DNA of 64,000 bases from Natrinema salinisoli. GTDB lineage: Archaea > Halobacteriota > Halobacteria > Halobacteriales > Natrialbaceae. The notes below the pieces were generated by a model that was given only the letters and a program-made list of their open reading frames with translations, made no database searches and was not told the DNA's origin. Below, in pieces: positions 1 to 64,000 of the stretch (its first letter is position 1; every line of letters begins with the position of its first letter). The DNA lies in NCBI RefSeq assembly GCF_020405205.1, contig NZ_CP084469.1:3100001-3164000 (forward strand). Direction: 5' to 3'. Made by a program: the position numbers and the translations under genes.

Positions 1-1
1 G

Positions 2-559
2 ACGGGTCGGGCGTTGCTCACTCGAGTGTCCGAGTCCCTGTTCGAGGCGCTCGAGACCCATCTCGGGGAGGCGATTCCCGACGCCACGATCGATCGCCGG
101 ACCACGACGGTCCGTGTGACGAGCCCCGAGTACGAACAGCCGTCGCTCGATGCGACGGTGGGAATCGCGACCGGTGGAACGGTCGACGGGCCGGTCGCGG
201 ACGAAGCAGGGATGGTTCTTCGAGACGCGGGCGTGACGGTCGATCGGGTCGACGATATCGGCGTCGCGTCGCTGGATCGGACCCTCGATCAGCTCGATCG
301 ACTCCGCGAGGCGGACGTGCTGATCGTCGCCGCCGGTCGAGAGGGCGCTCTGCCGACCGTCGTCGCCGGTCTCGTCGATACGCCCGTCATCGGCGTCCCG
401 GTCGCCAGCGGCTACGGCCACGGCGGCGACGGCGAGGCGGCACTCGCCGGCATGCTTCAGTCCTGTACCGTGCTCTCGGTCGTCAACATCGACGCGGGGT
501 TCGTCGCCGGTGCGCAGGCGACGCTCTTCGCACGCGCGATCGATACTCCACGGTCCTGA
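2..559 (+). CDS. larB: Nickel pincer cofactor biosynthesis protein LarB (5' end outside window)
   Basis: LarB carboxylates and hydrolyses nicotinic acid adenine dinucleotide, the first step of the nickel-pincer nucleotide cofactor of lactate racemase-type enzymes. The visible 185 residues cover the PurE-like C-terminal domain. They include a Gly-rich nucleotide-binding start (VGIATGGTVDGPVADEAG), the segment ADVLIVAAGREGALPTVVAG, and the PurE-like PVIGVPVASGYGHGGDGEAA. The family is about 250 residues long, so roughly the N-terminal quarter lies before base 1 and the frame is open to the window edge. The gene ends 117 bases before the next small gene. Family assignment rests on domain pattern and is strong. 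Confidence 0.85.
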   Translation, partial: TGRALLTRVSESLFEALETHLGEAIPDATIDRRTTTVRVTSPEYEQPSLDATVGIATGGTVDGPVADEAGMVLRDAGVTVDRVDDIGVASLDRTLDQLDRLREADVLIVAAGREGALPTVVAGLVDTPVIGVPVASGYGHGGDGEAALAGMLQSCTVLSVVNIDAGFVAGAQATLFARAIDTPRS

Positions 560-676
560 CGACGTCCTTATTCTCGAAAAATATTTCCCGAAACCGAAAA
601 GCCAAACAGTGTATGGTGAAGGCTATTTATTCGTTCGACCAGTATACTACGGTACCGGCTCCGGCCGGTGTGACCA

Positions 677-826
677 ATGCCCAAGTGTGACCACTGCGGC
701 GCGCACGTCTCCGAACGGTTCGCACGTGTCTTCGCCGACGAAGACGGCGAAATCCACGCGTGTGTCAGCTGTTCGGCCAACGCCGGAATCGCAGAGGCCG
801 CGAAAGAGCGCGCTCGCGGTACCTGA
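677..826 (+). CDS. Small zinc-ribbon protein (49 aa), haloarchaeal DUF7563-like
   Basis: This is a 49-residue protein with two CxxC knuckles: CDHC at residues 4-7 and CVSC at 29-32, enough for one zinc site. The C-terminal helix is basic and Ala-rich. Small single-zinc-ribbon proteins of this kind are very common in haloarchaea. I recall this one as close to the DUF7563 type, but the number is from memory. The ATG at 677 is chosen because it directly precedes the first knuckle. Its function is unknown; a role in protein or nucleic-acid contact is only an inference from the fold. Confidence 0.75.
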   Translation: MPKCDHCGAHVSERFARVFADEDGEIHACVSCSANAGIAEAAKERARGT

Positions 827-907
827 CCACATCGCTACCACGCGATCAACAACCACGCGCCCCCACGGACGAGACGCTTTTTACGCACCCCCGCCTGTCC
901 ACGAGCG

Positions 908-1156
908 ATGGCCGACCACGTCGTCTACGTCCTCGAGTGCGCCGACGGCTCCCTCTACACCGGCTACACGACCGACCTCGAGCGACGCGTCGCCGAACAC
1001 GATGCGGGCGAGGGCGCGAAGTACACGCGCGGACGGACGCCGGTCGAACTCCGATACCACGAGGAGTTCGACTCGAGGTCGGCAGCCATGTCTCGCGAGT
1101 ACGAGATCAAGCAACTGAGCAGGGCCGCGAAAGAGCGACTCATCGGGCTCGAGTGA
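908..1156 (+). CDS. GIY-YIG nuclease-superfamily protein (UPF0213/YhbQ type)
   Basis: The 82-residue protein is a complete minimal GIY-YIG domain. The core strands read [16 protein letters not shown], with the catalytic Tyr pair, followed by the Arg-bearing helix DLERRVAEH and a C-terminal Glu in the [10 protein letters not shown] helix. This matches the UPF0213/YhbQ/SLX1-like single-domain group, whose members are thought to cut branched or damaged DNA or have unsettled roles. The gene stands alone, with 82 bases to the gene before it and 96 to the next. The domain call is secure; the substrate is unknown. Confidence 0.88.
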
Positions 1157-1252
1157 GCCGTCCCGACTCGGCGTACGCCAGTCCGCCACCACATTATATC
1201 ACATCTAACGTCCGAAAAATAGATACTGTCCGAGGCTGGTAGTTACCATACG

Positions 1253-2206
1253 ATGCAAATCGACGTCGTCGACGATCTCAAACAACCCGAATACACCGGC
1301 GAGAACCGGTGTGAACCGTGTACCGTGTTGAACCTCGTCATCGCAGCGGTAGTCGGCTCGCTGATCGCGCGCAAGTCCCGCCTCGGCGGCCTCCTCGCGA
1401 TTACGGTCTCCGTCGCGCTAATCTATCTCAGAGGCTATCTCGTTCCCGGAACGCCGACGTTGACGAAACGGTACCTTCCGCCCGAAGTGCTGCGCTGGTT
1501 CGGGAAAGAGCCCGATCCGGGGGTCGCGAGCGGCCTCGGTGCCGCCGGCTCGACCGGGACGACCTCTGCCGATGCATCCCGCTCCGGCACCGATTCGACC
1601 GACACCTCGTCGCCGTCCGGTGACGTCGCCACGTTCGACGAAACCGACGACGTCGCCGCGACCGACGGCGAGGACGAACAGGCGATCGTCGACCTCGAGA
1701 CGTTCTTCCTCGACCACGACGTCCTCGAGCCGTGCTCGGACAGGGACGACCTCTGTCTCACCGACGCGTTCGAGACCGCCTGGTTCGACGAGATCGAGCC
1801 GCTCGACGAGTCGGGGGTCGACGCCGCGGCGGCCGTCGACGCGTTCGGATTCGAGGCCGATCCCGACGAGTTCGAATTCGAGACCCGCGACGAGACTCAG
1901 ATCTTGATGGCGGGGGGCCGCGGAGCCGGCCGCTGGCCCTCTCGGGCCGGGCTGATCGCGGACGTCGCCGCGAGTCGGGCGCTCGAGACGTGGATCGACG
2001 ACTGGGACGCGTACGATCCCGAGACGAAAGGCGAGGTGCTCAACAGCCTCCGGATGTTCCTCGAGACGTGTCCCTCCGGCGGCGACGTGGAGATGGGCGA
2101 GGAGGTCGTCGAATCCTGCTGTACGTCCCATCAGGTCGTCGCGGTGACCTGCGAGGAGACGGGCGAACGGCTCTTCGAACAGCGCCTCTCCGACGTCGAG
2201 GCCTGA
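1253..2206 (+). CDS. Conserved haloarchaeal membrane-anchored protein with Cys-rich C-terminal domain
   Basis: I do not recognise a characterised family. The 317-residue protein has a CEPC motif at residues 21-24. Two hydrophobic segments follow, about residues 25-40 and 44-62, ending in a conserved-looking stretch LPPEVLRWFGKEPDPG. Next comes a long Ser/Thr/Asp-rich linker (about 85-140) and a C-terminal domain of about 170 residues. That domain contains scattered cysteines (LEPCSDRDDLC, ETCPSGG, VESCCTSHQ, VTCEETG). The layout suggests a membrane anchor carrying a cytoplasmic or surface metal/thiol domain; this is inference. A six-T tract at 2233-2238 lies just after its stop. Confidence 0.6.
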   Translation: MQIDVVDDLKQPEYTGENRCEPCTVLNLVIAAVVGSLIARKSRLGGLLAITVSVALIYLRGYLVPGTPTLTKRYLPPEVLRWFGKEPDPGVASGLGAAGSTGTTSADASRSGTDSTDTSSPSGDVATFDETDDVAATDGEDEQAIVDLETFFLDHDVLEPCSDRDDLCLTDAFETAWFDEIEPLDESGVDAAAAVDAFGFEADPDEFEFETRDETQILMAGGRGAGRWPSRAGLIADVAASRALETWIDDWDAYDPETKGEVLNSLRMFLETCPSGGDVEMGEEVVESCCTSHQVVAVTCEETGERLFEQRLSDVEA

Positions 2207-2232
2207 TTCGGCCTCGCGAAGCGTGCCGTCGC

Positions 2233-2238
2233 TTTTTT
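2233..2238 (+). terminator. T-tract, possible archaeal terminator
   Basis: Six consecutive T residues lie 27 bases after the stop of the membrane-protein gene and 26 bases before the next start. Archaeal RNA polymerase terminates at short U-tracts without a required hairpin. Its closeness to the next gene makes the call tentative. Confidence 0.35.
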
Positions 2239-2263
2239 CGCGCCGGCTGCCGACCATACGAGC

Positions 2264-3658
2264 ATGGAGACGATCAGGTTCGGCACCGACGGCTGGCGGG
2301 CGACGCTCGAGGAGTTTACGGCCCCGCGAGTTCGGATGGTGGGGCAGGCGGTCGCGACGTATCTCGCGGATGAGGGGGTCGAGGACCCGGTCGCGGTCGG
2401 ATACGATGCCCGCGAGACCTCCCGCGGATTCGCCGAGGAACTGACGCGAGTGCTGTGTTCGAACGGGTTCGACGTCCTGCTTTCGGACCGGGACCGGCCG
2501 ACGCCGCTGGTCGCCTACGCGATCGCCGATCGAGATCTCGCCGGCGGGCTCGTGATTACGGCCTCGCACAATCCGCCGGAGTACAACGGCGTGAAGTTCA
2601 TTCCCGGGGACGGGGCCCCGGCCCTGCCCGCCGTCACCGACGCCATCGCGGAGCGGCTCGCCGAACCCGATCCGCTCCCCGAGAGCGACCACGGGACCGT
2701 CCGCGAGGTCGACTTCGCCGCTCCCCACGCCGACGCCGCCCTCGAACTGGTCGCGTCGATTACGGGCGGGACCGACCTTTCGGAACTAACCGTCGCCTAC
2801 GACGCCATGCACGGGAGCGGCCGCGACACGACCGACGCACTGCTCGAGCGCGCCGGTGCCACCCTCGAACGGTTCCGCTGCGAGCGCGACCCCGAGTTCG
2901 GCGGCGGCTCCCCCGAACCCGCAGCCGAGAACCTCGTGGCGCTGACCGAGACCGTCACGGACGACGACAGCGACGTCGAGCTGGGGATCGCGAACGACGG
3001 GGACGCCGACCGACTCGCCGTCATCACGCCCGACCGGGGCTACCTCGACGAGAACCTGTTCTTCGCCGCGCTGTACGACTACCTGCTCCAGGACGCGTCG
3101 GGTCCGGCGATCCGGACGGTTTCGACGACCTACCTGATCGACCGGGTCGCCGAGGCCCACGGCGAGACCGTCCACGAGGTCCCGGTCGGCTTCAAGTGGG
3201 TCGCCGAGGCGATGGCCGATCACGACGCGCTGGTCGGCGGCGAGGAGTCCGGTGGCTTCACCGTCCGGGGACACGTCCGCGAGAAAGACGGCGTCCTGAT
3301 GGCGCTGCTCGCGGCCACGATGCACGCCGACGAGCCGCTCGACGCTCGGGTCGACCGACTCCTCGAGGAGCACGGCACCGTCGTCCAGGACAAGATCAGC
3401 GTGGCCTGTCCCGACAGCGAGAAATCGCGGGTGCTGTCCGATCTCGAGGGCGCGATCCCCGAGACCGTCGCGGGAACGGCGGTGGAGGACGTGAACACCG
3501 CCGACGGGTTCAAACTCCTGCTGGCCGACGGCTCGTGGCTGCTGGTCCGTCCGAGCGGGACCGAGCCCGTGCTTCGGGTATACGCCGAGGCTGGGGACGA
3601 AGAGCGGGTTGGGGAACTGCTTGAGGCGGGCGAGGAACTGGTCGAACCACTCGTCTGA
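2264..3658 (+). CDS. Phosphoglucomutase/phosphomannomutase/phosphoglucosamine mutase family (464 aa)
   Basis: An alpha-D-phosphohexomutase that moves phosphate between C1 and C6 of a hexose phosphate, supplying sugar nucleotides for glycans. All four family motifs are present. The phosphoserine loop is ITASHNPPEYNGVKF (Ser101), the Mg site is NDGDADRLAV, the sugar loop is GGEESGGF, and the C-terminal phosphate-binding loop is RPSGTEPVLRVYAE. The length is typical for an archaeal member. Substrate preference (glucose, mannose or glucosamine) cannot be read from these motifs. The gene runs convergent with cysE, only 23 bases apart. Confidence 0.92.
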   Translation: METIRFGTDGWRATLEEFTAPRVRMVGQAVATYLADEGVEDPVAVGYDARETSRGFAEELTRVLCSNGFDVLLSDRDRPTPLVAYAIADRDLAGGLVITASHNPPEYNGVKFIPGDGAPALPAVTDAIAERLAEPDPLPESDHGTVREVDFAAPHADAALELVASITGGTDLSELTVAYDAMHGSGRDTTDALLERAGATLERFRCERDPEFGGGSPEPAAENLVALTETVTDDDSDVELGIANDGDADRLAVITPDRGYLDENLFFAALYDYLLQDASGPAIRTVSTTYLIDRVAEAHGETVHEVPVGFKWVAEAMADHDALVGGEESGGFTVRGHVREKDGVLMALLAATMHADEPLDARVDRLLEEHGTVVQDKISVACPDSEKSRVLSDLEGAIPETVAGTAVEDVNTADGFKLLLADGSWLLVRPSGTEPVLRVYAEAGDEERVGELLEAGEELVEPLV

Positions 3659-3681
3659 GTATTCGCTCAGACACGTTCCGG

Positions 3682-4197
3682 TCAGTCGACTCGCTCCGCC
3701 GGCACGCCCACGACGGTCGCGCCCGCCGGGACGTCCTCGGTGACGACCGAGCCGGCACCGACGGCCGCGTCCTCGCCGATCGTGATATCGCCCAACAGCG
3801 TCGCGTTCGCGCCCAACTGCACGCCCTCCTCGACGGTCGGGTGGCGCTTGACCGGCTCGTTGGTGTCCCCGCCGAGCGTGACGCCGTGGTACATGTGGAC
3901 GTCGTCGCCGATCTCGGCCGTTTCGCCGATGACGACGCCCATCCCGTGATCGATCGTCACCCGGCGACCGAGCTCGGCGGCCGGATGGATCTCGACGCCC
4001 GTCAGCAGGCGCACGAGGTGGGAGAACAGCCGCGCGAACAGCCGACCGATGGGGCCGCCGTTCCAGCATCGGTGGGCGAGCCGGTGTGACCAGACCGCGT
4101 GGAGGCCCGGATAACAGCACACCACCTCGAGCCACCCCTTCGCGGCGGGGTCGCGCTCGCGCATCGCCCGCACGTCCTCACGCATGCGTTCGAACAT
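3682..4197 (-). CDS. cysE: Serine O-acetyltransferase (EpsC-type CysE)
   Basis: The enzyme transfers acetyl from acetyl-CoA to L-serine, giving the O-acetylserine used for cysteine synthesis. The 171-residue protein is the short EpsC type. A helical N-terminal part contains SHRLAHRCW, and a left-handed beta-helix of hexapeptide repeats follows ([19 protein letters not shown], then [20 protein letters not shown]). The active-site stretch [10 protein letters not shown] and the typical end GVPAERV are present. Regulation is not visible. Other hexapeptide acyltransferases look similar, but the IDHG...HGVTLGG combination favours serine acetyltransferase. Confidence 0.9.
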
Positions 4198-4444
4198 CGC
4201 TCCCCGTCGTAGTCCTCGTTGAAATGGCCTCGACGTGATGCCGTCGGGTGGACTCGCGAGTCGGCGAGCGGCAACACCGGCCCGCGGCGCGTGGCGGATA
4301 GTTCCGGACGGTGCACGCGGTGTGGCCGGTGGATACCATATCCGAACGTAGCAGCGGGGGCAGTGTAAAAAGATTCGTTTCCGCTCCCCTTCGGCGGGTC
4401 GAGCGTTCGACAGCGGATTCGTGTTCGCGGGCAGCCCCGTTCGA

Positions 4445-5113
4445 TCACTCCCCTCGAGCGAGTCGCGTTCCGATTCGCGCCGGTAACCCCGCGTCTTCGA
4501 CGGCCTCCTGTACGGCTTCGATATCGTACTCGACTCGGTGGGTGTCGACCGTCAGTCCGTCGAGATCCAACACGGCGTACCCCGCTCGCGGATCCCCGTC
4601 GCGGGGTTGGCCGACGCTGCCCGGATTCACGACGATTCCCTCCGCGAACTGCTTCGCACCCTGAACGTGGGTGTGACCGAGTACCAGGACGTCCTCGTCT
4701 CCGAGCAGTCGGGGTGAGAACTCCTTCGGGTACGTGTATCGGGTGTAGCGATCCGGGTCGTCCGGATGCCCGTGGACGAGTTTCACCCGGCCATCACAGG
4801 CGAAGCTTTCGGCCGGTAGCGAGGCCAGCCACTCGAGCTGGTCATCGGAGAGCTGCTTTTTGGCGTGATCGACGCCCGCCTTTGCCATGCCGTTGAATCG
4901 GAAGGGGGTGTCTCCGGCGACCGCCGCGTCGTGGTTCCCCATCACCGTCGGCACGTCCCGCTCCCGCAACTCGTCGACGCAGTCGGCGGGCCAGGGGTTG
5001 TAGCCGACGACGTCGCCCGCACAGAGCAGTTCGTCTACCGGCGGCATATCCTCGAGGACGGCCTCCAGCGCGACCCGATTGCTGTGAACGTCCGAAATAA
5101 GTCCGACCTTCAT
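4445..5113 (-). CDS. Metallophosphoesterase, YfcE/MJ0936-like
   Basis: A 222-residue calcineurin-like phosphoesterase domain with the metal ligands in order: GLISDVHSN near the N-terminus, [29 protein letters not shown] and LGHTHVQG. The residues [19 protein letters not shown] near the end match the stand-alone phosphodiesterase type. Substrates of this group are generally unknown (model phosphodiesters, possibly cyclic nucleotides). The ATG at 5113 puts the DVH motif at residues 8-10, as expected. A dispersed repeat lies immediately upstream. Confidence 0.88.
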
Positions 5114-5210
5114 GCTCGAGGGTAAGCGGTGCGAGTGGTATGTAGGTTATCCAACTCCCGTTCAGAACGGAGGGTCTTCGTGTCACTTCAGTTCGATTGA
5201 CCGACGTGGG

Positions 5211-5346
5211 GTGGCGCACGCTGTCGGCCGGCCGAACGAAAGTGAGGTCGGCCGATGACAGCGTGCGAGGGATGAGCGAGGGAGCCGTGCGATCGAGCGA
5301 ATCGGCTGGGGAGGGCGTGGAAACTCCCTGCAGCCACGATAGCGTG
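5211..5346 (+). repeat. Dispersed intergenic repeat, copy A
   Basis: This is the first of three related copies in the window (others at 9171-9306 and 57523-57835, both inverted relative to this one). It opens with GTGGCGCACGCTG and ends near GCCACGATAGC. Inside, GCACGCTGTC and GACAGCGTGC form a perfect 10-bp outer stem around a GGCCGGCC-rich core. The block GAATCGGCTGGGGAGGGCG is shared nearly unchanged with copy B. No coding potential is convincing, and there is no transposase. It occupies the gap between the phosphoesterase start and the purO stop. Confidence 0.75.
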
Positions 5347-5431
5347 ATACCTGCTTTTCCCTCGATCCCTTCGAGCGCTATTTCGTGGGTATCGACCGAC
5401 AGATTTCAGCAGGCGATAGGATCCGTGCCGA

Positions 5432-6022
5432 TCAGTCGCCGTTCTCGATCGCCGTCTCGAACCCGTCTCCCGTTCGGGCGACGCCGGCCGCACAGACCGC
5501 GTGTTCGAACTCGTGGTCGTACACTTCGCTCGCGGCCGCCTGAGCACTGTCGGCCTCAAGCTCGAACGCTTCGGGGGCGTTCGTCTCGTAGGTCGCGACC
5601 AGCGTCGGCTCGTCGACGGTTTCGACGAGCAAGGCGTCCTTCCGAACCGTCCCGATCAGGGCCTCGCCGTCGTCGCCCATCGTCGCGGCGATGCGGGGCG
5701 TGTCGTAATCGTCCTTCTCGTAATCCAGCGCCAGCAGGCTCTCGGCCAGCGCGTCGCGAGCCGGATAGCCGAGCTCGAGCTTCTCCGCGATCGGATCGAC
5801 GTGCGAGCCGTTCCCGAAGGCCGCCGTCTCGCCCGTCGGGGTCTCGACGACCCGCAGACAGTTGTAGGAGACGTAGGGGTTGTCCGTTGCCGGGGCGTCC
5901 GCGGTGGGACCGACGGTGAGCGCCTCGTCTCGAGCGGTGATCTCGCGGTTCGGGAACGACCGCGACGATACACGGTACGCTCCGACTTCGGGACCGACGA
6001 CGACGAATCGTCCGACGTACAT
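5432..6022 (-). CDS. purO: Archaeal IMP cyclohydrolase PurO
   Basis: PurO closes the ring of FAICAR to give IMP, the last step of archaeal de novo purine synthesis. The 196-residue product begins [10 protein letters not shown], and the Ntn-like fold is recognisable from [23 protein letters not shown] and [14 protein letters not shown]. The ATG at 6022 is chosen because earlier in-frame starts would run through low-quality sequence and beyond the usual start of the family. The C-terminal stretch [14 protein letters not shown] is also typical. It lies divergent from the HNH gene. Confidence 0.93.
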
Positions 6023-6130
6023 ACCCGGGACTGGGCGGGAGAGGGGAAAAGGGGTATCGGTTCGGGCTCGAGCGGCGGCCGTCGCCGCGTGGTTCGAGGG
6101 TTTATATGCGATAGCGCGGCCAACGGCGGT

Positions 6131-6703
6131 GTGGCTACGGAGGACGAGTGTCTCGAGGCGTTGCAGCGGGCGGCCAAACAACTCGGCGAGTCGCCGACGA
6201 AAGCACAGTACGAGGAGCTAGGTCTGACGCCGGCTTCTGCGACCATCATGAAAACAATGGGTGGGTGGAACGCAGCGAAAGAGCGGGCAGATTTGGAAAC
6301 ATTTGACCCGCAGGTGACGGGTGGACAGCCGATCCAGCCAAAACCGGATTGGGTTGACATTCCTGATGATACCGATTGGAAGGAACTCACTGGTCAACAA
6401 CGCTGGTACTACAAGAACCGTGGTGAACGTATTTGTCGAAAGGACCGCCGTCGAAACCGACTTCGAAAGCGGCTCCGTACGTATAAAGACGAACAGTGTG
6501 AATGTCGACGATGCGATGAAGATCGGCCACCTTGTCTTGATTTTCACCATCCTGGTCAAAAGGAATCGAATATATCGAAGATGGTGAATAACGGGTACTC
6601 CTGGAACAGTATTCGAGAGGAGATCGACCACTGCATCGTCCTCTGTGCGAACTGCCATCGACTGGAACATCATGACTCAGTCGTTGATCACCTGAGTTCG
6701 TAA
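6131..6703 (+). CDS. HNH endonuclease with N-terminal homing-associated repeat
   Basis: The 190-residue protein starts at a GTG placed about 25 bases after a TATA-like TTTATATGC (6101-6109), the usual leaderless spacing. Residues 10-45 contain the helix-turn-helix segment [12 protein letters not shown]...MGGWNAAKE, like the homing-endonuclease-associated repeat. A basic linker follows ([17 protein letters not shown]). The C-terminal HNH/beta-beta-alpha domain has two zinc knuckles (CECRRC and CANC) and catalytic LDFHHPG...[10 protein letters not shown]. The gene is visibly richer in A/T than its neighbours and uses less-biased codons. This suggests acquisition as a mobile or selfish element. 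It sits 68 bases before a tRNA gene. Confidence 0.88.
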
Positions 6704-6771
6704 CACTCTAATACGGAACCCAACTATGTGGTAATACACCGTCGGAAATCAGAGCCGACGGAAACATGTCA

Positions 6772-6844
6772 AGTCCATTAGGGTAGCGGCCAATCCTGAA
6801 GCCTTCTGGGGGCTTCGACGCTGGTTCGAATCCAGCATGGACTA
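6772..6844 (+). tRNA. tRNA-Gln (anticodon CTG)
   Basis: A complete cloverleaf can be drawn. The 7-bp acceptor stem is AGTCCAT with ATGGACT, followed by discriminator A at 6844. The D-arm is GGGT-AGCGGCCA-ATCC. The anticodon arm has loop TTCTGGG giving anticodon CTG. The T-arm is GCTGG-TTCGAAT-CCAGC. No CCA is encoded and no intron is present. The CTG anticodon reads CAG, so the amino acid is glutamine. In archaea tRNA-Gln is normally charged with Glu and then amidated by GatDE. Confidence 0.93.
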
Positions 6845-6973
6845 CTTCTCTGCCGTTTCGAATCGAGCATTTCCCCAGCCACGCCTCTCGATCTCCAGTT
6901 GAAACGAAGGGGTCTTGAAATAGTTTTCACGGTACCAGAAGTCATATTTTCGTGCCCCCAGTAGCTACCCAGT

Positions 6974-7672
6974 ATGAACCGACGGACATTCCTCGCTGTC
7001 GGGGGGGCGGCAGCGTTCGGCGGGGTCGCTGGCTGTCTCGGCAACAACAGCGGGACGGCTGCAAACGAGTTCGATTACGAGACGACGACGACTGATGGAG
7101 TCGCGGTTCCGCTCGCGCCGGTCGACGACGTCTTCGACTGGTACGAAAACGACGAGGCGCGCTTCGCGGACGCACGCGGTCGCGATCAGTACGAGACGAT
7201 TCGCATCGCGGACGCCGTCTTTTCGCCGGCTCCAGACGGAACCGAAGACGATCCGGTGGAGGAATGGTCGACCGACACGCGAATCGTCACCTACTGTGGC
7301 TGCCCGCATCACCTCTCGTCCCAGCGGGCCGCGTCGCTGATCGATGCGGGATACGAACACACGTACGCGATCGACGAAGGGCTCGGCGGATGGGCCAATA
7401 ACGGATACCCGCTGGCGGGATCGGACGTCGAAACCGAACGGCAGACCTACGAAATCAGCGGGATGACCAGCGCCGATTACGCCGGTCAGATGGTCTCCCT
7501 CGAGCAAGTCGACGCCGATCGACGCGAAGCCGCACCGATCGCAGACGACGGCTCGTACACGCTGCAACTTCATTACGCCGGCTCGACCGACTCCCGATTC
7601 AGAGTCGAGGCCCCCGATTACACGACCGAGGGTACGCTCGCGGAACTGACGAGCGCCACGATAACGGCCTGA
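6974..7672 (+). CDS. Tat-exported lipoprotein with rhodanese-like domain
   Basis: The 232-residue protein starts MNRRTFLAVGGAAAFGG, a twin-arginine signal, followed by lipobox VAGC with the lipidated Cys at 21. It is therefore expected on the outer face of the membrane. Residues about 45-150 form a rhodanese-like fold. FADARGRDQYETIRI marks the substrate-entry strand, TYCGCPHHLSSQRAASLI the active-site Cys loop, and YAIDEGLGGWANNGYPL the C-terminal signature. A beta-rich tail of about 80 residues follows. Rhodaneses carry sulfane sulfur; the physiological donor here is unknown. Confidence 0.85.
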   Translation: MNRRTFLAVGGAAAFGGVAGCLGNNSGTAANEFDYETTTTDGVAVPLAPVDDVFDWYENDEARFADARGRDQYETIRIADAVFSPAPDGTEDDPVEEWSTDTRIVTYCGCPHHLSSQRAASLIDAGYEHTYAIDEGLGGWANNGYPLAGSDVETERQTYEISGMTSADYAGQMVSLEQVDADRREAAPIADDGSYTLQLHYAGSTDSRFRVEAPDYTTEGTLAELTSATITA

Positions 7673-7673
7673 C

Positions 7674-9044
7674 TCACTCGCTCTCGAGCCGGTCGTAGAC
7701 TCCCGCTCGCTCGAGTTCGCCACGTTTCCGAACCACGTCAGGCGTCCGGCAAATCCCCGGCGCGCCGGTCACCTGCGGGACGGTACAGTTGTTGCAGCTT
7801 TCACAAAGCACCCGCGGAGATTCCGCTTCCGAATCAGTCTCAAGCAGTCGCGCACCCAGCCGCGGCTCGGCGTAGAAGGGGCGGGCCATGCCGACCATGT
7901 CGCAGGCGGCCCCCTCGCGACGATCACCGTCGTCAGCCCCCTCGTTCGGACCCAGCAGTCGATCCATCTCCCCCCGTCCTCGAATCCCGCCCTCCGCGAG
8001 AACGGGGACGGATACCTGCTCGCGCACGCGTCGACAGAAGTCCTCGTTCCATGCGGCTTCGAAGTCGTACTGCAGTGATTGCACTCGGTTCGCCAGAGAA
8101 ACGAGCCGCCGTCGTGTCGACCCCCCGAAGGCCGCGTCGTACTCCTCCCACAGGGCCTCGTTGTTCCACGCCCGGTCGGGATACTCGCCGCGGATAATAC
8201 TCATGTCCCACACGACCGACGTCTGTACCGGGACCACTGCGTCGTAGCCGATTTCCTCGAGCCGGCGGGCGATCTCGACCCCATCCGCGAGCGAGAGTTT
8301 CCGGCGAACGACGGGCGACGGCGGTGCGGGCGTTTCGGCGGGCACCTTCGTCAGCAGCGGGACGTCCCCCGCTCGCTCGCGGATCTCGTCGTGGACGACC
8401 GCGAGGAACTCGAGGCGAGCCGCGGGCGAACCGCCGAACTCGTCGTCCCGGCGGTTGTAGAAGGGCGACAGGAACTGCTGGACGATCCCCATGTTCGCGC
8501 CGGCGAGGTGGATCCCGTCGTAGCCGGCCTCGACGGCGTTGGCCGCCGCGCGGCCGAAATCCGCCGCGAGGTCGTACACCTCGTCGGTCGTGAGGACGTG
8601 CGGATCGTACTCGAGGAAGCCGACCCGGTCCAGCGCGCGCAACTGCCAGGGCGGGTTCGAGACGGCGAGTTGTTCGAGATCCGGATGCTCCTCGCGGTAC
8701 TCGGCGTGCCAGGTCTCCATACTTCGGAGGCCACCGTGCTCGAGCTGGACGACGATCCGGCTCCCGTGGTCGTGAATCCGGTCGGTCAGCCGCGAGAGCT
8801 GTGCGACGAAGTCGGGATCGTGGACCCGGGTCATTCCCGGCGCGGCGCAGCCGCCCTCGCCGCGGACGATCGTCGCCCCCTGGCAGATGAGGCCGACGCC
8901 GGACTCGGCTGCGGGCTCGAGGTCGTCGATCAGCGTGTCGACTGCGTCGGGGCCGTTGCCCGCACACTCGAGTAGCGGCGCGCGGTAGAGCCGATTGGGG
9001 ACCGTCAGACCGCCGATCTCGATGGGGGCCTCGAGGGTGGCCAT
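7674..9044 (-). CDS. NADH:flavin oxidoreductase/old yellow enzyme family with Cys cluster (456 aa)
   Basis: A TIM-barrel FMN oxidoreductase. The N-terminal part has VPNRLYRAPL and ICQGATIVRGEGG. The catalytic/substrate strand is IVVQLEHGG, and GYDGIHLAGANMGIVQQFLSP with YNRRDDEFGGS is the classic OYE core. LAEGGIRGRGEMDRLL and VGMARPFYAEP bind the FMN phosphate. After the barrel, CESCNNC plus a further Cys 14 residues on resembles the iron-sulfur ligand set of 2,4-dienoyl-CoA reductase-type members. The flavodoxin/NADPH domains of those enzymes are absent. Substrate unknown, probably an enone or enoate. Ends 2 bases from the rhodanese stop, convergent. Confidence 0.87.
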   Translation of the reverse strand: MATLEAPIEIGGLTVPNRLYRAPLLECAGNGPDAVDTLIDDLEPAAESGVGLICQGATIVRGEGGCAAPGMTRVHDPDFVAQLSRLTDRIHDHGSRIVVQLEHGGLRSMETWHAEYREEHPDLEQLAVSNPPWQLRALDRVGFLEYDPHVLTTDEVYDLAADFGRAAANAVEAGYDGIHLAGANMGIVQQFLSPFYNRRDDEFGGSPAARLEFLAVVHDEIRERAGDVPLLTKVPAETPAPPSPVVRRKLSLADGVEIARRLEEIGYDAVVPVQTSVVWDMSIIRGEYPDRAWNNEALWEEYDAAFGGSTRRRLVSLANRVQSLQYDFEAAWNEDFCRRVREQVSVPVLAEGGIRGRGEMDRLLGPNEGADDGDRREGAACDMVGMARPFYAEPRLGARLLETDSEAESPRVLCESCNNCTVPQVTGAPGICRTPDVVRKRGELERAGVYDRLESE

Positions 9045-9170
9045 GCAGGGGGTATCGGCCGGCTACACAAGAGCGTAGCGCCGGTTCAGTGGTAAAGATG
9101 AGAGACATTCTCGAGTCGAATCGGACGAGAGGATTCAAAGACGAATACGCTATTGGGGCGAAGAGGAGTG

Positions 9171-9306
9171 TCCTGCTCGCGTGGCAACAGGGAATTGCCA
9201 CACCCTCCCCAGCCGATTCGATCGCTCCTTCCAGTCGCTCACTCATCCCTCGCGCATAGTCGCGCCGCGGTTCGCCGATAGCGAACCGCGGCCCAGCGCG
9301 CGCCAC
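9171..9306 (-). repeat. Dispersed intergenic repeat, copy B
   Basis: Read on the minus strand, this copy opens GTGGCGCGCGCTG and contains a perfect hairpin GCGGTTCGC...GCGAACCGC. It then shows GCGAGGGATGAGTGAGCG, the block GAATCGGCTGGGGAGGGTG and a final GCCACGCG. The order and spacing match copy A over most of the length, with the hairpin core replaced. It lies between the OYE start and the dehydrogenase stop. No reading frame in it is credible. Confidence 0.75.
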
Positions 9307-9347
9307 CGCATAGAGGTTTGCCAGTCGGAGTGAAATGACCCTTTGAG

Positions 9348-10391
9348 TCAGGTCGGCTGGATCACCGCACGTCCTTCGATCTCGTTGTGCTCGAGCCGTT
9401 CTGCGACCGTATTGATCTCGCCGAGGTCGTGGCGTTCGGTGCGGAGTTCGACGTCGCCGCGGTCGACGAGCGCGACGAGTTCCTGTAGTTCGGCGTACTT
9501 GCCGACGAGCGTGCCGCGGAACGAGAACTCGCCGTTGACAAGCGCCTGACTGGGTTCGTGGACGTGACCGCCGTAGCCGACGATGTGGTGGTCGCCACCG
9601 GCGGCGACGATCTCGGGTGCGAGTGCGGTCGTCTCGTCGGCACCGACGAAGTCGACGACCTGCTGGGCTCCCTCGTCGTCGGTCAGGTCGGCGATCACGT
9701 CCGGGAGATTCTCCTCGGCGGAGTTGACGGCGTGGCGAGCGCCCAGCTCCTCGGCCAGCTCGAGCGCTTCATCTTTGATGTCGGCGGCGACGACGTCCGC
9801 GGCGCTCATCGCGTCGAGGCACTGGAGGCCGATGTGGCCGAGGCCGCCGACGCCGATGACGACGCAGGTGTCGCCGGGGTTCAGTTCGTCGACCGCCTTT
9901 TTGACGGCGTGGTAGGCCGTGATTCCCGCGTCCGCGTGCGGTGCGATGTCCGTCGGGTCGACGCCGTCGGGCAGCGGAATGACTGCCCGTTCGTTGGTCT
10001 GCAGGTACTCGGCGAAGCCGCCGTCGTGGGTGAGCCCGTTGAACGCGCTGTTCTCGCAGTACATGTCCTCGCCGAGTCGGCAGGGGCGACAGATGCCACA
10101 GGTTTGAACGGGGTGGCAGATAACCGGATCCCCCTCTTCGACCAGCGTCACCTCATCGCCGGTCTCGGCGACGATTCCCGCGTTCTCGTGGCCGAGTGTC
10201 ATCGGCAGATCCTGCGGTGCGTAGTCGGTCCACATTCCCTCGATGATGTGGTTGTCAGTCTGACACCACCCCGCCCCCTCGACCTCGACCAGTACCTGAT
10301 CCGATCGCTCGAGGTCCGGGCGATCGATCTCGTCGATCCGCAGCGCGTCGCTCATGTCCTCGGTGTACTCGTGGAGTCTGGCTGCTTGCAT
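9348..10391 (-). CDS. Zinc-dependent NAD+-type alcohol dehydrogenase (MDR family)
   Basis: A 347-residue medium-chain dehydrogenase. Catalytic zinc ligands are in GWCQTDNH (Cys43) and LGHENAG (His68). Four structural zinc cysteines sit at 98, 101, 104 and 112 (CGICRPCRLGEDMYC). The Rossmann turn is VIGVGGLGHIG, and an acidic residue at the end of the next strand (VVAADIKDEA) favours NAD+ over NADP+. It is divergent from an amidohydrolase/DUF59 pair. In actinobacterial propane-oxidation clusters a dehydrogenase of this class follows exactly these partners, so a secondary-alcohol role is plausible. Confidence 0.9.
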   Translation of the reverse strand: MQAARLHEYTEDMSDALRIDEIDRPDLERSDQVLVEVEGAGWCQTDNHIIEGMWTDYAPQDLPMTLGHENAGIVAETGDEVTLVEEGDPVICHPVQTCGICRPCRLGEDMYCENSAFNGLTHDGGFAEYLQTNERAVIPLPDGVDPTDIAPHADAGITAYHAVKKAVDELNPGDTCVVIGVGGLGHIGLQCLDAMSAADVVAADIKDEALELAEELGARHAVNSAEENLPDVIADLTDDEGAQQVVDFVGADETTALAPEIVAAGGDHHIVGYGGHVHEPSQALVNGEFSFRGTLVGKYAELQELVALVDRGDVELRTERHDLGEINTVAERLEHNEIEGRAVIQPT

Positions 10392-10453
10392 GGTAGCACA
10401 TCACAGTTCGTCGGCATCCGTGATAACGTTCCCCTCGAGTATCGCTTCGTTTC

Positions 10454-10464
10454 TATATTTAAAT
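10454..10464 (+). promoter_or_regulatory. TATA box for the amidohydrolase operon
   Basis: TATATTTAAAT lies about 40 bases before the GTG/ATG region at 10497-10533, in the A/T-rich divergent gap between the dehydrogenase and the amidohydrolase. Spacing predicts transcription from about 10490. Confidence 0.55.
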
Positions 10465-10502
10465 TATGATGCGGATAACTCAGTGATATCTGAAAAAGAG
10501 TA

Positions 10503-11597
10503 ATGTGGTATGATATCTATGTGCACAGTGCGATGTATCAGCACAACGGAGAGGAAATCTTCGTCATCGACGGTCACGTGCACCTGTGGGACGCCACGGA
10601 GGAGAACATCACACACGAGGGCGGGGAGGAGTTCATCCAGTGTTTTTACGATTACCACACGACGTTCACCCCCGAAGAACGGCAGTGGGACATGGACGAG
10701 TATCGGGAGTACGGCGCCGACCGAATGGTCGAGGATCTGTTCGGCAACGCCGCCGCTGACATGGCGATCTTCCAGCCGACGTACCTCACCGACTTCTACG
10801 AGGACGGGTTCAACACGACCGAGCAGAACGCCGAACTCGCGACCGAGTACCCCGAACGGTTCGTCCTCAACGGCACCTTCGATCCCCGCGACGGGGAGGA
10901 GGGGCTCGAGTACCTCGAGGAACTCCACGAGAAATACGACGTCCCCGGCGTCAAACTCTACACCGCCGAGTGGCGCGGCGATTCGAAAGGCTGGCGACTG
11001 GACGACGAAGAGGCCTTCGAGTTCCTCGAGAAGTGCCAGGAACTCGGGATCGAGAACATTCACGCGCACAAGGGGCCGACGATCCGGCCCCTCAATCGCG
11101 ACGCGTTCGACGTCGCGGACATCGACGATGCGGCCTCGTCGTTCCCGGAGCTCAACTTTATCGTCGAACACGTCGGCCTGCCCCGCCTCGACGACTTCTG
11201 CTGGATCGCCGCCCAGGAGAACAACGTCTACGGCGGCCTCGCGGTCGCCGCCCCGTTCGCCCAGAACCGGCCGGGCAAGTTCTCCGAAATCATGTCCGAA
11301 CTCCTCTGGTGGCTCGGCGAGGACCGCGTGATCTTCGGCTCGGACTACGCCATCTGGAACCCCGACTGGCTCGTCGAAGAAGTGCTCGAGGCCGAGCTCA
11401 CGCAGGAACACCGCGCCGAGTACGGCGTCGAGTGGGACCTCGAGACCAAGAAGAAAGTCATGGGCGAGAACATCGCCGATCTCTACGACATCGACATCGA
11501 GGCGAAACGACAGGCGTTCCGGGACGACGAGATCAGCCAGCAGTTCGGTCTCGAGGACCACTACGCCAGCGAAGAACCCGCCGCTGCGGACGACTGA
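10503..11597 (+). CDS. Amidohydrolase-family protein (Amidohydro_2 type)
   Basis: The 364-residue metal-dependent TIM-barrel hydrolase has HxH in VIDGHVHLWDA near residue 29. Later it shows NIHAHKGPT, LNFIVEHVGLPRLDD and the final metal Asp in VIFGSDYAIWNP. This is the Amidohydro_2 (PF04909) pattern. The ATG at 10503 is used because it follows the TATA box at leaderless-like distance; an internal ATG at 10533 is the alternative. The gene is followed after 5 bases by a MIP18/DUF59 protein. Proteins of this pair occur next to binuclear-iron propane/acetone monooxygenases in actinobacteria, where they are thought to help maturation. The reaction itself is unknown. Confidence 0.87.
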   Translation: MWYDIYVHSAMYQHNGEEIFVIDGHVHLWDATEENITHEGGEEFIQCFYDYHTTFTPEERQWDMDEYREYGADRMVEDLFGNAAADMAIFQPTYLTDFYEDGFNTTEQNAELATEYPERFVLNGTFDPRDGEEGLEYLEELHEKYDVPGVKLYTAEWRGDSKGWRLDDEEAFEFLEKCQELGIENIHAHKGPTIRPLNRDAFDVADIDDAASSFPELNFIVEHVGLPRLDDFCWIAAQENNVYGGLAVAAPFAQNRPGKFSEIMSELLWWLGEDRVIFGSDYAIWNPDWLVEEVLEAELTQEHRAEYGVEWDLETKKKVMGENIADLYDIDIEAKRQAFRDDEISQQFGLEDHYASEEPAAADD

Positions 11598-11602
11598 CCA
11601 GC

Positions 11603-12379
11603 ATGAGTACACAAACCTCCGACGGCACCGCTCCGGATCGAGCGGCCGTCCGCGACCGACTGGACCGCGTCACCGATCCGGAATTGGATCGCTCGATCGT
11701 CGAACTCGAGTACATCGACGGGATCGAGATCGACGGCTCTCGCGTCGCCGTCGACCTCACGCTCCCGACGGCGTGGTGTTCGCCGGCGTTCGCCTGGATG
11801 ATGGCGGTCGACGCCCGCGACGAGGTCGAGTCGCTGCCGGCGGTCGAGAACGCCCGGATCACGCTCCACGACCACATGCACGAGACGGAGATCAATCGCG
11901 GCGTGAACGAGGGGCTGTCCTTCGCCGAGGCGTTCCCGGACGCCGACGGCGACGTCGCGGCAGTCCGTGCGGAACTCGACGAGAAGGCATGTGTCGCTCG
12001 CCAGTACGATGCCGTCGAGGCGCTGCTGAACGCCGGACTCGACGCCGAGGTGATCGTTGATCTCCGCCTGCGTGACCTCGAGATGGACGATTCGACCAAC
12101 ACTGTCGACGTCTACGTCGACGACCATTCGTTTGCGGTCACCGCTCCGAACGACCCTATCGAACGCTACCTCGAGAAGGCTCGCGAGACCGACCTCGTTT
12201 CGGAGCCGGACGATCCCCTCTTTCGAACGCCGGAGGGCGACCCGATCGACGCCGAATCGTTCGACCTCGTCCACCACAGGGGGCGGCTCGCGCAGGTCAA
12301 CATGTCGAGTCAGGGCGGTATCTGTGACGGGCTTCGAGCGGCCAGAGAGGGTCGGCTCGAGGGGACCGCTGACGACTGA
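11603..12379 (+). CDS. MIP18/DUF59-family iron-sulfur assembly-like protein (258 aa)
   Basis: An N-terminal DUF59 domain spans about residues 15-110, with VRDRLDRVTDPELDRSIV at its start and the Cys-bearing loop LPTAWCSPAFAWMM. A C-terminal extension of about 140 residues has its own Cys residues (EKACVARQYDA, SSQGGICDGL). Stand-alone DUF59 proteins act in iron-sulfur or metal-site assembly; long versions like this are found with amidohydrolase partners near diiron monooxygenases. The ATG at 11603 leaves a 5-base gap to the upstream stop, so co-transcription is near certain. The exact client protein is unknown and no monooxygenase is in the window. Confidence 0.85.
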   Translation: MSTQTSDGTAPDRAAVRDRLDRVTDPELDRSIVELEYIDGIEIDGSRVAVDLTLPTAWCSPAFAWMMAVDARDEVESLPAVENARITLHDHMHETEINRGVNEGLSFAEAFPDADGDVAAVRAELDEKACVARQYDAVEALLNAGLDAEVIVDLRLRDLEMDDSTNTVDVYVDDHSFAVTAPNDPIERYLEKARETDLVSEPDDPLFRTPEGDPIDAESFDLVHHRGRLAQVNMSSQGGICDGLRAAREGRLEGTADD

Positions 12380-12407
12380 GCGTGCAGGTTGGAAACCCGT
12401 CGATCCC

Positions 12408-12914
12408 CTACTTTTCGACCTCGAGCAGCGCGACCCGCTCGCGAACCAGCGCCGACAGTGACGCGTCGGTAGCCGCCCGCTCCGCACCGGTGATGTCGAA
12501 GAACTCACACAACGTCTCGGGGTCCTGCGTCTCCAGCGTCGATTCGTACTCGACGAACGCGTCCAGCGCTTCGACTGCCCCGATCGCGGGGGTCTCGTTT
12601 TCGTCGCTATCGCCGTCGACGAGGACGATCGCGCGATTCTCGCCTTCGCTGACGCCCATCTCGAGCGCGCGGTCGATCTGCCGGCGGCCGGCGGCGTACA
12701 GCAGGATCTCGACGGCGCGATTTCGGGCGACGTTCTCGCCGCGTTCGATCGCGCGGTCTGCGAATTCGAGGGCCCGCTCGAGGTGTCGTCGGTCGGCGAC
12801 GTATCGGGCGTCGAAGGCCTGGATCATCGTCTCGTGCCGGTCCCCGATTTCGCCGAGGTCGGCCACGAACGAGTCGAGGTCGTCGATCGCGAGTCGGCAT
12901 TCGAGTAGCTTCAC
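12408..12914 (-). CDS. cgi121: KEOPS complex subunit Cgi121
   Basis: Cgi121 binds tRNA and the Bud32 kinase within KEOPS, which makes N6-threonylcarbamoyladenosine at position 37 of ANN-decoding tRNAs. The 168-residue protein shows the family pattern. Early beta-strand/helix segments are followed by FADRAIERGENVARNRAVEI, then ILLYAAGRRQIDRALEMGV, and the GENRAIVLV strand. The start is GTG at 12912-12914, sharing one base with the TAG stop of hel308 (TAGTG), so translation is coupled. The other KEOPS genes are not in the window. Confidence 0.9.
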   Translation of the reverse strand: MKLLECRLAIDDLDSFVADLGEIGDRHETMIQAFDARYVADRRHLERALEFADRAIERGENVARNRAVEILLYAAGRRQIDRALEMGVSEGENRAIVLVDGDSDENETPAIGAVEALDAFVEYESTLETQDPETLCEFFDITGAERAATDASLSALVRERVALLEVEK

Positions 12915-15286
12915 TAGAAATCACCCAGGCTCGACTGGCCGTCGTCGGCGTCTGCCGGCTCCGTCGCCGCTGTTTCGTTGTCAGCAGTCTCGCCGCCTGC
13001 GGTCGCCGCCGCTTCATCATCGCCTGACCCCGCTGAATCCGGTTCGACGTCGTCCATCGACGGATCCTCGCGGCCCGCGTTCTCGAGGATGTTCTCGGCC
13101 GTCTTCTTCCCCTTGAGAACCGTGAGGACGACGCCTTTGTCCGCGGTCCGCAGGTCGGCGGGCTCCTCGATCTCCGCGTCGTAGAGCCGGCGGGCGCGTT
13201 TGCGGCCCACGCCGCCGACCGAGACGAGCTCGAGCAGCTCCTCGCCGACGCCGTGTTCGACGCGCGCGCGAGCTTCCCGAACTGCGACGGTCCACTCGCT
13301 GTCGATCTCCGCGGCCAGCGACTCGGCCGCCCCGAGCAGCCATTCGGCGGTGTCGACCTTTCCGCGGAGGTCGCCCGGGCCGATCTTGTACCGGTCGGTC
13401 AACTGCTCCTCGTCGGTTTCGGTCGCCCAGTCCTCGAGCAGTTTACCCGTCTTGAGCGCGGAGAGCCAGTCCTCGAAGCGCTCCTCCTCGAACTCGCTTG
13501 GCGCATCGCCCAGCAGTTCGGCCTCGCGCTCGTAGAAGAGTTCGCCGAATTTCTCGTCCTCCCCGGAACGCAGGTAGAGTTCGTACATGTCCGGCGTCCG
13601 CGAGATCAGCTGGTAGAGTCCCAGCGCGGTCGGGCGCTCGTCGGCGTCCTCGAGCCCGTGGACGATCTCGGCGGCGCTCATCGGATCCAGGTAGAGCCGC
13701 GAGACGGTGTGACCGAGGCTGGTGGCCTCGAGTTTCTCGTCGCGGCCGCCGTCGTCTGCGAGATCGGCGGCCGAGGTGAACGCGCTGTCGGCGTCAGCCT
13801 CGCCGGAACCATCGTGCCCGCCGCTGTCACGCTCTATGAAGTCGTTCGACTCGAGATACTGCAAGACCGTGTCAGTCACCGTCTCGAGCCGCCCGGGCTC
13901 GCTCGACTGGCTTGCGTACAGCGTCGCCTCGAGGAACTCGAGGAGTCCACCGCGCGTTCGGGCGAAGCCGGAGGCGATCGTTGCGAGCACATGCGTCCGC
14001 AGGGCGGGTTCGGCCGCCAGCTTCGAGCGCACCGGCTCGGGGTCGGCCCAGACGTAGCGATCGAACAACTCCTCGCTCTCGTCGTGACTTTTCGCGAGCA
14101 GGACGGCCTCGCCGTAGGGGTCCAGTCCGGGTCTGCCGGCCCGGCCCATCATCTGGTGGACCTCGAGAACGTCTAACGGTGCCATCCCGCCCGCGCTGGG
14201 GTCGAAGCGCCGCCAGTCGCGGACGACCACCCGTCGAGCCGGGGTATTGACCCCCGCCGCGAGCGTCGGCGTGGCCGAAATCACCTTCAGGAGCCGGTCG
14301 CGGAAGGCGTCCTCGACGATCGACCGCTGGGTGCTCGAGAGGCCGGCGTGGTGGAACGCCGAGCCGTGCTCGACGGCGTCGGCCAGGTCTTTGCTCGTCT
14401 CGGTGTCGCTGTCGTCCCGGATTTCCTCGGCCAGGTCGGCCAGTTCGGTCCGCTCCTCGGCGGTCAGTTCGGTCTTCGAGACGCCGCCCAACCGCCTCGC
14501 GGCCGCTTCGGCGTTCCGGCGGGAGTTGACGAACACGAGCGAGGAGCCTCCTTCCTGCAAGATATCGCGGACGAGCGCGGCCTCCTGTTTTTCGCTCCCC
14601 TCGACGGGAACCTCTCTGGTCGAGCCGTCGTCGAAGTTCAGGGCGTTGCCGAAGTGAACTCCCATCTGGAGATCGATCGGCCGCCAGTCGGTATCCACGA
14701 GCGCGGCGTCGAGCCAGTCGGCGATCTCGTCGGCGTTGCCGACCGTCGCGGAGAGCGCGACCATTTGCATGCGCGGGTTGAGCTTGCGGAGCTTCGCGAG
14801 AGTCACCTCGAGGGTCGGCCCCCGATTCCGGTCGTCGATGAGGTGAACCTCGTCCGAGACGACGCAGGTCAGATCGGAGAGCCAGTCGGCCCCGTTGCGG
14901 ACGAGCGAGTCGACCTTCTCGCTGGTGGCGACGACAATGTCTTTCGTCGCGAGCCAGTCGCTGGTGCTCTCGTAGTTACCGGTCGTGACGCCGACCGTGA
15001 CGCCGAACCGCTCGTAGGCTTCGAACTCTTCTTTCTTCTCGCTGGCGAGTGCGCGGAGAGGAACGATGTACAGCGCCGTTCCGCCGCGTTCGATCGCCGA
15101 GAGCATCGACAGGGCGGCGATCATCGTCTTCCCGCTGGCGGTGGGGACGGCGGCGACGAGGTTCTCGCCCTCGGTCGCGCCGGCCTCGACCGCCTCGGCC
15201 TGCGGCGGGTAGAGCTCCTCGATGCCCTCGCTCCGGAAGTGGTCGACGGCACCTGCTGGGAGCCCCGTCAGCTCCTCGATATTCAT
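12914..15286 (-). CDS. hel308: ATP-dependent DNA helicase Hel308/Hjm
   Basis: A 3'-5' superfamily 2 helicase that unwinds forked DNA at stalled replication forks. The 790-residue protein has Walker [15 protein letters not shown], the DEVH box [15 protein letters not shown], motif [20 protein letters not shown] and motif [17 protein letters not shown]. The Hel308 ratchet domain follows and the C-terminal helix-hairpin-helix contains [17 protein letters not shown]. The start at 15286 ([12 protein letters not shown]) matches the family; longer in-frame sequence is low-complexity. An acidic C-terminal tail ends SSLGDF, resembling a PCNA-interacting QxxLxxF-like end (QSSLGDF). Confidence 0.95.
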
Positions 15287-15401
15287 TACCCGCTTTTGGC
15301 GCGTCCCGCGGTTTAAAGTATCGTCTCTCGGATCTCGAGCCACCGCGGTCAGCCCGCCGAAGTCAGATAGACTTTTGCGACAGTCATCGCTACCTGAACG
15401 C

Positions 15402-15986
15402 ATGTCGACGCTCGCGCGTACGCTTCGTTCCTCGCCGCTTCGGACGTCGACCGCTCGCGGGCGAAGCGGTAAACTCCTCGTCGGGTCGGGACTGGTGATC
15501 CTCACGCTCGGAATGGCGACCGACACGCTCGGCCGTCGGTTCGCCGTCGCCGGGCGACAGCCGTCAGTCCTCGAGTTCGGCGTCGTTCTCGTCGGAGCCG
15601 CACTCGCGGTCGCGTTCGTCCGGTATCTGCTCGGAAAACTGAAGCGGGCCGCCGGTTACAGCCTGCTCGGCACGATCGGGGTCGGGTTCGGTCTGCCGGC
15701 GCTGATCGCGCTGCCCGCCGTCGGCGGCATCGCTCGCCGGCTCGGCTCGATGGCGTACGTCCGACTCCCGTGGGTCGGTCCCTCCCGCTGGGAACGAGTT
15801 CTCGACATGGTCGGCGGCCCCCGCGGCCTCGTCTCCGGCTGTTACGGCACGACGTTGCTGACGGTCGGCGCGTCGACCGGGTCGCTCGAGGAGACCTACG
15901 TCGTCTTCGGAAATCGACTCTCGCTGCTCGCCGTCTTCGTCCTGCTGACGGCTCCCGGCATCGTCCTCTACTATCTGCGCCGATGA
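15402..15986 (+). CDS. Hypothetical membrane protein (194 aa)
   Basis: No family recognised. A basic N-terminus (about 25 residues) is followed by roughly four hydrophobic segments: [50 protein letters not shown] and a final one ending [16 protein letters not shown] loop with [19 protein letters not shown] lies between. The start at 15402 follows a short A/T-rich gap after hel308, with which it is divergent. Function unknown. Confidence 0.7.
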
Positions 15987-16120
15987 CCGCGGGACTCGAA
16001 CAGGACCGCCCAAACGGGATCGTTCTCGAGGCGTCGTAGAAATCCGGAACCGGTCAGCGGAACCGTATCGAGTCCGATATCGGCAGTACAGGACAACACT
16101 CGTTCCCCGTCGATAGATCG

Positions 16121-16582
16121 ATGAGGATCGGTGCCGAAGTCCGTCCCGTGATCGCTCCGCAGCACGTCCTCGTCCCCACCCTCGGCCGTCCTCGGGAGGA
16201 CGAGGCCCTCGCGTACGCCCTCGAGACGTTCCCCGACGCCGACGTCACGTTCCTCGCAGTCGTGACGCCGCTCGACGCGCCGCTCAGCGAGGGCGGCGTC
16301 CTCGAGCGAAGCGAGGACCGGACGGAACAGGCCTGGACCAGCGCGACGGAGGTGCTCGAGTCCGTCGCGGGTTCCGAATCGCTGGATCGAGTCACGATCG
16401 AGACGGCGGAAGGCAAACCCGGAACCGTCGTTCCCCGATACGCGTCCGAGGAGGGGGCCGATCACGTCGTGATGTACGGCTCCGAAAACGGGTCAGTGGG
16501 GTTCCTCCGGCGATTTCTCGGCCGCGGCATCGCCGCAACGGTGGTCGAACGGACGCCGGGTCCGGTGACGGTACTCGAGTGA
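16121..16582 (+). CDS. Universal stress protein A family
   Basis: The 153-residue single UspA domain has the first beta-strand QHVLVPTLGRP and the second strand VTFLAVVTPLD. The C-terminal nucleotide-binding region MYGSENGSVGFLRRFLGRG continues to PGPVTVLE, close to the G-2x-G-9x-G pattern of ATP-binding members. The partner and trigger are unknown. Translation may start later than 16121, since the domain proper begins near residue 14. Confidence 0.85.
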   Translation: MRIGAEVRPVIAPQHVLVPTLGRPREDEALAYALETFPDADVTFLAVVTPLDAPLSEGGVLERSEDRTEQAWTSATEVLESVAGSESLDRVTIETAEGKPGTVVPRYASEEGADHVVMYGSENGSVGFLRRFLGRGIAATVVERTPGPVTVLE

Positions 16583-16593
16583 GGATGGGGCGA

Positions 16594-17802
16594 TCAGCCG
16601 CCGATCACCGTCTCGAACAGCTGATAGAGGCCGTACCCGACGACGACGGAGCTGCCCAGCGTGAGCAGCCAGAAGGTGAGCGTGACGCCGATTTTGCGCC
16701 GCGAAACGCCTGCCGACCCGCCGGCCAGCCCGCCGCCGATGACGCCGGAGAGGATGATGTTGTTGAGCGAGACGGGAATCCCGAGCGCGATCGCCAACTG
16801 GGCGATAATGAAGCCCGGAACCAGCGCCGCGATCGACCGCCGGACGCCGAGCTGGGCGTACTCTCTGGAAGTCGCCTGCAACAGCCGAGGCGCGCCCATC
16901 CAGGCTCCGGCGAGGATACCGGACGCTCCGATCGCGAGCAGGACGATTCCCGGTAGGCCGAGTTGGACCCGAAAGAGGTTCTCGAGCGGTCCCGTCGCGA
17001 GTCCGACCTGCGAGCCGCCCGAGGAGAAGGCGACGATGCCGCCGAGCACGAGGAGGAACGAGCGGATACCGCTCTCGACGGAGACGCGGACGCGCTCGCG
17101 AACCCAGTAGAAGGCGAGTACTCCGGCGGCGATCGTCACGACGACGGTACCGAGATCGACGCCGGCGGCGAGTGTCGGGCCACCGCCGAACAGGCGGGAG
17201 ACGAACCCGGCGAGGGTGCCCTGATCGGCGGTCGGATCGGGGATCACGCCCAGGCGGACGTTGGCGACGATCGCCCCGACGACGCCGGCCAGCAGCGGGA
17301 CGCCGACGGTTTCGGGGACGTCGTCGCGTCGCAGGACCGTCGCCGTCGCGTACGCTAATCCGCCGGACATGATAGGGACTAGCAGCCAGAACGCTCCCAG
17401 CCGCCGGTAGGTCGCTACCGCCGGGTCGCCGCCGAGCGAAAGGCCGGCACCGACCATCGCGCCGGTCGTCGCGAACGCCGCCGGAATCGGATACCGCGTG
17501 TAGATGCCGATCGCCATGAACGTCGCCGCGGTGAGCAGCCCCGCGGTGGCGGCGAGGGGCGTGATCGTGACGCCGTCGATCAGGTCCGCGCCGACGGTCT
17601 CGGAGATGCTGCCGCCCTGCATGAGCGCACCCGCGGCCGCGAGCAGCCCGATGAGGAACGCCGCCTGCATCGTCGAGATGGCGTTCGCGCCGATCGCGGG
17701 TGCAAAGGGCGGTGAGTTGCTGTTCGCCCCGAGCACCCACGCCATGAACAGACAGGTCAGGACGGCGGCTCCGACGAGTGCTGCAAAGGACAGTGCAACC
17801 AT
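16594..17802 (-). CDS. Inorganic phosphate transporter, PiT family
   Basis: The 402-residue integral membrane carrier has about ten hydrophobic segments and the duplicated PiT signature. The first copy reads FMAWVLGANSNSPPFAPAIG and the second region contains VSLNNIILSGVIGGGLAGGS. PiT proteins import phosphate (often as metal-phosphate) with cation coupling. The ATG at 17802 gives a proper first transmembrane helix. It is divergent from a secreted alkaline phosphatase, so the two probably serve phosphate scavenging together. No specific phosphate-response box could be recognised. Confidence 0.9.
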   Translation of the reverse strand: MVALSFAALVGAAVLTCLFMAWVLGANSNSPPFAPAIGANAISTMQAAFLIGLLAAAGALMQGGSISETVGADLIDGVTITPLAATAGLLTAATFMAIGIYTRYPIPAAFATTGAMVGAGLSLGGDPAVATYRRLGAFWLLVPIMSGGLAYATATVLRRDDVPETVGVPLLAGVVGAIVANVRLGVIPDPTADQGTLAGFVSRLFGGGPTLAAGVDLGTVVVTIAAGVLAFYWVRERVRVSVESGIRSFLLVLGGIVAFSSGGSQVGLATGPLENLFRVQLGLPGIVLLAIGASGILAGAWMGAPRLLQATSREYAQLGVRRSIAALVPGFIIAQLAIALGIPVSLNNIILSGVIGGGLAGGSAGVSRRKIGVTLTFWLLTLGSSVVVGYGLYQLFETVIGG

Positions 17803-18043
17803 TCCGTCGGTCGAGGTTCCACGAGGCGGCGGAAAAGGATTCCTACGGGTTCCGTGTGTCCTTCCGGCAGCCCGCTCTCGAGGATCACCCCTCGCTGGCT
17901 TCCCCACGGTCCCGGTTATCCCGAGTACCGGCTCGTACCGACAGACCGCTCGAGCGGTCGGCTGAGGCGTTCTCTTTCGGGTTGTCCCGTCTCCCGTCGT
18001 CGAATATCGTCGACTACTGATCTCTATAGCAACTTACCGATCG

Positions 18044-18053
18044 ATAATATAAA
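18044..18053 (+). promoter_or_regulatory. TATA box of the alkaline phosphatase gene
   Basis: ATAATATAAA in a short A/T-rich island, 38 bases before the ATG at 18091, placing the predicted transcription start roughly 10-15 bases before the coding start. Confidence 0.6.
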
Positions 18054-18090
18054 CAATAATGAATGGGGTCGTGGAGCCTCCGCATGCACT

Positions 18091-19656
18091 ATGCGACGAC
18101 GACAATTCGTTACGGCCCTGGGTGCGACTGGACTGCTCGGTGCAACCGGATCGGCCGGCGCACAATCCGACGTCTCCGCCAATCATCTCGGAGGGGGCGT
18201 CGAGAACGTGATCGTCCTGATCGGCGACGGCATGGGGTTCGATCCGATCGAAGTCACGTCGGTCGTCCACGGCGACCTCTCGCTGCAGTCGATGACCGGC
18301 GTCGGCTACACGCGGACCAACTCCCGAAGCGGCGAGGTGACCGACTCGGCGGCCGCCGGCACCGCGCTCGCGACCGGTCACAAGGCGAACAACGGACAGA
18401 TTTCGGTCCGCGGCGACGCGGACGACGACGATCCGACGCCGCTGCTGACCCAGCTCGAACTCGCACAGGCGCGGGGCAAAGCGACCGGACTGGTCTCGAC
18501 GACCCGAATCACCCACGCTACGCCGGCCGCCTACGCCTCGCACGTCCCCGATCGCGACATGGAGGCGACGATCGCAGCGCAATACGCCAACAGCGACGTC
18601 GACGTGCTCATGGGCGGCGGTCGCCGCGAGTTCGACGACGACCTGCTCGAGCGGATGCGAGGAGCGGGCTACGAGGTCCTGTTCGACGCGGACGACCTCG
18701 AGGCAGCGAGCGGCGACAGGCTACTCGGGCTGTTCGACGACAGCCACGTCACCTACACGCTCGATCGCGACGAGTCGATCCCGTCGCTGTCCGAGATGAC
18801 CGCCGCCGCCGTCGATCGGCTCGAGGACGAGGACGACGGCTTCTTCCTGATGGTCGAGGGCGGGCGCATCGATCACGCCGAGCACGGGAACGACATCCAG
18901 ACGACGGTCGCTGAGACCGAAGCGTTCGACGAGGTCGTCGACTGGGCGCTCGAGTACGCCGAGACTCGCGACGACACGCTGGTCGTCGTCACGTCCGACC
19001 ACGAGACGGGCGGCCTGGCGACCGGCAGCGGCTACGGCTCGCCGATCGAGGCCGAAGCGATCCGCAACGCCGAGGCGAGCAACGCGGCCATCGCTGCGGC
19101 CATCGAGGAGGGGACCCCGATCCGCGAGGCGGTCGAAGGACGCGTCGACGTCGCCCTCACCGACGAGGACGTCGAACGGATCGCGGATGCCAAAGATGCC
19201 GACGGTCCTTTCGCCCTCTCGAACGCACTCGGGGCGGTCCTCTCCGACCACCTCGGCGTCTCGTGGGCCTCGAACGTCCACACCGGCCCGGCCCAGACGG
19301 TGATGGCCGCCGGACCTCACGTCGACCCGTTCAACGGCTGGATCCACCACACCGATCTCTCGGTGACCCTCGCCGCCCTGTTGCTGTTCGGTCGACTCCC
19401 CCGCGTCTCCGATTCCCAGCGCGAATTCTGGGAGCGCAAGATCGTCCGGAAGGGACCCTCGAGCCGGCTCGACGCCTGGCTCGCCCTCGAGTACGTCGGC
19501 CCCGCCACCGACGACCTGACCGAGGCGCTCGACGTCGACGGAAACGGCGTCGTCGACTACCGGGATATTCTCCTGATTCTCGAGGGAGACGCCCCGTCGC
19601 CGTCGGCGGAGGCCGGCCGCCGCCGCGAGGCGATCGGCTCGGTTCACGACCTCTGA
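18091..19656 (+). CDS. Secreted alkaline phosphatase with Tat signal and dockerin-like C-terminus
   Basis: The 521-residue protein begins MRRRQFVTALGATGLLG, a twin-arginine signal ending near AGAQSD. The phosphatase core has metal site VIVLIGDGMGFDP, nucleophile Ser in TDSAAAGTALATGHK, the segment VEGGRIDHAEHGND and late metal ligands TSDHETGG. These are PhoA-family features. Near the C-terminus LDVDGNGVVDYRDILLI is an EF-hand/dockerin-type calcium loop, present once rather than as the usual duplicate. It is expected to hydrolyse phosphomonoesters outside the cell and feed the divergent PiT transporter. Confidence 0.92.
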   Translation: MRRRQFVTALGATGLLGATGSAGAQSDVSANHLGGGVENVIVLIGDGMGFDPIEVTSVVHGDLSLQSMTGVGYTRTNSRSGEVTDSAAAGTALATGHKANNGQISVRGDADDDDPTPLLTQLELAQARGKATGLVSTTRITHATPAAYASHVPDRDMEATIAAQYANSDVDVLMGGGRREFDDDLLERMRGAGYEVLFDADDLEAASGDRLLGLFDDSHVTYTLDRDESIPSLSEMTAAAVDRLEDEDDGFFLMVEGGRIDHAEHGNDIQTTVAETEAFDEVVDWALEYAETRDDTLVVVTSDHETGGLATGSGYGSPIEAEAIRNAEASNAAIAAAIEEGTPIREAVEGRVDVALTDEDVERIADAKDADGPFALSNALGAVLSDHLGVSWASNVHTGPAQTVMAAGPHVDPFNGWIHHTDLSVTLAALLLFGRLPRVSDSQREFWERKIVRKGPSSRLDAWLALEYVGPATDDLTEALDVDGNGVVDYRDILLILEGDAPSPSAEAGRRREAIGSVHDL

Positions 19657-19691
19657 ACGCGGACTCCGTCGCTCGCCGTTACCCGCCCCAC

Positions 19692-19697
19692 TTTTTT
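19692..19697 (+). terminator. T-tract terminator between convergent genes
   Basis: Six T residues 35 bases after the phosphatase stop, in the 64-base gap before the convergent methyltransferase stop. Confidence 0.5.
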
Positions 19698-19720
19698 GTG
19701 CCGGCCCTGAAACCGTCTCG

Positions 19721-20506
19721 CTACCGATCCGGTTCCGGATCCGACTTCGCCAGAACCGCTCTGTAGTGTGCCCCGGTCCGCAGGACGTCGGTCACGGTCC
19801 ACGGCGTCCCCGTCGTCGCCTCGCGGAACCGTTCGGGCGAGCACAGCAGGAACTGTAGCGTTCGCCCGACCTCCCGATATCGTTCTCCGTCCGCCGTCTC
19901 GCGTTCGAACTCGAGGTGGAAACACCGGTGAGCGATCCCGTCGCGGGGATCGGACCGGTAGCCGAAGAATACCTCGTCCAACCGCGTCGGATCGTAGTTG
20001 TCGACGACGGCGACCCCCGCGTCGTCGGTGACGCGAGCGAAGTCGGCGAGCAATTCGCGGATGCCGGCCAGCGAGCGGCCGAGTCCGATCTGGGTACCGA
20101 CGGCGTGGACGGCCCCGAACGCGCCCGTTTCGACGGGGAGATCGAACATGTCGCCGACGAAAACGTCCTCGAGCCCGCGTGCACGGGCCGTTCGCACGGC
20201 GTTCGGACTCGCATCGACGCCGACCGCGTCGACGCCCCGATCGGCCCACCAGAGGAGGTGTTTCCCCGCGCCACAGCCCACGTCGAGGACCGGTTCGTAG
20301 TCGGTCAATCGCTCGAGGAGATCGATCGTCTCCGACTCCCAGGATTCCGAACTCGAGAAGTAGAACTCGGCGACGGAGCCGTCCTGTACGTCCGCGCCGT
20401 CGCGATAGGTCAGCCGACCCGGCGTATCGCGGTGGTGAGCGAGCATGGCTCGTCCCAGCGGGTCCGCCGGTCGTGTCCCAGTTCGTTCGGGGCTGGTCCG
20501 TTCCAT
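19721..20506 (-). CDS. Class I SAM-dependent methyltransferase (261 aa)
   Basis: Rossmann-fold methyltransferase. SAM motif I is VLDVGCGAGKHLLWW, followed by the acidic turn GVDASPNAV and motif II-like GDMFDLPVETGAFGAV. The N-terminal region SVAEFYFSSSESWESET and the later DPRDGIAHRCFHLEFE are conserved-looking substrate regions. The ATG at 20506 is preferred over 20542 because a TATA-like TTTTATTA on the minus strand lies about 25 bases before it. The substrate is unknown. Confidence 0.85.
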   Translation of the reverse strand: MERTSPERTGTRPADPLGRAMLAHHRDTPGRLTYRDGADVQDGSVAEFYFSSSESWESETIDLLERLTDYEPVLDVGCGAGKHLLWWADRGVDAVGVDASPNAVRTARARGLEDVFVGDMFDLPVETGAFGAVHAVGTQIGLGRSLAGIRELLADFARVTDDAGVAVVDNYDPTRLDEVFFGYRSDPRDGIAHRCFHLEFERETADGERYREVGRTLQFLLCSPERFREATTGTPWTVTDVLRTGAHYRAVLAKSDPEPDR

Positions 20507-20668
20507 GCTCGAGTCGAAGATCCGATGGATAATAAAATCCATATGACATGTGGTATCTGGTATCGCAAACCACGGCTAGCGGTCAGAACGTTCGATCCGC
20601 CCGTTCGGTACGATCTCGCGTGGCTGCCGACCGCTAACGATTTACGCAGTTCGTCCGAACTCCAACCC

Positions 20669-20914
20669 ATGAAAGTCGAATTCGACGAGGACACCTGTAT
20701 CGGGATGTTCCAGTGCGTCGCGGAGTGGGACGCGTTCGAGAAGGACAAATCGAAGGGGAAGGCGATTCTCGCGGACAGCGAGGAGGTCGAGGACGGTGTC
20801 TTCGTCCGTGAAGTCCCCGACGACGCGGAACTCGACGCGAAGTTCGCCGCCCGCTCGTGTCCCGTCGACGCGATCAAAATTTACGACGACGACGGCGAAC
20901 AACTGATTCCCTGA
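20669..20914 (+). CDS. Small ferredoxin with three cluster cysteines
   Basis: The 81-residue protein has Cys10, Cys16 (CIGMFQC) and Cys64 in RSCPVDAI. The usual fourth Cys (CxxCxxC pattern) is absent, so a [3Fe-4S] cluster is expected rather than [4Fe-4S]. The insertion between the halves is strongly acidic, as usual in halophiles. It is a soluble one-electron carrier; its partner is not evident from neighbours, which are a methyltransferase and malate dehydrogenase. Confidence 0.85.
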   Translation: MKVEFDEDTCIGMFQCVAEWDAFEKDKSKGKAILADSEEVEDGVFVREVPDDAELDAKFAARSCPVDAIKIYDDDGEQLIP

Positions 20915-21089
20915 GACGACGCCATCGCTCCCTTCCTCTCCGTTTCTCTCAGCGTCCCAGTGCCGCATCCACTAACGCCGATTCGACCGTCCGGAGCAAC
21001 GTCGACGCCGCGCTCTCCGAATACGACACTGAATCCGGACTACCAGCTCGGCATTCGACTGCGAAAAATCGGTCGGAGAGAGATGTCGG

Positions 21090-22004
21090 CTACGAAATCT
21101 TGTCGTACTGCTCGGAGAGCTTCTCGGCGGCCTCGCCGAGCTGGTTGCGCTCGTACTCGGTCAGGTCCCACTCGACGATCTCCTCGATGCCGTCGGAGCC
21201 GAGCCTGGCCGGCACGCCGAAGGCGGTGTCCTCGTGGCCGAACTCGCCCTCGAGCGTAACGCTCGCGGGGAGCACCTCGCCGGTGTCGCGCAGGATGGCC
21301 TCGACCATGTGCCCGACGCCGGTCGCCGGGCCCCACTCGGTCGCGCCTTTCTTTTCGATGACGTTCATCGCGGAGGTCTGGAGCTCCTCGAGGAGCTCGT
21401 CCTTTTCGTCCTCGTCGAATTCGGGATCGCGGCCGTCGACGCGGACCTTCGAGAAGACGGGAACCTGCGCGTCGCCGTGTTCCCCGAGGATGGTCGCCTC
21501 GACGTTCCGGACGGGCGCGTCGAAGCGCTGTGAGATGACGTAGCGGAACCGGGCGGAGTCGAGCCGGCCACCGAAGCCGATTACCTTCTCGCGGGCGCGG
21601 TCGCCCGTCTCGTAGAGGTGGCGGTTCAGCAGGTCGACCGGGTTCGACGTCGTCACCGTGATGAAATCGTCGTTGTGCTCGGCCAGCGACGAGCCGATGT
21701 CCTCCATGATCGGCGCGTTGTCTCCGGCCAGATCGATCCGGGTCTGGCCCGGCTGGCGCGGGATCCCCGCGGTGATGACGACGACGTCCGATCCTGCGGT
21801 GTCCTCGTAGCCGCCCTGTCGGATCGTCGTGTTCGAGTCGTAGGCGACGCCGTGGTTCGCGTCGGCGGCCTGTCCGACCGTGTCGTCTTCCTTGTCCGGA
21901 ATGTCCACGAAGACGAGTTCGTCCGCGACGTCCCGAAGCGCGATGTTGTAGCCTGCGGCGGCCCCGACCGTCCCGGCCGCGCCGACCACGCTAACTTTCG
22001 TCAT
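21090..22004 (-). CDS. mdh: Malate dehydrogenase (LDH-like, haloarchaeal)
   Basis: The 304-residue enzyme interconverts malate and oxaloacetate with NAD+. The N-terminus carries [19 protein letters not shown] and the acidic NAD-selecting segment [37 protein letters not shown] and the catalytic His loop [13 protein letters not shown] complete the pattern. It belongs to the LDH-like MDH group typical of haloarchaea. The ATG at 22004 gives the normal family start. It lies divergent from the TIGR00725-type gene. Confidence 0.95.
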
Positions 22005-22185
22005 ACCACGTAATGCTTCCCCATCCCACACGTTAAATCCGTCGAAACCTCTGACTTCGTACCGTTTCGACGATGAATATTTCGACGACTGTCGTATCCA
22101 ATCTCGTTCTCGAGGACCCGGATCGAACGGTCCGGTTCGACTCGAGACCGAATCGATGATAGCCACTGCTCGCGGCTACTCCTGT

Positions 22186-22650
22186 ATGCGCGTCAGCGTC
22201 ATCGGCGGCGGAGCGATCACGGACGAACAGGCGGCCCGCGCGGAAGCGGTCGGACGCGAACTCGCCGCCCGGGACCACACGGTCGTCTGCGGCGGTCGCG
22301 GCGGGACGATGGAAGCCGTCTGCCGCGGCGCGAAAACCGAGGGCGGCACCACGATCGGTATCCTCCCGGGTGAGCGCCCGGAAGCGGCGAACGACTACGT
22401 CGACCACCCCGTCGCGACCGGGATCGGCCACGCCCGGAACGCGCTCGTCCCGCTGAACGGCGACGCGGTCGTCGCGCTCGCCGGCGGCGTCGGCACGCTC
22501 TCGGAGATCGGCTTCGCCGGCATCTACGATCGACCCGTCGTCGGCCTCGAGACCCACGACGTCTCGACCCTCGATATCGATCTCGAGACCGTCGAAACCC
22601 CTGCTGAAGCCGTCAACGCCGTCGAACGGGCTCTCGAGCACCGATCCTGA
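22186..22650 (+). CDS. TIGR00725/LOG-like Rossmann-fold protein
   Basis: The 154-residue protein has N-terminal VSVIGGGAITDEQAARAE, the middle HTVVCGGRGGTMEAVCRGA and the nucleotide-binding loop VVALAGGVGTLSEIGFA. This is the SLOG-type lysine-decarboxylase-like fold with the GGVGT variant of the PGGxGT motif. The start at 22186 (MRVSVIGG) is preferred to the earlier ATG at 22156 because the family begins at this strand. The related LOG enzymes cleave nucleotide-ribose bonds, but the activity of this subgroup is not established. Confidence 0.85.
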   Translation: MRVSVIGGGAITDEQAARAEAVGRELAARDHTVVCGGRGGTMEAVCRGAKTEGGTTIGILPGERPEAANDYVDHPVATGIGHARNALVPLNGDAVVALAGGVGTLSEIGFAGIYDRPVVGLETHDVSTLDIDLETVETPAEAVNAVERALEHRS

Positions 22651-22761
22651 CTCGTGGCTGCTACTGCGCTGGTACCCGGTCGATCCCGTCCCGTCCGGGT
22701 CGTCGGTTCGACCGTCCGATCCTTCGCAGCTTTTTCGATGGTCCGCCGTCTCTAGGCGACT

Positions 22762-23511
22762 ATGAGCGACTTCGACAAGGAAGCCGAGCGCGAGAAACTT
22801 CGAGAGAAGTACGAACAGGACAAAGAAGAGCGCAAGGCGACCCAGCGAATGAGCGACCTGCTGCTCAAAGGGGCGACGATGACCAACGCCCACTGCGGGA
22901 CCTGCGGCGATCCGCTCTTTCAAGAGAACGGCACGACCTTCTGTCCCAGCTGTCACGGGAATCCCGACGCCGTCCAGGGAACGGATCTCGAGGCCCAGCC
23001 GGCCGAGGAGGGGCCGGCTGACGGCGAGACCGCCGCGACCGACACCGAACGGACCGAGGGGGCGGACGCATCGCCGGCCAACGCTGCCGACAGTGACGCT
23101 CGTTCGGTATCGTCCGGAGAAAACGCAACCGACGACACCGCTTCGGACCCACGCCAGCAACCCCAGCCGCCGCGATCCGATACGGACGCGTCGGTCGCGG
23201 AGTCACAGTCCCGATCGACGTCCCCGTCCCCGGCGGGCCGAGCCGAGCAGCCGACCCCGTCCCGGTCCGACGCCGGTTCGTCCGATTCCGGTTCCTCGAG
23301 TGCACCCGCCGACGGCCGCCGATCCGGTTCGGGAACGCATCGAACGGCCCCCGTACCGACCGACGGCGATCTCGAGGCCGCCCACGGTGCGCTCGTCCGA
23401 TCCCTCGAGAGATTCGCCGAAGAAGCGGCCCAGACGGACGATCCCCGCTACGCGAAGGACTGCCTCGAGGCGGCCCGCGAAGCCGCCGAGACGCTGTCGG
23501 TGCTCCGCTGA
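22762..23511 (+). CDS. Sjogren's syndrome/scleroderma autoantigen 1 (p27)-family zinc-ribbon protein
   Basis: The 249-residue protein begins with a charged helix (about 1-35). A zinc ribbon follows (CGTCGDPLFQENGTTFCPSC, residues about 50-69) with preceding MSDLLLKGATMTNAHC, the hallmark of the autoantigen p27 family. A low-complexity Ser/Asp/Ala linker of about 120 residues then leads to a C-terminal helical hairpin (LEAAHGALVRSLERFAEEA, CLEAAREAAETLSVL). The molecular role in archaea is unknown. Confidence 0.85.
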   Translation: MSDFDKEAEREKLREKYEQDKEERKATQRMSDLLLKGATMTNAHCGTCGDPLFQENGTTFCPSCHGNPDAVQGTDLEAQPAEEGPADGETAATDTERTEGADASPANAADSDARSVSSGENATDDTASDPRQQPQPPRSDTDASVAESQSRSTSPSPAGRAEQPTPSRSDAGSSDSGSSSAPADGRRSGSGTHRTAPVPTDGDLEAAHGALVRSLERFAEEAAQTDDPRYAKDCLEAAREAAETLSVLR

Positions 23512-23883
23512 GGGCGATCCGCCGTACGCGCTACCGAGGCCATCGCGTTCTCGCTTCCGTGCGTTCGAACGCAGTGTCGGATCCAACCGGTTCCTCGCCA
23601 TCGTTTTTCGACCGTCGAGTCCGTCGCTCGAGTCGGTCTCGACGATGAAGTCTCGATATCAATAGATGTATAATACGTAGAATTATACGTGTCTGTAACA
23701 GAACGCACCGCCCCGCTACCGTCGAACGGCCGGCCCCAGTGACGGGAAACGGTTCCACCGAGGACCGATCGGATCGACCGCTCGATCGGCGTCGGAGGCT
23801 CCGTCACGGGTCGCAGAATTCGTTCGACTCGCGGATCGCGGCTTGCGAACGCTTGCCAAGCCCTGGCCCACGGAGGAGAGCTG
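23512..23883. other. Intergenic stretch with promoter but no gene
   Basis: There are 372 bases between the autoantigen-like gene and the PAP2 gene. The first half is unstructured GC-rich sequence. An A/T-rich island at about 23655-23690 carries the inverted repeat described separately. From 23690 to 23883 I find no convincing reading frame, so the PAP2 transcript probably has a leader of nearly 200 bases or a second unseen start. Confidence 0.5.
23668..23688 (+). promoter_or_regulatory. TATA-containing inverted repeat upstream of PAP2 gene
   Basis: GTATAAT and ATTATAC face each other across 7 bases, so the site could place TBP in either direction or bind a dimeric regulator over the TATA box. 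It lies about 200 bases before the PAP2 start. Confidence 0.45.
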
Positions 23884-24738
23884 ATGGCATTAGGATACGT
23901 CACACTCGTCACGATAGCGACCGTCTGTCTCGGCGTTGTAGCGACCTGCGCGCTCTGTGTCCACTCCTCGACGCTCCCGCGAACGACCGCGGAACTTCGG
24001 CATCGGATCCGGACTATCGCGCCGTACCTCGGCGTGATAGGGGTGATTTTGCTGGTAAAACGGTTGACGCACTATCGCAGGTTGGAACTCTCCTACGCGC
24101 TCGATTGGGACCTCACCGACGAGATCTACGCCGTCGAAGGGTCGTTCGTCGCTTCCGTGCAGGACGTCGTCCCCGACGCACTGATCGGATTCTTCTCCGT
24201 GATGTACATGTTCGGGTTTCCGTACCTGTTGGCGACCGCCTTCGTCCTCTACGTCCTCTTGCCGACCCAGCGCCGCGTCAAGGAACTGCTCGTCGCGTTC
24301 GCCCTCAACACGCTGATCGGGTCCCTCTTCTATACAGTGTTTATCGCCTACGGACCGCGCAATCACCTCTCGAGCGTCGACGGGCTGATGTACCAGTTCT
24401 ATCCGCAGACGCAGGAACTCACGGCCGAGATCTCGGCAAATACGAACGTGTTCCCGTCGCTACACACGTCGCTGGCGGTTATCGTGCTCCTGTTCGCCTG
24501 GCGGTCCCGCCGCACGTACCCGCGGTGGTTCTCGATCGCAGCGACCGTGTCGACGTTCGTCGTCTTCTCGACGATGTATCTGGGAATCCACTGGCTGGTC
24601 GACGTCGTCGCGGGCGTCGTACTCGCCGTCTGGTGCGTCCTCACGGCCGAACGAATCGTCGCCCAGGTAGTCGATGACGACCGCGTTCCCGTTTCCGACG
24701 ACGGCGAGGAGCGTATCGCCTCCGAAGTCAGCGACTGA
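23884..24738 (+). CDS. Membrane PAP2-superfamily phosphatase (284 aa)
   Basis: About six hydrophobic segments. The PAP2 motifs appear late: NVFPSLHTSLAVIVLL with the acid/base His, and STMYLGIHWLVDVVAG with the nucleophilic His. The first motif is divergent (PRNHLSS region), as in the inositolphosphotransferase/PAP2_3-like subgroup. It likely removes or exchanges phosphate on lipid or isoprenoid phosphates at the outer membrane face; the substrate cannot be read. It is convergent with hef. Confidence 0.85.
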   Translation: MALGYVTLVTIATVCLGVVATCALCVHSSTLPRTTAELRHRIRTIAPYLGVIGVILLVKRLTHYRRLELSYALDWDLTDEIYAVEGSFVASVQDVVPDALIGFFSVMYMFGFPYLLATAFVLYVLLPTQRRVKELLVAFALNTLIGSLFYTVFIAYGPRNHLSSVDGLMYQFYPQTQELTAEISANTNVFPSLHTSLAVIVLLFAWRSRRTYPRWFSIAATVSTFVVFSTMYLGIHWLVDVVAGVVLAVWCVLTAERIVAQVVDDDRVPVSDDGEERIASEVSD

Positions 24739-24803
24739 CTCGACGGCTCGGGACTCGATTCGTCTCGATTCCGGTCGAATCGGGGCCGCGACGACCGACT
24801 GCG

Positions 24804-27263
24804 TCACCCCGTGTACTCGCTCCCGATCACTTCTCGAATCCGTTCGGCGGTCACCTTCCCGACGCCGTCGGCGTCCTGTAACTCCTCTTCGGTCGCGATC
24901 ATGACGCCCTCGACCGTGCCGAACTCCTCGAGCAGTGATCTGGCCGTGACGGGACCGATCTCGGCGATCGAGGAGACCACGTACTCCTGTTGCTCGCTCA
25001 GGGTCTTCGAGCCCTTCTCGCCGTGGACCGACACTTCCCGATCGGCGGTCGCCTGCTCTCGACCGGCGATCACCGCCAGCAGTTCGGTCGTATCGTCCTC
25101 GCTCTCGGTGCGCAGGATGCTCGCGCCGAAGTCGACGGCGAGACTCGAGAGCGCGCCCCGGACGGCGTTCGGGTGGACGTCCCGCTGCTCGTACAGCCCC
25201 TCGCCCTCGACGATCACGATCGGCCGGGAGTAGTGGCGGGCCATCGCGCCGACCTGCTCGAAGACGGACCGGTCGCCCCCGACCAGCGAGTCGACGAAGT
25301 CCGCGACGGACTTGCGCTCGACGACGACCCGATCCGACAGGACGTAGTCGCCCACGTCGAGCGTCTCGAGGGTAATGTCGTACTCCTCGCGCCGCGAGAG
25401 CTCGCGGGCGATGTTCGCGTCCATCTCCCGCTGGTCGGCGACGACCGCGACGGTATCGCCTTCGGCGTGTGGCTCGTGGGTCTCGACGTCCTCGTCGATC
25501 TCGTCCACTCCGTCTCCGCTCTCCTCATTACTACCCGTTTCCGAGTTGTTTTCCCCGAATTCTTGCAGTCCCGGCCCCGCTGCAACCCCCTCGCTTCCGC
25601 TGGAGGAATCACCGACGGCGTCGGTGTTTTCGTCGTTCCCGTCTACTTTCACTCCGCTCTCTCCTGCCCCCTCGAAATCGGTCAGCGACTGCTGTGAGTC
25701 GTCGAGTTCCTCGGCGATTTCGGGGGCCAAACCCTTCAGCTCGCGGAGTTCGTTTTCCATTTCCTTCTCGCGCCGCCGCGAGATCCAGAAGTAGGCCTCG
25801 TCGCGGGTGTCCTCTGCCATGAGGACGACGACCCGCCCCTCGGTCTGGCGACCGGTCCGCCCCTTCCGCTGGATCGAGCGGATCGCGGTCGGCACCGGCT
25901 CGTAGAAGAGCACGAGATCGACCTCCGGCACGTCCAGTCCCTCTTCGGCGACCGAGGTAGAAACGAGCACCTCGAACTCGCCCGCCCGGAACTCGTCTAA
26001 CACCTCCTGTTGTTGATTCTGGGTCATCCCGTCGGAGCCCTCGCGATCGCCCTGTCCGACGAACCGTTTCGCGTCGAAGCTCTCGGAGAGGAAGTCGGTC
26101 AGCGCCTCCGCCGTATCGCGGGATTCCGTGAAGACGATCACGCGCTCGCCGCCCTCGAGCCCCAGGGTTTCGGCGAGCAGCATGCGGGCTTTGCTGTACT
26201 TGGGGTGGATCTCGTCGAAGCTCTCGGCCTTTCGCATGGCCTCGCGAACGCGCGGGTCCGAGACCATCCGCTGGCTCGCCTTCGACGCTCCCGACGAGCG
26301 GGCCTGATTGCGCTGGCGCTCGAAGTAGCGACGGAGCGCCTCGACGCTCTGGGTCTCTACGAGGGTGACTGCCTGTCGGAGCTTCATCACCTCGGCGTGG
26401 ATCGACATCCCCTCGAACCCCTCCGACTGATCGTTGTTGATCAGCTCCTGGAGCTCGGCCCGCATCCTGTTGAGGTCCTTCTGGGACTGGTCGGGCTGGG
26501 TCGAGCTCGCGACGCCCAGTTCCTTGAGCTTCTCGAGGCGCTCTTTAATGACCTCGTTCAGGGCGTCTCGGATCTCGAGGACTTCCTCGGGGAGGTCGAT
26601 GCGCTCCCACTCGACGTCGGTGTCGTGGGTGAACTCGTCGACGTCGGCGTCCTCCTCGGTCATCACCTCGACCTCGTCCAGGCCGAGGTTTTCACAGACC
26701 TCGAGGATGGCCTCCTCGTCGCCGCCGGGCGAGGCCGACATGCCGGTCACGAGCGGTTTCTCGGCGTCGGTGTGGTAGCGCTCGGCGATGTAGTTGTAGG
26801 CGTAGTCGCCGGTCGCCCGGTGGCACTCGTCGAAGGTGATGTGCGTGACGTCGGCGAGCGAGATTCGACTCCCGACGAGGTCGTTCTCGATCACTTGCGG
26901 GGTCGCCATCACGACCGTCGCCGACTCCCACATCTCGGAGCGGTCCTCGGGACTGACGTCGCCGGTGAAGACGACGATCTCCTCGTCGGGAATCCGCAGC
27001 GCCTCCCGATAGAAGTCCGCGTGCTGCTGGACGAGGGGTTTCGTCGGCGCGAGCATCAGCGACTTCCCGCCGACCTCGTCGAGGCGACGCGCCGTCACGA
27101 GCAGGCTCACCGTCGTCTTCCCCAGCCCGGTCGGGAGGCAGACGAGCGTGTGGTTGTTCGCGGCCGTCCCCGCGAGTTTCAGCTGGTAGAGTCGCCGCTC
27201 TAAGAAGTCGGGCTCGAGGAGCGGATGCTCGATAGACGCGATTTCCTCGTCCGTCGTTGCCAT
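24804..27263 (-). CDS. hef: Hef helicase-nuclease (FANCM/XPF homologue)
   Basis: Hef acts on stalled forks, combining a helicase and a structure-specific nuclease. In the 819-residue protein, Walker A is CLPTGLGKTTVSLLV, the DECH box ITFDECHRATGDY, and motif VI QRKGRTGRQTEGRVVVL. Next comes an acidic, lower-GC linker of about 90 residues (codons around 25500-25680). The ERCC4 nuclease domain follows with VVERKSVADFVDSL, then a C-terminal tandem helix-hairpin-helix (IGPVTARSLLEEFG, DADGVGKVTAERI). The start at 27263 (MATTDEEIAS) fits the family. Confidence 0.95.
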   Translation of the reverse strand: MATTDEEIASIEHPLLEPDFLERRLYQLKLAGTAANNHTLVCLPTGLGKTTVSLLVTARRLDEVGGKSLMLAPTKPLVQQHADFYREALRIPDEEIVVFTGDVSPEDRSEMWESATVVMATPQVIENDLVGSRISLADVTHITFDECHRATGDYAYNYIAERYHTDAEKPLVTGMSASPGGDEEAILEVCENLGLDEVEVMTEEDADVDEFTHDTDVEWERIDLPEEVLEIRDALNEVIKERLEKLKELGVASSTQPDQSQKDLNRMRAELQELINNDQSEGFEGMSIHAEVMKLRQAVTLVETQSVEALRRYFERQRNQARSSGASKASQRMVSDPRVREAMRKAESFDEIHPKYSKARMLLAETLGLEGGERVIVFTESRDTAEALTDFLSESFDAKRFVGQGDREGSDGMTQNQQQEVLDEFRAGEFEVLVSTSVAEEGLDVPEVDLVLFYEPVPTAIRSIQRKGRTGRQTEGRVVVLMAEDTRDEAYFWISRRREKEMENELRELKGLAPEIAEELDDSQQSLTDFEGAGESGVKVDGNDENTDAVGDSSSGSEGVAAGPGLQEFGENNSETGSNEESGDGVDEIDEDVETHEPHAEGDTVAVVADQREMDANIARELSRREEYDITLETLDVGDYVLSDRVVVERKSVADFVDSLVGGDRSVFEQVGAMARHYSRPIVIVEGEGLYEQRDVHPNAVRGALSSLAVDFGASILRTESEDDTTELLAVIAGREQATADREVSVHGEKGSKTLSEQQEYVVSSIAEIGPVTARSLLEEFGTVEGVMIATEEELQDADGVGKVTAERIREVIGSEYTG

Positions 27264-27392
27264 TACCCTTCGTTCATCGTCGTCGCGAATAAGGATTCCT
27301 GTACCGCGGTGAAAGTGGTCTCGCGGACGGCGGTGCCGGGACCGGACAGCGGACGGTCGCACCTATAAATTCGCTGGCACCATAGGGGACGT

Positions 27393-27893
27393 ATGGAAAC
27401 TCGAACGATTACGCACCGCCTCCCGGACGGCGGCTCGATCCTCACCGCGATCGGCTTCGTCCTGCTGGTCAACCTCGTCGGCGCGGCTCCCAGCGTGGTC
27501 TCCTCGCCCGACACGCCGTGGTTTCGCGCGCTCGAGAAACCGGGCTTTTACCCACCGACGATCGCATTCCCGATCGTCTGGACGCTGCTGTTCACCCTGC
27601 TCGGCGTCTCGCTGTGGCTCGTCTGGCGCAGCGAGGCCGACGGCCGCCGCCTCGCGCTGGGGCTGTTCGCCGCCCAGATGCTGTTCAACGTCGCCTGGAC
27701 GCCCGCGTTCTTCGCGCTCGAGGCCCCGCTCGTCGCGCTGGGTATTATCCTCGTCCTCTGGGGGCTCGTCGTCGGAACGATCGTCGCGTTCCGACGGGTC
27801 GATCGCCGGGCGGCGGCGTTGCTGGTCCCGTATCTGGTGTGGGTGACGTTCGCAGCTGTGCTCAATTTCGAACTCTGGCGGTTGAACGCCTGA
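27393..27893 (+). CDS. tspO: TspO/MBR-family membrane protein
   Basis: The 166-residue five-helix membrane protein has the family features TPWFRALEKPGFYPP near residue 45, AFPIVWTLLFTLLGVSLWLV, and the Trp/Asn-bearing LFNVAWTPAFFAL. TspO binds tetrapyrroles and cholesterol-like lipids and senses stress in bacteria. A TATA-like CTATAAAT lies about 30 bases before the ATG, so the message is close to leaderless. Its role in haloarchaea is unproven. Confidence 0.92.
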   Translation: METRTITHRLPDGGSILTAIGFVLLVNLVGAAPSVVSSPDTPWFRALEKPGFYPPTIAFPIVWTLLFTLLGVSLWLVWRSEADGRRLALGLFAAQMLFNVAWTPAFFALEAPLVALGIILVLWGLVVGTIVAFRRVDRRAAALLVPYLVWVTFAAVLNFELWRLNA

Positions 27894-27925
27894 GTGACGC
27901 GTCGATCCTCTTCCTCGAGACTCGG

Positions 27926-29146
27926 CTACTGCTCGTCGAGTGGGGGAAGCCACCACGTCAACACGACCGCGACGGCGACGAACCCGGCCAGCATGAAATA
28001 GGCCTCGTCGAAGTAGCCCCGATCGGCGAGCGCGCCGAACAGGACCGGGCTCATCGCGCCGATCGTCATATAGACGGTCCGCAGGAAACCCAGTCCGGTT
28101 CCCTGCATGTCCGCCGGAAACGCCGAGGTCATGTACGGCAGCGTGATCGTCCCGTAGCCGAGGATGCTCGAGAGGAAGACGGTCCCGACGACGATGGGCC
28201 AGAACCCCTCGAGGTAGGGGAGTGCGATCAGCGAGAGCACGACGATACCCAGCACGGGCGGCAGCGATTTCCGGATCCCGAACCGGTCGTACAGCCGGCC
28301 CGTCAGCGGCTGGACGACGATCCCAGTCGCGAAAAACGCGCTGAACAGACCGGTCGCGATGCCCTCGGATACGTCCTTGATCTGGATCAGGTAGGTCGGA
28401 TAGAAGCCCGTAAACGCCTGCCAGACGCAGTACGTGAGAATTTGAATCGCGGTCACGGTGACGATCTCGGGCCGGTGCAGCTCCGAGCCGACGTAGCGGA
28501 CCGTCTCGAGCGAGACGCTATCGACGGCGCTCCCGGCGCTCGAGGTGCGCGCGGGGACGACGAGCCGGAGTCCGACGGCGACGACGGCGAAGGCCGGTAC
28601 CGCGAGGCCGAAGCCGTACTGCCAGGCGAACGCCGACGCGATGGCGCCGGCGGCCAGCGGCAGGAGCGTGTTGCCGGCCTGTCCCGCCGCCATCGTCACG
28701 CCGATCGCGGTGCCGTCGTTGTCGGGGTAGGTGTCGGACAGCGTCGTAAACCGGGCGACCCCGTACAGCGCCGTTCCGAAGCCGAACGCGGCCGTGGCGA
28801 CGTACACGACCGGTGCCGAGCCGGCGATGGCGACGAGGCCAACCGTTACCGCGGAGATCACGGTACTCGCGACGAGGACGTTTCCCTCCCCAAACCGATC
28901 GGCGAGCAGTCCGCCCGGGAGCTGTCCCAGCGCGTAGCAGAGCCAGAGAGCCGTCAACAGGAACCCGGCGGTCGTCAGGTCGAGTCCGAAGTCCCGTCGG
29001 AGATAGGGGAGCAACACCGGGTACGCGAGGCGAACGCCGATCGAGAGAAACCAGCCGGCGGCGACGGCGCCGAGAACGCCGCCGCGGCCGTCCGCCAGAA
29101 AAGCTCGCAGGTTCGATCGTCGATTCGTCGTTTCTGGCTCCGACAC
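27926..29146 (-). CDS. Major facilitator superfamily transporter
   Basis: The 406-residue carrier has 12 predicted hydrophobic segments. The first cytoplasmic loop motif A reads GQLPGGLLADRFGEGN. A second half-repeat near LTGRLYDRFGIRKSLPP reproduces motif A, as expected from the duplicated fold. LRTVYMTIGAMSPVLFG lies in the C-terminal half. No substrate-specific motif is recognised. It is convergent with tspO at 32 bases. Confidence 0.88.
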   Translation of the reverse strand: MSEPETTNRRSNLRAFLADGRGGVLGAVAAGWFLSIGVRLAYPVLLPYLRRDFGLDLTTAGFLLTALWLCYALGQLPGGLLADRFGEGNVLVASTVISAVTVGLVAIAGSAPVVYVATAAFGFGTALYGVARFTTLSDTYPDNDGTAIGVTMAAGQAGNTLLPLAAGAIASAFAWQYGFGLAVPAFAVVAVGLRLVVPARTSSAGSAVDSVSLETVRYVGSELHRPEIVTVTAIQILTYCVWQAFTGFYPTYLIQIKDVSEGIATGLFSAFFATGIVVQPLTGRLYDRFGIRKSLPPVLGIVVLSLIALPYLEGFWPIVVGTVFLSSILGYGTITLPYMTSAFPADMQGTGLGFLRTVYMTIGAMSPVLFGALADRGYFDEAYFMLAGFVAVAVVLTWWLPPLDEQ

Positions 29147-29275
29147 GGATTGCCCCTTCGCGGGCGACGGTCTTGAGGGGATCAGAACTGGACGGCCTTG
29201 CCGATATCGGCAAGGCCGGGTGTGACGCGCTCGAACACCGCGACTGGTGAACGCTTCCGGACACTCGGCCGCGAG

Positions 29276-29869
29276 CTATACCGGCAGCGGCGCGAACTGG
29301 AGCGCCAGATACGCCAGACAGGCGGCGTAGATCGGGATCGTCAGGTTGTCGTCGATGATGTAGGTGCGGATCTCGAGGGTCACGCCGTCCGCGATCGTCG
29401 CACCGACTGCGGCGACGAGCGCGGCCACGAGCGGCAGGAAGGGGATCGCGATCACCGTCGAGACGAGAAACATCGTCCCCAGCACTTTCGGCGGTTTGAC
29501 CCGCTGGAGACTGTTGTCCGATACCATTCCGCTGATCGGATCGCCCAGCGCGAGCATCAACATCGCGGGAAGCGCGATATCCGGTTCGAAGACCACCACG
29601 ACGGCGGCCATACTGATCAGATACAGCGCGTAGGCGGCAGGGTTGTCCTGCTCGTACTCCCGAGTAAGCACGTCGTAGAGCCGCCAGTCGAGTCCGATCT
29701 GGAGTCGGACGAACTCGAGGACGAGCGCACCGGCCGCGAGGACGACCATGAGGATCCGAAATCGGTGCCACGTCAGCCCGACCTCGAGATAGTTTGCGAG
29801 TAGATAGAGGGCGACCAGCCCCGAGCCGCTGGCGTGGACGAGTCGCCGCTTCAGTTCGTCGGCCATCAT
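29276..29869 (-). CDS. CTP-dependent polyprenol/dolichol-kinase-like membrane protein
   Basis: The 197-residue protein has about six hydrophobic helices and begins with DELKRRLVHASGSGLVALY. The CTP-transferase-like motifs are LMLALGDPISGMVSDN, KPPKVLGTMFLVS and VGATIADGVTLE. This resembles the DGK1/SEC59/VTE5 kinase group, which phosphorylates isoprenoid or diacyl lipids with CTP. A lipid-carrier kinase role, perhaps for glycosylation, is inference. The 352 bases upstream hold an A/T-rich promoter zone. Confidence 0.8.
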   Translation of the reverse strand: MMADELKRRLVHASGSGLVALYLLANYLEVGLTWHRFRILMVVLAAGALVLEFVRLQIGLDWRLYDVLTREYEQDNPAAYALYLISMAAVVVVFEPDIALPAMLMLALGDPISGMVSDNSLQRVKPPKVLGTMFLVSTVIAIPFLPLVAALVAAVGATIADGVTLEIRTYIIDDNLTIPIYAACLAYLALQFAPLPV

Positions 29870-30003
29870 TTCGTGCCTCGAGAGAGGTGACCTTCAGTCC
29901 GTCGGTTAGTTCTTCGGAGACCTATATATTATTTAAGAGGGCGAACGCGCCGACGCCGATCTATCTCTGATCCGGCACCTGGAGTATCTCGGGTCGATAG
30001 TGC

Positions 30004-30132
30004 TCAGGAACGGATGGATCGTTCCTCTCGAACGGTCGTATTCTGTCCTGAGTAACCCTCGATCGCGTCTACGACTCCGAATTCGTGTTTGATGTCACTG
30101 CCCCCATTGCTCACACCATCTCCCTCTGCCAT
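30004..30132 (-). CDS. Possible small protein (42 aa), uncertain
   Basis: An ATG at 30132 opens 42 codons beginning MAEGDGVSNGGSDIKHEFG and ending in a TGA. A TATA-like TTATACTG on the minus strand lies only about 15 bases before it. Composition is acidic at the start and plausible for a haloarchaeal peptide, but there is no homologue I recognise. It could simply be the upstream region of the protease gene. Confidence 0.25.
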   Translation of the reverse strand: MAEGDGVSNGGSDIKHEFGVVDAIEGYSGQNTTVREERSIRS

Positions 30133-30164
30133 TTTACACTTCAGTATAATTTACTTCTATGGGA

Positions 30165-30200
30165 AAAAATTTAATATATGATAATAAGATTAAATAGAGT
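30165..30200 (+). promoter_or_regulatory. A/T-rich promoter of the secreted protease
   Basis: The block is almost pure A/T. ATTAAATAG at 30189-30197 lies 25-30 bases before the ATG at 30222, giving a leaderless message. A second A/T element, TTTAATATAT, lies 18 bases further upstream and could be an upstream or alternative TATA. Confidence 0.6.
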
Positions 30201-30221
30201 ACGTAATTGATAATAATTGGA

Positions 30222-31739
30222 ATGCCTGACAATCGTTCGCAAAGAACAGACCGTCGAAGCGTACTGAAGGCTGTGGGCGCGATGGGTGCCATCGTCGGCG
30301 TCGGAAGCGCTGGCTCCGCGACCGCGAGTGGCGAAACGAAGGAACTCATCGTCGGAACGGAGGACGGCGTCGGTCTCGCCGACGTGAAGTCGACCGTCGA
30401 GACCGCGCTCCCCGCGGGTGCCGAAATCGTCCACGAGAACGACGTGCTCGGCTACGCCACCGTCGAGATCCCGGTCACCGAAGTCGGCACGATGAACGAC
30501 GCTGCCTCGACGCTCGAGAGCCAGCACGGCGTCGAGTACGCCGAGGAGAACGCGACCTACTACGCGCTGGCCCAGCCCGACGATCCGCAGTTCTCGGACC
30601 AGTACGCGCCCCAGCAGGTCGACGCGCCAGAGGCGTGGGAGACCACCGAGGGTGAGGACGCCCTCCTCGCGATCGTCGACCAGGGCGTCGACTACGAGCA
30701 CCCGGACTTGCGGGATCGGTTCGGCTCGAACGTCGGCTACGACTTCGTCGACGACGACGGCGACCCGATGCCGAGCTCGGCGTCGGAGAACCACGGCACG
30801 CACGTCGCGGGCTGTGCGGCCGCGGCGACGGACAACGGCCGCGGCGTCGCCGGCCCCTCGAACGCCCAGTTGCTGTCGGCCCGCGCACTCGGCTCCGGCG
30901 GCGGCGGCTCGCTCCAGGCTATCGCGGACGCGATCCAGTGGTCGGCCGACCAGGGTGCCGACGTTATCAACATGTCGCTGGGCGGCGGCGGCTCGAACAA
31001 CCTGATGCGCGACGCCATCGACTACGCGTACGACAACGGCTCGCTGCCGATCGCGGCGGCCGGCAACGACTCCGGCAGCCCGGTCAGCTACCCGGCGGCC
31101 TACGAGAACTGCGTGGCGGTCGCGGCGATCGACCAGAACTATAACGCGGCCAGCTTCACGAACGAGGGCCCGCGCGTCGACGTCTGCGCCGGCGGCGTCG
31201 ACGTCCTCTCGACGGTACCCAACGGCGGGTACGAGGAACTGTCCGGCACGTCGATGGCGTGTCCGGTCGCGGCCGGCGTTGCCTGTCTCGGAGCCGACGC
31301 GAACGACCTCACCGGTAACGACCAGGACCCTCAGCAGCTGCGGAACCTGCTGCAGGACACGGTCGAACCCGTCGACGGCCTGCGCGACAGCGTCCAGGGC
31401 GACGGCCTCGTCAACGCCGCCAATATCGTCGGCGGCGGCGGTGGTGGCTCCATCACGGAGGGCACCTACTGGATCGAGAACGTCAACAGCGGCAAGGCGA
31501 TCGACGTCCTGGATGGTGGGACGAGCGACGGCGACGACGTGGTCCAGTGGGGCTACTGGGGCGGCGACAACCAGCGGTGGGATGTCATCGAGAACGACGA
31601 CGGCACCTACCGCATCGAGAACGTCAACTCCGGGCGGGTCCTCGACGTGATCGATGGCGGAACGGGCGATGGCGACGACGTGATCCAGTGGGGCTGGTTG
31701 GGCGGCGACAACCAGAAGTGGGTGTTCAACGAGATCTAA
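30222..31739 (+). CDS. Halolysin-type subtilase with C-terminal ricin-type lectin segment
   Basis: The 505-residue protein has an N-terminal twin-arginine signal (DRRSVLKAVGAMGAIVG, cleavage near ATASGE), an inhibitor_I9-like prodomain (about 35-110) and an S8 catalytic domain. The triad is Asp153 (AIVDQGVDYEHPD), His191 (NHGTHVAG) and Ser344 (SGTSMACPVA). After a Gly linker, residues about 415-505 form a beta-trefoil-type segment with two repeats, each beginning IENVNSG and ending GGDNQxW (NQRW, NQKW). Usual halolysins carry a different C-terminal extension. The start at 30222 is chosen over an upstream TTG. Confidence 0.93.
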   Translation: MPDNRSQRTDRRSVLKAVGAMGAIVGVGSAGSATASGETKELIVGTEDGVGLADVKSTVETALPAGAEIVHENDVLGYATVEIPVTEVGTMNDAASTLESQHGVEYAEENATYYALAQPDDPQFSDQYAPQQVDAPEAWETTEGEDALLAIVDQGVDYEHPDLRDRFGSNVGYDFVDDDGDPMPSSASENHGTHVAGCAAAATDNGRGVAGPSNAQLLSARALGSGGGGSLQAIADAIQWSADQGADVINMSLGGGGSNNLMRDAIDYAYDNGSLPIAAAGNDSGSPVSYPAAYENCVAVAAIDQNYNAASFTNEGPRVDVCAGGVDVLSTVPNGGYEELSGTSMACPVAAGVACLGADANDLTGNDQDPQQLRNLLQDTVEPVDGLRDSVQGDGLVNAANIVGGGGGGSITEGTYWIENVNSGKAIDVLDGGTSDGDDVVQWGYWGGDNQRWDVIENDDGTYRIENVNSGRVLDVIDGGTGDGDDVIQWGWLGGDNQKWVFNEI

Positions 31740-31760
31740 CCGGAACTGTCCTGGCGTCCC

Positions 31761-33533
31761 TTACAGTTCGTCGAACGAGACGTCGCCGGCGCGAATCGCC
31801 GACAGGGTCTCGGGTAGCTCGTCGATCGCGAGTCGCTTCTGCTCCGTGGAGTCGCGTTCGCGGACCGTGACGCCGCCCTCGTCCTGCTCGATGCTCTCGT
31901 AATCCACCGTCACGCAGAACGGCGTACCGACCTCGTCCTGACGCCGGTAGCGCCGGCCGATGTTCCCCGAGTCGTCGTACGTGACCGACAGGCCCGCTTC
32001 GCGGAGGTCCGCGGCGATGTCCCGCGCCGCGTCCTCGAGTTCGTCGTCGTTTTGCAGGGGGAAGACGCCGACGAACGTGGGTGCGACCTCGGGATCGAGC
32101 TCGAGGAAGGTTCGTTCCTCGCCGGCGACTTCGTCCTCCCGGTAGGCGTGGTGGAGGACGGTGTAGACCAGCCGGTCGACCCCGAAGGAGGGTTCGATCA
32201 CGTGCGGCGTGATGTGCTCGCCCGCTTCGGTTTGCTCCTCGACGGCGAACCCGGTCTTCTCGACGGGGATCTCGTGGCTCTCGCCCGCGAGATCGATTTC
32301 GACCGCGTCGCCCTCGAACGCGGCACGGTCGCGGGCTGCGAGGTCCTCGAGTTCGCTCACCACCGCCTGTGCGTCGCCGCCGAACTCCGGCCCGAGGTAG
32401 CTCATGTCGGGATCGACCGTCGCGCGTTCGACGGTCTTCGGCTCGTCGTACTGCTTGAAGACGGTAAAGCGGTCGCCGGAGTGTTCGGCGTGCTTCGAGA
32501 GGTCGTAATCGCTCCGGTAGGCGAAGCCGGCCATCTCGATCCAATTGCCGTCGATCTCGCTCTCGGCGTCCCAGCAGTCCGCCGCGTAGTGGGCGCGTTC
32601 GCCCGAGAGGTGCTGTCGGAACCGGAACCGGTCCATGTCGACGCCGACGGCGTCGTACCACGGCTTCGCGACGCCGAGGAAGTACGCGACCCACGGACTG
32701 GCGATGGTTCCGTCGTCGACGGCCTCGCCGATCGTCGTCCGAATTTCCTCGCCGTCTTCGTCGTTCTGCTCGGTGGCCGGGTAGAGCGTCACCTCGACGT
32801 CCGCGACGCTCTCGAGGTTCGGCTCGTCCTCCTCGGGGTCGATGAAGTACTCGAGTTCCGCCTGCGTGAACTCCCGGGTGCGGATGATCGAGCGCCGGGG
32901 ACTGATCTCGTTGCGGTAGGCCCGTCCGATCTGGGTCACGCCGAAGGGAAGCTGGTTTCGCGCGTATTCCTTGAGCCGCGGGAACTCGACGAAGATGCCC
33001 TGTGCCGTCTCGGGGCGCAGGTAGCCGGGGTCGGAGTCGCCGGGGCCGATGGTCGTCGCGAACATGAGATTGAACGCGTCGACGGCCTGGCCTGCCAGTC
33101 CCGCACCGCAGGAGGGACAGACGAGTTCGTACTCTGCGATGACGTCCTCGACCTCAGGAATGGGGAGGCTCTCGGCGTCCTCGTACTCGGTGTTGTCCTC
33201 GACGACGTGGTCCGCGCGGTGGCTCTCGCCGCAGTCGGGACACTCGACGAGCATGTCGTCGAAGCCGTCGAGGTGGCCCGACGCCTCGAAGACGGGTTCC
33301 GGCATGATGGTCGGTGCGTCGATTTCCATGTTCCCCTCCGCGAGCGCGAACCGGTCGCGCCAGGCGTCTTCGACGTTGCCCTTCAGCGCCGCACCCTGCG
33401 GACCGAAGGTGTAGAAGCCGCCGACGCCGCCGTACGCGCCCGAGGACTGGAAGAAGTAGCCCCGACGTTTCGCCAGTTCGACCAGTTTCTCGCTCGTGCG
33501 TTCGTGCTCGGCTGCCTGCTGTTGGTCACTCAT
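31761..33533 (-). CDS. glyS: Glycyl-tRNA synthetase (class II, alpha2 type)
   Basis: The 590-residue enzyme charges tRNA-Gly. The N-terminus has FFQSSGAYGGVGGFYTFGPQ. Zinc-ligand-like pairs occur at ECPDCGESH and VCPSCGAG. Class II motif 2 is YRNEISPRRSIIRTREFTQ and motif 3 PSFGVDRLVYTVLHHAY. The anticodon-binding domain follows, with VGVFPLQNDDELEDAA and DDSGNIGRRYRRQDEVGTP. Length and architecture match the archaeal/eukaryal dimeric enzyme. The start overlaps the last 8 bases of the upstream CBS gene, so the two are one operon. Confidence 0.96.
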   Translation of the reverse strand: MSDQQQAAEHERTSEKLVELAKRRGYFFQSSGAYGGVGGFYTFGPQGAALKGNVEDAWRDRFALAEGNMEIDAPTIMPEPVFEASGHLDGFDDMLVECPDCGESHRADHVVEDNTEYEDAESLPIPEVEDVIAEYELVCPSCGAGLAGQAVDAFNLMFATTIGPGDSDPGYLRPETAQGIFVEFPRLKEYARNQLPFGVTQIGRAYRNEISPRRSIIRTREFTQAELEYFIDPEEDEPNLESVADVEVTLYPATEQNDEDGEEIRTTIGEAVDDGTIASPWVAYFLGVAKPWYDAVGVDMDRFRFRQHLSGERAHYAADCWDAESEIDGNWIEMAGFAYRSDYDLSKHAEHSGDRFTVFKQYDEPKTVERATVDPDMSYLGPEFGGDAQAVVSELEDLAARDRAAFEGDAVEIDLAGESHEIPVEKTGFAVEEQTEAGEHITPHVIEPSFGVDRLVYTVLHHAYREDEVAGEERTFLELDPEVAPTFVGVFPLQNDDELEDAARDIAADLREAGLSVTYDDSGNIGRRYRRQDEVGTPFCVTVDYESIEQDEGGVTVRERDSTEQKRLAIDELPETLSAIRAGDVSFDEL

Positions 33534-34377
33534 AGAGCGCCTCCAGGAGATCGACGTCGCGGACGATGCCGACGAGCTCCTCGCCCGTCACCATCGGAAT
33601 CTGTTCGATGTCGTTGCTGATCATCCGCTGTGCGGCCTCCTGAATCGACATCTGCGTCGAAACCGTCACCACGTCGTCGCTCATGAATTCCCGAACCGGT
33701 CCCGTCGGAATCTCGATGTCCCGCGTAGGAAGGTAGCGGCTCCCGACGGCCTTGATCCCCTCCCAGGACCAGTCGTCGTCCTGGTCGCCGAAGTTGTCGC
33801 CCGTCTCCTCCTCACCCTCGACGATCCGGGCGACCTCGAGGATGTCGACCTCAGTCAGCACGCCGTTCATCCGGCCGTCGTCGTCCAGTGCGATCGTGTA
33901 GGGGACGTTCGCGTAGGACAGTTCTCGCTCGGCGACGGGCAGCGGCGCACCCTCGTAGGTCGTGTTCACGTCCGCGCTCGCGTAGGACTCGACGGTCCCT
34001 TCGGTTTCCTGATCGCCCGCCGCAATCGCGTGGATAACGTCCGTCACGGTGACGATCCCCTCGAACTCGCCGTCGACGACCGGAACGCGGCGTGCGCCTT
34101 CCTCGACCATCGTCCGCGCAACGTCCTCGAGTGACGTCTCGGCAGTCGTCGTCGGCACGTCTTCCATCAGCATGACGAGCTGATCCTCGTCCGGCTGCTC
34201 GATGAGCGCTTCCCGCGAGATCAGCCCGCGGTACTCGAGGCCGTCGTCGGTCGATTTGACGACCGGGACGGACGAGAACGACTGTTCTTGTAGGTACTCG
34301 AGGACGTCCGAGCGGGTCCCCGGCAGGTCGGCGGTTACCACGTCGTCACGGGACGTCATCGCGTCGGCTACGTTCAT
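33526..34377 (-). CDS. Four-CBS-domain protein
   Basis: The 283-residue cytoplasmic protein is made of four CBS motifs: about residues 1-60 (MTSRDDVVTADLPG), 65-125 (MEDVPTTTAETSLEDVA), 135-195 (ELSYANVPYTIAL) and 225-283 (MSDDVVTVSTQMSIQEAA). An acidic linker lies before the last. CBS pairs bind adenine nucleotides and act as energy or ionic sensors. No effector domain is attached, so it probably works by partner binding. It is co-transcribed with glyS; whether it regulates glycine charging is unknown. Confidence 0.9.
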   Translation of the reverse strand: MNVADAMTSRDDVVTADLPGTRSDVLEYLQEQSFSSVPVVKSTDDGLEYRGLISREALIEQPDEDQLVMLMEDVPTTTAETSLEDVARTMVEEGARRVPVVDGEFEGIVTVTDVIHAIAAGDQETEGTVESYASADVNTTYEGAPLPVAERELSYANVPYTIALDDDGRMNGVLTEVDILEVARIVEGEEETGDNFGDQDDDWSWEGIKAVGSRYLPTRDIEIPTGPVREFMSDDVVTVSTQMSIQEAAQRMISNDIEQIPMVTGEELVGIVRDVDLLEALYE

Positions 34378-34511
34378 ATCCGCAGGGTACGGCGAAAATG
34401 AGTATAAACCCAGTGTTTCGCGGACCGGCTATCGGTTCGATTCCCGATCAGTCTCATTCCGGGACAGTCCGATTCGATGAGTTTATATGCACGTGGGTGT
34501 CACTCTCTCAC

Positions 34512-34673
34512 ATGGAGACGAACTCCCACGCCATGACGTCCGACGAAACGATCGTTGGTTCGATTGATTCGACGGCCACGAGCGACGAGTACGTCATCGC
34601 GGACATCTCCGCGGACGGCGCATGGCTTTCCATGCAGGCGGACGACGCGCCGACGCTCCCGGCCTGGCGATAA
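34512..34673 (+). CDS. Small haloarchaeal protein (53 aa), DUF7556-like
   Basis: The 53-residue acidic protein contains EYVIADISADGAWLSMQAD followed by DAPTLPAWR. This end is characteristic of a small haloarchaea-only family that I recall as DUF7556. A strong TATA element GTTTATATGC (34481-34490) lies 22-30 bases before the ATG, giving a leaderless message and deciding the start. Function unknown. It is convergent with the alkylmercury-lyase-like gene, only 19 bases apart. Confidence 0.75.
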   Translation: METNSHAMTSDETIVGSIDSTATSDEYVIADISADGAWLSMQADDAPTLPAWR

Positions 34674-34692
34674 CTGGGGGTGGGAGACAGGA

Positions 34693-35343
34693 CTATTCTT
34701 CGACGAGTCCGGTCGCGACGACCGTCGCGGCCGATAAGGGCATACCGACAGTTGCCGCCTGCGTCCGCGCAGCCCACTGTTCGTACGCTTCCCGCGTCGG
34801 AAACGCGTTGACGGATGGACAGATCGTCGCGTAGGTGTCCTCGAGCGTCGGCTCTCGATCAGGGAGCGATTCGTCAGTTGTGACGCCGAACGAAACGGCT
34901 GCCGTCGACGGCGTCGCGGTCAGGTCCCCGGTCCCCGTTGCCCGAGCTTCGATGGCCGTTCCGTCAGGACTCCGCGTGTGAATCTCGACCGGCCTTGCTG
35001 CCAGTTCGGCGAGTGCAACGGCGTCGTAGAAACACTGGAAATCGTAACGCGTGCCGTCGAGTTCGCCCCAGTGATCCGTCTCACCGTCGGCGTGACAGAG
35101 TTCCTCGATGCCAATCGAGCCACCGCCCGTTTGCCGCCGGAGTTCGGCGACCCACTCCTCGAGCGTGGTGATCGACGCGCCGTCGAAGAACGTCGTCATC
35201 GCGGTCTGGACGTCGTCCGGAAGGGACGTCTCCATGACCGACGCGTCGCCGAGCCATCGATCGACCGTCGATTCGCTCTCACTCTCCGCGTCCGCGGGCA
35301 GGTTCGCGACTGAGCCACAGCATTCGCAGGTTCGGTCCGTCAT
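34693..35343 (-). CDS. Alkylmercury lyase (MerB)-like protein
   Basis: The 216-residue protein has an N-terminal CxCC motif (residues 6-9), then a helical domain and a MerB-like core. The three residues that break the carbon-mercury bond in MerB (two Cys and one Asp) can be placed. Cys104 and Asp107 lie in FQCFYDAVAL with the correct CxxD spacing, and Cys175 lies in YATICPSVNAFPTREAYEQW. MerB homologues demethylate organomercury to Hg(II). Many archaeal MerB-like proteins lack tested activity, and no merA lies nearby. Transcribed away from an HxlR regulator across a 76-base gap with an operator. Confidence 0.85.
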   Translation of the reverse strand: MTDRTCECCGSVANLPADAESESESTVDRWLGDASVMETSLPDDVQTAMTTFFDGASITTLEEWVAELRRQTGGGSIGIEELCHADGETDHWGELDGTRYDFQCFYDAVALAELAARPVEIHTRSPDGTAIEARATGTGDLTATPSTAAVSFGVTTDESLPDREPTLEDTYATICPSVNAFPTREAYEQWAARTQAATVGMPLSAATVVATGLVEE

Positions 35344-35350
35344 GCACCAG

Positions 35351-35369
35351 TACTTCGACCCGCGAAGTA
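35351..35369. promoter_or_regulatory. Palindromic operator between merB-like gene and HxlR regulator
   Basis: TACTTCG-ACCCG-CGAAGTA is a perfect 7+5+7 palindrome 8 bases before the merB-like start, just downstream of its TATA-like element. A dimeric winged-helix regulator bound here would block the merB-like promoter. Confidence 0.7.
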
Positions 35370-35419
35370 TTTGTACTGTCGAGTCCGAAGTAACGGAGTA
35401 ACTGCGGTGAACGAAAGCA

Positions 35420-35776
35420 ATGACTGAAGCGACCGACGACCGACCCGAACCGTCCGACTCGCCCTGCAACGTCGACTGTTACTGTCAGTTAAACGGGCTG
35501 ATGGACCTACTCAGTCGCCGGTACGCGATGCAACTGATCTGCGTCGTCGGTGCGATCGGTCCCGCGCGGTACGGCGCGATCGAAGACGCGTTCGAGGACG
35601 TGAGCAGTTCGACGCTCTCGAGTCGACTCGACGACCTCGTCGACGCCGGCTACCTCTCGCGGGAGCAGTACGCGGAGATTCCGCCCCGCGTCGAGTACGA
35701 CCTCACCGACGAGGGCGAGGAACTCTGCCGGCGACTGCAACCGCTGCTCGAGTGGGCCGCCGATCGAGGCGCGTGA
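35420..35776 (+). CDS. HxlR-type winged-helix regulator with N-terminal Cys cluster
   Basis: The 118-residue DNA-binding protein has a single winged helix: LMDLLSRRYAMQLICVVG, recognition helix SSSTLSSRLDDLVDAGYLSR and wing PPRVEYDLTDEGEELCRRL. This is the HxlR/MarR-like layout. Before the domain lie Cys16, Cys20 and Cys22 (CNVDCYC), with Cys41 in the first helix; ordinary HxlR proteins usually have one conserved Cys. Together with the divergent alkylmercury-lyase-like gene this suggests thiol or metal sensing, possibly mercury. It may repress both genes from the shared operator. Confidence 0.88.
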   Translation: MTEATDDRPEPSDSPCNVDCYCQLNGLMDLLSRRYAMQLICVVGAIGPARYGAIEDAFEDVSSSTLSSRLDDLVDAGYLSREQYAEIPPRVEYDLTDEGEELCRRLQPLLEWAADRGA

Positions 35777-35858
35777 TCGTGCTCGGCTCGAGACGCGCCG
35801 TCCCGCGACTCACCGACTATCCGGACGGTTTAGTACACTCCCGGCGATCGTACCGCAT

Positions 35859-36377
35859 ATGAGAGGATCCCGACCCGAGCGCAACGCGGAGGGCGACTCG
35901 AACGACGAGTTCGGGGCCGACTCCGACGGTTCCCGTCCCTCGGTGGTCTCCCTTTTCACTGCGCTGATCCCTCCGGCAGTTGCCCGACGCACGATCGCCG
36001 CATCCGTCACGACTGATCGGGGCGTCTACGAACGCGACGAGCCCGTCGAAATCACCGTCGCGTTCAAGAATCGACTCCCGATCCCCGTCGAACTCCCGAC
36101 GCCCCGCCAGCGCCGCTGGGGCTGGACGATCGACGGCCACCTCGAGGCCAGCAACGAGCGTCTCTACACCCGTGAACAGCCCGCCACCTTCGACTTCCGC
36201 GGCGGCGAGCGGAAACGGCTGTCGGTGACGTGGAACGGCCGCCTCGAGCGGGTTCGAAACCAGGGGCGCCGCGAATCCGTGGTTCCCGAGCCGGGCGAGT
36301 ACGAGATTCGGGCGTTCGTCGCGACGGACGAAACGGCGAGTCGGCCCAGCGATTCGACGACGATCAGGCTCGAGTAG
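35859..36377 (+). CDS. Conserved haloarchaeal protein with BsuPI/Ig-like domain
   Basis: The 172-residue protein has a disordered acidic N-terminus (about 1-45). A single beta-sandwich follows: VTTDRGVYERDEPVEITVAF, a Trp pair in QRRWGWTIDG, LSVTWNGRLERV, and the closing PEPGEYEIRAFVATDE. This resembles the BsuPI (intracellular proteinase inhibitor) fold and other Ig-like surface domains. No signal peptide or membrane segment is clear. The role is unknown; it ends well before the convergent small-protein pair. Confidence 0.7.
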   Translation: MRGSRPERNAEGDSNDEFGADSDGSRPSVVSLFTALIPPAVARRTIAASVTTDRGVYERDEPVEITVAFKNRLPIPVELPTPRQRRWGWTIDGHLEASNERLYTREQPATFDFRGGERKRLSVTWNGRLERVRNQGRRESVVPEPGEYEIRAFVATDETASRPSDSTTIRLE

Positions 36378-36546
36378 CGGCGGGATCGGTCCGTCACCGG
36401 TACTAGCGAGTGATCGGACGGGACCCATTCCTCACGCAACCCTTATCCGTGTTCTATCGAGTGAGCAATCGCTCGTAGCGGACTACTCCGGTCGGCGGGG
36501 AGGTAAAAAGGTCTGCGTCCACGAAGTCCGTTCATCGACTCGACGC

Positions 36547-36705
36547 TCACCCGGTGAGGAAGCCGGCCGGCGGAATGCGCGTTGCGGGGCGGCCGTCCTC
36601 GGTCGTCGCCTGATCGGCCCCGAGTGAGGGTGAGTGGGCGATCGTTCGTCGTGCCTTTGCGATTCGCTGCGTGCCTGCCGTGACGGTGGTGAAAATTTTA
36701 CTCAT
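36547..36705 (-). CDS. Small protein A (52 aa), tandem paralogue of the gene at 37131
   Basis: An ATG at 36705 opens 52 codons: MSKIFTTVTAGTQRIAKARR, then TIAHSPSLGADQ and a C-terminus ending PPAGFLTG. The neighbouring gene encodes a clearly related protein. The two share MSKI at the start, RTI-x-HSPS in the middle, a DGxPxTR stretch and the terminal GFLTG, about half of all positions. Such conservation at both ends and in phase shows that both are genuine coding genes. There are no cysteines and no signal peptide; the first 24 residues could form an amphipathic helix. I recognise no family. A 20-bp palindrome covers the start codon. Confidence 0.75.
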   Translation of the reverse strand: MSKIFTTVTAGTQRIAKARRTIAHSPSLGADQATTEDGRPATRIPPAGFLTG

Positions 36706-36716
36706 GCATGAGTAAA
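36697..36716. promoter_or_regulatory. Perfect 20-bp palindrome over the start codon of small protein A
   Basis: TTTACTCATGCATGAGTAAA reads the same on both strands and includes the ATG of the small gene. The paralogue has an imperfect version at the same place (37279-37297). This fits an operator or an mRNA hairpin that hides the start. Confidence 0.6.
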
Positions 36717-37130
36717 GAAGTGCGGCACATGCATAAGTGTTTTCGATATGAACGATTGTGTTAGTTCGACGGCAAAGCTCGCGGTTTCCGGAATCGATCG
36801 AACGGTCTTTCGGACCTCCTCGAGTCGAAATACGTCCGTATGGGAGACGAGTGCTATCGAGGCTGAAAGGTGATCAGAACACATACAAAATCAGGCACTA
36901 CCGCTTCGACTGATCATCGATGCGGGTAGTACGCTGGGTCGGAGTCGCCGTGATGTGACTCGAGTTCGGGGTCGGAACGTTCTCGGAACGCGGATATCGG
37001 GGAGAGCGGCGATGAACTGCTCTCGGAGCGCAAAAGTCGGACGCCGTTCGCAACTCGCCGTGAAACCCGTTTCCCCGTCGGACGGAGACCGAATCGGGTG
37101 ATCGGTTCTCGGTCGTCGCTCGCTGTCGGC
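36717..37130. other. Spacer between the two small-protein genes
   Basis: About 410 bases without a convincing gene. A 60-codon frame on the minus strand (36702-36884) runs through the promoter of small protein A and is not supported. On the minus strand CTTATGCATG lies about 28-37 bases before the start of gene A and parallels CTTATCCGTA at the same place before gene B, so these are probable TATA elements. Confidence 0.45.
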
Positions 37131-37286
37131 TTACCCGGTCAGGAACCCGCCCGGCGAAACGCGCGTCTCGGGCTGGCCGTCGTCGCTCGTCTGGACGCCC
37201 GAAAACGAGGGCGAGTGGTCGATCGTTCGCTGTACCTTCGCGGCGGTGTTCGTGTACGTTGCCAGGATGGCGAGTATCTTACTCAT
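37131..37286 (-). CDS. Small protein B (51 aa), tandem paralogue of the gene at 36547
   Basis: An ATG at 37286 opens 51 codons: MSKILAILATYTNTAAKVQ, then RTIDHSPSFSGVQ, DDGQPETR and the end SPGGFLTG. It matches small protein A over its whole length, with one extra residue in A, and both ends are the most conserved parts. The N-terminal 18 residues are moderately hydrophobic, the middle is polar, and there are no cysteines. It has its own promoter-like region (CTTATCCGTA about 30-40 bases upstream), so the pair need not be one transcript. No known family; no guess at function is justified beyond its being a small, duplicated, leaderless-type gene. Confidence 0.75.
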   Translation of the reverse strand: MSKILAILATYTNTAAKVQRTIDHSPSFSGVQTSDDGQPETRVSPGGFLTG

Positions 37287-37462
37287 ACACGAGTTAATAC
37301 TCGTGGCATACGGATAAGCATTATTGCGATTATCGACCGTGTTGGATGATCACCGATCGAGACGTGAGTGAACGAGTCTCACTATCCCGTTGGGTGCCGT
37401 TTCCCCTCTCGGATCGGCCAGCAGAAACGCCGGGACGCGACGTCGAGCGCGCGCCGAAATCG

Positions 37463-38797
37463 CTACCGGTGCAGGTGACAGGCCGCGAGGTGCTCGCCAT
37501 CGCCGAACTCCGATTCGAGTTCGTACGCCGGCCGTTCGCGCGCGCAGATGCTCTGTTCGGCGAAGGACTCGAGTAGCAGGTCGGTCGCCTCCGACCAGCG
37601 CTCGGTTTCGTCGTCCACATCGATACCCGCGTTCCGGTCGCTGGCGAGGAGTTCGATCGCCTCCTCGACGATCGATCCCGCCTCCCCCCGCGGCAGGTCG
37701 CCATCGAAGAACTCGGCTTCGATCCGGTCGGCGGGCATCGGTTCGAACGTCCGCCGCTTGACCGCTCGCATGAACGCCCGCGTCTGTGCCCACTCCTCGC
37801 CCCTCCAGTCGTACGCGTCGGGGGCGATCACGCGCGGACACCGCGTCCGGAACCGACAGCCCGACGGTGGATCGACCGGGCTCGGCACCTCTCCCTCGAG
37901 CACCCCTCGCGCACCGTTCTCCCGCGGATCGGGGACGGGAATCGACTCGAGCAGGGCGCGCGTGTAGGGGTGTTGTGGGTTCTCGAACAGCTCTTCTTTC
38001 CCGGCGAGCTCGACGATATTCCCGAGGTACATCACCGCCACGCGGTCGCTGATGTGGCGGATCACCGAGAGATCGTGGGCGATGAAGAGGTAGGTGAGGC
38101 CGAACTCCTCCTGGAGTTGCTCCATCGTATTCAGCACCTGCGCCTGGATGGAGACGTCCAGCGCGGAGACGGGTTCGTCGCAGACGACGAAGTCGGGATC
38201 GACCGACAGCGCCCGCGCGAGGTTGATCCGCTGGCGCTGGCCGCCCGAGAAGGCGTGGGGATGGCGGTTGTAGTGGCGCGGATCGAGGCCGACCTTCTCG
38301 AGGAGCTCTTTCGATCGAGCTTCTCGCCCCTCGTCGTCGAGCATGTCGTGGGCCCGCATCGGTTCCTCGATGATCTGGCCGACCTTCATCCGCGGGTCGA
38401 GCGAGGACTGCGGATCCTGGAAGATCATCTGCATGTCCGAGCGCGTCTGCCGGAGCCGTTCCCCGCTGAGGTCGGCCAGATTCTCCCCCTTGAAGTAGAT
38501 GTCTCCCTCGGTGGGCTCGAGTAGCCGCAGGACCGTTCGACCGAGGGTACTCTTGCCACAGCCGGACTCGCCGACGAGCCCGAGCGTCTCGCCGGGTTGA
38601 ATCTCGAGGGAGACGTCGTCGACGGCCTTCACCGTCTCCCGGTCGACGCTGATCGGCGGGAACTGGCTCGGCTCAAACTGCATACCGGCCAGCAGTCCCG
38701 ATTCCTGATTGAAGTACTTCGTGACGCCGTCGAGCTCGAGCAGTGCGTCGTCCGATTCGTAGCCGCTGTCTTCGTCCAGTCGGATGCCGCTACTCAC
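37463..38797 (-). CDS. dppF: Oligopeptide/dipeptide ABC transporter ATP-binding protein (DppF/OppF)
   Basis: The second ATPase of the peptide importer. In 444 residues it has Walker [18 protein letters not shown], signature [15 protein letters not shown], Walker [14 protein letters not shown] and the H-loop FIAHDLSVI. The C-terminal oligopeptide_HPN motif [13 protein letters not shown] binds an iron-sulfur cluster in some homologues. The GTG at 38797 is chosen because GGAGGTG lies just before it and it overlaps the dppD stop by 8 bases. A longer C-terminal tail (about 100 residues) follows the HPN motif. Last gene of the operon. Confidence 0.93.
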
Positions 38798-39944
38798 GAC
38801 CCTCACCTCCACTGTCGTCGCCCGCCGGATTCGCCGTGAGTTCCGACTCCGGCTCGCGTTCGGTCGATCCGACGGCTCCCTCGAGCATCGAGCTGTCCTC
38901 GTAGCCAGCGTCGAAGGCGTCGTGTTTCACGCAGGCCGCGCGATGGGGCTCGCCGTCTGCGTCGGCGACGGTCCTCGTCTCGGGGTGGACCCGTTTGCAC
39001 ACCTCCCGTGCGTCGGGACAGCGCGGGTGGAACCGACAGCCTGACGGCGGGTTGATCGCTTCGGGCATCACCCCCTCGATCGCCTCGAGTTCCGTGACGG
39101 TGCGATCGGGACGGGGAATCGAATTGAGTAGGGCGTTCGTGTACGGATGCTTGGTGTCGTAGAACAGGTCGTCCACCGGCGCTTGCTCGACGATTTCGCC
39201 GAGATACATCACGTTTACCCGATCGCAGATCTCGGCGACGACGCCCATATCGTGGGTGACCCAGATGAAGCTCGTCCCGTACTTGTCCTGGAGGTCGTCG
39301 ACGAGGTCGAGAATCTGCCCCTCGACGGTGACGTCGAGAGCCGTCGTCGGCTCGTCGGCGATGATCAGGCTGGGCTCGCAGGCCAGCGCCATCGCGATCA
39401 GCACGCGCTGGCGCATCCCGCCGGAGAACTGGTGGGGGTACTCCTCGTAGCGCTCTTCGGGATCCGGAATACCGACTTCGCGGAGCATATCGATCGCCTC
39501 CGCTTTGGCCTCGTCCTTCGGCAGCCCCCGGTTGAGTTCGATGAACTCCCTGAGCTGCCCGCCGACGGTGAAGACCGGATTGAGCGACTCCATCGGATCC
39601 TGGAAGATTACCGCGATCTCGTTACCCCGAATCCGGGTCCGGATCTCCTCGTTGGACAGCATGTCGTCGCGCTCGCGGAGTTCGCCGTCGGGTCCCTCCT
39701 CGAGGCCGAAGATCGTCTCGCCTTTGTAGGTGATCTCGCCGCCGACGATCTCGCCGGGGCTCTCGACGAGCCGTAGCAGACTCATCGAGGCGACGCTCTT
39801 GCCAGCGCCGCTTTCGCCGACGAGGCCGACGATTTCGCCCTCGCGGACTTCGAAGGAGATCCCGTCGACGGCGCGTACTGTACCGGCTTCCGTGAAGAAC
39901 TGCGTCTTGAGGTTCTCGACGCGGAGTAGTGGTTCGGAACTCAT
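38790..39944 (-). CDS. dppD: Oligopeptide/dipeptide ABC transporter ATP-binding protein (DppD/OppD)
   Basis: First ATPase of the importer, 384 residues. Walker A is [17 protein letters not shown], signature [15 protein letters not shown], Walker [14 protein letters not shown] and H-loop WVTHDMGVV. The C-terminal HPN motif is [13 protein letters not shown] with further Cys residues ([13 protein letters not shown]). The Q-loop is at [14 protein letters not shown]. It starts 2 bases after the permease stop and overlaps dppF by 8 bases, so the five genes are one unit. Confidence 0.93.
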
Positions 39945-39946
39945 TG

Positions 39947-40978
39947 TTAGTCGTCAATCCGTGGGTCGAGGGCGTCCTGCAGGCCGTCGCCCAGCAGGTT
40001 GAAGCCCATGATAGTGATCATGATCGCCAGTCCTGGCCAGATCGAGAGCCAGAGGTTCGAGTGCATGTAGCCGTGTGAGATGTTGAGCATCTGCCCCCAG
40101 TCCGGGGTCGGCGGCTGTGCACCGTAACCGAGGAACGAGAGGCCGGCGACGACGAGGATCGTCACGCCGATCTGGAGCGTCGCGTACACAAGCACCGGCG
40201 CGAAGCTGTTCGGAACGACGTGTCGCATGATGATGTTGCGGTCCTTCACGCCGGACGCTCGTGCCGCTTCGATGTAGTCCATCTCGCGGATGCTCAGGAC
40301 CCGGCTCCGGATGATACGGGCGAAGACGGGAACGAACGTGATCCCGACGCCGATCACCGCGTACCAGATGCTCGTCCCGCCGACGAAGACGGTGAAGACG
40401 ATGATGAGGATCAGCGGCGGAATCGAGTAAATCATCTCGACGACCCGCATCAGGATGTCGTCGGTCTTGCCGCCGTAGTAACCGGCGACAGCACCGACAA
40501 CCGTTCCGATGGAGAGCCCGATGAACGTCGAGACGATCCCGACGAACACCGACACCTGCGTGCCGTAGACGATCCTCGTGAAGTAGTCCCGCCCCGTGTG
40601 ATCGGTTCCCAGCGGGTGCTCGAGCGTCCCGCCGGCCGGCAGCGGATTCCACGACTGCTCGGCGAGCGGGAAGTACGGTGGCATGTGCTGCGTGCCCTCA
40701 CCCGGTGGTGGGATGCGCGTGGGATGATCGAAGATCGGTAACGCCTGTGCGAACGCGTAGTCCGGCAGTTGTCCGAACGTGATCAGGGAGAGGTTGCTGT
40801 CCACGATCGCATAGACCGCGACGGTTATCACGAACGCCACGACGTACAACCCCCAGCGGGCGGTCGTATCCCGCTTAATCTGTGCTAGCGTGTATCGCCA
40901 GCCGACGCGGGCCTCGACGTCTCCCTCGGCGGCCGCCGAATCAGTGCCACTGTCGAGTTGTGATTCACCGACTGCCAT
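39947..40978 (-). CDS. dppC: Peptide ABC transporter permease (DppC/OppC)
   Basis: The 343-residue membrane permease has a cytoplasmic N-terminus of about 45 residues, one helix (LYVVAFVITVAVYAIVDS), a large extracytoplasmic loop (HPTRIPPPGEGTQH...) and then five helices. The coupling EAA motif reads EAARASGVKDRNIIMRHVV. The loop segment TDHTGRDYFTRIVYGTQVS is typical of OppC. It forms the channel together with the DppB subunit encoded just upstream, with a 2-base gap. Confidence 0.92.
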   Translation of the reverse strand: MAVGESQLDSGTDSAAAEGDVEARVGWRYTLAQIKRDTTARWGLYVVAFVITVAVYAIVDSNLSLITFGQLPDYAFAQALPIFDHPTRIPPPGEGTQHMPPYFPLAEQSWNPLPAGGTLEHPLGTDHTGRDYFTRIVYGTQVSVFVGIVSTFIGLSIGTVVGAVAGYYGGKTDDILMRVVEMIYSIPPLILIIVFTVFVGGTSIWYAVIGVGITFVPVFARIIRSRVLSIREMDYIEAARASGVKDRNIIMRHVVPNSFAPVLVYATLQIGVTILVVAGLSFLGYGAQPPTPDWGQMLNISHGYMHSNLWLSIWPGLAIMITIMGFNLLGDGLQDALDPRIDD

Positions 40979-40980
40979 GA

Positions 40981-41982
40981 TTAGTCCCTCTCACCGTAGG
41001 TGACCCGTGGATCGACGTACGCATACGAGATGTCGGTGATGATGACGCCGACCACGAACAGAAAGCCGAGCATCATCGTGATACCCATCACGAGCTGGTA
41101 GTCGTTCTGTTGGATCGCTTCGACGAACAGTTGTCCCATACCGTTGATGTTGAATACCGTCTCGGTCAGTACCGCCCCCCCGATTGCCGTCGACAGGTTC
41201 GCACCGACGATCGTGATAATCGGCAACTGGGCGACCTGGAAGGCGTGTTTTCGAAGAATCGTCCGTTCGGGTACGCCGTAGGCGCGGGCCAGTTTGACGT
41301 ACTCTCCCTGCAGCGACTCGATCATCTGCGTGCGTTCGACGCGCATGATCGTCGCCATCTGCAAGGTCCCCAGCGCGATCATCGGCAACAGCAGATGTCT
41401 GGCCGACTGATAGTACAACTCGAGGTGGCCGTCGATCCCCGGATAGGAGCTGGGCGGTCGCCACGGATAGTAGAGCCCGCTCGAGGGGAGCCAGCCCAGT
41501 TTGACCGCGAAAATCAGGATCAGGACGATCCCGATCCAGAACGATGGGGTGCTGACGCCGAAGAGCGCGGCGACCCGCGAGGCGTGATCGGTCGGTTCGT
41601 TTCGCCTGTTGGCGGCGACGACCCCGAGCGGAATCGCGGTTACCAGCGCGAACGCGTACGCCGAGAGGACGAGCAGGAGCGTCGGTCCGAGCCGATCCAT
41701 TATCAGCGCGCTGACCGGGCGTTGATAGTAGATGCTCTGGCCGAGATCACCCTCCAGCAGCCCGCCCATGTATGTTATGTACCGTTCGTGCAGGGGTCTA
41801 TCGAGTCCGTACCGTTGTTCGATCGCTCTGACTAGCTCCTCGCTGTGTTCCTGTCCCTGAAGCATGAGGCTGACCGGATCGCCCGGCCCCAGGTTCGCGA
41901 GCAGGAACGTGATGACGGAGATCCCGATCAGGACGGGAATCGCCTGCAAGAGCCTGTATATCGTGTATTTGAGTAGCTTCAT
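40981..41982 (-). CDS. dppB: Peptide ABC transporter permease (DppB/OppB)
   Basis: The 333-residue permease has six helices. The N-terminus IYRLLQAIPVLIGISVITF with GPGDPVSLMLQG is typical of OppB. LDRPLHERYITYMGGLLEGD follows, the EAA-type coupling loop is KLARAYGVPERTILRKHAF, and the end is ISYAYVDPRVTYGERD. It pairs with the following permease. The gap from the binding-protein gene is 120 bases. Confidence 0.92.
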   Translation of the reverse strand: MKLLKYTIYRLLQAIPVLIGISVITFLLANLGPGDPVSLMLQGQEHSEELVRAIEQRYGLDRPLHERYITYMGGLLEGDLGQSIYYQRPVSALIMDRLGPTLLLVLSAYAFALVTAIPLGVVAANRRNEPTDHASRVAALFGVSTPSFWIGIVLILIFAVKLGWLPSSGLYYPWRPPSSYPGIDGHLELYYQSARHLLLPMIALGTLQMATIMRVERTQMIESLQGEYVKLARAYGVPERTILRKHAFQVAQLPIITIVGANLSTAIGGAVLTETVFNINGMGQLFVEAIQQNDYQLVMGITMMLGFLFVVGVIITDISYAYVDPRVTYGERD

Positions 41983-42102
41983 TGATTTCCGAATCAGTCT
42001 CTCTTCTCGTCGCTATCGTACTCGATTCGGCGTCACCGATGGCGGGCCGGCGGGGAACGCGTTCGTCACTCCCCTCGGCCGAAGGCGACACCACTCACTA
42101 CG

Positions 42103-43686
42103 TTACTCGAATGATACGTTCGTGTAGTCCGCGACGAGAGTCGGATTTCGCGTAACTTCCGGGTGCGCCTGAAGGTCTTGCACGTGATTCTGCGAGGCCA
42201 TTGTGTTGTCCTGCGTGAACGCCGGCAGTGCCGGGAGTTGTTCGACGATCTCACGGATGACGGGTTCGTAGATATCGTAGCGTTCCTCCTGGCCGGCCGT
42301 GTTGCGGCCCTCAGCAATCGCCTCGTGGAAGCCGTCGCTGCCTCCGTAGTAGTGGCCCTGGTTCGTCCCTGCTGCGCTCTCGTGGAAGAGCGGGTAGAGG
42401 TAGTAGTCGGGGTCGGGACCGCCGGTCCAGCCCAGTAAGTACATCTGATAGTCGTCGGCGTTCCCGCTGGTGTACGTGTCGACGAGCGTCGCGAAGTCCA
42501 GTACCTGCACGTCGGCCCCGTAGCCGATCTCGTCCAGCCGGGTGGCGATCCGTTCGGCGAGTTGCGCGCGGATCCCCTCGGGCGTGATGATCGTCGGCGT
42601 GAAGTCGTCCGGCGCGTGTTCGTCGAGCAGCGACTTCGCCTGATCCGGGTCGTACCCCGGCAGCATGTCCTGGTACTCGTCTTCCGGGAACCCCCAGACC
42701 TCGTTGACGACTGGCGGAATCGGACTGTACATCGGCGAGGTCACGTTCTCGCCGTTGGATTCGATGAAGTCGGACATTGAGAACGAATGGGCGATAGCCC
42801 GTCGCACTTCGGGGTTCGTCGTCGGCCCCTCGTTGCAGTTAAACGCCATGTACATGTACGTCGGACTCTCCGCGGAGTGGAGGGTGACCCCTTCCTCGTT
42901 CTCGAGGACGCCCCAGTCGTCGTTCGGAATGCCCGCGATGACGTCGGTGTTCCCCGCGCGGATCTCGGAGATACGACCCGCCGCATCGTCGTGAGCCACG
43001 AAGCGAGCCTGCTCGATGTTCGGATCGAGATCGCCCCAGTAGTCGTCGTACTTCTCGATTTCGACGTACTCGTTTTCCTGCAGCTCGGAAAACTCGAACG
43101 GGCCGGAGCCGACCGGATTCTTGTTGAAGGCCTCGCGGTCTTCGGTTCGGTAGCTCTTCGGAACGACGGTCACACCCATCGTCGCGAGTTCGAACGGGCC
43201 GTAGGGGTCGTCCCCGAGATCGACCTGCAACTGATAGTCGTCGATGACCTCGGTGCTCTCGATCATGTTGTACTCCGAGGCGTTCTCCGTCTCCTCCTCG
43301 ACCGGTGCGGTAAAGGAGTGAGCGACGTCCTCCGCGGTCACGTCGTTCCCGTTGTGGAACTCGGCTGCCTCCTCGATCTCGAAAATGTACCGGGTTCCGT
43401 CGCGCTCGACGGTCGGCTCGCCCGTCGCGAGCTTCGGCTGGAGCTCGAGGCCCTCGTCGAACTCGTAGAGTCCGTCGAAGATGAGCTGAATTACCTGGAA
43501 ACTGTACGCGTCGTTCGAAATAACCGGATCGAAGTTCTCCTCTCTGGACTGTTCCTGCGTAAAGTGGAGCTGATCGGAACCTTCGCTTTCGCTCCCACCG
43601 ATGCACCCTGCGATTGCTGCCGCCGAGACGGCTGCACCCGAACCAAGCAGCCGTCGTCGGGTCAGTTCTGACATATGCCGTGACAT
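42103..43686 (-). CDS. Peptide ABC transporter substrate-binding lipoprotein
   Basis: The 527-residue extracytoplasmic binding protein (SBP_bac_5 family) has a twin-arginine signal (TRRRLLGSGAAVSAAAIAG) followed directly by the lipobox Cys. The family core follows: VIQLIFDGLYEFDEG, AEFHNGNDVTAEDVAHSF and NKNPVGSGPFEFSEL, with later AFNCNEGPTTNPEVRRAIAH. It captures di/oligopeptides, or nickel/sugar in some relatives, and delivers them to the DppBCDF complex encoded downstream. The ATG at 43686 lies about 25 bases after a minus-strand TATA element. An ATG 4 codons later is the alternative start. Confidence 0.93.
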   Translation of the reverse strand: MSRHMSELTRRRLLGSGAAVSAAAIAGCIGGSESEGSDQLHFTQEQSREENFDPVISNDAYSFQVIQLIFDGLYEFDEGLELQPKLATGEPTVERDGTRYIFEIEEAAEFHNGNDVTAEDVAHSFTAPVEEETENASEYNMIESTEVIDDYQLQVDLGDDPYGPFELATMGVTVVPKSYRTEDREAFNKNPVGSGPFEFSELQENEYVEIEKYDDYWGDLDPNIEQARFVAHDDAAGRISEIRAGNTDVIAGIPNDDWGVLENEEGVTLHSAESPTYMYMAFNCNEGPTTNPEVRRAIAHSFSMSDFIESNGENVTSPMYSPIPPVVNEVWGFPEDEYQDMLPGYDPDQAKSLLDEHAPDDFTPTIITPEGIRAQLAERIATRLDEIGYGADVQVLDFATLVDTYTSGNADDYQMYLLGWTGGPDPDYYLYPLFHESAAGTNQGHYYGGSDGFHEAIAEGRNTAGQEERYDIYEPVIREIVEQLPALPAFTQDNTMASQNHVQDLQAHPEVTRNPTLVADYTNVSFE

Positions 43687-43710
43687 ACCGATGACAGCTT
43701 CAAGGAGATA

Positions 43711-43721
43711 GATTATATAAC
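43711..43721 (-). promoter_or_regulatory. TATA box of the peptide transporter operon
   Basis: On the minus strand GTTATATAATC lies 25-35 bases before the ATG at 43686. The 250-base gap up to 43936 is A/T-rich; a 68-codon frame inside it (43724-43930) has no coding character. Confidence 0.65.
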
Positions 43722-43936
43722 TTTTGGTATCTGTGCGATATATGCCGCAAAAACTCGCCCCTATGGCTGATTGGTTACCAAACTATAATGCATGTATGAT
43801 GATGACAGTGTTTGATGCATGTACACAGTTAGGCTATAGTATTAATACTTTCTATCATTGGGCCAACTCGTGCCCGTTCGTTCACCCCGATGGACGAACG
43901 GAGAACTTTTTCTATCCGCCGATACAGTAGACGTGT

Positions 43937-44356
43937 ATGAACTATCGTGCCGTCGAACCTGCGGGCGAATACGTCGCTCGCCTCGAGACCGGTGCCGACT
44001 GGCGGGCCGAGATCGAGTCGCTCGCGGACGCGGTCGAGGCCGACGCCGCCTGGTTTACCGCGCTCGGCGCGGTCCAGGACGCCGAACTGTGGTTTTACGA
44101 TCAGGACGAGTGCGAATACTACCCGATCGAGTTCGACGAACCGCTCGAGGTCGCCAGCTGTACCGGAAACGTCTCCTGGCTGGACGAGGAGCGCTTCGCC
44201 CACACGCACGTCGTCCTCTCGGGACCCGACGGCGAGGCGGTCGCCGGCCACCTGAACGAGGCGACGGTCTGGGCCGGCGAGGTCCACATGCGCGTCTTCG
44301 AGGAGCCACTCGAGCGGGAGTACGACGAAACCACCGAACTGGACCTCTGGCTCTAA
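43937..44356 (+). CDS. PPC/DUF296-domain protein
   Basis: The 139-residue PCC/PPC domain protein starts MNYRAVEPAGEYVARLETG. Its core strands include AWFTALGAVQDAELWFYD, LEVASCTGNVSWL and FAHTHVVLSGPDGEAVAGHL. It ends TELDLWL. Stand-alone PPC proteins are small trimeric proteins, AT-hook-associated in plants and of unknown function in prokaryotes. It ends 1 base before the DP2 start, an arrangement that suggests co-transcription. Whether it works with polymerase D is unknown. Confidence 0.88.
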   Translation: MNYRAVEPAGEYVARLETGADWRAEIESLADAVEADAAWFTALGAVQDAELWFYDQDECEYYPIEFDEPLEVASCTGNVSWLDEERFAHTHVVLSGPDGEAVAGHLNEATVWAGEVHMRVFEEPLEREYDETTELDLWL

Positions 44357-44357
44357 C

Positions 44358-47300
44358 ATGCGGCGGGAAGACGAGCAGTACTTCGAGGGGCTCGAGGAAC
44401 AACTCGACGAGGCCCTGGACGTCGCGGGACGGGCTAAAAAACGGGGCGCGGACCCGAAGCCCGAGGTCGAGATTCCGGTCGCCAAGGACATGGCCGACCG
44501 CGTCGAGAACATCCTCGGGATCGACGGCGTCGCCGAGCGGGTCCGCGAACTCGAGGGCCAGATGAGCAGGGAAGAGGCGGCCCTCGAGCTCGCGGAGGAC
44601 TTCGCCGAGGGCCGGGTCGGCGATTACGAGACGAAGGCGGGCAAGGTCGAGGGGGCGGTCCGCACTGCAGTCGCCCTGCTGACCGAGGGCGTCGTCGCCG
44701 CCCCCATCGAGGGGATCGACAAGGTCGAGATCCTCGAGAACGACGACGGGACGGAGTTCGTCAACGTCTACTACGCGGGCCCGATCCGCTCCGCGGGCGG
44801 GACCGCGCAGGCGCTCTCGGTGCTCGTCGCCGACTACACGCGCGCGCTCGTCGGCATCGAACAGTACAACGCCCGCGAGGAGGAAGTCGAGCGCTACGCC
44901 GAGGAAATCGCCCTCTACGACAAGGAGACCGGGCTCCAGTACACCCCGAAGGCCAAGGAGGCCAAATTCATCGCCAAACACCTCCCGATCATGCTCGACG
45001 GGGAGGCCACCGGCGACGAGGAGGTGTCGGGCTTTCGCGACCTCGATCGGGTCGACACCAACAGCGCCCGGGGCGGGATGTGTCTCGTCCTCGGCGAGGG
45101 GATCGCGCTGAAGGCCCCGAAGATCCAGCGCTATACCCGAAACCTCGACGAAGTCGACTGGCCGTGGCTCCAGGACCTCATCGACGGCAACTACTACGAC
45201 GACGAGGGAGAGACCGGCGACGACGAGTCCGACGGCGACACTGACGGGGAAGCGACGGCCGAGGGCGGTACCGAGGAAGCGGAAGCCGACGACGACCCCA
45301 CCACTGACGAATCCGAGGGCCCGCCCCGCGTCGAGACGTCCGAGAAGTTCCTCCGGGATCTGATCGCCGGCCGCCCCGTCTTCTCTCATCCGTGCGCACA
45401 CGGCGGCTTTCGCCTGCGCTACGGCCGCGCGCGCAATCACGGCTTCGCGACCGCCGGCGTCCACCCCGCCGCGATGCATCTGGTCGACGACTTCCTCGCG
45501 ACGGGCACCCAGATCAAGACCGAACGCCCCGGCAAGGCCGCCGGCGTCGTCCCAGTCGACTCCCTCGAGGGACCGACGGTCAAACTCGCCAACGGCGACG
45601 TCCGCCGGATCGACGACCCCGAGGACGCCCTCGAGATCAGAAACGGCGTCGAGGCGATCCTCGATCTCGGGGAGTATTTGGTCAACTACGGCGAGTTCGT
45701 CGAGAACAACCACCCGCTCGCCCCCGCCTCCTACACTTACGAGTGGTGGATCCAGGATCTCGAGGCCGCGGGCGCTGACGTCCAGGCGCTCGAGGACGAC
45801 CCTCGAATCGACCTCGAATTCCCCGATTCCGAGGACGCCCTGGAGTGGGCCCTCGAGTACGACGCGCCGCTCCATCCCGAATACACCTACCTCTGGCACG
45901 ACATCTCCGTCGACGCGTTTCGGACGCTGGCGGCGGCGGTCGCGGACGGCCGTGTCGAGGGGGACGTCGACGGCGACGCACTACTCGTTCTCGACTACAC
46001 CGACCCCGTTCGCGAGGCCCTCGAGACGATCGTCATCGAGCACCGCCAGCGCGCGGACGAGGACCGCATCGAAATCGACGACTGGCGGCCGTTCGTCCGT
46101 ACGCTCGGCTGTGGGCCCCGACGCGCGGTGGCAGACGGCGCGGCACTCGAGGCCGACGGACGCGAGGAAGCAGCTGTCGAGCTCGAGCGCACGTGGTCCG
46201 ACGACGACCTCTCCGAGCGGGCTCGGACGTGGGGTCACGAGACCGATGGGGACAACGCGATCGAGGCGGTCAAAGAGGTCGCGCCGTTTCGGGTCCGCGA
46301 ACGGGCACCGACCCGGATCGGCAACCGAATGGGCCGCCCGGAAAAATCCGAGAGCCGCGACCTGAGCCCCGCAGTTCATACCCTGTTCCCGATCGGCGAG
46401 GCCGGCGGCGCACAGCGAAACGTCGCCGACGCCGCCAAACACGCCGAAACCATGTCCGACACGCCCGGCGTCGTCGAACTCCAGATCGGCCGTCAGCGCT
46501 GTGAGTCCTGCGGAACGGAGACGTTCAAGAACCGCTGTCCGGACTGCAACGCCCGGACGACGCCGGACTACCGCTGTCCCGACTGCGACGAGCGCCTCGA
46601 GCCCGACGAGGCCGGTCGCGTCGAGTGCGACCGCTGCGAGCGCGAGGGCACGTGCGTCGAAACCCGCGAGATCGACGTCCACGAGGAGTACCGCGACGCG
46701 CTCGAGTCGGTCGGCGAACGCGAGAACGCCTTCGAGATCCTGAAAGGCGTCAAGGGACTCTCCTCGCAGAACAAGGTCCCGGAGCCGATCGAGAAGGGCA
46801 TCCTGCGCGCCAAACACGACGTCTCTTCGTTCAAGGACGGGACCGTGCGCTACGACATGACGGACCTGCCGGTCACCGCCGTCCGCGCGAGCGAACTCGA
46901 CGTCGACGTCGGCCAGCTCCAGGCGCTCGGCTACGAGGAAGACATCCACGGCGAGCCGCTGACTCACGAGGAGCAACTGGTCGAACTCCGCGTCCAAGAC
47001 ATCGTCCTCTCCGACGGCGCGGCCGAGCACATGCTGCAAACGGCTAACTTCATCGACGACCTGCTGGAGCAGTACTACGGCCTCGACCCCTTCTACGAGT
47101 TCGAGGACCGACAGGACCTCGTTGGTGAACTCGTCTTCGGGATGGCACCCCACACGTCTGCCGCAACTGTCGGGAGGGTGGTTGGTTTCACGAGCGCAGC
47201 GGTTGGGTACGCTCATCCGTACTTTCACGCCGCGAAACGCCGGAATTGCGACGGGGACGAAGACTGTGTAATGCTGTTACTTGACGGTCTACTTAACTTT

Positions 47301-47993
47301 AGCAAGTCCTTCCTCCCCGACCAGCGCGGGGGCAAGATGGACGCACCCCTGGTCATGTCCTCCCGCATCGACCCATCCGAGATCGACGACGAGGCCCACA
47401 ACATGGACGTCGTCACCCAGTATCCCCGCGACTTCTACCTCGCGACCCGCGAGCAGGCCGACCCCGAGGACGTCGACGTCGAGATCGCCGAGGACACGCT
47501 CGGAACCGACACCGAATACACCGGCTTCCAGCACACCCACGACACCACCAACATCGCGATGGGTCCCGACCTCTCGGCGTACAAGACGCTGGGTTCGATG
47601 ATGGACAAGATGGACGCCCAGCTCGAGCTCTCGCGCAAACTCGCGGCCGTCGACGAGACGGACGTCGCCGAGCGGGTCATCGAGTACCACTTCCTGCCGG
47701 ACCTCATCGGGAATCTCCGGGCCTTCTCCCGGCAGGAAACCCGCTGCCTCGATTGCGGGGAAAAATTCCGCCGGATGCCCCTGACCGGCGACTGCCGCGA
47801 GTGTGGCGGCCGCGTCAACCTCACCGTCCACAAAGGATCCGTGAACAAGTACATGCAGACGGCCATCCAGGTCGCCGAGGAGTACGACTGCCGCGACTAC
47901 ACGAAACAGCGGTTAGAGGTCCTCGAGCGCTCCCTCGAGAGCATCTTCGAGAACGACAAGAACAAGCAGAGCGGGATCGAGGATTTCATGTAG
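44358..47993 (+). CDS. polC: DNA polymerase D large subunit DP2, intein-free
   Basis: DP2 is the catalytic subunit of the replicative archaeal family-D polymerase. The 1211-residue protein has the N-terminal domain, then YAGPIRSAGGTAQALSVLV and GFRLRYGRARNHGFATAG. The zinc modules are CESCGTETFKNRCPDC, RCPDCDERLEPDE and CLDCGEKFRRM. The active site is NCDGDEDCVMLLLDGLLNFS (Asp965, Asp967). An acidic insertion occurs near residues 280-320. From about 47120 to 47310 codon choice changes sharply (AGG, GGT, GTT, CAT, TTT, GTA, TTA, CTT, CTA), unlike the rest. This patch surrounds the RRN-CDGDED site, where DP2 inteins sit in other archaea. Confidence 0.97.
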   Translation: MRREDEQYFEGLEEQLDEALDVAGRAKKRGADPKPEVEIPVAKDMADRVENILGIDGVAERVRELEGQMSREEAALELAEDFAEGRVGDYETKAGKVEGAVRTAVALLTEGVVAAPIEGIDKVEILENDDGTEFVNVYYAGPIRSAGGTAQALSVLVADYTRALVGIEQYNAREEEVERYAEEIALYDKETGLQYTPKAKEAKFIAKHLPIMLDGEATGDEEVSGFRDLDRVDTNSARGGMCLVLGEGIALKAPKIQRYTRNLDEVDWPWLQDLIDGNYYDDEGETGDDESDGDTDGEATAEGGTEEAEADDDPTTDESEGPPRVETSEKFLRDLIAGRPVFSHPCAHGGFRLRYGRARNHGFATAGVHPAAMHLVDDFLATGTQIKTERPGKAAGVVPVDSLEGPTVKLANGDVRRIDDPEDALEIRNGVEAILDLGEYLVNYGEFVENNHPLAPASYTYEWWIQDLEAAGADVQALEDDPRIDLEFPDSEDALEWALEYDAPLHPEYTYLWHDISVDAFRTLAAAVADGRVEGDVDGDALLVLDYTDPVREALETIVIEHRQRADEDRIEIDDWRPFVRTLGCGPRRAVADGAALEADGREEAAVELERTWSDDDLSERARTWGHETDGDNAIEAVKEVAPFRVRERAPTRIGNRMGRPEKSESRDLSPAVHTLFPIGEAGGAQRNVADAAKHAETMSDTPGVVELQIGRQRCESCGTETFKNRCPDCNARTTPDYRCPDCDERLEPDEAGRVECDRCEREGTCVETREIDVHEEYRDALESVGERENAFEILKGVKGLSSQNKVPEPIEKGILRAKHDVSSFKDGTVRYDMTDLPVTAVRASELDVDVGQLQALGYEEDIHGEPLTHEEQLVELRVQDIVLSDGAAEHMLQTANFIDDLLEQYYGLDPFYEFEDRQDLVGELVFGMAPHTSAATVGRVVGFTSAAVGYAHPYFHAAKRRNCDGDEDCVMLLLDGLLNFSKSFLPDQRGGKMDAPLVMSSRIDPSEIDDEAHNMDVVTQYPRDFYLATREQADPEDVDVEIAEDTLGTDTEYTGFQHTHDTTNIAMGPDLSAYKTLGSMMDKMDAQLELSRKLAAVDETDVAERVIEYHFLPDLIGNLRAFSRQETRCLDCGEKFRRMPLTGDCRECGGRVNLTVHKGSVNKYMQTAIQVAEEYDCRDYTKQRLEVLERSLESIFENDKNKQSGIEDFM

Positions 47994-48043
47994 GAAATTT
48001 TGCTCTGCGGGCGCGGCGATGCCGCGCCCTCGGCAAAATTTCC
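47993..48043 (+). terminator. Long hairpin directly after the DP2 stop
   Basis: GGAAATTTTGC pairs with GCAAAATTTCC, and inside it GGGCGCGGC pairs with GCCGCGCCC across GAT. The element begins on the last base of the stop codon. It could protect the mRNA 3' end or end transcription. Confidence 0.6.
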
Positions 48044-48237
48044 ATCAAAAGCACTCCTCCTTCCGTTCCGGGACGCAGAGCGTCCCTCCACATCAGTCGT
48101 CGGCCCGCTCGCTCACTTCGTTCGCTCGCGGTCGATAACTGGGTAAGGGCCTGCCCTCCCCCGGGTCGCGCGATTCGCCGCGATTGCGGCGAACGCGCTC
48201 CCGGCCGAATTGAAGCGAAAGAACGTGCGACGTGGAC
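48044..48237. repeat. Hairpin-rich intergenic spacer
   Basis: About 190 bases without a gene, between the DP2 hairpin and the convergent hydrolase. Several short perfect stems are visible: GGGACGC-AGA-GCGTCCC, CGCTCGCTCACTTCGTTCGCTCGCG, and TTCGCCGC-GATT-GCGGCGAA. It is related in style, but not in sequence order, to the dispersed repeats at 5211, 9171 and 57523. Confidence 0.5.
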
Positions 48238-49149
48238 TTAATCGCTGGTGGCTCGAGTAACGCCGGGCATCCCTGCCTTGGTGTACTCCGGCTCCGGGGA
48301 ATACCGCGGGTCCGGGAGCCACTCCCGGAGGCTCTCGTTGAATCGGTCGGGGCGCTCTCGAGGTGTCCAGTGGCCACAGTCGTCGATCAGGTCCAGCGTG
48401 GCGTTCGGAATCAGGTCGGCCGCGCGGACCGACCACTCGACGGGGACGAGCGGGTCCTGTTTGCCGTGGACGAGCAGCGTCGGGACGGACAGCGACTCGA
48501 GGTCGTCGACGAAGTTCGTCCGGACGCGGCCGTTGAAGGAGAGCTCGTTGTTCTGGAACTCCTCGAACGCCTGTATCGAACCGGGTTCCATCAGCTTTCG
48601 TTGCGCGTCCTCGACGAAGCGGTCGGGCAGCGACCCGGCGTCCGCGACGAGGCTGTCGAGGACCATTCGGACGCTCCGCGTCGAGGAACTGGCGGCGATC
48701 TTCCCGAACTGAGTCATTCCGGGGATCTGTGACAGGACTTTCCACTGGAGGGCGCTCGGCAGTTTGCCACCGAGGCCGTAGCTGTCGACGAGCGCCAGTC
48801 GGTCGACTCGGTCGGGATTCTCGAGCGCGTAGCCGAGTGCGACGCCGCCGCCCATCGAGATGCCGGCGAGCGAAACGCTCTCGAAGGGGAGCGTTTCCAG
48901 GAACCCGTCGAGGACGTCGACGTAGGTTTCGACGGTGTGATCGACGTCTCCCGTGCTGTTCCCGTACTCCGGCCAGTCGATGGCGTAGACGCGGTAGTCA
49001 TCCGCGAGCGCGTTTATCGTGTGCCGCCACGAGACGGTCGCGTCGTCGATCCCCGCACCGTGACAGAGGACGACGGGTGGGCCGCTGGTCCCCGCACGGC
49101 GGTAGGCGATCCGACAGTCGCCGATCGTGGCGACACCGGTCCCGCTCAT
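48238..49149 (-). CDS. Alpha/beta-fold hydrolase (303 aa)
   Basis: The canonical hydrolase has an oxyanion segment PVVLCHGAGIDDATVSWRH, nucleophile elbow SLAGISMGGGVALGYAL, acid LLVHGKQDPLVPVEW and base His in DDCGHWTPRERPDRF. A cap domain lies between the elbow and the acid. There is no signal peptide. Enzymes of this pattern are esterases or C-C hydrolases; the substrate is unknown. It starts at ATG 49149, overlapping by 4 bases (ATGA) a possible small upstream frame. Confidence 0.9.
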   Translation of the reverse strand: MSGTGVATIGDCRIAYRRAGTSGPPVVLCHGAGIDDATVSWRHTINALADDYRVYAIDWPEYGNSTGDVDHTVETYVDVLDGFLETLPFESVSLAGISMGGGVALGYALENPDRVDRLALVDSYGLGGKLPSALQWKVLSQIPGMTQFGKIAASSSTRSVRMVLDSLVADAGSLPDRFVEDAQRKLMEPGSIQAFEEFQNNELSFNGRVRTNFVDDLESLSVPTLLVHGKQDPLVPVEWSVRAADLIPNATLDLIDDCGHWTPRERPDRFNESLREWLPDPRYSPEPEYTKAGMPGVTRATSD

Positions 49150-49370
49150 GATCGAATCACGTCGGTATCTGGGTCCGGAGCCGTATTAGGTACCGGTTTG
49201 CTGGCCATCTGTACAGGCAGTGAGTCTTTCCATTCGTCCGTAGAGTCCCCTCCTCTCCCGTCGTCCGCCCGCCCGGTAGCGACCGGCGTCACCCTCCGTT
49301 CGCGTGCCGCCGGGCGGTGCGTTCCGGGCGGAAACCCTCCGGCGGATCCGGGGATGTGACTAATTATCAT
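49146..49370 (-). CDS. Possible 74-aa leader protein upstream of the hydrolase
   Basis: An ATG at 49370 opens 74 codons (start MIISHIPGSAGGFPPG, end DTDVIRS) whose TGA overlaps the hydrolase ATG as ATGA. A minus-strand TATA-like AATATACAC lies about 25 bases before the ATG, which would make it leaderless. Composition is Pro/Arg/Asp-rich with no fold that I recognise. The remaining bases to 49587 hold only the promoter of the next plus-strand gene. It may be a real coupled gene or just a long leader. Confidence 0.3.
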   Translation of the reverse strand: MIISHIPGSAGGFPPGTHRPAARERRVTPVATGRADDGRGGDSTDEWKDSLPVQMASKPVPNTAPDPDTDVIRS

Positions 49371-49587
49371 ACCACGTCTCTATCCTCGTGGTGTATATTG
49401 TTTTCTATTACCGTGCTGCTACCTGTCATCCGTAGCTGCGATCGTCATCGAAGGGCAATCAGGCGGAATCGCATGGATTCCTCCTGGTGTTCTCGTACCG
49501 TCCGTTTTCAGCCGCTCCGTGCCCTCGAGCGGCCGCTCGCACAATGCGCGCCGTCACTTTATCCCAGTCGACGGTGTGGACGTGGGT

Positions 49588-49926
49588 ATGGTCAAAACTG
49601 GCGAGACACCGGCGAAGGAGGGCGACGACGAGGCCGTCGAGGAGGTAGAGAAGCTCAATTTCGGGCAGTCGGTCTACGACGAGGACGGCAACGAACTCGG
49701 GCGCGTCCGGGGTTTCGAGAAGAGCGGGTTCTTCGTCACCACCCGCGACGGAGCCGAGGGGATAAGCGTCGAACACGCCCGTTCGGGCCACGAGTTCGGC
49801 GAAGCCGAGCTGATGTGGCGCTGTATGGAGTGTGGCGAAATGGGAGAGATCGACGAGGGACTCCCAGATCAGTGTCCGAACTGCAACACCGAACGGGAGA
49901 ACCTGATGTACTGGACCGAGGACTGA
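49588..49926 (+). CDS. Rubredoxin-like zinc-ribbon protein, haloarchaeal DUF7130-like
   Basis: The 112-residue protein has an acidic N-terminus, a PRC-barrel-like beta domain and a C-terminal rubredoxin-type knuckle. The beta domain includes FGQSVYDEDGNELGRVRGFE and FFVTTRDGAEGISVEHARSG. The knuckle is WRCMECGEMGEI...QCPNCNTERENL, two CxxC pairs. I recall this as the DUF7130 group. The TATA-like CTTTATCC sits about 25 bases before the ATG at 49588, fixing a leaderless start. A decayed duplicate follows at 50035. Function unknown; a metal-binding redox or structural role is likely. Confidence 0.85.
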   Translation: MVKTGETPAKEGDDEAVEEVEKLNFGQSVYDEDGNELGRVRGFEKSGFFVTTRDGAEGISVEHARSGHEFGEAELMWRCMECGEMGEIDEGLPDQCPNCNTERENLMYWTED

Positions 49927-50034
49927 GCCGGTGACGGTAGTGGACACGTGATCGCCAGCGGGGACTGCTCTAATTCTATATAGCGCTTGAGGATTTACTG
50001 CTGCTCGTAGCGTAGATTCGTGCTGATAGTTACC

Positions 50035-50229
50035 ATGGCCGGAGAACGGTGACAACTGGCGTTCGGAACGACGGTCTACACCGGAGACGGTACCAAAATC
50101 GGCCCTATTCGCGACGTCGACGAGAACGGAGTTTACGGTACGCTTCGCGACGGGATAGAGTGACTGAGCGTCGAACACGTCCGTTCGGGGCAAACGTTCG
50201 GCGAAGCCGAACTGATGTGGCGCTGCTGG
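50035..50229 (+). pseudogene. Decayed, truncated duplicate of the rubredoxin-like gene
   Basis: In one frame from ATG 50035 the sequence reads FGTTVYTGDGTKIGPIRDV, then YGTLRDGIE-stop-LSVEHVRSG and FGEAELMWRC. This aligns throughout with the intact gene 360 bases upstream. Two in-frame TGA codons (50050 and 50161) break it, and homology stops right after the first Cys, so the zinc knuckle is gone. A TATA-like TCTATATAG at about 49975-49983 remains. The truncated end faces the truncated gene at 50263. Confidence 0.85.
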
Positions 50230-50262
50230 CCGGAATCGGAACCTCGGCTGCCCGACCCGTTC

Positions 50263-51228
50263 TCAGTACCGATCCCGTTCCGTCTCGTAGCCGTCTTCGA
50301 CCGTCGCGATCGCGTTGTCGACCGCCTCACCGTCGCTGGTCCCGAAACCGATCCCGGTTCGCCACGTCGGATCGGGGGTGTCGCTGCCGTCGTAGTCGCC
50401 GCTCTCGAGGGAGAGGCCCGCACCGAAATCGATCTCGCCCGCGCTGGCGTCGGTTCGATCGATCCACCCGTCTGCCTCCTCGTAAATGTCGAACCAGGCG
50501 CTCCGGTTCTCGCCCTCTTCGACGCCGACGTCGCCGACGCGGTGGCCGTCGAAACTGGTCCCCACGGCGGGGTGGACGTACCGCTGGACGATCGCGACGC
50601 TGTACTCGTGATCGGTCGCGACGAACACGTCGTAGTCGCCGTCGTCAGTCACCCAGCCCTCGTTGCGTTCCTCACCGATAGTGGGATTCGCGATCGAGTA
50701 TACCGTGTGTCGGAGATCCGGGCTGGCGGCATAGCGGGGCGGTGCGTACGCCCCGAGCTCGAGGTCCCGTTCGACGAGCAACGCTGGGCGAGCGGCGCTG
50801 ACAATGGCTCGCTGCGTGATCTCCGGCCAGTATCTGACGACCGCGTAGTCGGGATTCGTGTACTTCCACTCCACCGTTGCAGTCGTTTCCGGTATCGCAT
50901 CGCCGACGCTCACGTCGGCCCCGATCGCGTCGTCGCGTGTGTTCGTCGCGAGTTTCCACTCGCTGTCCCAGAGGACCGTGTGGAGGTCGGCAATCATCGG
51001 CGATTCGTACGCAGTCACGCTCTCGATGACCGCGCCGCCATCGACGTACTCGACGAGGTCGAACCCGATCGGAGAACCGCCGCGATCGGTGCCGTCGATG
51101 CGGTGACGTTCATCTTCGCTCTCGGTGCTCGAGGCCGATGCAGTCGCTGCCCCCCCGACGACCGTCAGTCCACCGACCGCCGCACTGGTTCGGAGTACCG
51201 CTCGTCGACTCATCGTGTGCTGACGCAT
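50263..51228 (-). CDS. Tat-exported glucodextranase-N-like domain protein, probably truncated
   Basis: The 321-residue protein starts with a twin-arginine signal (MSRRAVLRTSAAVGGLTVVG, cleavage near ATASAS). A single all-beta domain follows, with VEYVDGGAVIESVTAYESP, IADLHTVLWDSEW and AVVRYWPEITQRAIV. It ends TGIGFGTSDGEAVDNAI followed by GYETERDRY. That ending matches the last strand and helix of the glucodextranase/glucoamylase N-terminal domain, just before the GH15 catalytic barrel. The barrel is absent, so the gene seems cut at its 3' end, next to a pseudogene cut at its own 3' end. A polypeptide made only of this domain may be inactive. The family call is moderate. Confidence 0.65.
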   Translation of the reverse strand: MRQHTMSRRAVLRTSAAVGGLTVVGGAATASASSTESEDERHRIDGTDRGGSPIGFDLVEYVDGGAVIESVTAYESPMIADLHTVLWDSEWKLATNTRDDAIGADVSVGDAIPETTATVEWKYTNPDYAVVRYWPEITQRAIVSAARPALLVERDLELGAYAPPRYAASPDLRHTVYSIANPTIGEERNEGWVTDDGDYDVFVATDHEYSVAIVQRYVHPAVGTSFDGHRVGDVGVEEGENRSAWFDIYEEADGWIDRTDASAGEIDFGAGLSLESGDYDGSDTPDPTWRTGIGFGTSDGEAVDNAIATVEDGYETERDRY

Positions 51229-51410
51229 AGTCCCGGATCCCACGCTTCGAAACTTAATTCTATTTATTCTTATACTATATAATAAACAATAAATTGAATA
51301 TACTATATTGATATTTCCGACCCGTCTTCGTCGTCGATTCGCTCGCGAGGACCGATACGTCGCTCGAGGCGAACCGTGGTACTGTAGTAGCGGTCGTCCG
51401 AAGGAGGCGC

Positions 51411-52316
51411 ATGGACATCGTCGTCTTCGGTGCCGGCAGCCTCGGCAGTCTCGTTGGCGGCCTGCTCGCACGCGAGCACGACGTTACCCTCGTCGCTCGC
51501 GAGGCCCACGCTCGCGCCGTTCGCGAGTCCGGACTCCGACTCGAGGGTATCGACGACTCCCCGATCCGCGTATCCCCAGCGGCGACGACGGACGGAACCG
51601 GTTTCGAGGCGGATCTCGCCGTCGTCACGGTCAAGTCGTTCGACACGGACGGGGCCGCCGAAACGCTCGCGACGGGGTCGTTCGACGCCGTTTGCTCCGT
51701 ACAGAACGGCATGGGGAACGAAGCGACGCTCGCGGCGCGTCTCGAGGCCCCGGTTCTCGCCGGAACGGCGACCTATGGTGCGGTTCTCCGCGAGCCCGGC
51801 GTCGTCGAGTGCACGGGCGTTGGGGAGATCGTCCTGGGTGCTCGAGACGGCGGCCCTTCAACTATTGCCGAGACGGTCGGTGAGTCGTTCGTCGCCGCCG
51901 GCCTCGAGACTACCGTCGCCGACGACATGCCCCGCCGCCTGTGGGAAAAGCTCGCCGTAAACGCGGGGATCAACGCGGTGACGGCCCTGACGGCGACCGA
52001 AAACGGTGCGGTCCTCGAGGACCCGGCGACCGACCTCGCGCGTGTTGCCACCCGCGAAACGGCGCGGGTCGCTCGGGCCTGTGGCGTCTCGCTCTCGAAC
52101 CGCGAGGCGCTGACTGCGATGGAGACGGTAGCGGAGGCGACGGCCGCCAACACGTCCTCGATGCGCCAGGACGTGCTGGCCGAACGGCGTACCGAAATCG
52201 ACGCGATCAACGGCTACGTGGTCGATCGAGCGGCCGATTTCCGGCTCGAGATTCCCCGGAACCGAACGCTCACGGCGCTGGTGCGGACGTGGGAGCGCGG
52301 TCGCGACCTGCGGTGA
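51411..52316 (+). CDS. panE: 2-dehydropantoate 2-reductase (ketopantoate reductase)
   Basis: The NADPH-dependent enzyme reduces ketopantoate to pantoate for coenzyme A. The 301-residue protein has the Rossmann start IVVFGAGSLGSLVGGLLA and DLAVVTVKSFDT. The catalytic region is RRLWEKLAVNAGINAVTALT, and the end segment TSSMRQDVLAERRTEIDAIN is diagnostic. The 180-base gap to the divergent glucodextranase-like gene is strongly A/T-rich (51250-51310) and holds both promoters. The paralogous octopine-dehydrogenase-like subgroup is less likely. Confidence 0.9.
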   Translation: MDIVVFGAGSLGSLVGGLLAREHDVTLVAREAHARAVRESGLRLEGIDDSPIRVSPAATTDGTGFEADLAVVTVKSFDTDGAAETLATGSFDAVCSVQNGMGNEATLAARLEAPVLAGTATYGAVLREPGVVECTGVGEIVLGARDGGPSTIAETVGESFVAAGLETTVADDMPRRLWEKLAVNAGINAVTALTATENGAVLEDPATDLARVATRETARVARACGVSLSNREALTAMETVAEATAANTSSMRQDVLAERRTEIDAINGYVVDRAADFRLEIPRNRTLTALVRTWERGRDLR

Positions 52317-52436
52317 GCGATCGTCTCTCGATCGCGAACTCGATAGACTGCGATCGGTCGATCACACACTGACAGCGCCGCTATCGACTCGAAATAGCAA
52401 AAATCGCAAATCTCCATCCGCGTGACGAACGCCGGG

Positions 52437-52802
52437 TTAGAACGGTGCTTCCGGTCCTTCGTCGACTTCGCCGCCGTCGTCGTCGACGGTCTCGCCGGGG
52501 AAGGACGGACTCATGCCGTCCATCTCTTCCTCGCCGCCATCCATGCCGGTGGAGGCGTTGACCTTCTCGATCTCGGGAATCTCCTTGACCATCCGGCTCT
52601 TGATCGCCTGGATCGTCATCGGGGAGATCCCACAGCCACTGCAGGCGCCACCGAGGGCGATGCTGACTTCGCCGCTCTCGCGATCGATGTCCTGAATCGC
52701 TGCGCTGCCGCCGTGCATCTGAATCTGCGGGAAGTTCCGTCGCAGGAAGTTCGTCACGCGGTCTTCGAGGTCGTCTCCGTCGTTCTGGGTCTCGGTACTC
52801 AT
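52437..52802 (-). CDS. NifU C-terminal-domain iron-sulfur protein
   Basis: The 121-residue protein has the NifU-C core. FLRRNFPQIQMHGGSAAIQD is followed by the cluster-binding CSGCGISPMTIQAIKSRM. The ATG at 52802 is right for the family. A C-terminal acidic tail of about 35 residues follows. NifU-C proteins carry and deliver [4Fe-4S] clusters. The neighbouring DUF5783 gene is on the same strand 83 bases upstream. Confidence 0.92.
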   Translation of the reverse strand: MSTETQNDGDDLEDRVTNFLRRNFPQIQMHGGSAAIQDIDRESGEVSIALGGACSGCGISPMTIQAIKSRMVKEIPEIEKVNASTGMDGGEEEMDGMSPSFPGETVDDDGGEVDEGPEAPF

Positions 52803-52885
52803 AGAAAACCCTTGGGTATCAGCCCCCCTAAACCTTCCGTCCTCCATGTTCGGCTGCCGCCAGCCGGTTGTCGACGGGGGTCGAG

Positions 52886-53203
52886 TTACTGGAACCCGAA
52901 CACGCGCTGCAGTTCGGTTTCGATTTCGTCGATATGGGCCTCGAGGATCGTCTCGAACCGCTCTTCCTCGACGACTACGCCCGACAGTCGCCCGTAGGGG
53001 TCGTCCGGAAGTTCGACGTGGAACTCCCCGTCACCGTCGTAGAAGGGCTCGCTCTCGTTCAACACCTGCTGGTCGATCGCGTGAACGAGTTCGGAGTCGT
53101 AGCGGTCGTTCATACGGTTGAACGCGTTCTTGTACGCCTGCTGGAGTTCGGGAAAGTAGTTCGCGTACTTGTCCTCGAACTTCTCGGGATCGAAGTCGGC
53201 CAT
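52886..53203 (-). CDS. DUF5783-family haloarchaeal protein
   Basis: The 105-residue acidic protein starts ADFDPEKFEDKYANYFPEL and ends ILEAHIDEIETELQRVFGF. It contains LSGVVVEEERFET in a mostly helical fold. The family is restricted to haloarchaea and uncharacterised. It sits upstream of the NifU-like gene on the same strand, so co-transcription is likely but no functional link is known. Confidence 0.85.
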   Translation of the reverse strand: MADFDPEKFEDKYANYFPELQQAYKNAFNRMNDRYDSELVHAIDQQVLNESEPFYDGDGEFHVELPDDPYGRLSGVVVEEERFETILEAHIDEIETELQRVFGFQ

Positions 53204-53416
53204 ACCCTAGTCCAACGGTAGCGGAGACAAAAGTCGGACGATCGGCCTCGCTCGACGGGAACTCGGCCGGCGTGGCGAGCGGGGGCGCGAACTGTGAGAC
53301 GGTTCGATTCGAATCGGCTGTCTCGGAACGCCCCAGTTCGTTGATCCGGTACGGGACGGCTATATACGACCCGGCGTTCGCAAGCGGAACCAACACTCTC
53401 GCCCTCGGCGATACCG

Positions 53417-53815
53417 ATGTACATGGCTGTTGATCAGGACCCTATCCCGCGGGAAGCGCTCCCGCCGAGATGGGGGCTCGCCGAACTCTGCGACGACCAG
53501 TTCGTCTATCGACACAGCCGCCCACCGATCGAACTGATCGCGGAGAGCACGATCGCGGACCGCTCTCATCCGGTTATCGGTATCTGTCGGTGCTGGGAGC
53601 TTCGCTACCGATACTTCCTCACGGATCGGGCGATTACCGAATCGATCGGCCGCGTTTCGACCCAGCGGGCCGCCGTCGACGGCCTGCTCGAGTGCATGCA
53701 CCGCATCCACGACACCGTCTCCGCGGCCGACGACCCGCTCGAAATCCGGGAAGTCCTCGATACCGTCTCGCTCTCGGATCTCGTCCCGAGCGGGCTGTCC
53801 GCGCCGTCGAAGTAG
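53417..53815 (+). CDS. Conserved hypothetical haloarchaeal protein (132 aa)
   Basis: No function recognised. The protein contains WGLAELCDDQFVYRHSRPPI, then IGICRCWELRYRYFLTDR and a helical C-terminus with VDGLLECMHRIHDTV. A TATA-like GCTATATACG lies about 50-60 bases before the ATG at 53417; ATG 53423 is an alternative. It reads like a small cytoplasmic domain of the kind often found near haloarchaeal stress genes. It is convergent with the iron-box operon, 33 bases apart. Confidence 0.65.
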   Translation: MYMAVDQDPIPREALPPRWGLAELCDDQFVYRHSRPPIELIAESTIADRSHPVIGICRCWELRYRYFLTDRAITESIGRVSTQRAAVDGLLECMHRIHDTVSAADDPLEIREVLDTVSLSDLVPSGLSAPSK

Positions 53816-53848
53816 GGGTTCGTCTCCGCGAGCGGTCCGCGGAGCCGC

Positions 53849-54658
53849 CTACACGCGCCGCGACAGGTGTGCCCGAATCGTTCGTTGACAGTCCTTGCAG
53901 ATGCCGTACAGTCGCGTCGCGGTCGAGAGGATCGGATACCGGACGGGACACTCCGAATAGACGGATTCCACCATGGTTCGATACCGGGTGCCGCCCGGGC
54001 CGTAGCGGTTCGTCGAGCCGGCGAGCTGCGTTTGCCGGTCGGTCGTGAGCTCCTCGAGCCGATCCCGATAGGTCGCGAGCTGCTCGTGCTTTCCTTCGAG
54101 CCGGTCGAAACCACACTGGAGGAGCGACTCGTCGGCGGTCGATCGCAGCCACGAGACGATTTCGTCGACCTCGTCGATCGCCGCCTCGACCGTTTGCCGT
54201 TCGTCTCGGAGGGTTTCCTCGAGCACCGTCACCTCTCGCCGTCTGGTCGCGGTCTCCTCGAGGACGGCGATTTTGAGTGCCGGCGTCCAGCCGGTTTCCG
54301 TCGCCAGCGCGACGGCGATATCCTCGTTCAGTTCCGCTGCGATCGTTTCCACGAGCGATTCGTCAGTATCGATATCGGCGGTGCTGTGTGGCTGGACGAT
54401 TTCGTCGAACGCCTCTCGAACGGTGACACAATGGGTTTCCGACGGGGATGGTGCCGATCGCTGCGTCTGAACCGGCGGTGCCATCGCCGCCGGTGATGCC
54501 GTCGGTGGCTGTCGATCCCCTGTCGGACCGGGGCTCGTTGCCGGGAGCTCTCGAACGCGCGTCGAGAACGCTTCGAACGCCGCTCCGCGCTCCGCGACGG
54601 CGTCCCGTTCCTCGTCGAGGCGTTCCAGTGCCCGATGGACGGCCGTCGATCCGGTCAC
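53849..54658 (-). CDS. Coiled-coil protein with C-terminal Cys motif, DUF7260-like; second gene of iron-box operon
   Basis: The 269-residue protein starts at GTG 54658, overlapping the upstream TGA by 4 bases (GTGA), which fixes the start. An N-terminal helix (VHRALERLDEERDAVAERG) and a Pro-rich linker are followed by a domain around ESLVETIAAELNEDIAVALA. A long coiled coil comes next (RREVTVLEETLRDERQTVEA to YRDRLEELTTDRQTQL), then a C-terminal region with CPVRYPI and GICKDCQRTIRAHL. I recall the coiled-coil family as DUF7260. Function unknown; control by iron boxes upstream is inferred. Confidence 0.7.
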   Translation of the reverse strand: MTGSTAVHRALERLDEERDAVAERGAAFEAFSTRVRELPATSPGPTGDRQPPTASPAAMAPPVQTQRSAPSPSETHCVTVREAFDEIVQPHSTADIDTDESLVETIAAELNEDIAVALATETGWTPALKIAVLEETATRRREVTVLEETLRDERQTVEAAIDEVDEIVSWLRSTADESLLQCGFDRLEGKHEQLATYRDRLEELTTDRQTQLAGSTNRYGPGGTRYRTMVESVYSECPVRYPILSTATRLYGICKDCQRTIRAHLSRRV

Positions 54659-55569
54659 TGGTCTGCCCTCCGCGTACAGACCAATCCGCCCGCCGTCTCC
54701 GAATTGCCTGCCAGAACGAACTGCCAGTCGCCGTCGCCGAGTGCGGTCACGTCGGTCACGCCGAGGGGTGCGGTCGGCGCGTCCGTTCGGCGCAGGATGT
54801 CGATCCCGAGCGGGAGCGTCGGGAACCGCTGCGTTCCACACTCGATCGCGTATCCTCGGATCGAGACGGTCCAGACGTCACCCGTCGTCGCGTCCGAATC
54901 ACGCGTGATCCCGTAGTCCCGCACCAGCGACAGCGAATCCAGAAAGGCGAGGCTCGCTTCGACCGGATCGTCCGCCGGCTCGACCGGCGAGAGGTTCGCC
55001 GCTGCCGCCCGCAGGAGCGCCGTCCGTTCCGTCGCGTGCAGCTGTTCCTCGAGTTCGGCGGCCATGGTCTCGAGCAGTACCAGACAGAGTGTGTTCCGAT
55101 CGGTCGTCGCTTCCGCCGCGGCCAGATACGTCTCCATGATCGCTCGCTCGGCGTCCGCGTGATCGCGGGCGGAGAGCGATTCGAAGACGGCTCCCGAGAC
55201 GTCGTGACAGAAACTGATCAGCGGATTGTCCTCGCCGGTCGGTTGGTCCTGATCGACCGACGGATCGCCGGCGGGTTCCGCGACCGGTCGATCCGAGCCG
55301 CGATCGTCGCCCGTTCCCCTACGTGGCGACCGTTCCTGACTGACGATCGGATCGTAAAACGGTAACTGCGGATCGTACCGTCTGAGTGCGGCCCGATACT
55401 GTTCGGTCGCCCGTGCGGCGTCCGCCGCGTCCGTCCGGGTCGCGAATCGGTGACCGGCGACCGGGACGGGTCGTTCACCGGAGCGACCGCAGACGACGTA
55501 GTACTCCCCGCCGTCGTTGGCCAACCGTTCGATGTGATGGCGAATTTCGCGGAGCGTGGTTCCAACCAT
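54655..55569 (-). CDS. Conserved haloarchaeal protein, DUF7551-like; first gene of iron-box operon
   Basis: The 304-residue protein of unknown function starts at ATG 55569 (VGTTLREIRHHIERLANDGG), behind a GGAGAG ribosome-binding sequence; ATG 55593 is an alternative. The N-terminal domain includes YYVVCGRSGERPVPVAGHRF. A helical middle follows (NPLISFCHDVSGAVFESL, AIMETYLAAAEATTDRNTL), and then a beta-rich end with TVSIRGYAIECGTQRF and LGDGDWQFVLAGNSE. The promoter region carries two DtxR-type palindromes, so iron or manganese regulation is likely. Confidence 0.7.
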   Translation of the reverse strand: MVGTTLREIRHHIERLANDGGEYYVVCGRSGERPVPVAGHRFATRTDAADAARATEQYRAALRRYDPQLPFYDPIVSQERSPRRGTGDDRGSDRPVAEPAGDPSVDQDQPTGEDNPLISFCHDVSGAVFESLSARDHADAERAIMETYLAAAEATTDRNTLCLVLLETMAAELEEQLHATERTALLRAAAANLSPVEPADDPVEASLAFLDSLSLVRDYGITRDSDATTGDVWTVSIRGYAIECGTQRFPTLPLGIDILRRTDAPTAPLGVTDVTALGDGDWQFVLAGNSETAGGLVCTRRADQ

Positions 55570-55709
55570 GGGTTTCTCTCCAGTTCGGTCCATCGCGGGC
55601 CGTGCGCGGGCCGCCGTCGAATCTCCCAACTGTGTTCGATTCCAACGGCTCGTTTCTCAGCTCTGTCGTTGCGTTCCCTCCGCACTCCCGTCGACGGATC
55701 TGTTATTGT

Positions 55710-55723
55710 TTAGGCTACCCTAA
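55710..55723. promoter_or_regulatory. DtxR/IdeR-type iron box 1
   Basis: TTAGG-CTAC-CCTAA, a perfect inverted pair of the TTAGG/CCTAA half-sites known from DtxR-family metal-dependent repressors. On the minus strand it lies between the TATA-like CTTATTATG (about 55729-55737) and the expected transcription start of the DUF7551-like gene, a repressing position. Confidence 0.75.
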
Positions 55724-55745
55724 AACATAATAAGTCCTCCGAATT

Positions 55746-55759
55746 TTAGGTTCCCCTAA
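55746..55759. promoter_or_regulatory. DtxR/IdeR-type iron box 2
   Basis: TTAGG-TTCC-CCTAA, the same half-sites and spacing as box 1, centred 36 bases away, so the pair brackets the TATA-like element. It could also act on plus-strand transcription from the TATA-like GTTTATAC at 55815-55822. Confidence 0.75.
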
Positions 55760-56647
55760 CAATTCGTGGGCCGTCCCCCACCCGGACAGACTCGCTTTGA
55801 TATACCGAGAAAAAGTTTATACAGTGTAAGCGCTCCGACCGGGATCGTTCGGTGTCGTCGCAGCCGCAGTCGGAGCAACGCCGAGATGCTACCGGTCTAC
55901 GTCTCGGTCTCCCGATTGGATACTCCGGACGACGGCCGAACGTTCGGTTGCGGGCCGTTTTCGATTCCGTCGAGGCCGTTCTTCGTACCCCGTCGACGTA
56001 ATCGACGTGACCGCCCCTCACGGACTCCCTACTCGAGGGGTTCTCTCTCGGAACGTGACGGGGTCGAGGGTATCGATCAGCCGGATCTCGGGAATCACCG
56101 TTCGACCCGGTCGGATCGACGACGAATCTCACCGGATCACGGTACGGTCAGGCGAGCGGTTGCCCAGGGACGATTCGGCTATCGACGCATTACCCCCGTC
56201 TCGAGTGGCCGACCCGACGACAATCGGTACTCTCAGTCGGCAATACCGACCAACCCGCTGGTGTCGCTCCCGAAATCGATGCCGTCCCCGACTCACCCCC
56301 GATTGACAGCGTGGGTGTGAATTCAGCCGCGGAGGTGGGGGCCTCGAGTGGGAAGCCTGTGCTTATCCGCACCTCGTTGGGCCGGTTGTAGACGGCGTCC
56401 GTCCCACTTCGTTTCCGTCTCCCTCAGTCGCCGGTAATCAGTGACTGGTGACTAACTCCGATCGCAGTCTCGACCGCGGGTCGCGGGCTTGTGCCCTCGA
56501 GCGCTGGACCTCGCGAGCCGCTGCCCCGCAGAAATAAATTATATATCGCTATATCGAATATGGGTGGTGTGTCCCCGGCAGCACAGTGTTTATGCGCACC
56601 AACAAGCTATCGGTGGTACGACCCCGCTACCTGCTCTCTGGACTCCC
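55760..56647. other. Long gene-poor region, probably decayed coding sequence
   Basis: Nearly 900 bases without a credible intact gene. On the plus strand a TATA-like GTTTATAC (55815) is followed at 55852 by a GTG opening 49 codons (GLRLGLPIGYSGRRPNVRLR..., stop 56001), a weak leaderless candidate. Beyond it, fragments with protein-like composition appear in shifting frames up to about 56390. This suggests a pseudogene too decayed to name. From 56520 an A/T-rich island (ATAAATTATATATCGCTATAT) is a probable promoter, perhaps of the PHP gene 100 bases on. Confidence 0.4.
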
Positions 56648-57403
56648 ATGACCTCCCAGATTCCGTTCGCGATCGACTTTCACGTCCACTCCGACGACTC
56701 CTACGACGGGCACGAACCGATCGAACTCATTCTCGAGCACGCCGCGGATATCGGGCTCGACGGTGTCGTCATCACTGACCACGACGAGATAGGCGAATCG
56801 CGACGGGCAGCCCGTCTCGCGCCGGAGTACGGCCTGATCGGTATCCCCGGCGTCGAGGTGTCGACGCGACACGGCCACTTACTGGCGATCGGTGTCGAGA
56901 CGCGGCCGGATCCCGGCCAGCCGTTCATGGACACCGTCGAGGCCGTTCGCGAACTCGGCGGCGTGGCGATCGTCCCTCATCCGTTCCAGCGCAGCCGGCA
57001 CGGCGTTCGGAAACGTCACATCGACGACGCCGACGCGATCGAGACCTACAACTCGATGGTCTTCACCGGCTACCGCAACCGACGTGCTCGAACGTTCGCG
57101 AAACGGCGTGACTATCCTCAGATCGGTGCCAGCGACGCTCACTACCTCCCGAACGTCGGCAAGGCCTACACCGAGGTTCTCGTGATGCCCGACGCCGCGA
57201 ACCCGACGAAGGCCGACATCGACGGCGCGGAACTCGTCGAGGCGATCCTCGAGGGCCGGACCCAGATCCGGGGCAAACGAACCCCGATCCGCAAGAGCGC
57301 CGTTCAGTACGGAAAGGGGGCGGTACGGAAGACGGCGTACATGTTCACTTCGCGTACGCCGCTCCTGCCGACGGTGCCGGCCTCGATGGACAGATCGACC
57401 TGA
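56648..57403 (+). CDS. PHP-domain metal-dependent phosphoesterase
   Basis: The 251-residue protein has the PHP metal ligands in order: IDFHVHSDDSYDGHEP, VVITDHDEIG, IPGVEVSTRHGHLLAIG, IVPHPFQ and IGASDAHYLPNVGKAY. This is the TrpH/YciV-like stand-alone group, some members of which remove 5'-nucleotides or cleave 3',5'-bisnucleotides. A basic C-terminus (RGKRTPIRKSAVQYGKGAVR) could contact nucleic acid. The ATG at 56648 gives the standard start. The substrate is unknown. Confidence 0.9.
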   Translation: MTSQIPFAIDFHVHSDDSYDGHEPIELILEHAADIGLDGVVITDHDEIGESRRAARLAPEYGLIGIPGVEVSTRHGHLLAIGVETRPDPGQPFMDTVEAVRELGGVAIVPHPFQRSRHGVRKRHIDDADAIETYNSMVFTGYRNRRARTFAKRRDYPQIGASDAHYLPNVGKAYTEVLVMPDAANPTKADIDGAELVEAILEGRTQIRGKRTPIRKSAVQYGKGAVRKTAYMFTSRTPLLPTVPASMDRST

Positions 57404-57522
57404 TTCGATTTCCGGACTCGAGGCGATCCGCTTCTTTCGTTTGTGACAGTAGCTGACGTGGCCTGTCGCTCGAACGACTCGGACGTGAGCGGGCCGACCG
57501 TAATCCGGCCCGCGAGCGTGTT

Positions 57523-57835
57523 GCTATCGTGGTAACACGGAGGTGCCACGCCCTCTCCAACCGACTCACTCGCTCCGCCCCTTCGTCCACAGGAAGACGC
57601 TTCGCGTCTTCCACGCTGCTGAAAAATGGAGATTTTTCGCATCAAGCGAAACCCCCGGTTTCGCGGACCTCGCGAAGTCTGGCGGGACGGAGTCCCGCTG
57701 ACCTCGCGGGAGCTTCGCTCAGTCACGAGACGGCTGCGCCGTCTCGAACGACTTCGTTCACACGTTCACGAAGACCTCGCACGACCTTCGAGCCGCGGTT
57801 CGCCGGTTGGCGAACCGCGACTCAGCGTGCGCCAC
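57523..57835 (-). repeat. Dispersed intergenic repeat, copy C, enlarged by nested hairpins
   Basis: On the minus strand it opens GTGGCGCACGCTG with a perfect GCGGTTCGCC-AACC-GGCGAACCGC hairpin, and closes with GAGAGGGCGTGGCACC and ACCACGATAGCAA. The ends therefore match copies A and B. About 170-190 extra bases sit in the middle and contain further stems: GAGACGG-CTG-CGCCGTCTC-type, GGGAC-GGA-GTCCC, GAAAAAT-GGAG-ATTTTTC and GGAAGACGC-TTC-GCGTCTTCC-like. It fills the gap between the convergent PHP and DHH genes; no gene is present. Confidence 0.7.
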
Positions 57836-57874
57836 CGACGTCGGTTCGCCGATCGCGAATGTAATTGACAGCCC

Positions 57875-59359
57875 CTAGGAGAGTTGTTCGCCGACGATCT
57901 CGTCGGCGTGTTCGACGAAGGCCTCCTCTTTCCCTTTCGGAACCGTCGCCCCCGCTGCGACGTCGTGACCGCCGCCGTCGCCGCCGACCGCTCGAGAGGC
58001 CTCCCCCATCACGACCGAGAGGTCCAACCCCTGTCGGACGAGGGAGTGCGTACCCCGCGAGGAGACTTTCACTTCCTCGTCGTTCTTCTCTGCGAACGCA
58101 ATGATCGGCTTGGAGCGACTGATCCCCGCGTTCCCCATCGCCATCCCCGCGACGATGCCGACGATCGTCTCGCGGATCTCGTCGCTCGCGTGGAACCACT
58201 GGACGTGTTCCTTCTGGGTCGCCCCCTCTCGAGTCACGAGATCGATGCCGTTCGAGAGGTTGCGTCGGTGTTCGCGCAGGAGCTGCCGTGCGCGCTCGAG
58301 CGCGCCCTCCCGGTCGCCGAGACAGACGCCGAGGCCGACGTCGGCCCGCTCGTAGCGGGCGGTCGCGTTCAGCAGGGTCGAGAACTCGCTCGCGTCCCGG
58401 AGTTCGGTGCCGACAGGTTCCTCGCTGAGCACGTAGGCCGTGCTCACGAGTTGATCGATCTTTTTCGCCGGTACGCCGCTCGAGACGGCCCGCCGGACGA
58501 GCGCGCTCGCGACGGTCTGTTTCTCGTCGAACGTCAGTCCGGCCCAGCGGCGCCACTCGCCGTTGCGTTTCAACTCGAGGTCGAGCCCGTCGAGGAATCG
58601 CAACGCGCCGTTCTCGTCGTTCGAGATGCCGGGGATGTGGACGTCGCTGGCGTACTCGAGCAGTTTGGGGAGCGGTCGAGTCTGTTTTCCGTAGAGCGCG
58701 AGGTCCTTGCCCGTCTCGAGGACGCCGGCCGCGACGCCCTCGTCGACGATGCCCTGGTTCGCACCGTGGAGCTCGCCGCCAGCGGCCTGCATGTCGCCGA
58801 CCGCACCGACGACCGCGAGGGCGGCGAGGTCGCAGTTGTCTGCGCGTGCGTTCGCGGCTCCCGACGCGGTGACAGTCCCTCCGTCCGCCGCAACGTCCGG
58901 ATCCGGCGTGCTGTCGGAAACGTCCGCGAGCGCCCGCGCGAGAACGTAACTCGCGCCGGCTCCCGACAGTTCGGACGCGCCGTTGAGTCCGAACAGGAGC
59001 GGATTGAGGTGGTACGCCGTCTCTCGATCGGCGGGCTGGTGGTGGTCCGCGATGACGGGGGTGAAGTCACCCGCGTCCTCGTGGTCGCCGATGATATCGA
59101 GCTGGCCGCTCCCGAAGTCGGTGAAGAGAACGGTCTCGTAGGAGGTCGCCGCGATGTCCGCTATCGCGTCCTCGTCGAGTTGCTTCTCGAAGACCGTCTC
59201 GAACGGGATCTCCGCCCGCTCGAGGGCCGTCGCGGCGATCGCGGCGCTCGTGAGCCCGTCGGCGTCGATGTGGGAGGCGAGCAACACGCGATCGGCCTCG
59301 CACAGCCGCTTTGCACACGTTGTCGAGCGATCCTCGAGTTCGGGAACCGGCCCTGCCAT
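57875..59359 (-). CDS. DHH-family exonuclease, RecJ/GAN-like
   Basis: The 494-residue nuclease has DHH motifs: LLASHIDADGLTSAAI, TVLFTDFGSGQLDII and VIADHHQPADRETAYH. The DHHA1 C-terminus contains SSRGTHSLVRQGLDLS and AVGGDGGGHDVAAGA. This is the archaeal RecJ-like group that includes the GINS-associated nuclease of the replisome and related single-strand exonucleases. The start at 59359 fits; the longer alternative frames on the other strand are shadows. Which of the several haloarchaeal RecJ paralogues it is cannot be decided here. Confidence 0.9.
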   Translation of the reverse strand: MAGPVPELEDRSTTCAKRLCEADRVLLASHIDADGLTSAAIAATALERAEIPFETVFEKQLDEDAIADIAATSYETVLFTDFGSGQLDIIGDHEDAGDFTPVIADHHQPADRETAYHLNPLLFGLNGASELSGAGASYVLARALADVSDSTPDPDVAADGGTVTASGAANARADNCDLAALAVVGAVGDMQAAGGELHGANQGIVDEGVAAGVLETGKDLALYGKQTRPLPKLLEYASDVHIPGISNDENGALRFLDGLDLELKRNGEWRRWAGLTFDEKQTVASALVRRAVSSGVPAKKIDQLVSTAYVLSEEPVGTELRDASEFSTLLNATARYERADVGLGVCLGDREGALERARQLLREHRRNLSNGIDLVTREGATQKEHVQWFHASDEIRETIVGIVAGMAMGNAGISRSKPIIAFAEKNDEEVKVSSRGTHSLVRQGLDLSVVMGEASRAVGGDGGGHDVAAGATVPKGKEEAFVEHADEIVGEQLS

Positions 59360-59408
59360 CGAGGAATTGTGAGTCGGCTTCGGGGATAAAGGTGCGGTCC
59401 CGTCCCCG

Positions 59409-60499
59409 TCACAGGGGGACGATCACGTCCCGATCGTCGTACTCGAAACTCGCGTCGAACGGTGCCGAGCGCTCGGCGATCGTCTTCCGAAGCCAGGCCG
59501 CTTCCCACGGATCCGCACGGCGGACCGCTTCGTTGTCGATCACGACGGGAACGAGCCGAACGGCCGTGGGATCGCCGTCGTCTATCGCGACTTCGAAGAG
59601 GAAGCTTCGATCGTTCCGTAACTCCTCCTTGACGGTGTAATCGTCGACGAAGTCGCCCGTATCGTGGAGGATGACGCCGCCCTCGTACGGTTCGATCCCC
59701 TGGACGACGTGGGCACTGTGGCCGGGACGATCGGTACCCCCTCGTCGACGAGCCAGCGCCCGAACTCGCGATAGGTCTCGTCCGGGACTTCGACCCAGTT
59801 TGGCCCCCAGTGGAGCGACGCGACGAGCAGATCAGGATCCCGTTCCGCGGCTCGCTCGAGGCTCTCGGTGACGATCCGTCGCGTCTCCGGATTCGTCGGA
59901 TCGCACTCGACGTACGCGGTCCCCGCCCGATCCCCGGTCGCAGCGTACTCGGCGCTCTGATCCGAAAACGAGACCACCGCGACGTCGAGGTCGCCGATCG
60001 ACACGACCGACGGTGCTCGGGCATCGTCCGGCCGTTCGCCCGCGCCGGCGTGTGCGATATCCCCCTCGTCAAGGGCCTCGAGGGTATCCATCAGTGCCGT
60101 CGCCCCGAAATCCAGCGCGTGATTGTTCGCCAGCGACGCGAACCGGACGTTTCCGGCCTCGAGGGCGGGGACGGCCCACTCGGGGTCGGCCCGAAAGTAG
60201 TAGGTCCGGTCTGGATATCGTTCGCCCCGCGTCGAGAGACAGCACTCGAGGTTACAGCAGACGCCGTCCAGCGACTGCAGTCGGGAGCGGAGATCGCCCC
60301 AGACGGCCGCCGGATCCGCGCCGCTCCGATCGTATCGCTCGTCGACGCCGCGCCCGAGCATCGTATCGCCGACGAAGCCGATCGTCGTTCCCTGGCGGTC
60401 GCGTTCGTCGATCGCGACCCGATCGGCAGCGACCGCCGTCGGGCTACCGAGTATCGTTGCCCCCGTCGCTACCAGAAACCGTCGCCGGCCCCCGCTCAT
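59409..60499 (-). pseudogene. CapA/PgsA-like metallophosphoesterase, broken by a single-base frameshift
   Basis: The protein starts at ATG 60499 with a Tat-like signal (SGGRRRFLVATGATILGS). CapA motifs follow: TIGFVGDTMLGRGVDERYD, NLECCLSTRGERYP, ASLANNHALDFGATAL and ASLHWGPNWVEVP. At about 59722-59727, where the related gene at the window's end reads HGHSAHVVQG, one base is missing. Moving to another frame restores GHSAHVVQGIEPYEGG, LHDTGDFVDDYTVKEEL and a proper stop at 59409. The damage is either a real mutation or a sequencing error. CapA-like proteins act in surface polyglutamate or polysaccharide production. Confidence 0.8.
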
Positions 60500-60689
60500 C
60501 GGTTCGATAGCCGCGCCGGTGTTTCCTCGCGAGCGTTTCGGTTCACGACCGATCGAGCGGCTTCGAGTGTGCACATCGGTCGCCACTTCGACTTCCAGTC
60601 GCAAATAGCTCGTCGCGGGCGCCGCTCCGTATCGATAGCGATCGGGTCACTAACGGTAACATTAAGCGTCCGTGACAGAAGGGGGCGGT

Positions 60690-61589
60690 ATGAACGTCCT
60701 GGTCGCGGGGGGCACGGGCTTTATCGGTCGATCCCTCTGTCGCGTCCTGGTCGACCGCGGACACGCGGTGACGGCCGCCTCGCGGACGCCCGACGCGGAC
60801 GGGCTACCCGACGGCGTCGAGACGACGGAACTGGACGTGACCGAGCGGGAACTCGCGGGGACTGTGGCCGGTCACGACGCGGTCGTCAACCTCGTGGCGC
60901 TCCCGTCGCACGTCCAGCCCCGCGGCCGGAGCCACGAGTCGGTCCACTACGACGGGACGCGCCATCTCGTCGCCGCGAGCGAGGACACCAGCGTCGAGCG
61001 GTTCGTCCAGCTGAGCGGACTGGGTGTCGAATCGGGCGTCGAGACGGCGTACTTCCGGGCCAAACGGCGGGCCGAACGCGTCGTTCGCCGGTCGAGCCTC
61101 GAGTGGGTGATCTACCGCCCGTCGGTCGTCTTCGGCGACGGCTGTGCGTTTCTCCCGTTCGTCGAGCGACTGTCTCCGCCGCTGATCACGCCGCTGCCGG
61201 GCGGCGGACGAACCCGGCTCCAGCCGATCTGGGTCGGAGACCTCGCGCCGATGCTCGCGGACGGGCTCGAGGACGATCGCCACGTCGGCCGGTGCTACGA
61301 GATCGGCGGCCCCGAGCGGCTCACGTTCGCCGAGACCGTCAGACAGATCCGCGGCGGGGGAATCGTCGTCCCGATTCCGATGGGACTGACCGCGGTCGCG
61401 GCGATGCTGGTCGATCCCGTTCCGTGGATTCCGTTCGGCCGCGACCAGTATCGCGTGCTGGGGCTGGACAATACGACGGCCGACAACGACGTCGCGGCGT
61501 TCGGCGTATCGCCGGAAGCGCTCCGAACGCTGTCGGCGTATCTGGCCGCTGCCGATCCGGAGAGCGATATCGAACCGATCGACGCATGA
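60690..61589 (+). CDS. NAD-dependent epimerase/NDUFA9-like atypical SDR
   Basis: The 299-residue protein has a Rossmann start MNVLVAGGTGFIGRSLCRVL and the segment HDAVVNLVALPSHVQPRG. The catalytic-type Tyr-x3-Lys is in ETAYFRAKRRAERVV, followed by WVIYRPSVVFGDGCAF, as in the NDUFA9/YfcH-like atypical SDR group. It lacks an obvious signal. It is the first gene of an operon with DUF4166 and YndJ proteins. In Bacillus the YndJ protein is likewise linked to a DUF4166 partner. Substrate unknown. Confidence 0.88.
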   Translation: MNVLVAGGTGFIGRSLCRVLVDRGHAVTAASRTPDADGLPDGVETTELDVTERELAGTVAGHDAVVNLVALPSHVQPRGRSHESVHYDGTRHLVAASEDTSVERFVQLSGLGVESGVETAYFRAKRRAERVVRRSSLEWVIYRPSVVFGDGCAFLPFVERLSPPLITPLPGGGRTRLQPIWVGDLAPMLADGLEDDRHVGRCYEIGGPERLTFAETVRQIRGGGIVVPIPMGLTAVAAMLVDPVPWIPFGRDQYRVLGLDNTTADNDVAAFGVSPEALRTLSAYLAAADPESDIEPIDA

Positions 61590-61654
61590 CACCGACCAGA
61601 ACCGAAATCCGCCGATTTACGGCGGCCGCGGCCGAAGCGGAGGGATCGCCGTGA
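61586..61654 (+). CDS. 22-codon micro-ORF bridging two operon genes
   Basis: ATG 61586 overlaps the epimerase stop (ATGA) and its own TGA (61652-61654) overlaps the GTG start of the next gene (GTGA). It encodes TPTRTEIRRFTAAAAEAEG plus two residues. Frame-perfect 4-base overlaps on both sides suggest a coupling peptide that hands ribosomes from one gene to the next, but chance cannot be excluded. Confidence 0.4.
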   Translation: MTPTRTEIRRFTAAAAEAEGSP

Positions 61655-62328
61655 CCGGGCTGTTCGAGCGCGAGGTCGGCGACGAGTGGCGGACGCTCCA
61701 TCCCCGCGTCCGGGACCGGTACGGACTCGAGTCAGGTGAAAACCGCGAGGCGGTGGGCGTCGGCCGAATGCACGATCTCGATCGGCATCCGCTCGCGGTG
61801 CCGGCGCTCTGGCTCGGCGCGTTCGACGATTTCCTCTTTCCAGAGCGCGGTACCGACGTTCCGTTTACGATCGTCACGGAGCCGTTCGTCGACGACGACG
61901 GCAACGAGGCGCTCGTCCTTCGCCGGCGCTTCGACACGTCGCCGCCGCGGACGTTCGTGGACACGCTCCGGTGGAACCCCGCTCGAGGGTGTCTGACCGA
62001 TCTCTTCGGCAGGCACGGACGCATCGCCGCCGATCTCCACATCACTGCCGAGGACGGGGCGCTGGCGCTCTCGATCGGCACGCAGTGGATCCGAATGGGC
62101 GGCCGATATTTCACGCTCTCCTCCCCGCTGGCGGTCGACGGACGGCTCCGCGACTGGTACGACGACGAGGACGACCGGTTTCGCGTTTCGGCCGCGATCA
62201 CCTCCCCGTTGCTCGGCACCGTCTTCGAGTACGAGGGTGCGTTCCGGAACGAGTTCCGGCCGCTCGAGGACCACGCCACACCGCGGCCGGCCCTCGGCGG
62301 CGTCGAGCTTCCGGGTGAGAACGCGTGA
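61651..62328 (+). CDS. DUF4166-domain protein
   Basis: The 225-residue protein starts at GTG 61651 and is a single DUF4166 domain. EWRTLHPRVRDRYGLES near the start is followed by AVGVGRMHDLDRHPLAVPA, then VLRRRFDTSPPRTFVDTLRW and a beta-rich end with GTQWIRMGGRYFTLSSPLAV. DUF4166 occurs alone or fused to YndJ or epimerase domains, so the neighbouring genes are its natural partners. The activity is unknown; a lipid-binding or enzymatic role has not been settled. It overlaps the next gene by 4 bases. Confidence 0.85.
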   Translation: MTGLFEREVGDEWRTLHPRVRDRYGLESGENREAVGVGRMHDLDRHPLAVPALWLGAFDDFLFPERGTDVPFTIVTEPFVDDDGNEALVLRRRFDTSPPRTFVDTLRWNPARGCLTDLFGRHGRIAADLHITAEDGALALSIGTQWIRMGGRYFTLSSPLAVDGRLRDWYDDEDDRFRVSAAITSPLLGTVFEYEGAFRNEFRPLEDHATPRPALGGVELPGENA

Positions 62329-63350
62329 GCGACCGCCAGACGACCGCTGCTCGAACACCGGCGCCGTCGACGACCGTTCGTCCCCGCCCCAGAATCGCCG
62401 GGCGGCGCGTCACCGACCTGACCGCAGCGGCGGGCGGTGCGGTCTGGCTCGGACTCGTCGCGGGCACGCTCGGCGGCGTGATCTCTCTCGCTGCCCCGGG
62501 ACTGTACGTGGCACTCGCTGCACTGGTCATCGTCCCCCTGGGCGTCGGGTTGGTCGACCTGCCTCGAGACGCGACCGCCGTGAGGGTGTCCTACCGAATC
62601 GCCGTCCTCGGACAGCTGCCGGCCGCGCTGGCGATCGTCGCCGCGCTCGCCGCGCCGCAGGGATCGCTCGCCGCGGTCGCACTCGCCGTCCCGTGGCTCG
62701 GCGTCACCGGCGCGGTCGCGCTCTGTGGACTCGGACGGTTCACCGCCCGCCGCGGCGGTCCGCTACCCGAACTCGCGATCGACGCCGGCTTGCTGTACGT
62801 GCCGGTCGCTGCGACGTTTCTCTGCATGCACGCTGCCGGCGTCAGTCTCCGGTTCGCGCCGATCATCGTTCTGCTGACGGGCGTCCACTTCCACTACGCC
62901 GGGTTCGCGTTGCCGCTCGTGGTCGGGCTGACTGGTCGAATCCTGACGGGAGAAGACGGCAGGTTTCCAGCGACGATCGCGGGACGAACGACGGCTGCGG
63001 GGACGGTCGTCATCGTCGCCGGCATCGTCCTGATCGCGATCGGAATCACGTTCTCGTCGCTGGTCGAGGTCGTCGCCGTCACCGCGTTCACCGCCGGCGT
63101 CGTGGGATTCGCGCTGCGCACGCTCCGAGACGCCGTGCCGGAAGTGCCACGACCGTCGGGTCTGTTGCTCGCCGTCGCTGCACTGTCGCTGTGCTGGACG
63201 ATGGCGCTGGCGGTCGCCTTCGCGTATTCCGCTGTTCCCGGGACGCCGTCGCTCGTCACGATTCCCGAGATGATCCGCTGGCACGGGAGCGTCAACGCCC
63301 TCGGATTCGCGCTCCCGGCCCTGCTGGCGTTCCGACTGCTCGAGGACTGA
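62325..63350 (+). CDS. YndJ-family integral membrane protein
   Basis: The 341-residue protein starts at GTG 62325 (GTGA overlap with the upstream stop). A 28-residue basic N-terminus precedes about nine hydrophobic helices. Diagnostic YndJ segments are LLTGVHFHYAGFALPLVVG (HFHYAGF) in the middle and MIRWHGSVNALGFALPALL near the end (WHGxxNAxGF). Function unknown; the conserved His residues inside the membrane suggest metal or proton handling. It forms an operon with the DUF4166 and epimerase genes. Confidence 0.87.
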   Translation: MSDRQTTAARTPAPSTTVRPRPRIAGRRVTDLTAAAGGAVWLGLVAGTLGGVISLAAPGLYVALAALVIVPLGVGLVDLPRDATAVRVSYRIAVLGQLPAALAIVAALAAPQGSLAAVALAVPWLGVTGAVALCGLGRFTARRGGPLPELAIDAGLLYVPVAATFLCMHAAGVSLRFAPIIVLLTGVHFHYAGFALPLVVGLTGRILTGEDGRFPATIAGRTTAAGTVVIVAGIVLIAIGITFSSLVEVVAVTAFTAGVVGFALRTLRDAVPEVPRPSGLLLAVAALSLCWTMALAVAFAYSAVPGTPSLVTIPEMIRWHGSVNALGFALPALLAFRLLED

Positions 63351-63391
63351 CTCCGGCGACACGTCGATTCCATACCGCGAGGGCGTCCGAC

Positions 63392-64000
63392 TCACAGCGA
63401 GAGAACCAGATCGTCGCCGTCCCGATCGTAGGTCGTCTCGAACGGCGCCGATCGGTCGCGCATGGTTTCCTGAAGCCACGCCGCTGCGTCCGCGTCGGCT
63501 CGGTCGACGCGTCTGTCGTCGATGACGACCGGGACGAGCCGGAGCTCCTCGAGAGTCCCGCCCTCGAGCCCGACCTCGAAGAGGAAACTCCGGTCGTTTC
63601 GCAGGTCCTCCTTGGTAATATAATCGTCCACGATATCCCCTGTGTCGTGGAGAATGACGCCGTCCTCGTACCGCTCGACCCCCTGAACGACGTGGGCGCT
63701 GTGGCCGTGGACGAGGTCGACGCCCCGTTCGACGAGCCAGTGGCCGAACGCGACGAGCCGGTCGTCGGGGTACTCGACCCAGTTCGGCCCCCAGTGGACG
63801 GAGGCGACGACCAGATCCGGATCGGTCGCGTTCGCGCGGTCGATCGCATCTCCGACGATGCGACGCGTCTCCGGATCGTTCGGATCCATCCGTACGTAGG
63901 CCGTTCCGGGCCGATCCTCGGTCGCAGCGTACGTTGCGTAGTGATCCGCGAACGAGACGACGACGACGTCGACGTCGCCGATGGAAACCGTCGCTGGCGC
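63392..64000 (-). CDS. CapA/PgsA-like metallophosphoesterase, second copy (5' end outside window)
   Basis: Only the C-terminal 202 residues are in the window; the frame is open to base 64000. Motifs are VSIGDVDVVVVSFADHYATY, VVASVHWGPNWVEYP, VHGHSAHVVQGVERYEDG and ILHDTGDIVDDYITKEDL. It is closely related to the frameshifted copy at 59409-60499 in the same orientation, on the far side of the epimerase/YndJ operon. It is the intact reference that locates the missing base in that copy. Confidence 0.88.
   Translation of the reverse strand, partial: APATVSIGDVDVVVVSFADHYATYAATEDRPGTAYVRMDPNDPETRRIVGDAIDRANATDPDLVVASVHWGPNWVEYPDDRLVAFGHWLVERGVDLVHGHSAHVVQGVERYEDGVILHDTGDIVDDYITKEDLRNDRSFLFEVGLEGGTLEELRLVPVVIDDRRVDRADADAAAWLQETMRDRSAPFETTYDRDGDDLVLSL

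Follow-up and report, generated by a model that had tools for sequence, protein, structure and literature searches.

Background

Short, partly disordered proteins such as SgrT of E. coli and photosynthetic CP12 target a transporter or enzymes depending on the carbon state of the cell. In haloarchaea, described proteins of comparable size include the C(P)XCG zinc-finger micro-proteins of Haloferax volcanii, which are shorter than 70 residues and for which regulatory roles have been proposed (PMC10716476, PMC11241148). A second point of comparison is offered by sugar regulation. In H. salinarum, TrmB binds the motif TACT-N(7-8)-GAGTA (PMC3794607), and pyk is de-repressed by glucose (PMC10817205). 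The TrmB targets of Har. hispanica include two hypothetical proteins of less than 50 residues, HAH_0188 and HAH_2805; one small target has the second strongest ChIP peak, and HAH_0188, the best studied of them, is activated rather than repressed by TrmB (PMC10817205). For the hyperthermophile factors TrmBL1 and Tgr, DNA is bound when glucose is absent, and TrmB sites downstream of the TATA box repress while those upstream activate (PMC10817205).

Here we describe two small minus-strand genes, A and B, found in a stretch of 64,000 nucleotides of Natrinema salinisoli DNA (the window). The reading we favour, at a probability of about 60%, is that both are members of a sugar-responsive regulon, repressed without sugar by a TrmB-type factor, and that their products act as cytosolic, partner-binding effectors of carbon state.

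A conserved family of small haloarchaeal proteins

The first-pass annotation of the window had proposed A and B as paralogues of no known family, with aligned ends and one extra residue in A, in a gap of 1.1 kb. Both open reading frames are present (Table 1). The results showed that the two proteins align over their full length at about 52% identity, with a single gap of one residue (pairwise BLASTP, E = 5e-17), and that the intergenic stretch holding them (36378-37462) measures 1.085 kb between the neighbouring genes. Elsewhere in the window, a MerB-like gene (alkylmercury lyase, PF03243; 34693-35469, minus strand) is divergent from and overlaps an HxlR-type regulator gene (35420-35776, plus strand).

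Table 1 Features of the A/B locus, in window positions
Feature	Position	Strand	Size	Sequence	Remark
Flanking gene	35859-36377	+			Other border of the A/B gap
Small protein gene A	36547-36705	-	52 aa	MSKIFTTVTAGTQRIAKARRTIAHSPSLGADQATTEDGRPATRIPPAGFLTG	A-type subfamily
Perfect palindrome over the A start codon	36697-36716			TTTACTCATGCATGAGTAAA	Core TACTC-N6-GAGTA at 36699-36714; TrmB-like candidate operator
BRE/TATA region of A	36733-36743	-		AAAACACTTAT	28-38 nt before ATG; conserved in 85 members
Conserved upstream element of A	36744-36761	-		ACACAATCGTTCATATCG	Family form ACACGATC-TTCATC
Small protein gene B	37131-37286	-	51 aa	MSKILAILATYTNTAAKVQRTIDHSPSFSGVQTSDDGQPETRVSPGGFLTG	B-type subfamily
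Same dyad over the B start codon	37280-37295			AACTCGTGTATGAGTA (minus strand)	One mismatch
BRE/TATA region of B	37314-37324	-		AATAATGCTTAT	28-38 nt before ATG
Conserved upstream element of B	37325-37342	-		ACACGGTCGATAATCGC
Last gene of oligopeptide/dipeptide ABC operon	37463-38812				Borders the A/B gap; Pfam ABC_tran and oligo_HPY

A tblastn search with B against one-per-species genomes found copies 82-96% identical in six named Natrinema genomes; a match in Halieaceae (L009) proved to lie in frame within a larger bacterial ORF and was judged to be due to chance. Among 100 relatives searched, all genomes of the same genus gave strong matches. With a 30-row profile at E ≤ 0.01, the family was found in 88 of the 125 genomes and 19 of the 29 genera of the same archaeal family, a couple of these matches being weak (E near 0.005). 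We take this as the reliable count, since the 90 of 100 obtained at E ≤ 1 includes noise; matches at E 0.01-1, among them a recurring ORF of about 142 residues, were set aside as such. The gene is almost always present once per family-positive genome. Beyond the archaeal family of the window, the same profile yielded a single convincing member, in G126, among 392 genomes of the order. Pfam, NCBIfam and PHROG models and PDB chains gave nothing beyond chance-level matches to single members, in line with the annotation, and no relative was found in the plasmid, phage and viral-contig collections.

Complete members have 49-52 residues, with one longer variant (L051). Seven positions (R20, S25, P26, P40, G48, T51 and G52) are invariant in the 85 complete members; the C-terminus reads GGFLTG in most and ends in L/I-T-G in all 85. 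Median dN/dS, computed with the first three codons excluded, was 0.44 over 2783 non-independent pairs, and was below 1 in 99.5% of them. Length changes among members keep the reading frame, and at the Natrinema A loci identity is high from position -10 through the stop codon and drops beyond it. Stops, frameshifts and truncations were confined to a few copies: an A gene without its N-terminal half next to an intact B in Natrinema salsiterrestre (G027; L003/L057/L114), copies interrupted close to contig ends (L054, L103) and one damaged copy, in G268. One genome (G024) carries a near-identical pair of A-type copies, each on its own contig (L021 and L054), one of them frameshifted near the contig end, which reflects either a recent duplication or an assembly effect. 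Overall, the assignment of A and B to a genuine, conserved and undescribed small-protein family under purifying selection is well supported.

In a tree of the 85 members, the A-type and the B-type proteins formed separate clades (98/92 and 100/100, respectively), the 52 alignment columns resolving little else. The tandem arrangement is a minority state: A and B stand side by side in the window genome, G010 and G015, the other members of the genus have only A or only B, and most genomes hold one gene of either type. These data suggest that A and B are an old pair of which one partner has been repeatedly lost.

A conserved dyad over the start codon

The 85 members share a common promoter layout, with an element close to ACACGATC-TTCATC at -56 to -42, AAAA at -38 to -35, CTTA at -32 to -29 and TWACTC-N4-ATGAGTAA over the start codon. 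The dyad within the last of these, TACTC-N6-GAGTA, is 16 bp long, is centred on the ATG and spans codons 1-3. The distance from TATA to ATG indicates that the mRNA is probably leaderless or nearly so. The non-coding ACTC (-8 to -5) and the T at -3 are 99-100% conserved, and ATGAGT is 100% conserved. Codon 2 is AGT in 85/85 members, and AGT is used at only 8 of 273 later serine codons of the family. To take this as proof of constraint on the DNA would be too strong, because 31 of 68 neighbouring genes that begin with ATG-Ser also use AGT there; the argument for constraint on the DNA is thus carried by the non-coding half of the dyad. On this comparative footing, the conserved operator of the small genes is a well-supported candidate.

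Because the dyad overlaps the start codon, part of the apparent conservation at the N-terminus of the peptide would be that of a DNA site. The shared MSK start (ATG-AGT-AAR), which had been read as protein conservation, is indeed conserved but coincides with the conserved dyad, and may be at least partly encoded by the operator. More generally, an N-terminal "protein motif" can be imposed by a DNA operator. The ACACGATC-TTCATC element, just upstream of BRE/TATA, is seen in most members and is not obvious in the pyk, glk and gapI promoters; it is perhaps the site of a second, activating factor.

The same dyad at genes of sugar metabolism

The dyad of the small genes fits the TrmB motif TACT-N(7-8)-GAGTA, perfectly in A and with one mismatch in B. 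In the window genome, TACT-N7-GAGTA gave 26 strand-hits, versus 7 for the reversed control. Seven perfect TACTC-N6-GAGTA dyads occur there, some inside coding sequence; apart from the one at gene A, they include a site immediately ahead of pyruvate kinase, another upstream of a ROK glucokinase and a third in front of a SemiSWEET-like ORF (C2:281289, L153), these three names being read from translations. The window genome also encodes four TrmB-type regulators (PF11495, E ≤ 7e-36).

Among the relatives, the dyad (at most one mismatch) was found in 24 of 29 pyk promoters and 27 of 30 glk promoters, with 0.2 expected for each from mononucleotide shuffles. In both it sits just upstream of BRE/TATA, at a nearly fixed position about 57-60 nt before the ATG, and its spacers vary (footprint). 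A close parallel to the small genes is gapI, the bacterial-type GAPDH gene, of Natrialbaceae: in the MSEHSY type (L268-L279, L281) the dyad overlaps the start codon, the TATA box lies at about -30 and the gene starts with ATGAGT. This gene differs from the small gene in encoding an enzyme and in a right arm that reads GAGTG rather than GAGTA. No dyad is seen in a second gapI class, which has another promoter. In several gapII genes the dyad stands before TATA, about 70-85 nt upstream (L300, L303, L307, L313, L319-L322). Within one archaeal family, the operator therefore appears to join the small gene with pyk, glk and gapI, which makes a strong comparative case that A and B belong to a TrmB-like sugar regulon.

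Regulator and sign of control

Under the favoured reading, a TrmB-type sensor would sit on the dyad when sugar is absent and thereby block initiation; when sugar is present, the small protein would be made from a leaderless mRNA along with the glycolytic enzymes. It would then stay in the cytosol and bind a partner through its conserved tail, an effector role that we propose with low confidence. The identity of the sensor and the repression without sugar are suggested by the dyad: by the position rules of TrmBL1 and Tgr, lack of sugar would repress both the small gene and gapI, and sugar would open them. The sign of regulation is nevertheless uncertain, because the dyads of pyk and glk, just upstream of BRE/TATA, are compatible with activation as well as repression. 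HAH_0188 may also count against this reading, being activated by TrmB whereas A and B are proposed to be repressed. Moreover, "sugar present" need not equal glycolytic growth here, since Natrinema sp. J7-2 has been described as nonsaccharolytic and without gapI, and no gapI was found in the window genome.

The main alternative to TrmB is GfcR. The family and the dyad would be the same, with GfcR or another sugar regulator as the factor and the small gene off when sugar is present. In Haloferax, GfcR is an activator of gapI and pyk, and Har. hispanica also has this protein (PMC11519228); the dyads of pyk and glk precede TATA, as activator sites usually do. However, the dyad fits the TrmB motif (PMC3794607), the gapI dyad lies on the start codon, an unexpected place for an activator, and some gapII genes carry an upstream dyad while gapII is TrmB-activated in Har. 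hispanica. We consider control by GfcR or a similar factor rather unlikely. At the other end of the scale, a regulatory or dual-function RNA in which the ORF is incidental might account for a promoter conserved to the same degree as the ORF; such an RNA is hardly credible, given a dN/dS of about 0.44 with codons 1-3 omitted, length changes that stay in frame and identity that drops past the stop codon. The single Rfam hit, to sR5, was below threshold (17.2 bits versus a cut-off of 40) and was judged to be chance.

With the TrmB-type reading, an undescribed family with no Pfam or NCBIfam model gains a testable setting, which comes with predictions of the class of regulator, of the operator and of the inducing condition. 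Genome editing through the endogenous CRISPR-Cas system is reported for Natrinema gari J7-2 (PMC10433800). N. gari has a B-type copy (tblastn), so a knockout looks practicable.

Properties of the protein and its genomic neighbourhood

The family has a median pI of 9.7, and the long proteins of the window mostly have a pI of 4-5; the small proteins are thus cationic for a haloarchaeon. The N-terminal 24 residues carry a median net charge of +4, and the hydrophobic moment of the helix is modestly above that of shuffles (median z 1.1). AlphaFold gave a low-confidence helix at residues 3-24 and left the rest without structure (pLDDT 57, pTM 0.20); judged by eye, the stretch 3-24 is polar and cationic and lacks a hydrophobic core. 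The predicted protein is therefore a cationic N-terminal helix followed by a disordered, conserved tail ending in GG-F-L-T-G. A ubiquitin-like SAMP, with a beta-grasp fold and a C-terminal Gly-Gly, was considered and rejected, as the protein ends in GFLTG and helix plus disorder are predicted, albeit at low confidence. The C(P)XCG micro-proteins are likewise haloarchaeal and below 70 residues, but A and B show no sequence relation to them. As the annotation had noted, neither A nor B contains cysteine, and the two C(P)XCG motifs are accordingly lacking; a few relatives, e.g. L029 and L046, do have cysteines. The conserved, probably disordered tail and the lack of consistently linked export genes suggest that the small protein probably binds a partner.

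The genomic neighbourhood bears on two further explanations. Across 41 loci, the neighbours include dpp genes, CBS, glyS, hmgA and others, and in about 31 of them (about three quarters) the small gene lies directly downstream of dppABCDF on the same strand. This synteny, together with a sugar operator that would suit a switch of peptide uptake, might suggest that the small protein acts on the neighbouring Dpp-type peptide transporter, for example by stopping peptide uptake when sugar is present. Four loci keep the dpp side with the other flank lost (L084, L097, L098, L109); however, four others have lost dpp and kept the other flank (L085, L090, L095, L113), in several genera the small gene lies near hmgA or elsewhere, and dpp is served by a promoter with a TATA-like box of its own and without the dyad. 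Because breakage is symmetric, the small gene also occurs elsewhere and the dpp promoter lacks the dyad, we did not use dpp as functional evidence; the synteny is real, but a functional link to it was rejected, and an action on the transporter seems improbable.

The annotation had also offered a peptide signal, an antimicrobial or a regulator as the function of the pair, and a regulator fits best of the three. A secreted peptide, either a quorum signal or a halocin-like antimicrobial cut from the C-terminus, would account for the strong conservation of the short C-terminus and for the cationic N-terminal helix, and a dipeptide/oligopeptide importer precedes the gene in about three quarters of the loci. 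Such a peptide is very improbable. No signal peptide is evident by eye, and no gene for export, modification, processing or immunity accompanies the family consistently across the 41 loci, where synteny breaks equally often (four loci each) on the dpp side and on the other. The family has no mobile or viral relatives in the collections searched, and is inherited on the chromosome, mostly in single copy, throughout an archaeal family; its tail is near-invariant across genera, unlike what signal specificity or an arms race would produce; and the gene has a sugar-regulon operator. A modified peptide, suggested by the conserved terminus, was likewise discarded, with neither supporting genes nor a mobile context.

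Small genes behind the dyad outside the family

The pattern TWACTC-N4-ATGAGTAA was found in 88 of 384 genomes of the order, with the reversed control almost absent. HAH_0188 and HAH_2805 resemble A and B in being very small haloarchaeal proteins whose promoter has a TrmB-type palindrome; these two are direct regulon members activated by TrmB. In two other haloarchaeal families, tiny ORFs of 24-29 residues (MSKxENYRLFxQDxKKWAxKK) with no sequence relation to the A/B family lie behind the same start-codon dyad (L170-L174, L176 and L179 in f17; L182, L184, L186 and L187 in f14; about position 1510). The small TrmB targets of Har. hispanica and these dyad-fronted ORFs suggest that small proteins may recur as outputs of sugar control in haloarchaea.

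A bolder and distinctly tentative extension is that the micro-protein, whose first three codons would contain the operator, is a family-wide core output of the sugar regulon and controls carbon flux by binding an enzyme or a transporter, and that unrelated tiny proteins behind the same operator elsewhere play the same role. It would then be a counterpart, not a relative, of SgrT and CP12, since the likeness is one of proposed working only, without sequence relation. In other families, ORFs of 13-14 residues (MSKSFQ..) stand between the dyad and SemiSWEET-like genes (L177, L178, L189, L192-L196; about position 1510), and in one genus outside the family of the window a bacterial-type GAPDH gene lies behind TWACTC-N4-ATGAGTAA.
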